From a virus, in IMG/VR virus record IMGVR_UViG_3300027852_000088, positions 1 to 40,015 of that record: a stretch of DNA of 40,015 nucleotides; one strand, 5' to 3'. The stretch's first letter is position 1. The number at the start of each line of letters is the position of its first letter. Positions 1 to 40,015 of this stretch are shown here, one piece after another. The translations under genes and the position numbers were made by a program. Under the pieces are notes generated by a model. The model was given only the letters and a program-made list of their open reading frames with translations, was not told the DNA's origin and did not search any database.

Positions 1-13
1 GTTAAGAGTCCCC

Positions 14-30
14 TGTCGTCAAAAGCGACA
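14..30. other. Short inverted repeat near left end
   Basis: TGTCG (14-18) and CGACA (26-30) form a 5-bp hairpin with a 7-nt loop. It is followed by a run of eight C at 33-40. No T-run follows, so it is a poor terminator. It could be part of a control region or end structure, but nothing decides this. Confidence 0.3.
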
Positions 31-117
31 CTTCCCCCCCCACTATGCTAGCAATAGCCCATTAACAAATACAGTCATTCGATTTGGTTATTGCGCGCAA
101 TGCGCACCACCCGGATG

Positions 118-186
118 CCTGGCGTGCCCGTCGCCTGGCCGCCTGGCAATGCCCTGGCAATTGTTCGCGTTATCCTGGCGCCTGGC
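118..186 (+). repeat. Cluster of six CCTGGC hexamers in the leader region
   Basis: CCTGGC occurs at 118, 134, 142, 153, 174 and 181, all on the + strand, in DNA where no convincing gene is seen. Nine further + strand copies lie in the genes up to 3116 (596, 692, 865, 1079, 1161, 1811, 2641, 2835, 3111). I found no GCCAGG (reverse copy) before 3250. The 1-349 stretch otherwise holds only AT-rich promoter-like sequence. Confidence 0.6.
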
Positions 187-261
187 GGCATGGTGTTATT
201 ACTTCTATATATAGGCGCGAACTATTAGCCTACTTATATAGTGTTATTTCTCTGTTATTGC

Positions 262-290
262 TTGACGTGTGCGCGCATTGCACATATTCT
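262..290 (+). promoter_or_regulatory. Sigma70-like promoter for the left island operon
   Basis: TTGACG (262-267) and TATTCT (285-290) are separated by exactly 17 bp. The spacer is itself an inverted repeat, TGTGC...GCACA, which could be an operator. A related GC-rich palindrome, TTGCGCGCAA, lies at 91-100. The first well-supported gene begins at 350. Confidence 0.55.
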
Positions 291-314
291 TTGTATCAAG
301 CAATACGAACGCGA

Positions 315-330
315 CTAGGCGCTACCCTAG
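315..330 (+). promoter_or_regulatory. CTAGG hairpin leader, copy 1
   Basis: CTAGG (315-319), a 6-nt loop and CCTAG (326-330) form a hairpin just upstream of the AAGGAG ribosome-binding site (335-340) of the gene at 350. A near-identical hairpin with the same GCGA prefix lies at 913-928 before another gene, which suggests a shared RNA or DNA control site. Confidence 0.5.
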
Positions 331-349
331 ATAGAAGGAGTAAGACACC

Positions 350-496
350 ATGTCAGATTCAAAACGCGCCACAATCAAAGCCACCCTTTCGCAAGGCCTA
401 GTATCGGCTAACAAGGGGAACCCCTTTTGGTCAAAGGCGGACGCAATGAAGGCCTTTAACCTGTTTCACAATAACGCTACTAACAAAGGGGAATAG
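350..496 (+). CDS. Small basic protein of unknown function (48 aa)
   Basis: ATG at 350 follows an AAGGAG site at 8-10 nt spacing, and the frame ends at TAG 494-496. The product is small and lysine-rich, starts MSDSKRATIK and has a central NPFWSKADAMKAF segment. I do not recognise the family. It is the first gene of the rightward island and ends 5 nt before the next start. The good ribosome-binding site and the conserved upstream hairpin are the main support. A longer overlapping frame (84-401) lacks a ribosome-binding site and is not preferred. Confidence 0.6.
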   Translation: MSDSKRATIKATLSQGLVSANKGNPFWSKADAMKAFNLFHNNATNKGE

Positions 497-501
497 ATCT
501 A

Positions 502-906
502 ATGGAGATTGATATAACTACATTCTTTAATAGCATGTGCCCCTCTGATTTGTCCGCCAGTATTGCGGAAATAGGAAGCAATGCGGGCCCGGATACCTGG
601 CAAGCGGCCAAAGATAAAACAGAGCAATATCTATTGCTTGATACCGACGAAAAGCGCACAGCTGCTATAGCCTACTTTTCAGAATTCGGCGCCTGGCATG
701 ATTTGGAAGAATGGCCTACCAGTGAATTAAACGCGCTTCTATTGCAAGACATTGCAGGGACTATGCGCGAGCTCTTGCCAAACTTTGGCGATAGTGCAAG
801 CGCTTGGGACTGGGAGGAATATGAAAACCAGTGCCAAGCCGGCCAAGTATCTGGCGGGCTATTCCCTGGCGACAAAGGGCAAGTATATTTTTACCTCGGA
901 CACTAA
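502..906 (+). CDS. Hypothetical acidic protein (134 aa)
   Basis: ATG at 502 follows closely on the 48-aa gene, with a GGGGAA site upstream. The protein is acidic, soluble-looking and tryptophan-rich. It has the stretch FSEFGAWHDLEEW at about residues 55-67 and a C-terminus with GGLFPGDKGQVYFYLGH. No signal peptide or membrane segment is visible. It recalls small proteins carried on plasmids and phages, but I cannot assign a family. It probably shares a transcript with the genes on both sides. Confidence 0.7.
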   Translation: MEIDITTFFNSMCPSDLSASIAEIGSNAGPDTWQAAKDKTEQYLLLDTDEKRTAAIAYFSEFGAWHDLEEWPTSELNALLLQDIAGTMRELLPNFGDSASAWDWEEYENQCQAGQVSGGLFPGDKGQVYFYLGH

Positions 907-912
907 CCGCGA

Positions 913-928
913 CTAGGCGCACCCCTAG
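913..928 (+). promoter_or_regulatory. CTAGG hairpin leader, copy 2
   Basis: CTAGG (913-917), a 6-nt loop and CCTAG (924-928) are almost identical to copy 1 at 315-330, including the preceding CGCGA. The element sits directly before the AGGAG ribosome-binding site of the gene at 945. Confidence 0.5.
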
Positions 929-944
929 ACAGGAGACCAACACC

Positions 945-1745
945 ATGAAAACTACATTGACTAGCTATTATTTCGACATATCAAAGCCAGCGCAATTGCT
1001 GGACTATGAAAAACTTTGTCTCCGCATGCGGACAAGTAATATAGATTGCTTTGAATCACATGGGCAGGGATCACACTACCTGGCATGGGCCAAAGGCGGA
1101 ATAGAGATAGAAATTGATACCGGGCACATATTCGGCAATCAATGGAATACCGCGCCTATACCTGGCCATTCTGAAAAAGGGCATAGGGTATTTGATTTCG
1201 CACTAGATGCATGCCTGCCAAACAAAAACATAAAGCGCGGGCACTATCTCGAGATCACCGACGACATGCGCGAGATACGGCGCAACACATTGACTTGTGG
1301 GTATTGTGGCCACCAGGAACCCGCGCAAAAGGGTAATGTATTTTGTGACAAATGTTGCGGTAGTGAATATTTAGAGTCGGACAATTACAAGCTATTGCGC
1401 CTATTGCCCGCGGAATCTACTTTTAATGGCGATCGGACGGAATTGTCCGAGGCGGAAAAGGCGCACATTCTGCCATTGATAGAAGCGGCCGCAAAAGAGG
1501 CGCGGGATAAACGCGCGGTAAAGTTGCGTCAATCTATAATCGACGGCCATCACAAAACAGTGCAAAACAGCGCAATTGAGCGAGACGGGCAATTGTGGCT
1601 AATCGACCACGGGCAAAGTATTGATAATTGGATTTATTACAAGCATACCGGCCGTTGGTGTTTTGGGTGGCGTGATCCCGTGCGAGAGGTCCCGGCGATA
1701 GTATGCGAATTCCCCTTTCCCTTTGATATCAAGCGCGCGAGCTAA
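945..1745 (+). CDS. Zinc-ribbon protein of unknown function (266 aa)
   Basis: The start is ATG 945 because AGGAG (931-935) lies 9 nt upstream; an upstream extension to 831 would overlap the previous gene and lacks a site. The N-terminus begins MKTTLTSYYFDISKP. A four-cysteine zinc ribbon lies near residues 121-140, with one CxxC pair in CGYCGH and a second in CDKCC. A basic helix with many K/R residues follows at about 180-205. The C-terminus has two aromatic-rich strands (NWIYYKHTGRWCFGW). The zinc ribbon suggests nucleic-acid or protein binding, but no enzyme motif is visible and no function is assigned. Confidence 0.75.
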   Translation: MKTTLTSYYFDISKPAQLLDYEKLCLRMRTSNIDCFESHGQGSHYLAWAKGGIEIEIDTGHIFGNQWNTAPIPGHSEKGHRVFDFALDACLPNKNIKRGHYLEITDDMREIRRNTLTCGYCGHQEPAQKGNVFCDKCCGSEYLESDNYKLLRLLPAESTFNGDRTELSEAEKAHILPLIEAAAKEARDKRAVKLRQSIIDGHHKTVQNSAIERDGQLWLIDHGQSIDNWIYYKHTGRWCFGWRDPVREVPAIVCEFPFPFDIKRAS

Positions 1746-1759
1746 TAGGAGCAATTGCA

Positions 1760-1954
1760 ATGCAAACATACAAAACAGACGGGCAGTATGATGTCACTTT
1801 GCAATGGATGCCTGGCAAGCATGGGGATTTTTACCGCGTGAAATATGGGGAAGATATCCGCGACACAATCAATTATTCGGACGCGTGCGAATATATAGGC
1901 CAAGCTCTAATGCACGCGTCCGCGTGCGCTGGCGAGTTTAACGAATACGGATAA
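1760..1954 (+). CDS. Hypothetical protein (64 aa)
   Basis: ATG at 1760 has TAGGAG 13 to 8 nt upstream. The protein is small, soluble-looking and slightly acidic, starting MQTYKTDGQYDVTLQW. It is the last gene before the hairpin at 1971-1995, so it probably closes the first sub-operon of the island. I recognise no family. Confidence 0.65.
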   Translation: MQTYKTDGQYDVTLQWMPGKHGDFYRVKYGEDIRDTINYSDACEYIGQALMHASACAGEFNEYG

Positions 1955-1970
1955 TTAGCAGTCCCACACT

Positions 1971-1995
1971 ATAGCCCGTTTTTATAGCGGGCTAT
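1971..1995 (+). terminator. Hairpin, possible terminator
   Basis: ATAGCCCG (1971-1978) pairs perfectly with CGGGCTAT (1988-1995) across a 9-nt T-rich loop. The hairpin lies 16 nt after the stop of the 64-aa gene. The following sequence is only mildly T-rich (GTTGTGT), so it is a weak intrinsic terminator at best and could instead protect the RNA end. No gene is seen from 1955 to 2076. Confidence 0.45.
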
Positions 1996-2076
1996 GTTGT
2001 GTCGTCTGGCACTAGCGGCCGCGCGCTACAGCGGAAATAGATCTGCCCGGAGATGCCCGGGAATGTGAGGTATTAA

Positions 2077-2799
2077 ATGAATATAGGCTATGTGCTATAT
2101 ACGGGCCCGTCATTGATTGACGGAAAACCAATAGCAGTTATTGCCACAATGGCAAGCAACAATGAAAAAACCGGTCTACCAGGTAAACGTAATATGATTC
2201 AAACGTGGATTATACGCACGGACATTGAGCCACACACCGCGCAAAAAACAGGCGCTGATTTTTCAGTGTGCGGGGATTGTATGCATAGGCCAAAAAATGG
2301 CAATACGTGCTATGTAACGACGTTTCAGGCGCCTTTATCAGTTTATCGCGCCTATCATAGGGGCAGCTATTCAAACGACGTTAAACAGTTTTATAGCGAC
2401 ATTAAAAACAGGCGCGTCCGGTTTGGCGCCTATGGGGATCCCGCGGCCGCGCCTGCTAGCCTGTGGCAAACAATAGCGGACAATTGCGCCGGGCATTCTG
2501 GGTATACGCACCAATGGAATAGGCCAGATTTTGATAGGGCACTGCTTAACGTTGTTATGGCTTCCGTGGATAGTCCAGAAGAGGCGGAATTATCCGATTC
2601 TAGATATTTCCGCGTCAAAACGGCAGAATCTACCGCCCTACCTGGCGAAATAGAGTGCCTGTCGGATTCTCGCGGTATGCTGTGCGCGGATTGCCTTTTG
2701 TGTGATGGCGCCGGACGTGGAAAGGGGAAGTCTGTATATATTAACGTGCACGGATCCAAGGCAAACAATTTTAGCGCGGGCATTATCGCCAGCGCATAG
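2077..2799 (+). CDS. Cysteine-motif protein of unknown function (240 aa)
   Basis: ATG at 2077 has TGAGG 10 nt upstream. The protein has a CGDC-x10-C cluster at about residues 67-82 (CGDCMHRPKNGNTCYV), then basic and aromatic segments. A second cluster, CADCLLCDG, lies near residues 207-215. The paired clusters look like metal- or iron-sulfur-binding sites. Proteins with a CGDC...CYV signature and no known role occur in phages and plasmids. It sits upstream of the RHH-like and HTH genes. Enzymatic activity cannot be inferred. Confidence 0.75.
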   Translation: MNIGYVLYTGPSLIDGKPIAVIATMASNNEKTGLPGKRNMIQTWIIRTDIEPHTAQKTGADFSVCGDCMHRPKNGNTCYVTTFQAPLSVYRAYHRGSYSNDVKQFYSDIKNRRVRFGAYGDPAAAPASLWQTIADNCAGHSGYTHQWNRPDFDRALLNVVMASVDSPEEAELSDSRYFRVKTAESTALPGEIECLSDSRGMLCADCLLCDGAGRGKGKSVYINVHGSKANNFSAGIIASA

Positions 2800-2807
2800 G
2801 GTTATTT

Positions 2808-2984
2808 ATGGTAGACAAACAAAACGATACAAAGCCTGGCAAAAAGCCGGGCTCTTTCTTGCACATCGATTGCACGCGCGAGGACAAAACAACGTGGGTG
2901 AATGCCGCGCGCGGGCAAAAGCTTGCCGCGTGGGTAATCGATGCGCTAAATGATGCCGCCAAAAAACAGGGGGATAGCGATTGA
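2808..2984 (+). CDS. Ribbon-helix-helix-like small protein (58 aa)
   Basis: ATG at 2808 lies 8 nt after the previous stop and the frame ends at TGA 2982-2984. After a Lys/Pro-rich N-terminus, the segment SFLHIDCTREDKTTW is followed by NAARGQKLAAWVIDALNDA. This fits the beta-strand, helix, helix pattern of plasmid MobC/CopG-type ribbon-helix-helix proteins. Such proteins bind repeated DNA sites as dimers, and the 23-bp array begins 319 bp downstream. Its stop overlaps the TTG start of the HTH gene (TTGA). The fold is inferred from pattern only. Confidence 0.6.
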   Translation: MVDKQNDTKPGKKPGSFLHIDCTREDKTTWVNAARGQKLAAWVIDALNDAAKKQGDSD

Positions 2985-3190
2985 CCAAGACAAAATCTCC
3001 TAGCCCGCGCTCAATTGTTGCACTACGCAAGCGCATACAAAAGAAAACGGGCGCGGGAATAACGGCCGGGCAGGATACTTGCGCCGACCTTTTGCACACT
3101 AGCAGACGGACCTGGCAACAATGGGAAACAGGCGCGCGCAAAATGCATCCCGCGTTCTGGGAATTGGTACGCCTAAAAGAAAGTGATTAA
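2981..3190 (+). CDS. Small helix-turn-helix regulator (69 aa)
   Basis: The gene starts with TTG overlapping the previous TGA. After a basic N-terminus it carries an XRE-like HTH, with helix 2 in QDTCADLLHTS and the recognition helix in RRTWQQWETGARKMH. The WQQWE-GxRxMHPAFWEL signature is common in small regulators on proteobacterial mobile elements. It is the last gene of the island and lies just before the 23-bp array, so it may regulate the island or bind the array. No inducer-binding domain is present. Confidence 0.7.
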   Translation: MTKTKSPSPRSIVALRKRIQKKTGAGITAGQDTCADLLHTSRRTWQQWETGARKMHPAFWELVRLKESD

Positions 3191-3223
3191 TTGAAACTAT
3201 TGGATAATGCGAGGTAGTAGCCT

Positions 3224-3268
3224 ATGGCAATCTATAAATTAAATCTATGGTTATGGCCAGCACGATAG
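3224..3268 (+). CDS. Possible tiny ORF (14 aa)
   Basis: ATG at 3224 with GAGG at 3211-3214 opens a 14-codon frame, MAIYKLNLWLWPAR, before the array. It may be a leader peptide or chance. The stretch 3191-3485 holds nothing else except the array. Confidence 0.2.
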   Translation: MAIYKLNLWLWPAR

Positions 3269-3302
3269 CGGCCGCCTATGGGGTGCGTTCCAGGGTAGGG
3301 TA

Positions 3303-3486
3303 CTGGAAAAAACCGGAACACCCCACTGGAAAAAACCGGCAGCCCCTACTGGAAAAAACCGGCACGGGGGTGTAGAAAAAACCTGCAGTGCCCACTGGAA
3401 AAAACCGGCAACACCCCATAGAAAAAACCCGGCCGGGGTAGTGGAAAAAACCCAGACCAGGTACCGGAAAAAACCTGCAGTAGCTC
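3303..3486. repeat. Eight-unit array with exact 23-bp period (iteron-like)
   Basis: Units start at 3303, 3326, 3349, 3372, 3395, 3418, 3441 and 3464. Each has a 14-bp conserved part (best form CTGGAAAAAACCGG) and a 9-bp variable, C/G-rich part. The invariant core is GAAAAAACC, a six-A tract flanked by near-symmetric GG and CC. Because 23 is not a multiple of 3, the repeat is not a protein repeat. The last unit ends on the stop codon of the leftward gene at 3486. Candidate roles are replication origin, partition site or operator array. Confidence 0.9.
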
Positions 3487-3872
3487 TAGGCTTGGGCCGC
3501 GGCTCCGGTCTTTGGAGCATCGTCATCACCGGCTGGTTCTTCTGTCTGCTTGGGTTCTGGTTCCTTCTCCACCACCACTTCAGCATTGCGTATTTCCTTC
3601 ATGCGCACCCACTCGCCGCCGACCAACACCTTGTTGCGCTGGTTGTCGTCGTGCAGCAGGTAAATCATGCCGCCATGGGGATCTGGTGTCAGCTCGATGG
3701 GGCCGATAGGCGTGATGGGTGTGGGGCGCAGCGAGTCCGTTGATGCCCAGCCGATGATGGGGAGCATGGAGTATTTCTCCGGTTCATCGACAGGCAGCAC
3801 AGCAACTCGCAGTGCTGGGTTATGGTTTGCGATCATAGTGAACGCGACTTCGATAGATTTCTTGGTAGCCAT
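3486..3872 (-). CDS. Hypothetical protein with acidic disordered tail (128 aa)
   Basis: This is the last gene of the leftward early operon. The N-terminal ~95 residues look globular (MATKKSIEVAFTMIANHN; later GGMIYLLHDDNQRNKVLVGGEW). The remaining ~35 residues are rich in E, P, D and A and probably disordered. Its stop codon is the final base triplet of the 23-bp array boundary. I do not recognise the family; the operon context suggests an early, DNA-metabolism-associated role. Confidence 0.7.
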   Translation of the reverse strand: MATKKSIEVAFTMIANHNPALRVAVLPVDEPEKYSMLPIIGWASTDSLRPTPITPIGPIELTPDPHGGMIYLLHDDNQRNKVLVGGEWVRMKEIRNAEVVVEKEPEPKQTEEPAGDDDAPKTGAAAQA

Positions 3873-3875
3873 GGG

Positions 3876-4238
3876 CTAGTCCTCGTTGGGTAGTTTGAAT
3901 GGGTCAGTGTGCCGCGGTGGCAGTGATCCCGGTTCCTCGATGGGGTAGCCATCCACGCCTATCTGAGGCTTGGACAGCTGGTCGAGTCTGGTGCGCTGGT
4001 TGTGGTGAGACTCACACAGGGTGCGCAGATTATTGATGTCCAGGGACAGCTCCGGGTGCTCTCGCCTGGTCTTGATGTGGTCGACGTGCGGTGATGGCAT
4101 GCCACGTTTCTTGCCGAGGCAGAGGCAACCGCACATTTGGCATCGGTAGTTGTCAATTTTCAGCCGCTGGGCGCGGATTTCCCGCCAGGGCTTGCTGGTG
4201 TAGAACGGGTCACCCCGTTTCTGGCTACGCCGGCTCAC
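3876..4238 (-). CDS. HNH endonuclease (120 aa)
   Basis: The protein shows a complete HNH motif. C33xxC36 forms one zinc half-site, HVDH (51-54) carries the catalytic His, DINNL (about 67-71) supplies the Asn, and LCESHH (74-79) gives the second zinc ligands and final His. The length is usual for phage HNH proteins. Phage HNH nucleases often sit beside terminase genes and assist packaging; here it lies in the early operon, so a packaging role is uncertain. It overlaps the upstream AlpA-like gene by 14 nt. Confidence 0.85.
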   Translation of the reverse strand: MSRRSQKRGDPFYTSKPWREIRAQRLKIDNYRCQMCGCLCLGKKRGMPSPHVDHIKTRREHPELSLDINNLRTLCESHHNQRTRLDQLSKPQIGVDGYPIEEPGSLPPRHTDPFKLPNED

Positions 4239-4440
4239 TGGTACGTCGCTTCTTGAGCAGTTCTATGTAATCCAATACCTCGGCCTTGACCCACATCAGC
4301 GTCCCGCAGGCGTCCCGTACGGGGCGTGGGAAGGCGTCGTCCAGATAACCCATGCGGTAGGTTTTCTTCCGCTCGTAGCCAAGCATGGTGGCCAGCTCGG
4401 TGCGATTGATGAGGATCTGTTCGACGTCCATGCCCTTCAA
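4225..4440 (-). CDS. AlpA/excisionase-like DNA-binding protein (71 aa)
   Basis: The protein has a MerR/AlpA-type winged HTH pattern: INRTELATMLGYERKKTYRM, then FPRPVRD, then MWVKAEVLDYIE. Such proteins act as excisionases or transcription activators of mobile elements. The TTG start at 4440 overlaps the RusA stop (TTGA); an internal ATG at 4431 is an alternative. No integrase partner is visible in this window, so a regulatory role may be likelier than excision. Confidence 0.75.
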   Translation of the reverse strand: MKGMDVEQILINRTELATMLGYERKKTYRMGYLDDAFPRPVRDACGTLMWVKAEVLDYIELLKKRRTSEPA

Positions 4441-4865
4441 CCCATTAAATCCATCTGCGCGTGTTCATATTGCTGGTCTGATATTGGCTTGAGGGTCACC
4501 ACCACCTTCCCAGGTGGCTCCTTCGGGTGCATTCGGATTCGCAGGTCCAGAATCTGGGAGTCGTCATCGTAAATGCCGGCCGTGATTAACAAGCCTCGCT
4601 TGTCTCGCTTCGTGCCGAGCGCGTCCAGGAGGGCCTTTGCGTGGTTGTCGCAGTCTCTTCGCCGGTTACATGGCGGATACAGGTCCAGGGTGCAGGCCAG
4701 TGGTCCGGTGAGCTTGTGGGGTGTATCAGCTACCAGGCACTCATCGATCACCGTCTGACGATATTTCCTGCCCTTTTCCGAGATCAGGGTCCGGGGGCTC
4801 TTGCCTATGACGATGTGGCGCCAGTAGGTATTTGTGGTGGGCGGGAACGGCAGCTCCAGGATCAT
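4437..4865 (-). CDS. rusA: RusA-like Holliday junction resolvase (142 aa)
   Basis: The start at 4865 is chosen because it begins MILELPFPPTTNTYWR, the usual RusA N-terminus, has a GGGAG site 7 nt upstream and overlaps the preceding stop (ATGA). The acidic cluster RRRDCDN, with D71 and D73, and the later YDDDSQ (about 99-104) match the Mg2+-binding aspartates of RusA. The enzyme cuts Holliday junctions symmetrically as a dimer and would resolve recombination intermediates made by the RecE/RecT-type pair encoded to the right. Confidence 0.9.
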   Translation of the reverse strand: MILELPFPPTTNTYWRHIVIGKSPRTLISEKGRKYRQTVIDECLVADTPHKLTGPLACTLDLYPPCNRRRDCDNHAKALLDALGTKRDKRGLLITAGIYDDDSQILDLRIRMHPKEPPGKVVVTLKPISDQQYEHAQMDLMG

Positions 4866-5050
4866 TTTCTGCTCCCAAGCTTGAGACCCTTGAAGATCGG
4901 GTCCTCGGGTGGCTTCTTGCGCTTTGGATGGTAGGCGCCCAGGGTCCACTCAGCAGTCAGCGAGCACATAGGCCTGGGGTTCTTGCTCCAGGGCACGATG
5001 GTCCATGGGTGCAACCGGCGGATCTCCTCGCGCTGCTCTGTGGTAATCAT
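4862..5050 (-). CDS. Hypothetical protein (62 aa)
   Basis: The start at 5050 is chosen for the TGATG overlap with the upstream stop; the product begins MITTEQREEIRRLHPW. It is basic, with a C-terminal KRKKPPEDPIFKGLKLGSRK tail. It ends by ATGA overlap with rusA, so translation is probably coupled. No family is recognised; small basic proteins beside rusA are common in phage replication operons. Confidence 0.6.
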   Translation of the reverse strand: MITTEQREEIRRLHPWTIVPWSKNPRPMCSLTAEWTLGAYHPKRKKPPEDPIFKGLKLGSRK

Positions 5051-5235
5051 CACAGGTTCCCGAAGGTGTTGGGACCAGGATTGATCACCTGGGGAATCCC
5101 CTTCTCGTTGCACTTGAAGCGCTCCTCGGCGGCCTTGCTCAGGTTTGAGGGTATCGCTTTGATCTCACCCCCGCTGGCCAGAAACTTCTCAGTGAGCTGA
5201 TCAATCTCAGCGCGGTCGATGTCGCATTGCTTCAT
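5050..5235 (-). CDS. Hypothetical protein (61 aa)
   Basis: The start at 5235 has AGGAG 9-13 nt upstream and overlaps the previous stop (ATGA). The product starts MKQCDIDRAEIDQLTEKFLASGGEI. The predicted helical N-terminus followed by AIPSNLSKAAEERF suggests a small DNA-binding or adaptor protein, but I assign no family. It is translationally coupled on both sides. Confidence 0.65.
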   Translation of the reverse strand: MKQCDIDRAEIDQLTEKFLASGGEIKAIPSNLSKAAEERFKCNEKGIPQVINPGPNTFGNL

Positions 5236-5474
5236 TTGAATATCTCCTCTTGAGGGTTCTTGTAGAAACACTCGGCGCACTCACCGATCCACTTGAAGAA
5301 TCGGTAGTCAGGGTTGAGCGCACGGCCACCCTTGGGTCCGGTGGTAGAAAACTCGCAGAACGGGCCAATCTTGAATTTGCCTGAGCTCAAGTGCTGGACC
5401 TTTACCAGCAGCAGGGTCACTGGTGCGCCGCAGTTGCATTGGGTAGGTTTCAGTGGCAGGTCGGTGGTTGTCAT
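5232..5474 (-). CDS. Small cysteine-rich, probably zinc-binding protein (80 aa)
   Basis: The sequence begins MTTTDLPLKPTQCNCGAPV and has a CxC pair at residues 13-15, GPFCEF near 37-42 and CAEC near 66-69. Four or five cysteines suggest one zinc site. It lies between the replication initiator and the coupled small genes, with an overlap of 4 nt on each side. Function unknown; a role in replication is inferred only from the operon. Confidence 0.65.
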   Translation of the reverse strand: MTTTDLPLKPTQCNCGAPVTLLLVKVQHLSSGKFKIGPFCEFSTTGPKGGRALNPDYRFFKWIGECAECFYKNPQEEIFK

Positions 5475-6349
5475 CCGGTGCCAGCCCAGGAGGTGTCGGT
5501 GAGATCTTCTTCGATGGACCTATCTCGTGTTTTATTCCCTGGTTGTTGCACAGGGCGCGTGGATAGAGATCCGCCAGATCCACCTCTGTCCTGCTGCCTG
5601 GACATCCAGCTTCCCAGGAACTTGCGCATGCCCTTGATAGTTTTCCGTTTGGTGGGGTTGTCCTGTAGCCACGACCTGGCTTTGAGCAGTTCCTGCCCGA
5701 TGTCTACCGCTGGATAGGCGGCTTTCCAGTCGGGGATCATGTCCAGAGTGACACTGAAGGTCTCTCCGCTGGTGTTGTACTTGTTGGTCGGTAGGACCAT
5801 GACTGTGGCCGGTTTTTCTTTCTCGTCACCGGGCTCCGAACTAGTGGTTTTATCACTGTCCCTATTACTGTTACTGTTACTGTTACTGTTTGGGGGAGGG
5901 TTACCCCTAACGTTTACCGTAACGTTTAGTGGAACGTTTGCCATAACCTTTGCGAAACCATCGCCTAAACCTTTCAAGTCCTCGTGTAGCCTAGCTTTCA
6001 TCGATGTGTCTGGTATGTAGTCCCAGGCCTTGAGCAAGCCTTTCAGCACGTTGGGATTGGCCGGCTTGTTGTGCTTGAGAAACTTCGGAAAGTAGACAAC
6101 TTGGAACGTTTCGTCGTACTCGAAAAGACCTTTGGCTAAACCCTCCCCGAAACCTTTGCGGTAACGTTTCAAGTCCCATCGTTTGTTGGCTGCAAGACCC
6201 TCAATGGAGGTGTGATACATGCCCAGTCCATTGGTCATTGGATTGGTGAAAAGGTGGAACCAGACCAGCTGACCATCATCGGACAGAGTGAAGAATTTCG
6301 GGTCGCTCCAGATGGTGACTTTCACACCTCTATGGATTACATCACCCAT
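5471..6349 (-). CDS. Phage replication initiator-like protein (292 aa)
   Basis: The N-terminal ~110 residues (VTIWSDPKFFTLSDDGQLVWFHLFTNP, split here as two motifs: SDPKFFTLSDDGQ and LVWFHLFTNP) match winged-helix initiator or replisome-organiser proteins of phages. A low-complexity linker of alternating Asn-Ser lies near residues 152-160. The C-terminal part (PDWKAAYPAVDI, then NPTKRKTIKGMRKFL, then SRQQDRGG) matches the conserved tail of many phage replication proteins that contact a helicase loader or helicase. The gene contains a phased 12-bp repeat set, as lambda O contains its origin. Its ATG overlaps the regulator stop (TGATG). Confidence 0.75.
   Translation of the reverse strand: MGDVIHRGVKVTIWSDPKFFTLSDDGQLVWFHLFTNPMTNGLGMYHTSIEGLAANKRWDLKRYRKGFGEGLAKGLFEYDETFQVVYFPKFLKHNKPANPNVLKGLLKAWDYIPDTSMKARLHEDLKGLGDGFAKVMANVPLNVTVNVRGNPPPNSNSNSNSNRDSDKTTSSEPGDEKEKPATVMVLPTNKYNTSGETFSVTLDMIPDWKAAYPAVDIGQELLKARSWLQDNPTKRKTIKGMRKFLGSWMSRQQDRGGSGGSLSTRPVQQPGNKTRDRSIEEDLTDTSWAGTG
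5865..6169. other. Candidate replication origin inside the initiator gene
   Basis: A 7-mer of form AAC[G/C]TTT recurs at 12-bp phase at 5909, 5921, 5933 and 5945. A further copy lies at 5968, and a second phased run lies at 6127, 6139 (degenerate), 6151 and 6163, with another at 6105. Next to the first run are four tandem TTACTG hexamers (5865-5888). The arrangement resembles iterons plus an unwinding region in lambda-type origins. The repeats also encode periodic residues, so part of the signal could be protein-driven. Confidence 0.5.
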
Positions 6350-6582
6350 CAGCCGGCAGCCAGCTGTCGCGGGTAGATATCCTCCAGCGAGATTCGCTCA
6401 CCCAGGCCATCGGCATAATCGATAAATCGATACGCGATGTCCGTGGGGATATCCCTTCGTCCTGACTCGTAGTGTGAAATGCGCGACTGGGCCTTGGCTT
6501 GTTCAATGCCAAGTGCAACCCCGAACTGACCTTGGGTAAGGCCATGTCGCTCCCTGAATTCTCTAAATTTAGTAGTGTCCAT
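6349..6582 (-). CDS. XRE-family HTH regulator, Cro/CI-like (77 aa)
   Basis: The start is ATG 6582 (MDTTKFREFRERHGLTQ). The HTH runs LTQGQFGVALGIEQAKAQS then RISHYESGRRDIP, followed by a short dimerisation-type tail. There is no S24 peptidase domain, so it is Cro-like in size. It sits at the head of the replication operon and overlaps the initiator start by TGATG. The -10 box of its promoter ends 7 nt before the ATG and no ribosome-binding site is visible, so the mRNA is probably leaderless. The four operators around 6595-6760 are its likely targets. Confidence 0.85.
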   Translation of the reverse strand: MDTTKFREFRERHGLTQGQFGVALGIEQAKAQSRISHYESGRRDIPTDIAYRFIDYADGLGERISLEDIYPRQLAAG

Positions 6583-6588
6583 GCGGTG

Positions 6589-6618
6589 AGTATAAATACA
6601 CTGCGTATTCCATGTCAA
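6589..6618 (-). promoter_or_regulatory. Leftward early promoter
   Basis: On the - strand TTGACA (6618-6613) and TATACT (6594-6589) are separated by 18 bp. The expected start point is at or next to the A of the regulator ATG (6582). One operator fills the spacer and a second overlaps the -35, so bound regulator should block the promoter. Confidence 0.7.
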
Positions 6619-6631
6619 TACATAGCGCATT
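6595..6631. promoter_or_regulatory. Left operator pair
   Basis: Site 1 (6595-6609) is AATACACTGCGTATT; site 2 (6617-6631) is a weaker match, AATACATAGCGCATT. Starts are 22 bp apart, about two helical turns. Both match the palindrome AATACRC-N-GYGTATT seen twice on the right side. Confidence 0.75.
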
Positions 6632-6721
6632 CCAGTGCAGTGATAACCTTAGTCCCAGTCTTGTAATCCCGCCACAATTCCACACAGCACGTGTAGTCAT
6701 TTCACTCATACCGCAAATTTT

Positions 6722-6760
6722 AATACGCTGCGTATTGACTTATTAAATACGCCGTGTATT
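6722..6760. promoter_or_regulatory. Right operator pair
   Basis: AATACGCTGCGTATT (6722-6736) and AATACGCCGTGTATT (6746-6760) are near-perfect 15-bp palindromes, 24 bp apart. The first overlaps the -35 and the second the -10 of the rightward promoter. They are the probable binding sites of the HTH regulator at 6349-6582. The 6637-6720 stretch between the pairs shows no further clear site. Confidence 0.8.
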
Positions 6761-6762
6761 CT
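6735..6762 (+). promoter_or_regulatory. Rightward early promoter
   Basis: TTGACT (6735-6740) and TATTCT (6757-6762) are 16 bp apart. The promoter would drive the recombination operon that begins at 6795. The -10 hexamer TATTCT is the same as in the island promoter at 285-290. Both elements are covered by operators. Confidence 0.65.
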
Positions 6763-6794
6763 TACTCCCGCTCCAACAGGAAAGGGGACACAAC

Positions 6795-7076
6795 ATGAAC
6801 CAGCCACACCAAGTTAAACACCACCCAGCTGAGCCGCTGACTCTGGAGATATTTGCAGACGCTCCGTATGAATACATCTGCCCGGATGGCGAGATGTCCG
6901 AGCTTGCCGAGGTAGATCAGCAGCTTTCACTGCTTTACATAGCTCTGCGCCTCGCCTTGAAGGCAACTAGTGAGGAGTCTGATGCAGTCCTGGGATCCGC
7001 TGTTCGCCAAGTAGCAGAGCACCGCGGCGTGTACTGGGATGGCGAGAAGCTGATGCTGAAGGAGCGGTACTCATGA
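6795..7076 (+). CDS. Hypothetical early protein (93 aa)
   Basis: This is the first gene of the rightward early operon. ATG at 6795 is preceded by AGGAAAGGGG. The acidic protein starts MNQPHQVKHHPAEPLTLEIF and is predicted mostly helical in its second half. Its TGA overlaps the next ATG (ATGA). I recognise no family; its first position after an early promoter suggests a regulatory or host-takeover role, which is inference. Confidence 0.7.
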   Translation: MNQPHQVKHHPAEPLTLEIFADAPYEYICPDGEMSELAEVDQQLSLLYIALRLALKATSEESDAVLGSAVRQVAEHRGVYWDGEKLMLKERYS

Positions 7077-7216
7077 ACCGCGGCCCTCGCAGAAGGCACA
7101 GCGTTCAGCCTCGGGTGAAGCCTCTATCGAGAACAGAGAGCGCCGCAATAATCATCATCGTGCTGGCCGTAGTGACAATCGTGCTGGCGCTAATCATAGG
7201 AGGACTCACCGCATGA
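7073..7216 (+). CDS. Small single-pass membrane protein (47 aa)
   Basis: ATG at 7073 overlaps the previous stop. The N-terminal 24 residues are strongly basic (MNRGPRRRHSVQPRVKPLSR). They are followed by a hydrophobic segment, AAIIIIVLAVVTIVLALIIGG, of roughly 20 residues (written here as a composition: I, V, L, A only). This predicts one transmembrane helix with the N-terminus inside. Its TGA overlaps the next ATG. Role unknown. Confidence 0.6.
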   Translation: MNRGPRRRHSVQPRVKPLSRTESAAIIIIVLAVVTIVLALIIGGLTA

Positions 7217-7389
7217 CTCGACATCAGCGGAACAAGGACGGCAGCTACAGCGTTACCGGTAATTTTTTGGGCCGGTGCCTGGTTGCTGAGGGGAACACTG
7301 TGGATAGCGCGCGTGACGCCTATGTATCGCTGATGTTCAGCACCCAGGAGCAGAGCAAGAAAGAGGTGAAACGCAATGTCGCAAGCTGA
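7213..7389 (+). CDS. Hypothetical protein (58 aa)
   Basis: ATG at 7213 overlaps the previous stop (ATGA) and the frame overlaps the exonuclease start by 14 nt. The product, MTRHQRNKDGSYSVTGNFLG..., has a short beta-strand-like N-terminus and a charged C-terminus. No family is recognised. Its support is the coupled gene order. Confidence 0.5.
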   Translation: MTRHQRNKDGSYSVTGNFLGRCLVAEGNTVDSARDAYVSLMFSTQEQSKKEVKRNVAS

Positions 7390-8287
7390 AGCAGTACAGG
7401 AAGATAAACCACGCGAGCGGCCAAGGGTCGAGGCCGGGTGGTACAAGGATCTGCCCAATGACGACTACCACGGCAGCCTGGGGTACAGCTCCAGCCAGCT
7501 GAAGAAACTGATCAAGCAGACACCGGCCCACTTGAAGCACAGCTTTAGTGAGTCGAACGATCCGACAGCAGCCATGCAGCTGGGTACCGCGGTGCACTCC
7601 ATGGTCCTGGAGCCGGAGAACTTCGACAATGACGTGGCGGTAATGCCGGTGCTCAACTTGCGGACCAATGCAGGCAAGGAAGAGAAGGTCGAATTCATTG
7701 CCGCCAATAAAGGCAAGGCCATCATTACTGAGGCGGATCTCGACAAGGTCAATGCGATGGCAGCGTCGGTGCGGGCCCACCCCCTGGCAGGGATACTGAT
7801 CCAGGACGTCGTGGTCGAGTCCTCGGTGTACTGGTGGTACCGGACAATGGATCCTGACGATGACACCAAATACAAAGCCATGCTCAAGGTCCGCCCCGAT
7901 GCCATTTGCCGGGCCTACCCTGCGCTGGTTGATCTGAAGACGACCGATGACGGCAGTTTCACCGGGTTTATGAAGACCATCCAGAACCTCTACTACCACG
8001 TATCGGCCGCCATGTACCTGGAGGGCGTCAACCAGTGCAAGCCACTGCTCGCCGAGCTGGGCCACTTCGCCTACACCAAGTTTGTATTTGTGGTGGTGGA
8101 AAACACCGCGCCATTCCTGACCAGTGTGTATGAGCTTTCGCCTGACGACTTGGAACTTGGGAAGGTCCACTACCGGCGAGCGCTGATGAAGTTGCGCGAT
8201 GGGCAGGAGAACGACTGGCCTGGCTTCCCGGAAGATATTCGAATGACTGAGCTGCCCGGGTGGGCTAGCCGCTTACACACCGTTTAA
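7376..8287 (+). CDS. PD-(D/E)xK exonuclease, RecE-like (303 aa)
   Basis: The sequence fits the DUF3799/exodeoxyribonuclease VIII family. It has an N-terminal NDDYHGSLGYSSSQLKKL segment, the GTAVHSMVLEP helix (about 70-80), and the nuclease core with D175 in RPDAI and D186-L-K188 in LVDLKTT, followed by QNLYYHVSAAMYLEG. The family degrades double-stranded DNA 5' to 3' and exposes single strands for an annealase. It is followed 30 bp later by a recT-like gene, the classic pairing. GAGGTG precedes the ATG. Confidence 0.9.
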   Translation: MSQAEAVQEDKPRERPRVEAGWYKDLPNDDYHGSLGYSSSQLKKLIKQTPAHLKHSFSESNDPTAAMQLGTAVHSMVLEPENFDNDVAVMPVLNLRTNAGKEEKVEFIAANKGKAIITEADLDKVNAMAASVRAHPLAGILIQDVVVESSVYWWYRTMDPDDDTKYKAMLKVRPDAICRAYPALVDLKTTDDGSFTGFMKTIQNLYYHVSAAMYLEGVNQCKPLLAELGHFAYTKFVFVVVENTAPFLTSVYELSPDDLELGKVHYRRALMKLRDGQENDWPGFPEDIRMTELPGWASRLHTV

Positions 8288-8317
8288 CAAACCATCAATA
8301 AAGAGAGAACCAGACTT

Positions 8318-9199
8318 ATGAATAATGTAGCAGAGGCCGTAGAGGGCCAATTGGTAGAGACCACAACCGCCGGCGACATCATGCTCAATGAGGCCACGAT
8401 GGCCAGGCTGGAAGTTATGGCTACACGCATGGCCAGCGCGAAAGTCACCGTGCCGGAGCACCTGCAAGGCAACGAGGGCGACTGCTTCGCCATCATCATG
8501 CAGGCAGTGCAGTGGGGAATGTCACCCTTCGTCGTCGCACAAAAGACGCACATGGTGAAAGGCACACTCGGGTATGAGGCGCAGCTGGTCAATGCGGTAG
8601 TGCAGTCCAGCGGCCTGATCTCCGGCGGGTTCCATTACGAGTACAAAGGCGAGGCCGAAAACATGGAGTGCCGGGTGGGCGCAATACTCAGAGGCCAGGA
8701 CGACGTGACCTGGGGCGAGTGGCTTGTTATGTCATCGGTCACGACACGCAACTCCCCCCTCTGGAAGACCAACCCGAAGCAGCAGATGGGCTACCTGCAG
8801 GTAAAGAACTGGTCTCGGCTTTATGCGCCAGGTGCAATCCTTGGTGTGTACACCGTGGACGAGCTGCGCGACAGCGCCGGCCAGGAGCGCGAGATCAGCC
8901 CTGGCGCAGCAGCAACCAGCGATCTCAACGAGCAGATAAAGGGTGCGGCGGCCGCGGTAGAGGAAGTCGAAGAGGTGATCGAAGAGGCAGAGATTGTAGA
9001 GGAGAAAGCCGGGGCCTTGACCTACGCCATAGTGGCGGATGCCATCAATAATGCCGCCAATAACGAAGAAATGGCTAAGGCTGCCGCGATGGCAGGAGAG
9101 TTCACCGGCGTGGGCGACAACGACAAGTTCCGCGAAGAGTTGACTGGGCTGTATAAGGCCCACCGCGCGAAGCTGGATTACCCGGAGGTGAGCTTCTAA
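8318..9199 (+). CDS. recT: RecT-family single-strand annealing protein (293 aa)
   Basis: The core resembles RecT: QGNEGDCFAIIMQAVQWGMSPF (about 48-69, given as QGNEGDCFAIIM and QAVQWGMSPF), GTLGYEAQLVNAVVQSSG, and WGEWLVMSSVTTRNSPLWKT followed by QMGYLQVKNWSRLYAP. A C-terminal acidic region rich in E, V and I (about 205-235) may bind partners. RecT proteins anneal complementary strands in replication-linked recombination. The stop overlaps the next start (TAATG). Length is usual for the family. Confidence 0.9.
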   Translation: MNNVAEAVEGQLVETTTAGDIMLNEATMARLEVMATRMASAKVTVPEHLQGNEGDCFAIIMQAVQWGMSPFVVAQKTHMVKGTLGYEAQLVNAVVQSSGLISGGFHYEYKGEAENMECRVGAILRGQDDVTWGEWLVMSSVTTRNSPLWKTNPKQQMGYLQVKNWSRLYAPGAILGVYTVDELRDSAGQEREISPGAAATSDLNEQIKGAAAAVEEVEEVIEEAEIVEEKAGALTYAIVADAINNAANNEEMAKAAAMAGEFTGVGDNDKFREELTGLYKAHRAKLDYPEVSF

Positions 9200-10227
9200 T
9201 GGACGCCATTACCGTAACCACTGTGCCGGCTGCGATAGACACCAACTTCGCTGCTATCAAGGCCCAGCTGTCCAAGGACCTGGAAGACTACGATGTCGTG
9301 GTCACCGTCGATACCGTGAAGGAAGCGAAGTCCCGGGCAACCGAGCTCAACAAGCTGAGCGGTGAGATCGATTCTCGCCGCAAGGCGGAGGTGTCCAAAG
9401 CAGCCGAGCCCATCAAGGCCTTCGAGACGCAGGCCAAAGAGTTGACCACCATGTGCCAGGATGTGCGGCAGCGGATCCTCGCCCAGGTGAAGGTGTTTGA
9501 GTCGGTAACGCTGGCGAAGGTAGCAGAGTTGCTGATCGAATACCGCGACACACTCTACGAAAAACACAAGGTGCGCGAAGAGTTTCAGAGGGTTGATGTG
9601 ACCGGCTGGGAAAAACTTTCATGGTTGACCAGCACAGAGAACCTGACCGCAGCGGCCAAGAAGGAAGTCGATACCGCTGTCGGTGAGTTCAGCCTGCAGC
9701 AGGGCACCACAGACCTCCGCATTTCCCGGCTGGAGAACGAGAGCCACCGGGTAGGCCTGCACTCCCCGCTTACCCGGGAGCATGTCGAAGGCATCCTGTT
9801 TGCTCCAGACGAGCAGTACATCGGTGGCCTGCAGAAACTGGTAGCGCGCGAACTCCAGCGACAGGAAGAAACTGAGCGTAAGGCCCGGGAAAAACTGGAG
9901 CGCGAACAGCGTGAGCAGGCAGAGGCCGAGGAAGACCGAAAATCGACCCTGAAAGATCCCGGCGCCATGGGTAGCTACGGGGAGGGGATGGCCAATCAGG
10001 TCCAGGAACAAGATCTGCCAGCACCTACTGAGGAACCCAAAGCAACACAGCAAGCGCCAGCCACCGGCAAGAAAATTATTCAGGTCGAACTGTTGCTGCA
10101 CGTCGATGTAGACCAGTTCGTCTCCCCGGAGGTAGTGCAAGGACAGTTGCTCAAGAAGCTCGCAGCGGCAGGCATCGATAAAACGATCACCAGCTGCAGA
10201 GCCACAGAGGTCAGCGTAGCAGCATGA
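9199..10227 (+). CDS. DUF1351-like coiled-coil protein (342 aa)
   Basis: The N-terminal ~120 residues are helical and charged (ELNKLSGEIDSRRKAEVSKA, then AEPIKAFETQAKELTTMCQD). A second coiled coil near 225-245 is rich in R, E, Q and K. A Pro/Thr/Gln-rich linker lies near 265-285, and a small C-terminal domain follows (KIIQVELLLHVDVDQFVSPEV...). DUF1351 proteins accompany recT in many phages and are presumed recombination accessories; no activity is established. It starts within the recT stop. Confidence 0.75.
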   Translation: MDAITVTTVPAAIDTNFAAIKAQLSKDLEDYDVVVTVDTVKEAKSRATELNKLSGEIDSRRKAEVSKAAEPIKAFETQAKELTTMCQDVRQRILAQVKVFESVTLAKVAELLIEYRDTLYEKHKVREEFQRVDVTGWEKLSWLTSTENLTAAAKKEVDTAVGEFSLQQGTTDLRISRLENESHRVGLHSPLTREHVEGILFAPDEQYIGGLQKLVARELQRQEETERKAREKLEREQREQAEAEEDRKSTLKDPGAMGSYGEGMANQVQEQDLPAPTEEPKATQQAPATGKKIIQVELLLHVDVDQFVSPEVVQGQLLKKLAAAGIDKTITSCRATEVSVAA

Positions 10228-10501
10228 CCAAAATCGGCGGCACCCCACCTGTGTGTGTCCCCACGCAGCGCCGCCGGCAGGTTGGTCCACCTGTCCATGA
10301 AGAAGGCCCGACTTGCCGCCGTTAGCGGCTCCAGAATTCAGATGATCAGGGCCTACCCAGGTAGCCCGATGAGCCGGCCCGCCCCTCCGGTGATCAGGAA
10401 CGGGGCACTGAATTGAACCAGAAGCGATGCGCTGGCAGGCCGCTACGTGCTTAGAACCGGAAATAGTCTGCCACCCAACAACTACCAGAGGGCGCAAGCC
10501 A
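10228..10501 (+). other. 274-bp spacer with no clear gene
   Basis: A 33-codon frame begins at ATG 10224, overlapping the previous stop (ATGA), and ends at 10325; it is proline- and arginine-rich and not convincing. A GCCGC/GCGGC hairpin lies near 10316-10330 without a T-run. I see no promoter. The spacer may be decayed coding sequence. Confidence 0.35.
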
Positions 10502-11284
10502 ATGTTCGAAATACAAGAAACCAAAGCACTGATCCGTAGCATCAACCCCCGCGCCGAGAACCATGGCGACGAGCACGCACTGGCCTGTGATATAGGCCTG
10601 GAGTTTAAGCTGAGCAACAAGAAGCTGGCCCTGCTGAGCCCCGCCCTGCTGGGTGCTATGTACAAGCGCGACAACGAGCCGGAGGAGAACACCCAGGAGG
10701 CGCTGGAACTGGAGGCCGACATGCTGCCGCACCTCAGATTTCCCAGCCTGGGAATCCTATCCTGGAAGTACGAGGGCGCGGGTTACACCTTCCACCTGAT
10801 CCAGGACAAGCTCAACGGTGACGAGATCACAGAGCTGCCCGACTGCAAGATCAACAACTTCAAGATCGAGTGCGAGGAAGGCGGGACGATCAAGCTCCAG
10901 GTGCGCGTTCAGGGTAATCCCAGCGAGGAGACCATTGGCGAGCTGTGCCGTTTCATCCGGGAGGAGACCCTGGTATCGCTGCTGCCTCCTGAGAAGGGTG
11001 AGGACATGCAGGAAGACCTGGATGCTGAAACGGACCCAGATCCCGCCGCAGAACTACTGGAAGACGACGAGGAGCGCCCTGACGATGAGGCCATGTACAT
11101 CGTGGCTGTAGAGCACGTGCGCGACTCAGGCAACACTTCAATCAACAACCTGCAGAAGGCCATGGCCATCGGCTTCAACCGTGCTGCGCGCCTGATCGAG
11201 CGCATGGAGAATGACGGCATCATCACCAGCATGAGCGAGAACGGTGTGCGGGTGGTGGTTCAAGAGGAGGTGGTTGAGGCATGA
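10502..11284 (+). CDS. Recombination-operon protein with FtsK-gamma-like winged helix (260 aa)
   Basis: The start at 10502 is chosen for AGAGGG upstream. The N-terminal ~160 residues (MFEIQETKALIRSINPRAE, then DIGLEFKLSNKKLALLSP) form a domain seen beside phage recT genes but of unknown role. An acidic linker (about 165-195) follows. The last ~60 residues (DEAMYIVAVEHVRDSGNTS, then INNLQKAMAIGFNRAARLIE, then MENDGIITS) closely resemble the FtsK gamma winged helix that reads KOPS DNA. The fusion suggests sequence-specific DNA binding. It overlaps the next ATG by 4 nt. Confidence 0.75.
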   Translation: MFEIQETKALIRSINPRAENHGDEHALACDIGLEFKLSNKKLALLSPALLGAMYKRDNEPEENTQEALELEADMLPHLRFPSLGILSWKYEGAGYTFHLIQDKLNGDEITELPDCKINNFKIECEEGGTIKLQVRVQGNPSEETIGELCRFIREETLVSLLPPEKGEDMQEDLDAETDPDPAAELLEDDEERPDDEAMYIVAVEHVRDSGNTSINNLQKAMAIGFNRAARLIERMENDGIITSMSENGVRVVVQEEVVEA

Positions 11285-11520
11285 GAAAACTCACTCCAAT
11301 GATGGCCGCTCTGGTGGCGGTATTCCAGCACAACAACAGCGAGCGTATAGATCGGACCCGGCCTACTGGTGGCCACCGCCGCCATGGCTACAAGCGGTCC
11401 CCTGCTGACATGGACAGGCTTCTATCGTCTGCACAGAAGCGCATCCGCAAAGGCATCAAGCTCCAGCGCGACTACGACCTGGGCATTGCGAATAATCCGT
11501 GCTTGAGGATGGCGGAGTAA
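11281..11520 (+). CDS. Small basic protein (79 aa)
   Basis: ATG at 11281 overlaps the previous TGA (ATGA). The product is strongly basic, with HRRHGYKRSPADMDRLL and AQKRIRKGIKLQRDYDLG, and is probably nucleic-acid binding. No family is recognised. Its stop overlaps the next start (TAATG). Confidence 0.6.
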   Translation: MRKLTPMMAALVAVFQHNNSERIDRTRPTGGHRRHGYKRSPADMDRLLSSAQKRIRKGIKLQRDYDLGIANNPCLRMAE

Positions 11521-11735
11521 TGGGAAAGGGAACAGACATGGCGCGAGAAAGCGCCCCAGACCACGCACAGCTGATTGATGACCTAAAGGATCAGCTATTG
11601 ATTGTCTTGATCAAGCGCCTCGGTGGCAACGTGCAAATACCAGTAGCTGAGATAGACGACACCGGACAGGATCTGCTGGCGCTGAAAGTCTCGCCTGATC
11701 GAGTGGTTCACCTAGTGTTGAGTAAAAAGCAATGA
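11520..11735 (+). CDS. Hypothetical protein (71 aa)
   Basis: ATG at 11520 sits 5 nt after GGAG and overlaps the previous TAA. The product starts MGKGTDMARESAPDHAQLID and has a C-terminal strand-rich part (GQDLLALKVSPDRVVHLVLS). Small early phage proteins with this layout occur often; I assign no function. Overlaps the next start by ATGA. Confidence 0.6.
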   Translation: MGKGTDMARESAPDHAQLIDDLKDQLLIVLIKRLGGNVQIPVAEIDDTGQDLLALKVSPDRVVHLVLSKKQ

Positions 11736-11833
11736 CCACCCCACCCCACATCCAGCGCCAGAAAGGCGAGCGAGTAGCAGCAGAGGTCCGTCAGATACTG
11801 CGCCGGGAGCAATACAGGAAGCTGTCAGCCTAG
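11732..11833 (+). CDS. Possible tiny basic protein (33 aa)
   Basis: ATG 11732 overlaps the previous TGA. The product is helical and basic (RQKGERVAAEVRQILRREQY). Coupling to the upstream gene is the only support beyond the open frame. Confidence 0.4.
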   Translation: MTTPPHIQRQKGERVAAEVRQILRREQYRKLSA

Positions 11834-11862
11834 GGCGTGATGGCTAGGAAGGAGAGGAAGTA

Positions 11863-11931
11863 ATGATCGAGACAACTGCAATTGATGTACTTCGCAACCA
11901 CCAGCAGCAGCTTGATGAGTATGGGTGCTAG
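11863..11931 (+). pseudogene. 22-aa frame, probable truncated N-terminus of a phage protein
   Basis: A strong AAGGAGAGGAAG site precedes ATG 11863. The peptide MIETTAIDVLRNHQQQLDEY looks like the start of a longer family of small phage proteins with an LRxQQxQLDxxGC pattern. Here the frame stops at TAG right after Gly-Cys. The methyltransferase-like gene begins 4 nt later, so its insertion may have cut this gene. The family link is from memory and uncertain. Confidence 0.35.
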
Positions 11932-11934
11932 ACA

Positions 11935-12606
11935 ATGGTTGTAATAAGCCTATTTGATGTGACTGGTGCAATGGTTAAGCCATGGCTTGATGCGGGGTAT
12001 GAGTGTCATATCTTTGACATCCAGCACAAGCGTGGACACCACATTGTTGGCAACCTGCATAGGTATGGTGCAGATCTGGCGTCTATCAACCGCTACTTGT
12101 TAGAACTGATTAAAGAAGACATAGCCTTTGTGTCCTGCTTTCCTCCCTGCACTCATTTGTCTGTTTCAGGAGCGGCCTGGATGAAGGGCAAGGGGTTAAG
12201 AGCACTTGAAGAGTCAATTGCCTTCTTTGCCACCTGTGCAGAGTTTTGCGATGTCAGTGATGCACCTTACTTAATAGAGAATCCCATGAGCACTATATCC
12301 ACCTACTGGCGTGAGCCAGACCACAAGTTTCACCCCTGCCACTACTCTGGCTATGTGGATGGTGATGAGAATTACACAAAAGAGACCTGGCTGTGGACTG
12401 GCAATGGTTTTGTTATGCCGCCGAAGAAGATGGGCGGTGACTTGTTTGATATGCCAGACATGAAGTACATACACAATCAGCCGCCAGGGCCTGAGAGGGC
12501 GAATATCAGAAGCGCCACGCCTAAAGGGTTTGCAAAGGCTGTATTTGAGGCTAACAAGCAACATGACGGGGACTTTATTGATTGCGCGACAGTAGGGGTT
12601 AATTAA
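11935..12606 (+). CDS. DNA cytosine methyltransferase-like protein (223 aa)
   Basis: The layout is that of short phage C5-methyltransferase-like proteins: SAM-binding motif I in SLFDVTGAMVKPWLDAG (5-21), an acidic residue in FDIQH (D28), the catalytic PPC loop CFPPCTHLS (68-76, Cys72), ENP (115-117) in place of motif VI, and RSATPKGFAKAVFEAN near the C-terminus. It could methylate phage DNA against restriction. It lacks a long target-recognition domain, so specificity is unclear. Base use is visibly more AT-rich than the flanking genes, suggesting recent acquisition. Confidence 0.65.
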   Translation: MVVISLFDVTGAMVKPWLDAGYECHIFDIQHKRGHHIVGNLHRYGADLASINRYLLELIKEDIAFVSCFPPCTHLSVSGAAWMKGKGLRALEESIAFFATCAEFCDVSDAPYLIENPMSTISTYWREPDHKFHPCHYSGYVDGDENYTKETWLWTGNGFVMPPKKMGGDLFDMPDMKYIHNQPPGPERANIRSATPKGFAKAVFEANKQHDGDFIDCATVGVN

Positions 12607-12935
12607 TGGAAATTGAAGAGGCAGGCGACATCCTATACAGCCTCGGCACGGGTGAATACAGGCTAAAGTTTAGCGAGCGTCATGCGATAGCAAAGATTCT
12701 CGACGCTGTACGGGCACAGCAAAAAACCATATCCACAAATGGCCGCCTACTTAAAGCGGCCAGGGCTGTGGCGTTTACCGCCCGCAACTATGAGCAGTGC
12801 AGTATGGGCGTCGAGTACAGCGATGTATCGGAGGCTGTAAACCTAATGAGGGATATTCTGGAAGTCGAAAGCGAGCCTGAATACTTGGGCGACTTCTCCC
12901 GAGAGCGCACTAGAAAGGTCTACGGTAATGACTGA
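12606..12935 (+). CDS. Hypothetical protein (109 aa)
   Basis: ATG 12606 overlaps the previous TAA. The protein is mostly helical and charged (EEAGDILYSLGTGEYRLKFS, then ERHAIAKILDAVRAQQK). No family is recognised. It overlaps the next gene by 8 nt. Confidence 0.6.
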   Translation: MEIEEAGDILYSLGTGEYRLKFSERHAIAKILDAVRAQQKTISTNGRLLKAARAVAFTARNYEQCSMGVEYSDVSEAVNLMRDILEVESEPEYLGDFSRERTRKVYGND

Positions 12936-13059
12936 ACTAATCGCCCTACTAATCCGCTACGAGGCAGAGGGCTATTCCTCTGGCGGCTGTCATGTCGGAT
13001 CAGAGTATCAGATGGAAGAGATAATGCGGCTTGTTGCTGCGATGGAGGAAAGAGAATGA
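12928..13059 (+). CDS. Small acidic protein (43 aa)
   Basis: ATG at 12928 lies inside the end of the previous gene. The product begins MTELIALLIRYEAEGYSSGG and ends in an acidic helix. Its TGA overlaps the next ATG (ATGA). Unknown function. Confidence 0.5.
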   Translation: MTELIALLIRYEAEGYSSGGCHVGSEYQMEEIMRLVAAMEERE

Positions 13060-13247
13060 CTAAGACATGGCAAGATAGTTGCGAGGACGCATGGAAAGAG
13101 TGCGAAAAACTCCAGCACAAGCTATCCGCAGCAGAGTCCATAGTCAAAGCTGTGGCACATATAGGCGTGGACTTCGGCTATGGCACCTATGAGCTTGAGG
13201 GTAAGTGGATCGACAAGGCACGGGCCTATCTGGAGCAAGGGGAATAG
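13056..13247 (+). CDS. Hypothetical protein, paralogue of the 14228-14476 product (63 aa)
   Basis: The helical N-terminus (DAWKECEKLQHKLSAAESIV) is followed by AVAHIGVDFGYGTYELEGKW. The latter segment recurs with few changes in the gene at 14228-14476. GAGGAAAGAGA lies upstream of ATG 13056. Function unknown; the duplication within 1 kb marks this stretch as a site of gene shuffling. Confidence 0.6.
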   Translation: MTKTWQDSCEDAWKECEKLQHKLSAAESIVKAVAHIGVDFGYGTYELEGKWIDKARAYLEQGE

Positions 13248-13335
13248 ATATGGGCGCAACAACCCCAGTAATGCGCCCAGACTCCCACTTTTCAGCATAC
13301 CTACGGGCTTTTTGCTCTTGGGCTATACACCAACC

Positions 13336-13356
13336 CTCCCATTTGTCGGGAGTTTT
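13336..13356 (+). terminator. Weak intrinsic terminator
   Basis: CTCCC (13336-13340), a 7-nt loop, GGGAG (13348-13352) and TTTT form a short terminator-like hairpin just upstream of the tRNA-like element. It could end the transcript from the 63-aa gene. The rest of 13248-13366 shows no gene. Confidence 0.4.
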
Positions 13357-13366
13357 ATTGATAAAG

Positions 13367-13472
13367 GGTAGCGGGGTTGATTGCAAGCATCCCCACATGG
13401 GTAGCCAGCCAGCGGAGGCCATAAACGAGAGCCGCCGGGCAGTGAAGCAGGGTTCAACTCCCTGCGCTACCA
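13367..13472 (+). tRNA. tRNA-like element with perfect acceptor and T arms
   Basis: GGTAGCG (13367-13373) pairs in all 7 bp with CGCTACC (13465-13471). A 5-bp T stem (13448-13452 with 13460-13464) encloses the loop TTCAACT, which fits the T-loop consensus. The middle is too long (106 nt overall) and does not form a standard D arm and anticodon arm; CATAA at 13420-13424 is a possible Met-like anticodon context. A second 5' half, GGTAGC, at 13400-13405 would give a 73-nt length but only six acceptor pairs. It may be a decayed or inserted tRNA, a tRNA fragment or an attachment-site remnant. Confidence 0.4.
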
Positions 13473-13495
13473 CCCACATACAGAGCTATTGGAGG
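13473..13495 (+). repeat. Repeated leader, copy 1
   Basis: CCCACATACAGAG followed by CTATTGGAGG, then ATTGATTG, leads into the gene at 13504 and supplies its ribosome-binding site. It starts on the base after the tRNA-like element. Copies 2 and 3 are at 13665 and 14200, and a diverged fourth precedes 13921. Confidence 0.8.
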
Positions 13496-13503
13496 ATTGA
13501 TTG

Positions 13504-13698
13504 ATGAGAAAGGTGCCACTTGAATCAAACGAGCAGCTTACCCTGCTGAAACTGGTAAACCTTGAACTGGATAGGGTGGGCAGACTGCCCAAGGTGACGG
13601 TGAAGCGCCTAGAACTGCTGTACGGACTACAGGATAAATTGCGCACAAAAGTCGGCAGACCTGACCCACATACAGAGCTATTGGAGGCTGACCGATGA
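13504..13698 (+). CDS. Hypothetical protein (64 aa)
   Basis: ATG 13504 lies 8 nt after GGAGG supplied by the repeated leader; an in-frame TTG at 13501 is also possible. The product is basic and helical (LLKLVNLELDRVGRLPKVTV). Its 3' end runs through leader copy 2, which encodes DPHTELLEADR. Unknown function. Confidence 0.6.
   Translation: MRKVPLESNEQLTLLKLVNLELDRVGRLPKVTVKRLELLYGLQDKLRTKVGRPDPHTELLEADR
13665..13687 (+). repeat. Repeated leader, copy 2
   Basis: This copy is identical to copy 1 over 23 bp (CCCACATACAGAG + CTATTGGAGG). Here it is coding at the end of the 13504 gene and at the same time gives the ribosome-binding site for the gene at 13695. Confidence 0.8.
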
Positions 13699-13919
13699 GT
13701 GATAGAGACAGGCTGATTACCGCAGCCCAGAAGATCAGAGAGGCAGGGAATTTAACCGTGATGGCAATCATGTCGCTTGAGCATATTCAGGGCGACAGAT
13801 TTAGCGACACCATTGTTGAATTGAGATTGCAGGCGGGAGATTTGTTTGTGGCAGCCGATAGGATCGACAAGGCTATCGCTGAGATAGACTTTCCCACCCA
13901 CACAACTATAGGAGACTGA
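13695..13919 (+). CDS. Hypothetical protein (74 aa)
   Basis: ATG 13695 follows GGAGG of leader copy 2 by 7 nt and overlaps the previous stop. The protein is helical, starting MSDRDRLITAAQKIREAGNL, and acidic towards the end. No family is recognised. A diverged leader (CCCACACAAC then TATAGGAG) at its 3' end serves the next gene. Confidence 0.6.
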   Translation: MSDRDRLITAAQKIREAGNLTVMAIMSLEHIQGDRFSDTIVELRLQAGDLFVAADRIDKAIAEIDFPTHTTIGD

Positions 13920-13920
13920 T

Positions 13921-14112
13921 ATGAAGTGGCTTCAAGTTGTCTGCCGAAAATTTGGACACACATGGAAGAGCACCGGAAAGAATCAGCGCCGCTGTCGTAT
14001 TTGTGGGAAACAACAGGTGTACAGAATGACTTGGGCTAGGGGTTGGACGGCATGGGAAGACCTGAACAAGTGGAACGCCGTAAACCCAGCTACTGGCATA
14101 GAGGAGAGATAG
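13921..14112 (+). CDS. Small Cys-containing basic protein (63 aa)
   Basis: ATG 13921 follows AGGAG. The product begins MKWLQVVCRKFGHTW and continues KNQRRCRICGKQQVYR. One CxxC plus an upstream Cys and His could bind zinc. The second half is tryptophan-rich (RGWTAWEDLNKW). Function unknown. Confidence 0.6.
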   Translation: MKWLQVVCRKFGHTWKSTGKNQRRCRICGKQQVYRMTWARGWTAWEDLNKWNAVNPATGIEER

Positions 14113-14238
14113 ATGGAAATACTACGGATACCCCTGTTCGTTCTCGCTATCTGGGTTGCATCAGGTGCTACCCATGCTTTTTTCCATGAATGCGAGTGCC
14201 CCACATGCAGAGCTATTGGAGGATTGATTGATAAGTAA
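14113..14238 (+). CDS. Small membrane or exported protein with CxCPxC motif (41 aa)
   Basis: ATG 14113 has GAGGAGAG upstream. Residues 4-20 are hydrophobic (LRIPLFVLAIWVASGATHA), a signal peptide or membrane anchor. Then FFHECECPTCRAIGG carries three closely spaced cysteines. The C-terminal coding sequence is leader copy 3. It overlaps the TTG start at 14228. Confidence 0.5.
   Translation: MEILRIPLFVLAIWVASGATHAFFHECECPTCRAIGGLIDK
14200..14222 (+). repeat. Repeated leader, copy 3
   Basis: CCCACATGCAGAG + CTATTGGAGG differs from copies 1 and 2 by one base (A to G) and is followed by the same ATTGATTGAT. In copy 3 the ATG of copy 1 has become ATA, so the downstream gene probably uses TTG. Confidence 0.8.
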
Positions 14239-14476
14239 GATAACGATGGAGTTGGCCCGCATGGATAACTGCCTTGATCAGTTGGTACCTAGTGATCTTC
14301 GACTATTGGTTGGCGAGAGGGATGTCCTAGCGGCCAAGGTTGCTGCACTGGAGGAAATAGCTGGGGCAGTGGCTCATATTGGCACTGACTTCGGCTACGG
14401 TCCATATGAACTTGAGGACAAGTGGGTGAAAAGGTCGAGGGGGTATTTTCACCCACCCGCACTACAGGAGGGATAA
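14228..14476 (+). CDS. Hypothetical protein, paralogue of the 13056-13247 product (82 aa)
   Basis: TTG 14228 is chosen because GGAGG of leader copy 3 lies just upstream and ATG is lost (ATA). After a helical N-terminus (RLLVGERDVLAAKVAALEEI) comes AVAHIGTDFGYGPYELEDKW, nearly the same as in the 63-aa gene at 13056. Function unknown. Confidence 0.6.
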   Translation: MISKITMELARMDNCLDQLVPSDLRLLVGERDVLAAKVAALEEIAGAVAHIGTDFGYGPYELEDKWVKRSRGYFHPPALQEG

Positions 14477-14617
14477 ATGAGTGATGAAAAGCTATACGGC
14501 CACTACGAAGGGTTAATGGATTATGACACATACCCAGATCATGTAATGGCAATGACTACCGAGAAGTTGCACGGCAAGTCAGCCGCAGAGCCAAGCCTTG
14601 AGAAATCCAATGTGTGA
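14477..14617 (+). CDS. Hypothetical protein (46 aa)
   Basis: ATG 14477 directly follows the previous TAA with AGGAGGG upstream. The product starts MSDEKLYGHYEGLMDYDTYP and is acidic and tyrosine-rich. Unknown function. Confidence 0.5.
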   Translation: MSDEKLYGHYEGLMDYDTYPDHVMAMTTEKLHGKSAAEPSLEKSNV

Positions 14618-14744
14618 CCACCACTACGAGCCTAGATGCGGAAAGGCCTTGTGCTCAAAGTGCGGGGAGTGGGCATCACTTGAGGATGCGCTGAGGTATG
14701 CGAATGCTGTGGTGGAGAGGCTGAGGGTTAAGCCTACCAGGTAG
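14610..14744 (+). CDS. Small zinc-ribbon-like protein (44 aa)
   Basis: ATG 14610 overlaps the previous gene by 8 nt. MCDHHYEPRCGKALCSKCGEW holds four cysteines and two histidines in a compact zinc-binding pattern (C-x7-C-x4-C-x2-C). A basic helix follows. It is the last rightward gene and its 3' end overlaps the convergent late operon by 11 bp. Confidence 0.5.
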   Translation: MCDHHYEPRCGKALCSKCGEWASLEDALRYANAVVERLRVKPTR

Positions 14745-15444
14745 CAGTCGCTGCCCGAACCCAAACATCCGTGGCCGTGCAAACATAGATGTAGTTGGCG
14801 TCGTAGCAAATCTGCCCCTTGGTCCCGGTATCGGTAGCAGAGGCCGGTGTCTTCGACGTGTTGACCTGGATGCTGTCGTCGTTCACCACCAGCTTTGATG
14901 CACCTTTAGTGACCGTCCCGATCAGCAGCGAGCCATCATCAGCCAGGGTCATAGCTTTAGTCGGTACGACGGCATTCTCGGCAGTGACCAGGAATGACCA
15001 GCCGGCCCCGAAATTAGTAGCCGTCCAATCACCATAGGCCTGGCCCCGGATCAGCGCACCAACTGACAGGACAGCGCCCTCGCTCAATGCGCCCGATGCG
15101 AATATCCCGAGGTTCTGCCCATCCGTGACCACCGCGCCACGGTACACGCCAGAGGTATAGTCACCCCCATATACACTGAACTTATTCACCGGGTCCGTGC
15201 CGACGCCGAACTGACCAGAGTTGGCGTTGATGATGTCGTCCGTATCGACAGTGCTCCGACTGAACAGCATTTCCAGGGCCACCGGTAGTGATGTGAAAGT
15301 GCTGGAGCCATCACCGAACTTGATCACATAAACTGCGCTGTCACGCTGGATGGCAATCTCTCCATCACCAAGCACGATGTCGTCCAGGGCCCAGCCAGCG
15401 GCCGCGTCGATCATTTCCCGGCGTCTTTCATAAACGGTTGTCAT
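14734..15444 (-). CDS. Distal tail fibre-type protein (236 aa)
   Basis: This is the last gene of the late operon. It has strand-rich repeats typical of phage fibres (FGVGTDPVNKFSVYGGDYTS, then GTVTKGASKLVVNDDSIQVN). It ends in GTKGQICYDANYIYVCTATD, a C-terminal segment found in many phage tail-fibre or receptor-binding proteins. A role in host contact is likely. AGGAGATATACC precedes the ATG. Confidence 0.7.
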   Translation of the reverse strand: MTTVYERRREMIDAAAGWALDDIVLGDGEIAIQRDSAVYVIKFGDGSSTFTSLPVALEMLFSRSTVDTDDIINANSGQFGVGTDPVNKFSVYGGDYTSGVYRGAVVTDGQNLGIFASGALSEGAVLSVGALIRGQAYGDWTATNFGAGWSFLVTAENAVVPTKAMTLADDGSLLIGTVTKGASKLVVNDDSIQVNTSKTPASATDTGTKGQICYDANYIYVCTATDVWVRAATATW

Positions 15445-15455
15445 CGGTATATCTC

Positions 15456-15962
15456 CTATTCGTAATAATACGGGTGGCCGACAGACCAGTCCATGGACGG
15501 GCTGGCCGGGGTTCCGGATAGTGACCAGTCGGTGGATGGACTGGAGGGCGTCCCTGCGATAGACCAGTCGTAGACCGGCGCCGCCACATTGGCATCAGCC
15601 TTGTCCCCGGGCAGTATCTCGATAGGCACTGAAAGCGAGTTCCAGTTGTCGCCCTGTTTCTGGTGATCAATAGGGCCAATCTTGCGGACCTGATGCTGGG
15701 AGAAAATATCCACCGGGGCGTGCGGTGACACGATATCCATCAGGAACCATTCGTGCCCGTACTGATTAATCCACAGCATCCACTGCACCATGGTCGCGTT
15801 ATCCATACTGAATGTCAGCTGCATATCAACGCGGGGGGAGTTGTGGCGGGTTTGCTGGTTGGCCAGGGCAACTGGCAGCGAGGTCCGCTGTACTCCAACA
15901 GAGATTTCGCCAGTAATGCCTCCATTGTTTGGAGCTGGCAGTGTGTCAGGATAGGTCAGCAT
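15456..15962 (-). CDS. Tail protein with C-terminal DWS-GTP repeats (168 aa)
   Basis: The N-terminal ~115 residues are a shorter relative of the N-terminus of the adjacent 481-aa protein, sharing the pattern of a Trp-rich helix then GYxWF/GHEWF before a beta region. The C-terminus has near-tandem units DWSIAGTPSSPS, DWSLSGTPASPS and DWSVG. Probably a distal tail component attached like its larger neighbour. Confidence 0.65.
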   Translation of the reverse strand: MLTYPDTLPAPNNGGITGEISVGVQRTSLPVALANQQTRHNSPRVDMQLTFSMDNATMVQWMLWINQYGHEWFLMDIVSPHAPVDIFSQHQVRKIGPIDHQKQGDNWNSLSVPIEILPGDKADANVAAPVYDWSIAGTPSSPSTDWSLSGTPASPSMDWSVGHPYYYE

Positions 15963-15972
15963 TTTTCACCCC

Positions 15973-17418
15973 TCACGGTCTCGGCCCTGGGCACCATGCA
16001 GGTGGTGTATAACTTGCGTAGTTTCGTTGAAGTGCTAGATAAAGACTTTCTATTTGTTCATCAGTAATATCACTAAAGGTTCCAAGTGCAAACAAATACG
16101 CTCCAACTTTATTTAGAACCAATCCGGTTTGTGAAGCTTTAGTAAGTGTTGTTGACAGTCCAACAGGTTGCGGAGTTCCAATACCGTTTTCAATTGCAAC
16201 CTCTAATACTTTCAGCGTGAAAGTTTCAGACCATGTTGAACCGTTAACAGAAACTTTTACTGTGCAATCGGTCCACCATTCGCGAGACTCTCCTTTGTAA
16301 CTTCCATCGGGAAACCATCTTCTATCAACAATAGTTAAACCACCCATTGTTACCGCAACAGTTGTTATATTTATTCCAGAGTTCCAAGTTATTGCTGGAG
16401 TTATCCTCGCACCATAATAATATTCGCTGCTCATAAAAGAAAAAGCATTTGGATAGGAAGTACCACCTCCATGTTCTGAATTATATCTAGCGCCACCAAG
16501 TTCATATACGGTAGAAGTTCCATTTAGATCAGTTTTATAGTATTTAACTTGCAAACTAAGAACAGCATCCAAGGTATCCCATCCAGCTTCTAACGGACCT
16601 TTGTGGACCATTACAATTGAATTGCTACCTTCTGCCTTAAAACTTTGTTGATCGAATCCATTAGGAAAACCAGCAGGATTTATATATAAGCCTTGTGTGT
16701 GGCCGGGACATTGATCAATATCACTCGCAGCAATTGTCCAGTAACTTTCAAACGGTCCTGCTCCCGGCATTGCGCCCCCGATTTGATTAACCCAATCGCC
16801 AGCAACTTCAAGATTAGTTCCCGGTAGTGTTGCTGGCAAAGTTCCATACATGAAATCTTGGAAGGTTGTCATTTGCATTCCAAGTTCTTGCGCCTGATCC
16901 ATAAATGCAGAACAGTCATACGACTGACACTCTGGCTCCACTGGACCATCTGGTTCATCAGGCCCGTATTGGGGCAACACATCCTTCAGCGGCCCATCAC
17001 CCAGCGGGGTCGTGGTATCAGCCGGGGTGTTTGCATTGAGCGGCGCACCAAGCTCGCCCAGAACATTCACAACTACCGTATCGAATGTTCTATACCTGAA
17101 CTGAATCTTGGAGATCAGCCTAACCTCATAGACAGCCTGTTCACCAGAAAACCGATCAAGGGGTATCGCAAACCACTTGTACCCGTTATTCACCATCCAT
17201 CTGGACCAGTTGTCGAACATGTCGGTGGGCATAGTGAACGAGAGATTGACGGTTGAATTCGCCTCTGGCCAGCGCTTTCTCTGCCGGGTCCAGCCACACT
17301 CAAACGGTGTGCGCTGTTCGTGCCCAGTGATGGTCTGGCCATACTCCCATGTCGGACAGGGGAAAAACTCGGGATAGGTCGCATTGAATAGCGAGCCTGG
17401 CAGTATCACTTCAGCCAT
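15973..17418 (-). CDS. Receptor-binding-type tail protein (481 aa)
   Basis: The N-terminal ~150 residues (LPGSLFNATYPEFFPCPTWE, then WSRWMVNNGYKWFAIPLDR) form a conserved attachment module. The remainder, encoded by about 16020-16950, is clearly AT-richer than all surrounding genes and carries beta-rich, glycine-rich sequence (GGTSYPNAFSFMSSEYYYGA). It ends in SDITDEQIESLYLALQRNYA. The contrast suggests a swapped receptor-binding tip. It follows the J-like gene without a gap. Confidence 0.65.
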   Translation of the reverse strand: MAEVILPGSLFNATYPEFFPCPTWEYGQTITGHEQRTPFECGWTRQRKRWPEANSTVNLSFTMPTDMFDNWSRWMVNNGYKWFAIPLDRFSGEQAVYEVRLISKIQFRYRTFDTVVVNVLGELGAPLNANTPADTTTPLGDGPLKDVLPQYGPDEPDGPVEPECQSYDCSAFMDQAQELGMQMTTFQDFMYGTLPATLPGTNLEVAGDWVNQIGGAMPGAGPFESYWTIAASDIDQCPGHTQGLYINPAGFPNGFDQQSFKAEGSNSIVMVHKGPLEAGWDTLDAVLSLQVKYYKTDLNGTSTVYELGGARYNSEHGGGTSYPNAFSFMSSEYYYGARITPAITWNSGINITTVAVTMGGLTIVDRRWFPDGSYKGESREWWTDCTVKVSVNGSTWSETFTLKVLEVAIENGIGTPQPVGLSTTLTKASQTGLVLNKVGAYLFALGTFSDITDEQIESLYLALQRNYASYTPPAWCPGPRP

Positions 17419-19940
17419 CAGGAGCCACCCATGTGCGCAGGGGCGCCCGTATATATTTCCACATCATAGGTTTGCCCTTCTATAATCACGGAGGTCTCAG
17501 ACTGCGGGGATATCTTGGTGATGATGAAGTCCTTGATCACCAGGTACTGACGACCGAATGTGTAGTTCGTGGGCTCGCGCTCATCGGATTGGTAGACAGA
17601 GATCGACGGGGCGGAAGCGAACACTACCCTGTCCTTTGTGATTCCTTGAGTGACGGCAATCTTGCCGGTAGGAGATCCGTCGATGTCGCGCAGCATGATG
17701 TAATCGTCACCGGTCCAGTCCAGCGCCTGGTCTACTCGCCACTCGGTTGCTGATATCCGCTCCACCACCACCCCAGATTGGCCCCAGTCTGGCATTGGAT
17801 GGGAGATGCCGATCCGGTCACCAAAGCGTGGGATCAGGCCATCCAGCTCGGTCTCCAGTTTCACCGCCTTGCGGCGCCGCCTCTTCACGTTATCCAGGTA
17901 GCGGGCATACTCTGCCGCATAGTCACCATCCGTACAGCCGAACAAAGTGAATGACTCAGGACTGATCGAGTCCGACGGATACGTGACGTATTCAGGGGTG
18001 AAGTTGTCCGGGTTGCGGTATTCGACCTTGATCCCATCAAAGTCACCCTCTGCGTCGAAGGTGTACACGATCTCCAGGGAGTCAGGAATGATATTTGCCG
18101 TGCTGAACATCGCTGTGCGGACAGGCTGGACCCGATCCGGGACCACGGTCACCAGAGCGTTATCCTGGATGACCCGGGCCGCTACCATCGATGCCACGTT
18201 CTGCATTCCCTCAAAGCCAGTGCCGCGCTGGTCGAATGAGCCATTGAACAAAGGACCGTCTACTGCGTCGTAGTCAGTTTCCAGTGCGTCCAATGTCGTG
18301 GTATCGAGGCCCGCGACATCCTTGCCCATGCCATAGTCTGCGTTGGTCCAGATGTCTTTAATGATCGTGATGGGGTTCTCAGACTCTCCAGAGGCGAGCA
18401 CACGTCGAGCGGTAACCCTGACCCTTGACCGTGCTGCCTGCCCCAGGCCGTTGGTTGCCTTCATCCGCATCGCGAGCAATGTCACCTTACCGTAGGCCTC
18501 GGCCTCGGTGTCTAGCACCACATGGCCCTTCAGGCCAGACCAGGCGACAGTGTCAGTGTCGTTGTTGTCATCAAGGATGGCCGTAATCCGCTCCACGCTA
18601 ACCTCGTAGGCGCCGGGCGTGAGCGCCCCGCTGTTGACGGTGGCGCGGTAGGGTGTGCGACTGTGGGCGGAGAATGTTTTGCTGACTGTGCTTGGCGCAC
18701 CTATGGCGGCACCGGTGTCCTCATTAATCTGCTGGAACGTGAACTCCATCTCGACAGACTTGTTCCGGAAGTTGCCGCTGCTGGAGATGTGGTACAGGCC
18801 TCCTGGGAATATGATGTCGCAGTCGATGCCGTCAATCTCCTGGCCGAGCTTCTGCGCCCTGAAGGGTCCAGCCTCCATGCCAGAGGCAATGCTGTTGACG
18901 CGATATTCTGATGCCGCATTCAGCGGGGCCTCATCACTGATGATGTCGTCTTTGTATCGCTCGAATATGGTAATCTTTCCAGCCGTGGCGCCGGGCACAA
19001 CCGCATCTACTTCAAAGGACACGTTATTTCCAGTGGTGTTCCTCAGTTCAATGGTGTCGCCAGCTGCCACATCCACGGTGTCCGGGACACTAATCAGGCG
19101 ACCAGGGAGAGGCTGACCAGTTGGAGCGTAAATGCCCCGAGCGACTGCAGTGCCAGAGATAGCGGCCCAGGTGCTGACGACCTCGCCAGCGTCATGCCCA
19201 AACTCCCAGTTCTCAACCTCCGGGGCGGTGAACACATTCTCCTTGAAGGCAATTGGGATAGCAGAATCTGTCATCTTTGTCAGGATGTCAGCCTCAATCA
19301 CCCCCAGCGCGGAGCCATGATCATCTGGACCATAGATCCAGTGCCACACTGTGCCGGGCTCCAGGTCATTGATGGGGGTTTCACCGATGTATATCTCAAT
19401 GTCCTCAAAGTCGCCGTGCCCAAGGCACAGCAACTCATCCACGAACATATCGTTTGAGCCCTCGTTATAGAACAGGTATGGGGCAGCAGCGAAGTCAGGA
19501 GGGTAGGAGGATGTCCCGTAATGAGCCGCAATGGGCTCACCAAGGCGTGCACGGTTGCGTGTGGCGTTGATTGAGTAGACGGGTGATTCTTCGCCTTGGC
19601 TGAAACTGGGCGTGCTTGGGGCGAATATCAGGCTGATGGCGTAGCCAATAGCGGCAGAGATCGCTGCCTGCACCAGAATCTGAACCCAGTTTGCCGCGAT
19701 GTAAGCACCAATGGTGGCCCCTGGCATCACCAGCATGGTGATCTGCTCATCCTCTTTGACCGGGTAGTCCAGGTTTTCCAGGGCCAGTTCTTCGATACCA
19801 ACAAATACCCGCAAGCATCCGCCACAGCCAGTAGGGAAATTCGTCTGCAGGAAATCGATCAGCAGGGTGCCAGCGTCAACCTCGAAAGACTCAAGACTGC
19901 TCGCATCCAGAGGATTGAGATATACGTTGATGATACTCAC
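17418..19940 (-). CDS. Tail tip/host-specificity protein, J-like (840 aa)
   Basis: The GTG at 19940 is preferred because it overlaps the NlpC stop (GTGA) with GGAG upstream; GTG 19949 is an alternative. An N-terminal ubiquitin-like part (about 1-75) contains GCGGCLRV. A hydrophobic segment (about 75-105) follows, then a long beta-rich body with SINATRNRARLGEPIAAHYG and, later, DIWTNADYGMGKDVAGLDTT. The body matches the central domain of lambda J-like and related tip proteins. It would form the tail tip and mount receptor-binding proteins. Confidence 0.8.
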   Translation of the reverse strand: MSIINVYLNPLDASSLESFEVDAGTLLIDFLQTNFPTGCGGCLRVFVGIEELALENLDYPVKEDEQITMLVMPGATIGAYIAANWVQILVQAAISAAIGYAISLIFAPSTPSFSQGEESPVYSINATRNRARLGEPIAAHYGTSSYPPDFAAAPYLFYNEGSNDMFVDELLCLGHGDFEDIEIYIGETPINDLEPGTVWHWIYGPDDHGSALGVIEADILTKMTDSAIPIAFKENVFTAPEVENWEFGHDAGEVVSTWAAISGTAVARGIYAPTGQPLPGRLISVPDTVDVAAGDTIELRNTTGNNVSFEVDAVVPGATAGKITIFERYKDDIISDEAPLNAASEYRVNSIASGMEAGPFRAQKLGQEIDGIDCDIIFPGGLYHISSSGNFRNKSVEMEFTFQQINEDTGAAIGAPSTVSKTFSAHSRTPYRATVNSGALTPGAYEVSVERITAILDDNNDTDTVAWSGLKGHVVLDTEAEAYGKVTLLAMRMKATNGLGQAARSRVRVTARRVLASGESENPITIIKDIWTNADYGMGKDVAGLDTTTLDALETDYDAVDGPLFNGSFDQRGTGFEGMQNVASMVAARVIQDNALVTVVPDRVQPVRTAMFSTANIIPDSLEIVYTFDAEGDFDGIKVEYRNPDNFTPEYVTYPSDSISPESFTLFGCTDGDYAAEYARYLDNVKRRRRKAVKLETELDGLIPRFGDRIGISHPMPDWGQSGVVVERISATEWRVDQALDWTGDDYIMLRDIDGSPTGKIAVTQGITKDRVVFASAPSISVYQSDEREPTNYTFGRQYLVIKDFIITKISPQSETSVIIEGQTYDVEIYTGAPAHMGGS

Positions 19941-20341
19941 GGCCGCCACTCTCCAAACTCTACTGTTGTGAACCGTTCCTGTAGGCGGGATACCGGTTCG
20001 TAGATCACGCCGTGCCCCTCCAGTGCGTGGATGACGCCACCCCCGAAGAATATACCCAGGTGATGGGGTGCACGGGTCCGCTTGCAGACGGCGATGTCAC
20101 CGTCCTGCGGGCTCTCCACAGGGTGCCAGGAGCCGCTGCACAGGGCGCTTTCGATTGCCTCTACCCTGCACTTCACGTTCAGAGTATCGGTCTTCCAGTC
20201 GGGCAGAGTCTCGCCGTACTCGCGCATATAGACCAGCTTCACAAGGCCGAAGCAATCTAGGCCTGACTCGTCGCGCCCGCCAAGCACAAATGGCAAGCCA
20301 ATGTAGGCATTCAGCCAGCGCAGATCTCCAAGGCTCCTCAT
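19937..20341 (-). CDS. NlpC/P60 family tail protein (134 aa)
   Basis: Catalytic-type residues are visible: Cys30 in SGLDCFGLV, His94 in APHHLGIFF, with His105 in VIHALEG near the third position. Phage tail NlpC/P60 proteins (lambda K-like) sit next to the tip protein and may locally cut peptidoglycan during DNA entry. It overlaps its neighbours on both sides by 4 nt. Confidence 0.85.
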   Translation of the reverse strand: MRSLGDLRWLNAYIGLPFVLGGRDESGLDCFGLVKLVYMREYGETLPDWKTDTLNVKCRVEAIESALCSGSWHPVESPQDGDIAVCKRTRAPHHLGIFFGGGVIHALEGHGVIYEPVSRLQERFTTVEFGEWRP

Positions 20342-20844
20342 CGTGCCAGACCAGGGTAGAGTTCAGTTGTATAAAGCTGCGCAGGAAACTGGATGTTGCG
20401 GAGGTTATCAAGGCCTGCAGCAAATGAAATCGCAGTGGTAGTCACGGTGACGTTGAGTATGTTCAATCGCAATGGCGGGTCGTTCTGCACGGTGGCGGAA
20501 TCTGATGCCAGGTAGACGCGGTATGTGACCTTGATGGATTCTCTGGGCTCAGTGGCCAGTGCCTCCAGCTGCTCCATGATCGCACGGCTGGCGTTATCGA
20601 TAGCCACCTGGAGGGTCAGGTTGCCCTCCTCCGCAGCGCTGGGCGGTATAGCCATGAACGGCAGGAACTCGTAGAAAACCTGTGTGCCAGACTCCAGCTG
20701 CGCGGTCCATCCTGAGAGCTGGTTGGTGATGTAAATAGACCCAAGCTCCAGCTGGGAGTGCGCGAGCTCCAGGGTCTCGATGTAATAGTCATCGGTTGGT
20801 GGGCTGGCGTAGATGGCCTTCAGTTCGTCACTTATCGGAGGCAT
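20338..20844 (-). CDS. DUF1833-like tail protein (168 aa)
   Basis: The sequence begins MPPISDELKAIYASPPTDDY then YIETLELAHSQL and contains PFMAIPPSAAEEGN, typical of DUF1833 tail proteins located between tape measure and NlpC/P60 genes. It probably corresponds to lambda L/M-like distal tail components. It starts within the tape-measure stop codon. Confidence 0.75.
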   Translation of the reverse strand: MPPISDELKAIYASPPTDDYYIETLELAHSQLELGSIYITNQLSGWTAQLESGTQVFYEFLPFMAIPPSAAEEGNLTLQVAIDNASRAIMEQLEALATEPRESIKVTYRVYLASDSATVQNDPPLRLNILNVTVTTTAISFAAGLDNLRNIQFPAQLYTTELYPGLAR

Positions 20845-22499
20845 CAGCGAAGCCCCCGTCCGCGGCTCAGACCGTAGGATTGTTCGGCGGCCCGTGCGAC
20901 ATCATTGCCGCCCTTTGCAAGATCTCCCGCAATCACTCGCCGCACTACATCAATGGTCAGGCCGTTGTCAGTCTGGCGTGGAGTGATGTCGATGCCAGGG
21001 GCGTTATTGTTGATCACAACATTCATGCCGGTGGACTCAACGCCCAAATTGCCGTTGGACATCCGGGTCAATGGCATCACCGCTTCGGCGCCAGCCTCAC
21101 CCATCAGGCCCATACCTTTGGCCATCGGGAACAGCGTGGGACCGGTCACAACGCCGCCCTTGGCGTATTTCTGAAGCCTGCCGCCGGAGACCACACCGCC
21201 TTTGGCGAGGCCAACGCCACCGCCTCCGCCACCACCTCCGCCTCCGCCGCCTCCGCCAGCCCCACTGAAGAGGGCCTGCACGGCAACGTTGGTCAGCCAC
21301 TCAGCGAGCAGCTTGCCCATCTGCGCGACAATAGACTGCACCATGGACTGGAATGCAGACTGGATGTCCTGGGTGCCCATGGCGATGCCGGTGACAGCAT
21401 GATCAAACGAATTTTCGAATGCCTGCACGGCCTCTTGGGCTACCGTAAGTTGGTTGACGATGCTGTTGTTGTCAGAGTCAGCAAAGCCCTCCAGAACCTC
21501 ACGTCGATTGTTCAGGAAGGTCCGCTGCGTGTCGGTATATTGGAACCCCTTGCGCCCACCTTTTTCGTCGGTCGGTAGGTTGCCGCCTGTGCCAAGAGCG
21601 ATGCCTGCAGAACCGGCCTGCGTTCGAGCCTGGTTTAATTCTTTCTCAGCATCTGCCAGGGCCTGTACGTTTTTAATGTGGTCATAGAAAGTTTGCTCTT
21701 GGTCTTTTGTTGCATTGCCAAACGCGGTCATCTTCTGGGCGTATTCTTGAAGGGTGATAGCACCATCACGGAACTGTTTGTTCATGGCCTGCATGGCATC
21801 AATCGTGGCGCGATCAGTAACTCCAAGCGCATCCATGGCCGACTCATCGGACATCGACTCAGCGAACCCTTCCACTCCGTACACAAAGTCTAGGAAAGCA
21901 CCTGTCCATTTCTGGAAGCTGCTCGTTGTTCCATCGAGATCTTTTGACACTGATCGCAGGGACTCATTCAGTGCCGCTTCTGACGCGGTGATGTTGAACT
22001 TCAGTAGCTCAAGGCGAGCACCGCGAACGGACATGCCTGCATCATTCCAGGCCTTGTTCCAGTCGTTGAAATCTAGGCCTTTGCTGTACTCGGTTAGTGA
22101 GCCCATTGTTCCAGTGAGGATGTCGATAGCCTCATCGAGATCCATGGCCACATCTTTCGCTTCTCGCATCGCAATGAGTGCTACCGGGAGTGCCGCACCA
22201 ACGATACCAATGGCAGCACCGAGTGCGCCCATGCCGACAATCATCTGCGGCAGCTGCATCCCGATTGACCGAAGGGGATCTGTGCCGTTCGATATCTGGA
22301 CCACCATATCCTGAACTTGGTAGCCGACGTTCTGTGCAGTACGGCCAAACTTCTTTGTCTGCTGCCCAGTGGTCTTCATGGCGCGGCCGGTCTTAGGCGC
22401 CGAAACACTCGCACGGTCCAGGTCAGCCACCAGCTTGCTGAGGGCCTTGTCGTTCTGGACCTGCAGGGCAATTTTCAGTAAGTAGTCTTCTCTTGGCAT
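20844..22499 (-). CDS. Tail tape measure protein (551 aa)
   Basis: The N-terminus is helical (DYLLKIALQVQNDKALSKLV). A hydrophobic segment with MIVGMGALGAAIGIVGAALP lies near residues 88-112, followed by long coiled helices. A run of 14 glycines near residue 410 precedes AKGGVVSGGRLQKYAKGGVV, the KGG motifs typical of tape measures. The C-terminus has GEAGAEAVMPLTRM. Length would set a short tail of the order of 80 nm if the usual 0.15 nm per residue holds. Confidence 0.85.
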   Translation of the reverse strand: MPREDYLLKIALQVQNDKALSKLVADLDRASVSAPKTGRAMKTTGQQTKKFGRTAQNVGYQVQDMVVQISNGTDPLRSIGMQLPQMIVGMGALGAAIGIVGAALPVALIAMREAKDVAMDLDEAIDILTGTMGSLTEYSKGLDFNDWNKAWNDAGMSVRGARLELLKFNITASEAALNESLRSVSKDLDGTTSSFQKWTGAFLDFVYGVEGFAESMSDESAMDALGVTDRATIDAMQAMNKQFRDGAITLQEYAQKMTAFGNATKDQEQTFYDHIKNVQALADAEKELNQARTQAGSAGIALGTGGNLPTDEKGGRKGFQYTDTQRTFLNNRREVLEGFADSDNNSIVNQLTVAQEAVQAFENSFDHAVTGIAMGTQDIQSAFQSMVQSIVAQMGKLLAEWLTNVAVQALFSGAGGGGGGGGGGGGGGVGLAKGGVVSGGRLQKYAKGGVVTGPTLFPMAKGMGLMGEAGAEAVMPLTRMSNGNLGVESTGMNVVINNNAPGIDITPRQTDNGLTIDVVRRVIAGDLAKGGNDVARAAEQSYGLSRGRGLR

Positions 22500-23230
22500 T
22501 ACTTCTTGCTCCTCTTGATCCGCTCACGCCGACGGTGGTTCTTGCCAGGCTTAACCAGTCGGTCCTGGACAGCTGTGCGCTGGCCAATGCTCAAGACGGG
22601 AACCTCATAGATATGGGGCAGGTTGAACTCCTGGGCTTTGTGGTACACATACCGGACACCCAGGTCAGGGAATGCAGCCGCCACCTTTTGCGCCGCGTAG
22701 TACATGATTCCACCCAGCTCGGCAAAGTACAGGGCGTTGACTTCTGCTGTGCTCGCGTAGGCCAGCGGTGACAGGATCTCGAAGACGGTTTTCTCGCTCT
22801 GGTTCTCCAGTTCTGAAACGCTGGACATAGGCCTTCTGGCTGATCCTTCACGGATAAACATCACGAACGATCCACGGAACAGGCCGGTCTTTATTCCGTA
22901 CCGGTAGGCCTGCAGGATCACAAGGTCATACGCCATGGAAGCCGCCTCCAGGAGCTGAAGCCCGGCGGCCTTGTCGGCTGGCAGGAAGGTGAAGCGCTGC
23001 CTGTACTTCTTTGGCTGGTTTGCCATCACGCCGAAGAATACATCAGGATCGTTGAAGCTGTTGCGACCTACTGTCCCAGAGTAAGACACGTACCGATCAG
23101 GCCATCGGCCAGCGCTTTGCAACTGGCGGATCTTCGTCCGGCTGATGTCGACCTTCTCAACCTGTATGTGCCTGGTTATGTTGAACACCGTCGCCTGGAT
23201 GTTTCGGATGCTCAGTGTCTTTGCCGTCAC
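22499..23230 (-). CDS. Tail-region protein of unknown function (243 aa)
   Basis: The GTG start at 23230 has GGAG 9-12 nt upstream and overlaps the frameshift product by 74 nt. The product is mixed alpha/beta with FTFLPADKAAGLQLLEAAS and YGIKTGLFRGSFVMF, and has a very basic tail (KPGKNHRRRERIKRSKK). It sits between the chaperones and the tape measure. I recognise no family; a virion or assembly role is inferred from position. Confidence 0.65.
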   Translation of the reverse strand: MTAKTLSIRNIQATVFNITRHIQVEKVDISRTKIRQLQSAGRWPDRYVSYSGTVGRNSFNDPDVFFGVMANQPKKYRQRFTFLPADKAAGLQLLEAASMAYDLVILQAYRYGIKTGLFRGSFVMFIREGSARRPMSSVSELENQSEKTVFEILSPLAYASTAEVNALYFAELGGIMYYAAQKVAAAFPDLGVRYVYHKAQEFNLPHIYEVPVLSIGQRTAVQDRLVKPGKNHRRRERIKRSKK

Positions 23231-23537
23231 TCTGACTATCTCCGTTCATGCTGACCACAATGGCCATATCGGTCTGCAGCAATACTGGCTCCCACCAATC
23301 TGGAAGGTTAAACCGGTCCAGGTACTGCCATATCCTGCTGACCGGTATTGATCCAACGCCCATTCCTACCGGTCGCTCCGTAGAAAGCTCAGACACTGCG
23401 CCGATAATCGGCTGGAGCCTGGTTGTTTCTGGTCGACGGTCCTCCTCCTTCAGCCGGCCTGTGCGTTCAAGGTGGGCATAGAATCGTTGCCTTCGCTTGC
23501 CGGCCCACTTTCTTTGCCAGCTGAAGAAGGCAGTGAC
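23157..23537 (-). CDS. Tail assembly chaperone extension (gpT-like), made by -1 frameshift
   Basis: The -1 frame is open from AAAAAAG (23543-23537) to TGA at 23157, giving 126 residues without a usable start. The encoded pattern (FFSWQRKWAGKRRQRFYAHL, then ERTGRLKEEDRRP, then ERPVGMGVGSIPVSRIWQYL) matches the gpT part of lambda-type G-T fusions. The fused product would be about 251 aa. It binds the tape measure and tail tube during tail assembly. Confidence 0.8.
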   Translation of the reverse strand, partial: VTAFFSWQRKWAGKRRQRFYAHLERTGRLKEEDRRPETTRLQPIIGAVSELSTERPVGMGVGSIPVSRIWQYLDRFNLPDWWEPVLLQTDMAIVVSMNGDSQSDGKDTEHPKHPGDGVQHNQAHTG

Positions 23538-23911
23538 TTTTTTACAGAGTCGTCCACGCGCGTATCGATATCGGCGGCTAGCTCGTCAGCCTTTTGCATT
23601 AGCTCCTGGAGCAGATCGGGATACTCCTCAGCCAGATTGTCCGGTGCAGGCTCACCATCGATAGACAGAATGCAGTGGTTGATGAAAGCATCTTCCTGTG
23701 CAAATCGTGTGGTAAGGATGTTTCCACTGGTGGCATCGATTGCGCCATCTTCGTCAAGCTTCCATTCGATCTCGCCGAACAGAGCCTGGTTGTACGGGCG
23801 GTGATACTTGGAAGGCAGGCGAACCAAAGCGACACTATCACCATGGTCCAGCGGGATATTCACACCGGTTGTGAATGCCTTGTCCAGTTTGTACTTAGCG
23901 AGCTTATCCAT
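23450..23911 (-). CDS. Tail assembly chaperone (gpG-like, 153 aa)
   Basis: The product begins MDKLAKYKLDKAFTTGVNIP and contains FAQEDAFINHCILSIDG, typical of the TAC family located between tail tube and tape measure. Codons GTA AAA AAG near residue 125 form the A-AAA-AAG slippery heptamer, the same as in E. coli dnaX. The zero-frame product stops at 23450; some ribosomes would slip to give the longer G-T form. Confidence 0.85.
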   Translation of the reverse strand: MDKLAKYKLDKAFTTGVNIPLDHGDSVALVRLPSKYHRPYNQALFGEIEWKLDEDGAIDATSGNILTTRFAQEDAFINHCILSIDGEPAPDNLAEEYPDLLQELMQKADELAADIDTRVDDSVKKSLPSSAGKESGPASEGNDSMPTLNAQAG

Positions 23912-23920
23912 GTTGACCTC

Positions 23921-25135
23921 TTACAGTTTGTAAATGCGCAGGGCGCTGACGATATCGGCGGTGCCGTACTTCGCCTGGCCCTCCATTTCCAGCATCGTGT
24001 CGGTGTTCTTCTCGCCCTTCTCTGGATCACGGAATGCGAGCTGCACTGCAGGCATGTGGAACGCATACCCAGATGTGCCATTGTGAACGGCAAAGGTAAT
24101 GGCGATGGGGTCCAGGGTGAGCTTGTTTGGCATGAACTCCGAGTAGGAAGTCTCGCTGTTGTAGATGCTAGCGGATACCGAGATCGCTGCCTCACCGAGA
24201 TTGTAGTCAGTCGGGGCGTCTTTGCCGATACAGTTTTGCGGCCGGAGCCCGTTGTCCAGCGTCACCGTTATGGACTCGATGCAGTAGTCAGTGGCGACAC
24301 CATCTGACGTGACCAGCGGCATATCGATAGACGCGCTCATTTTCCGACCGGTACCGGCCGCAGTGACCGAGCCACCAGCGTCGGGGACCTGCTGTTCGAA
24401 GGACTTGTCCTCCTGTTCAGTACCATTACCAACTGTGGTGAATGCACCTGAGACCTTGTCGCCATAGGCGGCATCGAGGCTAAACCCGGAGATCAGTTCG
24501 CCGAGGTAAATCTGGCCGCGGTAATCGGTGCCTGAGCTGATCACATCCTGGTAGGCCTTGGCGATCAGGAAGGATGTTTTAGTGGTACCAACATCAACAT
24601 ACTGTGGCAGGGTCGCGTCCATGGCTACAGCAGAGATGGCCGCCTCGCCTTTGGTTGTAGCGACCTGGAAAACAGTAGAGGGGGTAGTGACAGATATCAC
24701 AGAGACTATGACGTCACCGCCTGGCGCCTCCAGCTTCACCAGCACACCCGGTACCAGGTTGGCGAACTCGTCCGCCAGGGTCAGGGTCGCCAGTTGATCA
24801 TCGCCGCCATCAGGTGTCAGCGTAACGGTGGTAGCCACAGTCTCGTCGACCACCCAGGTCGACAGCATGGCCGCCTCGAAGAAGTCGTCGAAGAACAGGT
24901 CCTCGCTCAGCGTCCAATTGAGGTCGCCTCCGACATCGAGGCCGACCGCTGTCAGGCCATTGGAGTTACGATCAGGGCGTGCCTCATCAGACTCCTCAGT
25001 GACCGGAGATCCGGACAGGGAGTCAGTAACCACCCGAGCCGTCTTCAGTGTCACCGCTGAGAGCGTGGTTGGCTTAACGCCATAACCCAGGGTTTCTTTC
25101 CAGTAGGTGATGCTCACCAAGTTTGAACTGGACAT
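23921..25135 (-). CDS. Major tail tube protein (404 aa)
   Basis: The sequence MSSSNLVSITYWKETLGYG and the region DLNWTLSEDLFFDDFFEAAM match phage tail tube proteins. A strand-rich centre with VLVKLEAPGGDVIVSVISVT and a C-terminal SFEQQVPDAGGSVTAAGTGR region follow. Length fits a tube protein with an extra Ig-like or additional domain. Position just upstream of the G/GT chaperones supports the call. Confidence 0.85.
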   Translation of the reverse strand: MSSSNLVSITYWKETLGYGVKPTTLSAVTLKTARVVTDSLSGSPVTEESDEARPDRNSNGLTAVGLDVGGDLNWTLSEDLFFDDFFEAAMLSTWVVDETVATTVTLTPDGGDDQLATLTLADEFANLVPGVLVKLEAPGGDVIVSVISVTTPSTVFQVATTKGEAAISAVAMDATLPQYVDVGTTKTSFLIAKAYQDVISSGTDYRGQIYLGELISGFSLDAAYGDKVSGAFTTVGNGTEQEDKSFEQQVPDAGGSVTAAGTGRKMSASIDMPLVTSDGVATDYCIESITVTLDNGLRPQNCIGKDAPTDYNLGEAAISVSASIYNSETSYSEFMPNKLTLDPIAITFAVHNGTSGYAFHMPAVQLAFRDPEKGEKNTDTMLEMEGQAKYGTADIVSALRIYKL

Positions 25136-25144
25136 TATCTACTC

Positions 25145-25579
25145 CTATCCACAATCGTGGTTGCTGTAAAACAGGTTAGCGGCCCACCCTTTCCAGGTGC
25201 CGCCATATAGACCTACCGCTTTGCCGACATCGGAAAACGGCTCGCAGGCCTCAATCGTTAATGTAGTATTCGGGCGAGTACCGCGCAGTGCCTTCTGGAT
25301 CTCATCACCCTTGGCCAGGACTGCGGTGCTTGAATCGCTCAAAGGTATGACCAGGTGGATGACGACAGTGCCATCCTCCTCCCACCCTTGATTGCCGGGC
25401 CCGCCGGTAGAGATCACTTCCTCACTCGCAACGACGAACTGGACCAGTACGACGCTGCTGTCATTGTTCGATAGCGCATCCTCAAGGGAGATGTAGTCAG
25501 ACAGGTTCAAGACATCCCATGAGCCTGCAGCGGCCTCGACGGCTTCCAGGATGGCGGTGCGAACGGCAGGGCTACTCAT
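25145..25579 (-). CDS. Tail terminator/completion protein (144 aa)
   Basis: MSSPAVRTAILEAVEAAAGS opens a helix, then strands with VVLVQFVVASEEVISTGGPG and EEDGTVVIHLVIPL. This is the pattern of small tail completion proteins of the gpU/DUF4128 type. The gene lies between head closure and tail tube genes, the usual place. Family assignment is by pattern and position. Confidence 0.65.
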   Translation of the reverse strand: MSSPAVRTAILEAVEAAAGSWDVLNLSDYISLEDALSNNDSSVVLVQFVVASEEVISTGGPGNQGWEEDGTVVIHLVIPLSDSSTAVLAKGDEIQKALRGTRPNTTLTIEACEPFSDVGKAVGLYGGTWKGWAANLFYSNHDCG

Positions 25580-25580
25580 A

Positions 25581-25919
25581 TCAGCCTCCCCTCACAGCTG
25601 CTTCGATAGCCAGCGATGTTTCACCAACGGCACGGGAGAACGGATCCCAGTTCATGATCGCGTAGTTGCGGCCCTCGATCTCCACCTTGGAGCGCTGGTC
25701 CAGCTGGCCAATTGACTCCGGTAGATCTTCGGCGAGGATGATCAATCGAATGTCGCCCACTCTGATGGGGCCATCGGGCACCAGGTCGCTGGACTCGTAG
25801 GCTGTAACGTGGGCCTTCACCGTATAGTTCGATCCACCGTATATCTTCAGGGTCACAGAACGCCCCATGGAATTCAGCATCCGCCGGTAGGTATCTTTCT
25901 TGGCAGCCGGGAAATACAT
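25581..25919 (-). CDS. Head closure/head-tail joining protein (112 aa)
   Basis: MYFPAAKKDTYRRMLNSMGR is followed by a compact beta-rich body (SVTLKIYGGSNYTVKAHVTA; IRLIILAEDL; RNYAIMNWDPFSRA). Length and layout match small head-tail stopper proteins. The start overlaps the connector stop (TGATG). Confidence 0.65.
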   Translation of the reverse strand: MYFPAAKKDTYRRMLNSMGRSVTLKIYGGSNYTVKAHVTAYESSDLVPDGPIRVGDIRLIILAEDLPESIGQLDQRSKVEIEGRNYAIMNWDPFSRAVGETSLAIEAAVRGG

Positions 25920-26533
25920 CAGGCCGAATACCTCCGGTATGGCTGGAGGACGGACACGGTAGATGCCGGAAGCATGCCCACGGCGCCGGCCGCATCTTCA
26001 CCTGTCGCATATTCCCAGGTGCCGACACCCACAACAGACTCGCGCTTCAGGGCACCGGTGGTGGCACCGTCGCTCTGCATGTAGTTGACCGCGGCCCGGG
26101 CAATAGCCAGGCCTAGTTCTGGCGGCAATGGATTGTGGCCAGCTTCGTAGGTTACGGTCATCTGCTCGAAGTCGGTGGAGCGATAGGCCGAACTGGTTGG
26201 CTTCATAACCCAGGCCAAGCCATCATCCTTGTAAGCCTCGAAATAACTGGTGACGTCTGTGCCGTCGATGGTTACGACCAGGCTGCCCTGGTATGGCCCA
26301 TATCGCAAAGCGACCGGGTAACGGGTCTTGGCGATCTGCTCGGTCACTTCCTTCTGCAGGATGGTGTTGTCGATGTATCGCTCGGACGCCTCGCCTGCAA
26401 TCTGCAAGTACATGGTCAGGACATCGTCCTGATCTGTGTCGCATATATTGGCAACCTTGCGCGCCAGTTCAAGCAGGGTCACCGTCTTGTCGGGGGTGCC
26501 GTACTGGATAGTTGCTAGTGCGTAATCAGGCAT
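25919..26533 (-). CDS. Head-tail connector/adaptor protein (204 aa)
   Basis: ATG 26533 is preferred because GGAGGAGG lies 6 nt upstream; GTG 26539 is an alternative. The helical N-terminus (TLLELARKVANICDTDQDD, then VLTMYLQIAGEASERYIDNT) matches HK97 gp6-like adaptor proteins, which bind beneath the portal. A beta-rich insert follows, then a C-terminal helix (LAIARAAVNYMQ). It overlaps the lysozyme gene by 8 nt. Confidence 0.75.
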   Translation of the reverse strand: MPDYALATIQYGTPDKTVTLLELARKVANICDTDQDDVLTMYLQIAGEASERYIDNTILQKEVTEQIAKTRYPVALRYGPYQGSLVVTIDGTDVTSYFEAYKDDGLAWVMKPTSSAYRSTDFEQMTVTYEAGHNPLPPELGLAIARAAVNYMQSDGATTGALKRESVVGVGTWEYATGEDAAGAVGMLPASTVSVLQPYRRYSA

Positions 26534-26954
26534 GGGCACCCTCCTCCAAAGTCAATAGGTCGGCAATGTCCTGGGCGCGGTTGCCGGTCTGAGTTGCGAA
26601 CTTGCTGTCCAGCACCTCGCTGGCTGCCTGCTGATAATCGCCACGACCAAGGGCGGCCTTCATTCGCCTGAAACTGCGGAATCCATTCGCACCGACACAG
26701 AACCGGAGGTCGATCAGGCCGGCCTTCTGGTTGTCATTCAGGTGTTGCCAGTAGCCGAAGCTCATCAGGTCAACTTCACACTCCACGATATCGTTGTGCA
26801 GCAGGTACGCGGCCTCATCGGCAGTGATGCCCTTGTCGTCCAGGTTGCGACCAAAGCCGATGGTCTGCTTGCCGGCAGTGCAGTGGTATGGCTTCAGGCT
26901 CAGCCCTTCGTGATGGCGCAACAGGGCCTCTGCAATCTTCGGGTAGCTGCTCAC
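26526..26954 (-). CDS. GH24 lysozyme, endolysin (142 aa)
   Basis: RHHEGLSLKPYHCTAGKQTI matches the T4-lysozyme active-site region. Glu16 is the catalytic acid, Cys25 takes the Asp20 position of T4 lysozyme, and Thr31 matches T26. A Glu-Cys/Asp-Thr triad is known in this family. No signal peptide is visible, so holin-dependent release is expected. The GTG start overlaps the DUF1353 stop (GTGA). Confidence 0.9.
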   Translation of the reverse strand: MSSYPKIAEALLRHHEGLSLKPYHCTAGKQTIGFGRNLDDKGITADEAAYLLHNDIVECEVDLMSFGYWQHLNDNQKAGLIDLRFCVGANGFRSFRRMKAALGRGDYQQAASEVLDSKFATQTGNRAQDIADLLTLEEGAHA

Positions 26955-27361
26955 TTAAACCACCTCTTGAAGCTGGTGATCAGCTTCACCGCATGCCAGC
27001 GGGCCCAGCGCCATTCGCGTTCGACGGGGTGGGACTGGCACCAGTAGTTCAAGGTCTTGCGGAATGTCTTGTCTGCATTCTTGCGATGCTTGGCTTCCAG
27101 GAACTCTCGGTTGACCATGCGGCACAGCGCGTCATGAAGAAGTGAGGCAACCACCATGGCAATGGTATCGATGGCGCCAGTACCTGCATCCCAGATGAAT
27201 CCAGCCTTCACGGTCAGCCGGCCAGAGGGGTACAGTTTGGCAACAGGGCAATCGACATCCAGGCCATAGATGCCGCAGTCTGGGAAATCATAGTTCGACC
27301 TCAGCAGCAGTTCATCCTTGTGCCTGTCATAGTCGAAGTTTGGATAGATCTCAAATGTCAT
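26951..27361 (-). CDS. DUF1353 family protein (136 aa)
   Basis: The pattern GRLTVKAGFIWDAGTGAIDT, then AMVVASLLHDALCRM, matches DUF1353, small phage proteins of unknown activity often encoded in lysis or tail regions. The HD pair in LLHDAL suggests possible metal binding. It is coupled to lysozyme by GTGA and to the lipoprotein gene by TGATG. Confidence 0.8.
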   Translation of the reverse strand: MTFEIYPNFDYDRHKDELLLRSNYDFPDCGIYGLDVDCPVAKLYPSGRLTVKAGFIWDAGTGAIDTIAMVVASLLHDALCRMVNREFLEAKHRKNADKTFRKTLNYWCQSHPVEREWRWARWHAVKLITSFKRWFK

Positions 27362-27612
27362 CAGTTACCTGCCGCCTCAATAAGAACCTTGCAGCTCTTG
27401 CCATCGTGCTCGATGGACCCTGCAAAGTCGTCATGCTGGATACCATGCTTGGTGATCTTGCAGTACTCGACGCCACCCATAAATACGCTGTAGAGCAACG
27501 ACGCCTTGCCCATACTGACCATCAGGAAATCCGTTTGGGTTGGCTCCTCCTTCTCAGCCAGGGCGCCACAACCTACCAACAGCAATAGCGGTAGAATCTT
27601 AAGCAACATCAT
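27361..27612 (-). CDS. Small lipoprotein, candidate outer spanin (83 aa)
   Basis: MMLLKILPLLLLVGCGALAE shows a lipoprotein signal with lipobox LVGC (Cys15). The mature part is about 69 residues with two cysteines. It lies between a membrane-anchored coiled-coil protein and the lysozyme, where outer spanins are expected. It is not proline-rich as many outer spanins are, so the call is tentative. Confidence 0.55.
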   Translation of the reverse strand: MMLLKILPLLLLVGCGALAEKEEPTQTDFLMVSMGKASLLYSVFMGGVEYCKITKHGIQHDDFAGSIEHDGKSCKVLIEAAGN

Positions 27613-27614
27613 CT

Positions 27615-28022
27615 CTACATCTCGCCAACTTTTCGTTCGAGGGATTCAAGCCTGCGATCAAGCTCTCTTCTGTGTCTGTCCTGGCTGCTGTCGAGTTCTG
27701 CTTGTAGCGTTTTCCGCCTTGATGCATCCTGCGCCGTATAGCGATCCTGTGTCCGCCTTTCGATGTATGCACGCAGAATCTTGACTCTGTCATTCGTGTC
27801 GATGATCTCTTTGGAGTGATCTTCTGCGACCCCGAGTGACGTCTTGGCGATTTCAATGGCGAGCTGTGAGTTTGTGGAGCATTGGTGGAGTGCCTGTGCG
27901 TCCACGCGGGGACCGAGATAAGAGCCCAGGCCAGCACCGCCACCAAGCAGAGCGACGACAATGCCGCCAACAACTGCGGCAGGTAAAGGGATACTACCGC
28001 CCAATTCATTCTCGACTCCCAT
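27615..28022 (-). CDS. Membrane-anchored coiled-coil protein, candidate inner spanin (135 aa)
   Basis: A hydrophobic, glycine-rich segment (PAAVVGGIVVALLGGGAG, about 14-32) predicts one N-terminal transmembrane helix. It is followed by ~90 residues of charged helix with heptad-like spacing (DRHRRELDRRLESLERKVGE). This is the shape of an inner spanin. AGGAAGG precedes the ATG. A role as holin accessory is also possible. Confidence 0.55.
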   Translation of the reverse strand: MGVENELGGSIPLPAAVVGGIVVALLGGGAGLGSYLGPRVDAQALHQCSTNSQLAIEIAKTSLGVAEDHSKEIIDTNDRVKILRAYIERRTQDRYTAQDASRRKTLQAELDSSQDRHRRELDRRLESLERKVGEM

Positions 28023-28052
28023 TACTATTCCTTCCTTGGCCGCCCATAAACA

Positions 28053-28928
28053 TTACCCTTCATCACCGATCAATCCGTCCCTCAGATCCTCAAAGAACAC
28101 GGCCAGCTCATTCATTCGCTTGATGGTGGCGCGCATTTCGTCTACGACATCCTGATCAGCGTCTTCCCCGGCGGTACCTTTCTCGCCCTTCCTGCCGCGT
28201 GGGGCAGTCAATATCTGCGTCCAGCCGTTCCCAGGTGGTGCATGGTCGGTGGGCTCCTCGGCTTGCCACATGGCCGTGCCCTTGGTCACGATCTCGCCCG
28301 GGTAATAAATCCGGTCTTCTTCGAACACACCTTTGTGCATTGGGATGGGGAGGCGTAGACCATGCTCCAGGGTGGCGCCGGATGCTTGTCGTAGAGACAG
28401 CTGGAATACCTGGCCGTCCAGGTGCTTCATGGACAGGGAGTTGAAGCCGTCCAGAATGCAGGCCCAGGCATGCGGGTCCTCCTCGGGGTCACCTACGGCA
28501 TGCTTGCTGGACACCCAGAGGCCGCCTGCATGCGTACCAACCGTATTTTTCGGGTACTCGCGTCCCGCTTTCAGGGCTACGGGCTGGATCAAGGGGCGGT
28601 CTATGCCATCGGACCCGGTATCGCCTTTGTCGCCCTGTGGGCCTGTGAGGCCGTCCTGGCCGGTGTCACCGGGTATGCCCTGTTCGCCTTGATGGCCCTG
28701 ATCACCAGCATCACCTTTCTCGCCAGTGGCTCCTGGCTCACCCTGCAGCCCTTGTTCGCCGGTAGGACCGGGCTCGCCCTGGTCGCCTTTCTCGGGGGTG
28801 ATTGATTGCAGGGCATCGATGTCGAGATCAATGGCGTCCAGGGACCGGGAGAACTTCTCCTCAATCTGGACCCTGGCCTCACCGACCAGCTTGGCTATCG
28901 CCTTGAATAATGCTTTGTTCTCAGACAA
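28053..28928 (-). CDS. Collagen-like fibre protein (291 aa)
   Basis: An N-terminal helix (about 1-40) precedes about 20 Gly-X-Y triplets (GDQGEPGPTGEQGLQG through GDKGDTGSDG, about 48-108). A beta-rich module follows (AGREYPKNTVGTHAGGLWVS) and later YYPGEIVTKGTAMWQAEEPT, a repeat resembling small carbohydrate-binding modules. A short second triplet run (GRKGEKGTAGED) lies near 250. Such trimeric fibres decorate heads or tails and may bind cell surfaces. Confidence 0.8.
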   Translation of the reverse strand: MSENKALFKAIAKLVGEARVQIEEKFSRSLDAIDLDIDALQSITPEKGDQGEPGPTGEQGLQGEPGATGEKGDAGDQGHQGEQGIPGDTGQDGLTGPQGDKGDTGSDGIDRPLIQPVALKAGREYPKNTVGTHAGGLWVSSKHAVGDPEEDPHAWACILDGFNSLSMKHLDGQVFQLSLRQASGATLEHGLRLPIPMHKGVFEEDRIYYPGEIVTKGTAMWQAEEPTDHAPPGNGWTQILTAPRGRKGEKGTAGEDADQDVVDEMRATIKRMNELAVFFEDLRDGLIGDEG

Positions 28929-30270
28929 TGGCCTTCTCCATTACAAATTCATCCCGAAGGGAGGCCTCGACCTCCTCGTCAGTTGGCTCTGGGGCCGGCG
29001 CTGGCGCCGGATCATTGCCATCCCAGTTCAGCGGAACAACCTGCTGCTGCACCCTGGGTACCGCACCAGCACCGTCTGCTACAGGTGGCAGGCCTTCCTC
29101 AGCGCGCGCTTCATCGGGTGAGTAGATGCCGCCGAGGGTGCCGTCCTTCAGCGCCTCCATGCGGCTCTTGCGGTCAGACCGAAGCAAGGCATTGGTGTAG
29201 ATCTCGAACTTGCGGCTGAATGGCAGGTTGAAGAAGCGGCCGAACTCCTGCTCCAGCGCCTCGATCAGGTAACCCAGGCCAGAGGACAGGAACCAGCCCA
29301 TCATCATCTCGGAGTTATTGAACGTGGCGCCTTCCATGTGACTGATGATCGCTGGTGGAATGCGGAATGCCCGGGCGATATCTGCCACGGTCATACCGAA
29401 GGCCTCGGCGAGCTGCGCATCCTGGCTAGACAGAGACATCTGCTGGAACTTCAGGCCGCCACCAAGGACCGGGATGCCGCCGGAATCGATCTCGGCAGAC
29501 TGCTCCTTGAATCCCTCGCGCAGCTGCTTCATCTGATCTTTGTTCAGGAGCTGTTCGGTGCTCAACACACCAGCCGGCCGGCTCATCCGGGTAAAGAAGT
29601 TTGCCTGGTGGCCCAGCATGGCGCTGTTGGCCTGGATGGCGTTGGCGGCTGCCGTGAGTGGGGTGATGCCCCTCAGTGGATCCGTGTCGGTCTGCAGCCG
29701 GAGGTGGAGCACCATGCGCGCCGGAAATATCCGGTCCTCGTCCAGGTCAAAGTTGAACGGCTGATTGATTCGCGGGCTGGCCCAGTAGAAAACCTCACCG
29801 GACTCCGGGTCCATCACTGGCCGGGTAGACCGGGAATTCATCAGGTGCATTTCTTTGATCGCACCGCGGTCGTCGGTCTTACCTACCGCGATACCGTCGC
29901 CGGAGTAGTACACGCTCCGAACCAGGTTGTTGATAAACAGCGACCTGGTCTCGTAGTCGTTGGGGCTGTGAAATACGCGCTCCGGGTTAGAGCCGCGCAG
30001 TCGATTCTTTGTGCCGTTGTCGTCTTCATCCATCAAGTGAATTGGGCACATGGCCGCCGTCTGTGACAGGGCAGAGATACAGGCTTCAACGGTAGAGTTG
30101 ACGCCCTGAATATTTAGAGGTTGGAGATTCTGCTGCCACCAGCCTGGGTCCCAGCCGGTATTCAGCCAGCCCTCTTGGGTCGGCGTCCAGCCCTTTTCCC
30201 TGTGATTGGCCGCACTCGCAGAACTACCGCCGAAGGGCTTCCAATCTCTGATGCGGTCAATTAGTGACAA
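28921..30270 (-). CDS. Portal protein (449 aa)
   Basis: The TTG start at 30270 (M-SLIDRIRDWKPFGG) is preferred because AGGGGA lies just upstream; an upstream in-frame TTG at 30303 falls inside a terminator hairpin. The protein matches HK97-type portals: STVEACISALSQTAAMCPIH, ERVFHSPNDYETRSLF, AQLAEAFGMTVADIARAFRI followed by PPAIISH. Twelve copies would form the DNA channel. Its position after the capsid gene is unusual. Confidence 0.9.
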   Translation of the reverse strand: MSLIDRIRDWKPFGGSSASAANHREKGWTPTQEGWLNTGWDPGWWQQNLQPLNIQGVNSTVEACISALSQTAAMCPIHLMDEDDNGTKNRLRGSNPERVFHSPNDYETRSLFINNLVRSVYYSGDGIAVGKTDDRGAIKEMHLMNSRSTRPVMDPESGEVFYWASPRINQPFNFDLDEDRIFPARMVLHLRLQTDTDPLRGITPLTAAANAIQANSAMLGHQANFFTRMSRPAGVLSTEQLLNKDQMKQLREGFKEQSAEIDSGGIPVLGGGLKFQQMSLSSQDAQLAEAFGMTVADIARAFRIPPAIISHMEGATFNNSEMMMGWFLSSGLGYLIEALEQEFGRFFNLPFSRKFEIYTNALLRSDRKSRMEALKDGTLGGIYSPDEARAEEGLPPVADGAGAVPRVQQQVVPLNWDGNDPAPAPAPEPTDEEVEASLRDEFVMEKAIV

Positions 30271-30287
30271 TGCTATTTCCCCTGTAG

Positions 30288-30312
30288 AAAAAAGGGGGGA
30301 CAAAGCCCCCCC
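30288..30312 (-). terminator. Strong intrinsic terminator between capsid and portal
   Basis: On the - strand GGGGGG (30311-30306) pairs with CCCCCC (30299-30294) across a 6-nt loop and is followed by TTTTTT (30293-30288). It lies directly after the capsid stop. It would cap high capsid transcription and lower portal expression by partial read-through. Confidence 0.85.
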
Positions 30313-30337
30313 TCAAAGGTCTCCCTATAGCGCTGGC

Positions 30338-31741
30338 TTAGGAGGTGTAATCAACGCTGGTGATGCGGTTCACGCAACCAGAGCGCATCTTGTGCCAGGA
30401 GAGGTACTGAACCATTTTCACGGCCACAGACTCGGTCTGGAACAAGGAGCGGATAGGCGGCGTATTCACGGCGTCCCGAGCAGCATCGCCAACGGTACCG
30501 GACGGAGTACGTGGAGTCTCATCCGCACCCATAGTCGGGTCAGTGCCGTCGTCGTTGATCTCCACAATGGTCGCAGTGTCGCTGACGTCGAATACCGGAG
30601 TACCAGGCGCCCAGGCCACTTCGTGCATGTCGATTGCCCACAGTTCGTCAACCGGGACGTTGTGGCTCTGTGCCACTTCGAACATGGAGATGCGACCACC
30701 GTTGATCTCATCGCGATACAGGAACTTGCCGTCTTCCTTCACCTGGCTGATCGCAAAAGCGTTCACCGGGTTCATCAGGATGCGCAAATTGCGGCCCATC
30801 TTCGCTGTCAGGATCGGAGCGGCCAATGCAATCAAGTCCTCGTTGATCTTGTCTGACAGTGCAGTAGCAGAGGATGCTGCCACTCCAGTTACGCCGTTGA
30901 ACATGCCAGCAGGACGCACAGCTGTAACTGCCGCTGCGGTGCCGAAGAAGTCGTTGTCCAGCTTGGTCCCGGTATCCTGAAGGATGAACTGACGTATCAG
31001 GGCCTCGATGGCAGGCGTGGAGCGCATGGCCATCTCCTTCGAGAAGGTGCTGATCACAGCCCACTTGTAGGGCGAGATGGTCAGCGAACCGACGGTGCCA
31101 CGCTTCACGGGGATGGCATCGCCTTCACCGGTCCAGCCGCTGGCAAGGTCAGTGTCAGCTCCGGCGCGCGTCGGGATCTTGATAGATCCGTAGCCGTCGA
31201 ACTGCAACTGGGTGCCAGCAATGCCAAGCAGGCCAGCAGCAATGGACTCACCGCGCAGCAGGTCCTGGAAGCCCTGGAGAGAATCATCTACCAGCTCAGA
31301 CGCCCAGCCAGACACGTCGGTCATTGCTGGATTGACTCCGGTTTTGATGATGTCCTGCAGGTCCTGGTCGTGGCTGTAACGCTCTTTAACCACCTGCTCG
31401 ATGGACTTCTTCTCCTGGTGGGCGATGAAAGATGCAGTCGCCTGACGGAAAATCAGTTCGCCCTTCTCGCGGTCTTTGCCAAATCCTCGGCGCTGAATGA
31501 CGCCGGGAGCACTGGGGTCTGCCTTCATAACGCTGGCGCCCAAAGCCTTCTCGGCCTTCTGCAGGTTATCGATGCGCTTGGTGGTCGCCTCGATCTCATC
31601 GGAGAAGGTCTCCAACTTGGTGGATTCCTCGTCGCTCAGGTCGCGGTTCTCAGCTTCTGAAATGCCGATCAGCTCAGCAACATCTGACTTGAGTTGGTCC
31701 AGCTTCTGCTGGGCCGCTTCGATCTTTTCCTTGAATTTCAT
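30338..31741 (-). CDS. Major capsid protein, HK97 fold (467 aa)
   Basis: The N-terminal ~75 residues are a coiled-coil delta domain (KFKEKIEAAQQKLDQLKSDV) likely removed by the protease. The body has SIKIPTRAGADTDLASGWTG, EGDAIPVKRGTVGSLTISPY, KWAVISTFSKEM and the G-rich MFNGVTGV region, matching phage capsid family PF05065. AGGA lies upstream of the ATG. A strong terminator follows. Confidence 0.92.
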   Translation of the reverse strand: MKFKEKIEAAQQKLDQLKSDVAELIGISEAENRDLSDEESTKLETFSDEIEATTKRIDNLQKAEKALGASVMKADPSAPGVIQRRGFGKDREKGELIFRQATASFIAHQEKKSIEQVVKERYSHDQDLQDIIKTGVNPAMTDVSGWASELVDDSLQGFQDLLRGESIAAGLLGIAGTQLQFDGYGSIKIPTRAGADTDLASGWTGEGDAIPVKRGTVGSLTISPYKWAVISTFSKEMAMRSTPAIEALIRQFILQDTGTKLDNDFFGTAAAVTAVRPAGMFNGVTGVAASSATALSDKINEDLIALAAPILTAKMGRNLRILMNPVNAFAISQVKEDGKFLYRDEINGGRISMFEVAQSHNVPVDELWAIDMHEVAWAPGTPVFDVSDTATIVEINDDGTDPTMGADETPRTPSGTVGDAARDAVNTPPIRSLFQTESVAVKMVQYLSWHKMRSGCVNRITSVDYTS

Positions 31742-31752
31742 GGTCTCAATTC

Positions 31753-32370
31753 CTATTTAATGCCCAGCGCTTTGGCGCGCTCACGCCAGGCGTCGAGATT
31801 TGGGGTAGTAGATTCAGAGGTCGCTCGACCAGGATTCTCGGGATCGCCATCTGTGGTGCCGGGTTCGGCGAACAGGATGTTGGCGGTCTCGGGGGAAAAT
31901 GCTTTGGCAACGGCCAGGGCGTTGGGGTTTGCCGGCACTGCTACCAGGGATACTTCGTGGAGCGAGGCCTGGGTAATGTCCCAGCCGCCCCATGGCTCAT
32001 TCTTGTCGCGAGGTACGTGATCCAGTACGCGAAACCCAACGGACACGGCCTTGATTATTCGCTGTTCAATCAACGACCTGGCTACGTCGACCACCTCGGA
32101 GGTGCCTGCCTTGGCCATACTCAGGCGGCCAATCAGCTTCTTGCCCTCGATGCGGACATTCTTCCAGACGCCAATCACCTGACGTAAGTCATGGCTGTGG
32201 CCTGCAAGTGCGATGGGGTTCTTCTTGAACTCGGACAGCTTCCAACCGTCAGCACGGACAATGTCGCCGTGACGGTCTACTGTTTCGTCGGAGAGTACAA
32301 ACTCGAAAGGGTCATCTGCGGACTGTTGTCCTGCCTTGATTACCGGTTCTTCAGCGTTGCGTGGATCCAT
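31753..32370 (-). CDS. Prohead protease, HK97 type (205 aa)
   Basis: VDRHGDIVRADGWKLSEFKK then NPIALAGHSHD (His58) and later RIIKAVSVGFRV, with the probable catalytic Ser in AVSVGF, match the U35/S78 prohead protease family. It would trim the capsid delta domain during maturation. It is the first gene after the late element at 32537-32575. Confidence 0.9.
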   Translation of the reverse strand: MDPRNAEEPVIKAGQQSADDPFEFVLSDETVDRHGDIVRADGWKLSEFKKNPIALAGHSHDLRQVIGVWKNVRIEGKKLIGRLSMAKAGTSEVVDVARSLIEQRIIKAVSVGFRVLDHVPRDKNEPWGGWDITQASLHEVSLVAVPANPNALAVAKAFSPETANILFAEPGTTDGDPENPGRATSESTTPNLDAWRERAKALGIK

Positions 32371-32536
32371 TTGGCTTCCCTTTCACGGGGAAGCCGGGTT
32401 TATCGCCAGCACTTTGCTGACCACCGTTGCTTCGCTCTTTTTGTCCTGGACGTTGGCGGGTCATCCGCTAGCCCCTCAAGGCAATGATGTTACAGGTCAG
32501 AATGCTACGGATGGCCTGATGAAAACCCAACCATTG

Positions 32537-32575
32537 ATTTCGGACACTATGGTACGGATAGCCCAGTTTGGGACA
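32537..32575 (-). promoter_or_regulatory. Late control element, copy B
   Basis: On the - strand the element begins TGTCCCAAA and ends TGTCCGAAAT, 29 bp apart start to start. It matches copy A (37788-37826) at about 30 of 39 positions with the same spacing and no gap. It lies 167 bp upstream of the protease ATG and directly after a terminator. Probably a promoter or activator site for the head genes. The 32376-32536 stretch holds no gene I can support. Confidence 0.6.
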
Positions 32576-32584
32576 AAAGGGGAA

Positions 32585-32605
32585 CCCTGGGTGCTGAACC
32601 CAGGG
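32585..32605. terminator. Intrinsic terminator, possibly bidirectional
   Basis: CCCTGGGT (32585-32592) pairs with ACCCAGGG (32598-32605) across 5 nt. On the - strand it follows the stop of the 114-aa gene and is followed by TTCCCCTTTT; on the + strand TTTTT lies at 32611-32615. It separates the decoration operon from the protease-capsid unit. Confidence 0.75.
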
Positions 32606-32621
32606 GGAGGTTTTTAGCGAA

Positions 32622-32966
32622 TCAGGCGCTGAGGCGTTGCGGATTGACCTCGAAAATGACCTCGGACTCACGACCATAGATCGGGTCCGTGGACGCATTC
32701 GAGATGTCGATCACCAGGTGGTGAGTCCCAGTTGACAGTCCAGCGACTTCGGCCGGTGAAACAACCACAACGAAATATTCCTCGCTATCATCCGGGTTCG
32801 TGGTCTTGGCAGTCACTGTCGACACGGAAACTTCCTCTGTGCCATCAGGACCATAGACCGCCATCTTACACACCCAGGTGCCATCAATAGCATCGCCAGA
32901 ACTCAGTGCACCAGGCCTTGCCAGCCAGATGAACGGATCGCCCTGCTTAACTTTCTCGCAGCTCAT
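32622..32966 (-). CDS. Structural/decoration-block protein (114 aa)
   Basis: The protein is beta-rich and Ig-like in pattern (GDPFIWLARPGALSSGDAID; EEYFVVVVSPAEVAGLSTGT; HHLVIDISNA). Similar small proteins occur next to capsid or decoration genes in marine-type phages. No catalytic motif is present. It is coupled to the 172-aa gene upstream. Confidence 0.6.
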   Translation of the reverse strand: MSCEKVKQGDPFIWLARPGALSSGDAIDGTWVCKMAVYGPDGTEEVSVSTVTAKTTNPDDSEEYFVVVVSPAEVAGLSTGTHHLVIDISNASTDPIYGRESEVIFEVNPQRLSA

Positions 32967-32968
32967 GA

Positions 32969-33487
32969 TCAGGCCGGGGTGTCGCCTTCAGTGCGCAGGG
33001 TCGGGCCATCGCTGTTATAGGCCGACGCCGCTGCACTGATGATGCGCTTGATCCACACCGGATAGTAATCACCCGCATCCAGATCACCAAGACTCAGGCC
33101 TGTGGCTTTCGAGGTCGGTGCGCTGAAAGTCTCACCAACTGGTGGAGTGCTCTCATCCGCAATGACCTCGGCCGTGCCGTTCTTGCCCTCGCCTGCCAGC
33201 GCCAGCTCAACACTGGAATCACTGGACGGTGTCACGGTTTGTATCCACAGCTTGACCGTACTCCAGGTCAGTGTGCCGTGGGCATTTTTGATGTAGAGGC
33301 AACGGTACTCGGTGTCGCCGGAGCTGGCTTCATCACCGGTCACATCATCGAACAGATTGTTCAACACTGCTGTGGTAATTTCTCCACCCCCAACCGTAGA
33401 CATCGCGCCACCAAGGGCTGCATCTGGGTCGGTGTTTGAAGCACCACCGGAAAGGCGGTACTCGATATCGGTTGCTGCAATTGGCAT
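32969..33487 (-). CDS. Structural/decoration-block protein (172 aa)
   Basis: AGGAGG precedes the ATG. The sequence (DIEYRLSGGASNTDPDAALG; DTEYRCLYIKNAHGTLTWST; LDAGDYYPVWIKRIISAAAS) shows a beta-rich fold and a conserved EYRCLYIKN motif seen in phage virion-associated proteins. A virion decoration role is inferred from context. Confidence 0.6.
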   Translation of the reverse strand: MPIAATDIEYRLSGGASNTDPDAALGGAMSTVGGGEITTAVLNNLFDDVTGDEASSGDTEYRCLYIKNAHGTLTWSTVKLWIQTVTPSSDSSVELALAGEGKNGTAEVIADESTPPVGETFSAPTSKATGLSLGDLDAGDYYPVWIKRIISAAASAYNSDGPTLRTEGDTPA

Positions 33488-33496
33488 AACTGCCTC

Positions 33497-34324
33497 CTAG
33501 TGTAGGACGACGTCCTCGTCCGCTCTGATTAAAGTGTTTTCCTGATCAACTCTGGCCAGGGTGTTCTGTTGTGCCACGTGGATCAGCCGGTTACCGCTGA
33601 ACTCGCTGACATTTCGATCAATGATATCGCCGAGGATATTCCAACGGACACTGAGGTCAGCCTCTGACAGAGCGATGATGTTCCACTGGGCCGCCAGGTC
33701 TGCTGCGGCCAGCTCTATGATGCTGTACAGCAGCTCAGCGTCATTGGCGATAGTGGCGAGGATCTGCCATGGCAGCGCAACATCGCCTGCGGCAAGGCCC
33801 TTGATATTGAACGGCGCCTGCAGATCGCCCTGGGTCAGCTCGGCAATGTTGTAGGTGGCTGCGAGGTTAGAACCAACTGCTCCAAGCTCCAGGATGTCCC
33901 AGAGTATCTGACTGTCAGCAGAGGCCAGCGATAGGATGTCCCACAGCACCTGCGAGTTGGCTCCAACAGATTCAGCGACGTTGTAAAGCGCCTGGAGGTT
34001 TGCCCCAACTACAGCGGCCTCAAGAATATCCCACAGCAGCTGGCTGTCTGCGCTCGCAAGCTGCCTGAGGTGCCAGGGCAGGCCGGCGTCAGATGCAATG
34101 AGTTCAGCTATGTTCCAGGGGAGCTGCGAGTCGGCGCCAGCGGATTGTGTGATGTTCCATAGGAACTGGGAGTTGCTGCCTGCGGTTTGCGCAATATTCC
34201 AAAGTGTTTGGCTGTTACCTGCAACCAACTCACTCAGGTTGTACAGTGATTGTAGGTCTGCACTGACCGGGGTGGGCGGTGCGACCCCACTGGGTACAAT
34301 TCTTATGCGTGATAAACGTGGCAT
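33497..34324 (-). CDS. Protein with fifteen 14-residue aromatic repeats (275 aa)
   Basis: From residue 28 to 228 an aromatic residue recurs every 14 residues (Y28, W42, W56, W70, W84, W98, Y114, W128, W142, Y158, F172, W186, Y200, W214, W228), with two 16-residue units. The unit is roughly WNIxxLxxADSQxL. The C-terminus (HVAQQNTLARVDQENTLIRA) is polar. The exact period suggests a solenoid or long trimeric fibre. Position among decoration genes suggests a virion fibre. Confidence 0.75.
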   Translation of the reverse strand: MPRLSRIRIVPSGVAPPTPVSADLQSLYNLSELVAGNSQTLWNIAQTAGSNSQFLWNITQSAGADSQLPWNIAELIASDAGLPWHLRQLASADSQLLWDILEAAVVGANLQALYNVAESVGANSQVLWDILSLASADSQILWDILELGAVGSNLAATYNIAELTQGDLQAPFNIKGLAAGDVALPWQILATIANDAELLYSIIELAAADLAAQWNIIALSEADLSVRWNILGDIIDRNVSEFSGNRLIHVAQQNTLARVDQENTLIRADEDVVLH

Positions 34325-34327
34325 AGT

Positions 34328-35839
34328 CTAGGCCGGTATTAGGAATTGGTATGGGTCTAGAGACAGGCTTTGCACCTCTGATTCAGTCAGCACACCATCA
34401 AACAGAAACAATGAGCGCAAATTCATGCCAGCATAAGAATAAGCACCGCCAAGATACATCCTGCCCAATGTTGCGTTGCCCGTGCCGCCCTTTGTTAGTG
34501 AAGGAGCCGTGCCGCTAGTGGTTAGGGACTGCTCAACTCCGTTTATATAAAGCACCGCGCTTACTAAACCAGATACTGAGAACGCAAATTTATGCCATAC
34601 ATCCTGAGCAAGTGACGGGCTGTTAATTGAGCGTCGATTACCAGGTCCAACACCCAAGCCATCTCCGCGAATTATAGAAAGCAGGTTAGTGGCACCACGA
34701 TACAGGTGCAACCCATCATAATTTGCCGTTAAGGCTGATGCGAAAACCGGGTTGTTTGTCGCAGACTTTGTGAACATGACCTCGCCAACAAAGTGAAAAG
34801 AATTCATATCTTTTGGTAGGCGTGACCCGTCAAACACTCCAATGTCATTTACGCCGTCAAACGCTAGATAGTTCTCCTTCTGAACAAGACCATTGAGGTG
34901 ACCTACAGCGGTATTATTTGCGTGATCTATTCGGCCATTCAACACTCCAAATACAAGCTGATCCTTATCTATCACCACCGGACCTGTAGGTTTAATCCCT
35001 GCGCCTAGTAGTACTGGCTCCTCAAATCTAGGATCTGGTAGCTGGTAGCCGTCTGTCGCATTGACTGGGGGTGGGGTGGTGATGGCTAGGGCTGGTGATG
35101 CTAGTGCAGGGCTTAGTATCTGCGCCTTTGGTTTCAGTGAGCGGTAAGGCTCCATTGATATAATCCGGCCCTCTTCTGGCGAAACTATACCGGACTCAGG
35201 TACTTGGCCAGCAAAATAGACTGTGCCTGCAAAGAAGTTGCTCACTATGTCCCTTTCCAGTGCACCTATAGTCTCTCTGTCGTATGTAACTGTCTCTGCC
35301 ACTGACACAGCAGAAAGCTCTAACTCCCCATCTATGTACAAATACGTTGTGCCGCCAAGCCTGTTGTGGATTAAAACAAAGGTATGTGGCTTCCCATCAT
35401 TAACCGCTGTTGTTCCCGTTTCATTGTAATGGGATCCGCTATATGAGCCTCTAGAAAATACCTTGGCATACGCCCCATCCTTAATAATTCCAATAATTGG
35501 GTTGTTATCCGTAGTACGCCCCATTGAGTAAATCCACTCACTCGTGCCAGTGTCTGTCCACGAGGCAACCAATACAATTACTGATCGCCCTGTATCATCA
35601 CCAAAACCGGCGGGACTTGGCAACCTAAAATAGTGGTCAGTGCCATTAAATACTAACCCCGTGCCATGCCTGCTATCTGCGACAGTGGTAAGTTGTGACC
35701 CGCCGTACCCCCCTTTCTCCCCAGTGGCGACACTTACAAACCTGCTACCCTCTACTACCCAGCTACGGGTTAGCGCGTTTGGTACAGAGTAGTCTATAGA
35801 AAGTGGGCCTTTTGGCTTACTAACACCCCGTCCCGTCAT
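34328..35839 (-). CDS. Two-domain LamG/concanavalin-like protein (503 aa)
   Basis: ATG 35839 (overlapping the previous stop, ATGA) is preferred over GTG 35848. Two tandem LamG-type domains are visible, each with the pattern LVFNGTDHYFRL/LAFDGVNDIGVFDG, then a strand with YLYIDGELELS/VLYINGVEQSL, and ending EPYRSLKPK/DPYQFLIPA. LamG domains bind glycans or proteins. Their place before the capsid genes suggests virion surface adhesins. Confidence 0.75.
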   Translation of the reverse strand: MTGRGVSKPKGPLSIDYSVPNALTRSWVVEGSRFVSVATGEKGGYGGSQLTTVADSRHGTGLVFNGTDHYFRLPSPAGFGDDTGRSVIVLVASWTDTGTSEWIYSMGRTTDNNPIIGIIKDGAYAKVFSRGSYSGSHYNETGTTAVNDGKPHTFVLIHNRLGGTTYLYIDGELELSAVSVAETVTYDRETIGALERDIVSNFFAGTVYFAGQVPESGIVSPEEGRIISMEPYRSLKPKAQILSPALASPALAITTPPPVNATDGYQLPDPRFEEPVLLGAGIKPTGPVVIDKDQLVFGVLNGRIDHANNTAVGHLNGLVQKENYLAFDGVNDIGVFDGSRLPKDMNSFHFVGEVMFTKSATNNPVFASALTANYDGLHLYRGATNLLSIIRGDGLGVGPGNRRSINSPSLAQDVWHKFAFSVSGLVSAVLYINGVEQSLTTSGTAPSLTKGGTGNATLGRMYLGGAYSYAGMNLRSLFLFDGVLTESEVQSLSLDPYQFLIPA

Positions 35840-36645
35840 ATCAGCCACACCCTGTCATCAGCAGTCTCTGCCTCTACTGGGACGTTTAGGTGGGGGGTTT
35901 GGGGCTTTAGGAATTGGTAGGGTGAGCGAGATAGAGATAAGTGCTCGTCAGCAGATAGTGCCCTCTTAAAGCCATAGATAGCGTGTATCTTTCCTACGAA
36001 CTTCCTAGAAGATTCAGACTCTGGAGAGTCTGATGTAATCCTTGCCCCCGCTATTGTCAAAGGGTATGACGAGCTGCCTGTCACAGACCCGGTGGCGTCC
36101 TCTGCGTCTTTAACTCCATTGGTGTAAATGACCACTCCAGTAGAAACGCTGTATCCTACAACGACAAGAGATTCAGCTTCTATGTCAACGCTGCCGATTA
36201 TGCTAAAATCGCCTGCGTCTCCGTAATAGCTGTTGTTCTTTGGGTACACGCCACCGATTCCCCCAGTAAGGCGATGCTGCCAATGGTATGCAGATGTTGT
36301 GCCCCTTGATATTATTGCGGGGTTAGCCCCTCCATCGGCCTCTGGGGTAATGATAGCGACAACAGTCCACTCGGACAGTCCAGCATCAAAGAGAACAGAG
36401 GTATCTCTCCAGAACGCTACGTCGGTTACGGCAGGCCCTGCATACCAATCGCGCCCATCAAACACTAGCTTGTTAGTCTGCGGGGGAGTGCCCGTCACCA
36501 TCTCAATGCCTGACCCACCAATACCCCAGCAAAATCCGAGCCCCCGAGCCAGCGGGTGGCTCCAATCAATCTCAACAGGCCCAACAGGCTTAACCCCAGC
36601 AGGTAACACACTAGGCATCTCTATCAGCTTGCGAGTAGCAGGCAT
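35836..36645 (-). CDS. LamG/concanavalin-like protein (269 aa)
   Basis: The protein opens LPAGVKPVGPVEIDWSHPLA, contains KLVFDGRDWYAGPAV and GVVIYTNGVKDAEDAT, and ends the domain with SLSRSPYQFLKPQ, the same architecture as each half of the next protein. One LamG-type domain of about 240 residues is present. Probably a surface adhesin or decoration protein that arose by duplication with its neighbour. Confidence 0.75.
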   Translation of the reverse strand: MPATRKLIEMPSVLPAGVKPVGPVEIDWSHPLARGLGFCWGIGGSGIEMVTGTPPQTNKLVFDGRDWYAGPAVTDVAFWRDTSVLFDAGLSEWTVVAIITPEADGGANPAIISRGTTSAYHWQHRLTGGIGGVYPKNNSYYGDAGDFSIIGSVDIEAESLVVVGYSVSTGVVIYTNGVKDAEDATGSVTGSSSYPLTIAGARITSDSPESESSRKFVGKIHAIYGFKRALSADEHLSLSRSPYQFLKPQTPHLNVPVEAETADDRVWLI

Positions 36646-36648
36646 AAC

Positions 36649-37110
36649 TTATGCGGTGCCGTAAGTAACAGGCGTCACATACAGTGCCCAGCCAGCATCC
36701 ACCGAAGCCACACCAGCACCTCCATCTACCCATTTAGCCCAGTACTTGCCACCATTGAGGTTAAGAGGGAGAGGAGGAGACTCGAAGAACTGCTGTGCAT
36801 CTGCGGGGTCTACGTTAAACGTCCACAAATAGTCATGCTCATAGTTCGCATCTACATCAGGAGCATCATTAGCACCACCTACAATCTTCTGCTCATAGAT
36901 ATGAATAGCAGCACCCGCAGTAGGAGCGGCACTGAATCCACCAGCGGCAGTTTTAAACTCAAAGATACCAAGAGGGTAGCCAGCATCATCAGCAGCAGTA
37001 CGAGTATCATCAGTAGCTTCTGCAAAAGAGCCATCCGAGATGGACGCTGTTGACCCAGTAGCAGCTAGAGTCAGTTTTGTACCTTTGTTTAAGAGTGCTT
37101 CATTAGCCAT
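36649..37110 (-). CDS. Virion-associated hypothetical protein (153 aa)
   Basis: MANEALLNKGTKLTLAATGS opens a beta-rich protein with IYEQKIVGGANDAPDVDANY and DPADAQQFFESPPLPLN followed by GGKYWAKWVDGG. Such proteins occur next to LamG-type genes in several phages. Role unknown; a virion component is likely. Confidence 0.6.
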   Translation of the reverse strand: MANEALLNKGTKLTLAATGSTASISDGSFAEATDDTRTAADDAGYPLGIFEFKTAAGGFSAAPTAGAAIHIYEQKIVGGANDAPDVDANYEHDYLWTFNVDPADAQQFFESPPLPLNLNGGKYWAKWVDGGAGVASVDAGWALYVTPVTYGTA

Positions 37111-37517
37111 TATGCGGTCCTCGCTACTTCAATGTCACCAGCACGGATGCGGCCTGTAATGCCAGCATTCTCTGCCCGTGATACGTCTTCGGTTAAACGG
37201 GTTGCCAGCTCAGTCAAGATAGACGTCCCAGCAAAGATAACTTCCAGCGCCTCACGTACGGGAGTCCCATTCGTAAGATCAAATGCCCCATGACTGGAAG
37301 ACACCAGCAACAAGGCATCGCGCTTATCTACTGATAGTGCTGCGTAATCTGCCGGGAAGCTCAGTGCAACCTGTACCATCTCGTCAATAGGCATGGATGC
37401 TCTATTTCTAGTGACAGTGCCGGGGTCATTAACCCACGTGGCAAGCTCACCATCCGTCAACGTGGCATGATCCACGTTAGTTTCAATTAATGTTCGTAGT
37501 GCTTGGTAGTCCATCAT
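37110..37517 (-). CDS. Hypothetical phage protein (135 aa)
   Basis: ATG 37517 is preferred: GAGG lies upstream and it overlaps the holin stop (ATGA). The protein starts MMDYQALRTLIETNVDHATL and contains DGELATWVNDPGTVTRNRAS and VDKRDALLLVSSSHGAFD. It resembles a conserved phage family found near decoration genes, of unknown role. Confidence 0.65.
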   Translation of the reverse strand: MMDYQALRTLIETNVDHATLTDGELATWVNDPGTVTRNRASMPIDEMVQVALSFPADYAALSVDKRDALLLVSSSHGAFDLTNGTPVREALEVIFAGTSILTELATRLTEDVSRAENAGITGRIRAGDIEVARTA

Positions 37518-37720
37518 TTCCACCTCAATTTAGCCTGGGCAACAAATCGCCCATAGAATGCAAAAGCCGCAAAGCCAGAAGCAATCACCTTGTCCAGATT
37601 TTCCATAATGAAACCAGCGTCCTCCTGGGTGAAATCAATCCCCACAGTCGGTGCCCACATGGTCAGCGAGGCCAGAATAAGCCCGATGATTGTCTTACTT
37701 TTGAGTATCGATTTTTCCAC
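37514..37720 (-). CDS. Holin-like small membrane protein (68 aa)
   Basis: GTG 37720 has GGAG 9-12 nt upstream; a longer start at 37789 has none. Two hydrophobic segments (TIIGLILASLTMWAPTVGI and VIASGFAAFAFYGRFVA) flank a short acidic loop, a two-helix holin layout. A KSK motif precedes the first helix. It is the first gene after late element A and lies 10 kb from the lysozyme. Confidence 0.65.
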   Translation of the reverse strand: MEKSILKSKTIIGLILASLTMWAPTVGIDFTQEDAGFIMENLDKVIASGFAAFAFYGRFVAQAKLRWK

Positions 37721-37787
37721 ATGCTTTCTCCGCAGCTTCTCAGTCCCTGTAAATGCTACGGGTACGCGGAAACCAGCCCAACCTTTC

Positions 37788-37826
37788 ATTTCGGACAGAA
37801 CGGGACAGATTGCACAATTTGGGACA
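37788..37826 (-). promoter_or_regulatory. Late control element, copy A
   Basis: On the - strand TGTCC occurs at offsets 0, 19 and 29 (TGTCCCAAA, TGTCCCGTT, TGTCCGAAAT). Outer copies match element B at 32537-32575. It lies between the TerL stop and the holin-like start, 68 bp upstream of the GTG. Likely a late promoter or activator site. Confidence 0.6.
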
Positions 37827-37846
37827 GAAAGCTCGGGGGTTGAGAT

Positions 37847-39469
37847 TCAGCCGATCCAGTCGGAAACGTCGAGTTTTTCTTCCTGCGCCCTGCCGTCACC
37901 GAACGGCCAGGCAGACATCACCAGGGCGACCATGGGGTCGATTCGCTGGGTGGAGAGGTCTTTCGCCAGAGCGGAAATACCCTCTCTGCCCTCGGCCGCA
38001 ATGGCAACACTGGCGGCCATGGCAAGCGCGGGATGACCTCCGTGACGAATGCGCTTCTCGATGAGCAAGATCTGGAGACTGGAGAGCCGCATGCCCATTG
38101 TCTTGAAGAACTGGGGTACCTCCTCCCACTTCGCATCCTGGAACACACCAACTCGCGCGCAAGCCGACTTGAAGTGCTCAACCATCGCCTTGTCGAAGTG
38201 GATCTCGTCGACGTGGATCTCCAGGTCTTCCAGCTCATCTTTCAGCGCCTGGGCTATCTGGTCAAAGTCCATGGTCTTTCCGCCTATTGCAACCATCGAC
38301 CCATCCTGCACCCAAAGATCATATGGCGCCTTATCACGACGGGCCCGTTCCTCGATGCCGCTGGTTGGACAGAACACAAATGGGAGTGTCTGGACAATGC
38401 CGTCGTCGGCCTCTGCAGTGAGAACAGCCGCGGTGAGGTCATTCCTGGCAGACAGGTCCAGCCCCATGCTCACCTTCCCGGACCGGAAGGCCTCCATGTC
38501 GATATCGCCGGCGCATCCTCTCCACACGCTCGCAGAAATTGCCAAACCGACTCTGGCCACCCTCTGGTTCAGATACTGGTTTCTGGCCTCCGACTCCTTC
38601 GCCGGGATCTGCTCTGCCTGCTCCATCAGTTCCTGGAGGTCTTTCTCCGAACGGAATATTCCCAGACCCGGGTTCGCCATCTCCCAGGCTTTGCGATCCT
38701 GCAGGTCCGCTTCTTTGTCGGCGGCATAAACATGGGAAACGGTATTCTTGGGCTCTTTGGTCTCAGCGTTATCCAGTAGCATCGAGAAATAGTCTAAATC
38801 GCTTCTGGCCTGAGTGGAGATCTTGAAGAACATCGCGTCATCATGAGACCCCTGGCGGGAGTCCAACATATTGGTGAATGCTGAGGTGGGACCAACAATC
38901 TGCCCGGCCTCATCAAGCACAATTACCCGGAGGCTTTGCCCATATCCGGACTTTGCATCGCTTGAAAGAGCCGTGTATCTGGTCTTCTTCGACAGCCCGA
39001 ACAGCTGCTTCTTCGATGACAGTGGCCTGTACCTGCCCTCCAGGTCCGGAGACATCATCAGCATGTCATGCATCTGGTCAAAGCAGAGCGCGGCCTGATT
39101 TCTACTCATCGCACCGCTGGCAATATTGGTGTTTTGTTTGGCCAGTGGTCCCACCAAAAAGGCGAGTAAGATCACCGACATCAATGCAGTTTTACCGTTA
39201 CGGGCCGCAACACTGAGGTTGGCGAATTTGGTGCCGTGGGGATTATCGAACACTGCGAGGATGAAGACCTGCTGGAAAACCTCCAGGATCATGGGCTTTC
39301 CAATCAGCGGACCCTCTGCTACCACCAGGTGGAGAGCAGCAAATGCAATAACCTGCTCACCAAGGGTCTGTGGGTCCTCGCAGATGTCATCGATGTGGCG
39401 GAGCAGGGGAACCGGGCCGCACTTGATCGCATCGAGGACCGTCTGGGGAATTTCTACGTGTCGGGTCAC
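37847..39469 (-). CDS. terL: Terminase large subunit (540 aa)
   Basis: Walker A-like SVAARNGKT (86-94), Walker B RVIVLDEA with D186-E187, and the nuclease-domain opener SMGLDLSARNDLTA (near 335) match HK97-type large terminases. A C-terminal nuclease region follows. The protein packages DNA through the portal with TerS. Its ATG overlaps the TerS stop (ATGA). Confidence 0.92.
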   Translation of the reverse strand: MTRHVEIPQTVLDAIKCGPVPLLRHIDDICEDPQTLGEQVIAFAALHLVVAEGPLIGKPMILEVFQQVFILAVFDNPHGTKFANLSVAARNGKTALMSVILLAFLVGPLAKQNTNIASGAMSRNQAALCFDQMHDMLMMSPDLEGRYRPLSSKKQLFGLSKKTRYTALSSDAKSGYGQSLRVIVLDEAGQIVGPTSAFTNMLDSRQGSHDDAMFFKISTQARSDLDYFSMLLDNAETKEPKNTVSHVYAADKEADLQDRKAWEMANPGLGIFRSEKDLQELMEQAEQIPAKESEARNQYLNQRVARVGLAISASVWRGCAGDIDMEAFRSGKVSMGLDLSARNDLTAAVLTAEADDGIVQTLPFVFCPTSGIEERARRDKAPYDLWVQDGSMVAIGGKTMDFDQIAQALKDELEDLEIHVDEIHFDKAMVEHFKSACARVGVFQDAKWEEVPQFFKTMGMRLSSLQILLIEKRIRHGGHPALAMAASVAIAAEGREGISALAKDLSTQRIDPMVALVMSAWPFGDGRAQEEKLDVSDWIG

Positions 39470-39951
39470 GCGATCAAATTCAGACTCGGTTTACCGCTCG
39501 GTACTGGTGGGGCTTCCTGCCCAGTTATATCGCCGTCTTCACCGTCTGGAATGGCCAGCTTGCCATTGCGAGCAGCTCCGACCGCTCGCTCTGCACTGGT
39601 ATTCAGACCAATGACGCGGAGCTCGCTGTGGATCAACTTCTGGGTGGTTCGGACCTCGGTGTGAATCGGGTGGACAGCAACCGTGCCGCCAGACTTGGTG
39701 TAGGTCCTCGGGGTTCTTCGGGCCTCAACGCGGAGCTTTCCGAGTTCAGTCTCCAGCTTCACGATTCTGTGCACTCCTCGAAGCTCTGCCTCGGTCCACG
39801 AATCTCTGCAGAGACAATACTGGTTCCAGGCCACTTTTTCCTTCTTCGTCAGGACCGAAAGTCCTTCAGGAACGGAGTATCCATGGCGCTGAGTCTGCGC
39901 TGCGGCCACCTGGGAATCGACTGAATCACTACGCTGTTTACGTTTGTCCAT
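39466..39951 (-). CDS. terS: Terminase small subunit, P27-like (161 aa)
   Basis: The middle (KKEKVAWNQYCLCRDSWTEA, then ELRGVHRIVKLETELGKLR) is a helical DNA-recognition/oligomerisation pattern found in P27-type small terminases. The second half has RTYTKSGGTVAVHPIHTEV. Position directly before terL supports the call. TGAGGA lies 8-13 nt upstream of the ATG. Confidence 0.8.
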   Translation of the reverse strand: MDKRKQRSDSVDSQVAAAQTQRHGYSVPEGLSVLTKKEKVAWNQYCLCRDSWTEAELRGVHRIVKLETELGKLRVEARRTPRTYTKSGGTVAVHPIHTEVRTTQKLIHSELRVIGLNTSAERAVGAARNGKLAIPDGEDGDITGQEAPPVPSGKPSLNLIA

Positions 39952-40015
39952 TTTTGTTAATCCTCATCAAGTCCTGAATATCTCGTTTTTTCCAAATAGC
40001 ACGCGAAGAAAAGAC
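39952..40015 (-). promoter_or_regulatory. Upstream region of terS at window edge
   Basis: The stretch holds the terS ribosome-binding site (TGAGGA) and one isolated GGAAAAAAC (- strand, 39993-39985), nine of the ten core bases of the 23-bp array. A single copy could be chance. If the molecule is circular, this joins the promoter region at 1-349 and forms a divergent control region. Confidence 0.35.

Follow-up and report, generated by a model that had tools for sequence, protein, structure and literature searches.

An exactly periodic array of eight 23-bp units in an HK97-type phage genome, a candidate initiator-binding, origin-like element

What is the function of eight short DNA repeats that follow each other at a constant distance between two convergent phage genes? 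This question is raised by a locus in a single virus record of 40,015 bp, which was analysed over its full length and is called the window here. GAAAAAACC occurs eight times in consecutive order on the plus strand between 3306 and 3475, the copies starting at 3306, 3329, 3352, 3375, 3398, 3421, 3444 and 3467, i.e., exactly 23 bp apart from start to start. Dinucleotide shuffles of the whole window contain this word 0.18 times on average and twice at most, versus the eight copies observed. Runs of any 9-mer at a constant period reach eight members in the array versus at most two elsewhere in the genome, and do not exceed two in 100 first-order shuffles. Self-identity is 0.64 at period 23, compared to 0.2-0.3 at most other periods and 0.40-0.41 at 22 and 24. 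Positions, shuffles and self-identity thus confirm the eight-unit array of exact 23-bp period that a first-pass annotation had described, and the extent given there, 3303-3486, is correct to within a few bases.

A column-by-column count finds nine core bases invariant in all eight units. In the flanking columns, T(-2), G(+10) and A(+12) are each present in seven of eight units, G(-1) in six, this column being G/A, and A(-4) in at least five. Each unit carries A6 between partly complementary arms, and the CTGG/CCGG arms are complete in units 1, 2, 3 and 5 (4 of 8). The motif had been called near-palindromic, which holds for these best units and not for the others; the site is about 17 bp long and directional, with partial symmetry only. 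The fillers, which had been described as variable, are G/C-rich and do differ in sequence, but they are non-random, most of them carrying a C or G run of 3-5 bp in either orientation. Tandem Repeats Finder assigns its top score to a period of 69 bp, i.e., three units, and this higher-order period suggests that the array grew via duplication of three-unit blocks. Phased A-tract curvature was ruled out as the purpose by reasoning only, since at 10.5 bp per turn a 23-bp period does not keep the tracts in phase and planar bending is thus not what the array is for. Rfam models gave zero matches in the window. The array is noncoding. The earlier view that it is a DNA-level signal, presumably of the protein-binding type, is supported.

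Table 1. Coordinates of the array and of the features discussed with it (positions in the window).
Feature	Position	Strand	Remarks
Promoter-like TTGACG-17-TATTCT (sigma-70-like) of the cargo operon	262..290	+	promoter scan and direct reading
C8/G8 tract near contig end	34..41		like G8-9 near the right cos ends of HK97 and AsXd-1
Rest of cargo operon: 48, 134, 266, 64, 240 aa proteins	350..2799	+	phrog_24784, phrog_26133, phrog_6500, phrog_2554
58-aa protein	2808..2984	+	gene overlaps HTH gene; weak similarity to AcrIF25 N-terminus
69-aa HTH, Aca10 homolog	2981..3190	+	last cargo gene; PDB 7XI5, E=1e-11
DnaA-box perfect consensus match TTTTGCACA	3090..3098	+	inside HTH gene; one of two in genome; consensus match only
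AT-rich patch, candidate unwinding element	3176..3250		among lowest-GC 75-bp windows of genome
Array, eight 23-bp units	3303..3486	+	core RGAAAAAACC; consensus ~ACTGGAAAAAACCGGCA plus C/G-run filler
128-aa orphan ORF (ORF128)	3486..3872	-	convergent with cargo operon
O-like/DnaD-like replication protein, candidate initiator	5471..6349	-	~2 kb from array
AAASGTT repeats and AACAGT run inside O-like gene	5865..6169	-	8 of the genome's 10 AAASGTT; AACAGT x4
GGAAAAAACG	39984..39993	-	sole other GGAAAAAAC in genome; ~23 bp from terS-side end

Judged by its gene content, the window is an HK97-type cos siphophage. The large terminase (TerL) is of HK97 type and 42% identical to that of HK022/HK97, and the small terminase (TerS, 161 aa) matches phrog_5601. 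Portal, capsid, protease and a lambda-J-type tail protein are encoded, as are RecE/RecT-like proteins, an O-like/DnaD-like replication protein, a RusA resolvase, an HNH nuclease with weak similarity to HK97 gp74 (26% over 73 aa, E=0.002) and a small HTH regulator. The distance between the contig end and the start of TerS is 64 bp, as against 49-50 bp in AsXd-1 and HK97. Near the other end lies a tract that resembles their G8-9. From this resemblance to the HK97 and AsXd-1 cos ends, the contig ends are probably cos ends and the contig the whole linear genome. Unlike HK97 and AsXd-1, the phage carries a cargo operon and the array between its HNH gene and cos; no such array was seen in the end stretches examined of these two phages. 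Neither a tyrosine integrase nor a serine recombinase was found in the genome. A ParA-type ATPase is absent from the annotated proteins, with no PF13614 match in the genome, and neither ParM nor TubZ was noticed among the annotated proteins. The support for the earlier idea of a phage-plasmid is therefore of a negative kind, consisting of the integrase, recombinase and ParA-type ATPase that were not found.

The placement between convergent genes was borne out: the HTH gene on the plus strand ends at 3190 and ORF128 on the minus strand at 3486. No gene start adjoins the array, and a promoter scan found no promoter-like site at it, which argues against a plain promoter operator. Within the 200 bp to the left, a 75-bp segment has 28% GC. 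An equally AT-rich flank on either side occurs at 0.64% of genome positions, a statistic that was picked after the sequence had been seen; counted on one side only and among positions of the AT-rich left region, the figure is 1.7%. The KOPS motif GGGTAGGG at 3293 was considered as a clue and is uninformative with five occurrences in the genome. Xer/dif integration was dismissed likewise, no dif-like site being found.

We tentatively favour the reading that the array is an initiator-binding, origin-like element, at somewhat less than an even chance. This preference is based on directional A-tract sites of about two helical turns, on the AT-rich adjoining segment and on the O-like initiator in the genome. 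Directly observed are the array, with nine invariant core bases at an exact period, the AT-rich patch next to it and the O-like gene; from these we infer protein binding, the identity of the binder and a start of replication at the array. The eight iteron-like sites would be bound by a sequence-specific protein of initiator type, cooperatively and with about two helical turns per site, and the resulting nucleoprotein complex would open the AT-rich patch and thus constitute a replication origin, either lytic or plasmid-like. The most economical binder would be the O-like protein of the phage itself. Direct repeats at a constant spacing near two helical turns (eight cores, 23 bp) are in good agreement with such a role. 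Plasmid origins usually have iterons with a period of 21-23 bp, and the array resembles iteron plasmid origins of the RK2, P1 and F type in its period, in its direct orientation and in the AT-rich DNA and DnaA-box match nearby. It differs from them in its core, and a Rep/RepA-type initiator was not found in the phage. The DnaA-box and IHF matches count as weak evidence, as does the consensus match to a promoter. With ori-lambda and its O-protein iterons, the array shares A-tract, partly symmetric units in a row, a nearby AT-rich segment and an O-like protein. Lambdoid iterons are intrinsically bent, contain an A3-A4 tract and adjoin an AT-rich region (PMC7466680).

The array differs from a lambdoid origin in its eight units, instead of four to six, and in its unrelated core sequence. 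Iterons of a lambdoid O-type origin lie within the O gene, whereas the array lies outside the O-like gene. Several facts speak against an origin. The O-like gene carries repeats of its own (AAASGTT, AACAGT); inside it, AAASGTT recurs at 12 bp and TTACTG occurs four times, so that this stretch is a rival origin candidate, probably of lambdoid type. This is the usual place of a lambdoid origin, and the lytic origin may thus be inside the O-like gene; the array could then serve as a second origin or as the origin of a plasmid state, or do something different. A G/C-rich gap of about 50 bp lies between the AT-rich patch and the first unit, and the AT-rich cargo region raises the odds of a low-GC patch nearby. 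Furthermore, a related array is absent from every collection searched, hence no conservation can be adduced. If the origin reading is true, this would be an O-type phage whose iterons lie outside the gene for the initiator, perhaps with two origins. It seems quite improbable that the array is a new extra-genic iteron array, located next to an anti-CRISPR-type cargo operon and acting as second origin or motor-free centromere in an integrase-less HK97-type phage that is kept as a plasmid.

The missing conservation has to be read with care. Neither blastn of the array against phage and plasmid records (no useful match) nor a pattern scan of IMG/VR (no related phage array) recovered a relative, and a scan of 85k GTDB-species genomes yielded unrelated arrays only. 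The search for the array in related phages and plasmids, as proposed at the outset, thus returned nothing, but IMG/VR likewise lacks close relatives of TerL, of ORF128 and of the O-like protein, and neither a relative of TerL nor an array was seen in 14 viral records with cargo homologs. As the searches found no phage closely related to this one, lack of conservation does not refute a function. In the viral contig L020, a 23-bp AAAAAACCC array forms one end, and a phrog_2554 homolog lies 1.2 kb away. A periodicity scan of 79 further phrog_2554 loci detected no such array, and a link between the array and this family, to which the 240-aa cargo protein belongs, was discarded as a coincidence seen in L020 alone. 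On its own, the L020 array appears origin-like: the contig terminus (1-66) lies inside a 23-bp AAAAAACCCTTAAG array that adjoins a very AT-rich stretch of 180 bp, and a terminase gene is located at the opposite end.

A different set of arrays came from bacteria. The search pattern, three copies of AAAAAACC at 23 bp, was built from the phage array and matched 20 bacterial loci. In 12 of these, spread over several phyla, the array precedes the start of a gene for an ATPase of 407-435 aa by approximately 70-200 bp, and a thirteenth locus (L022) has a similar ATPase gene on the array's other side. All three proteins checked against Pfam combine AAA_14 and DUF4143. These loci (L022-L025, L027, L028, L030, L031, L033-L037) comprise 3-5 units AAAAAACCAAARTGAAAT.. 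at 23 bp, and ATPase-linked arrays were found in Bacteroidetes, Firmicutes, Mollicutes, Spirochaetes and Acidimicrobiales. A limited literature search found no report on arrays upstream of AAA_14/DUF4143 ATPase genes. They possibly represent a conserved operator for this ATPase family. Because the search pattern itself dictated the core, the bacterial arrays are not evidence on the phage array.

Small RHH and HTH proteins encoded just upstream had been proposed as binders of the array. The 69-aa protein is indeed an HTH, namely an Aca10 homolog that keeps Q22, R34, Q37 and Q38 of Aca10, with R44 replaced by K, and it also resembles the VC1465/XafT family. For the 58-aa protein, no family match was obtained in Pfam, PHROGs or NCBIfam; its weak, RHH-looking match covers the first 43 residues of AcrIF25, and its sequence makes a putative RHH fold plausible. 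Single-sequence structure models of both proteins were too poor for use, that of the 58-aa protein being of low confidence. Aca10 binds a single 21-bp palindrome over the promoter of its own operon and thereby represses it (PMC9410881), and repression by Aca proteins via inverted repeats in promoters is general (PMC9410906). An inverted repeat, TGTGC-N7-GCACA, lies in the spacer between -35 and -10 of the cargo promoter and is a candidate site for autorepression by the HTH protein. This repeat at the operon's other end, together with the Aca10 homology, points to a natural target there, and none of 80 viral loci with relatives of the HTH protein has such an array. We therefore rejected the 69-aa protein as array binder; it probably does not use the array, and binding by the adjacent small proteins is unsupported.

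The cargo operon as a whole (350-3190, plus strand) looks foreign with 49% GC versus 55% and has a good sigma-70-like promoter match in front; the phage families that its proteins match have no assigned function. Like acr-aca operons with Aca10 (7XI5), it ends in an Aca10 homolog preceded by an overlapping small gene; unlike them, it holds acr genes as candidates only, and the sites published for Aca10 are palindromes in promoters instead of arrays. It is thus a candidate anti-CRISPR/anti-defence locus that includes the 58-aa protein. With an Aca10 homolog as its last gene and otherwise unknown products, the operon offers candidate genes for anti-defence. A leader CGCGACTAGGCGC.ACCCTAGA..AG was observed twice (86%), at 310-337 and 908-935, just before the start codons of two cargo genes; both copies contain a CTAGG...CCTAG hairpin and were read as a shared translation or RNA signal.

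Which other functions could explain the array? Origin and phage-plasmid centromere, both named in the first-pass annotation, still lead, although the centromere is unlikely. In the latter reading, a phage that persists as a plasmid would use the array for partition or stability, in the manner of a centromere, and one of its small DNA-binding proteins would bind there. A direct-repeat array with a small DNA-binding protein beside it is what is typically found at plasmid centromeres, and in RHH-bound centromeres of the parC, ParMRC type, as here, direct repeats lie near genes for such proteins. Binding of this kind by ParR is the subject of PMC9426499. The phage may be temperate, given its Cro-like regulator and operator-like repeats, yet integrase and resolvase were not found. 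On the other hand, no motor NTPase that such a site would call for was detected among the annotated proteins, the neighbouring HTH is an Aca10-type repressor whose relatives occur without arrays, and the RHH call for the 58-aa protein is putative. If true, a partition site without a recognisable motor would exist in an HK97-type phage; origin and centromere alike would offer a compact, easily cloned DNA element. The array could also be a transcription boundary, at which the minus-strand early transcript (6630 to 3486) terminates stepwise before it enters the cargo operon in antisense. This has to be considered unlikely, too. The convergent junction suits it, and the minus strand reads eight times as a G/C-rich stretch followed by T6 (U6 in RNA), folding slightly better than shuffles (z -1.85) in contrast to an ordinary plus strand (z +0.23); one unit was reported as a terminator-like site by the scan. 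But this is one unit of eight, the stems of 3-5 bp are inconsistently kept and do not provide a stable hairpin before each U run, and termination needs neither an exact 23-bp period nor an invariant 9-bp core.

An operator or silencing array for a host or phage regulator, e.g., the Aca10-like HTH or a nucleoid protein, is quite unlikely. The 4-6-4 half-site layout of the best units suits small HTH dimers, and in many bacteria comparable 23-bp AAAAAACC arrays are found a short way before AAA_14/DUF4143-type ATPase genes; yet the core common to these arrays stems from the search pattern, the Aca10 palindrome differs (PMC9410881), and A6 never varies, whereas a spacer without contacts would. The lack of a promoter-like site and of an adjoining gene start counts against an operator as well. 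We regard as very doubtful a packaging-related role, in which the repeats would be TerS sites copied from an A-tract element present at cos. The A6 of the GGAAAAAAC at the terS-side end occupies positions 25-30, compared to T6 in AsXd-1 and T7 in HK97 at 24-30, and G/C runs occur in the array fillers as well as at the other cos end. However, the tract of HK97 is on the opposite strand, the array is situated 3.3 kb from the nearer end and thus away from cos, and no such array is known from HK97. An initiator-binding, origin-like element remains our tentative choice, with a small share of the probability assigned to none of these readings.

Three further observations concern the early region. 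A 285-aa early protein (10427-11284) has a C-terminal FtsK gamma domain, of the KOPS-reading kind, without a motor domain. A 76-aa early protein (5050-5280) shows a SutA RNA-polymerase-binding domain (Pfam E 2.5e-9) and is possibly a phage modulator of RNA polymerase. Between the divergent early operons (6580-6760), near-palindromes AATACRC.GYGTATT are repeated, which are probable operators of the 93-aa HTH regulator.
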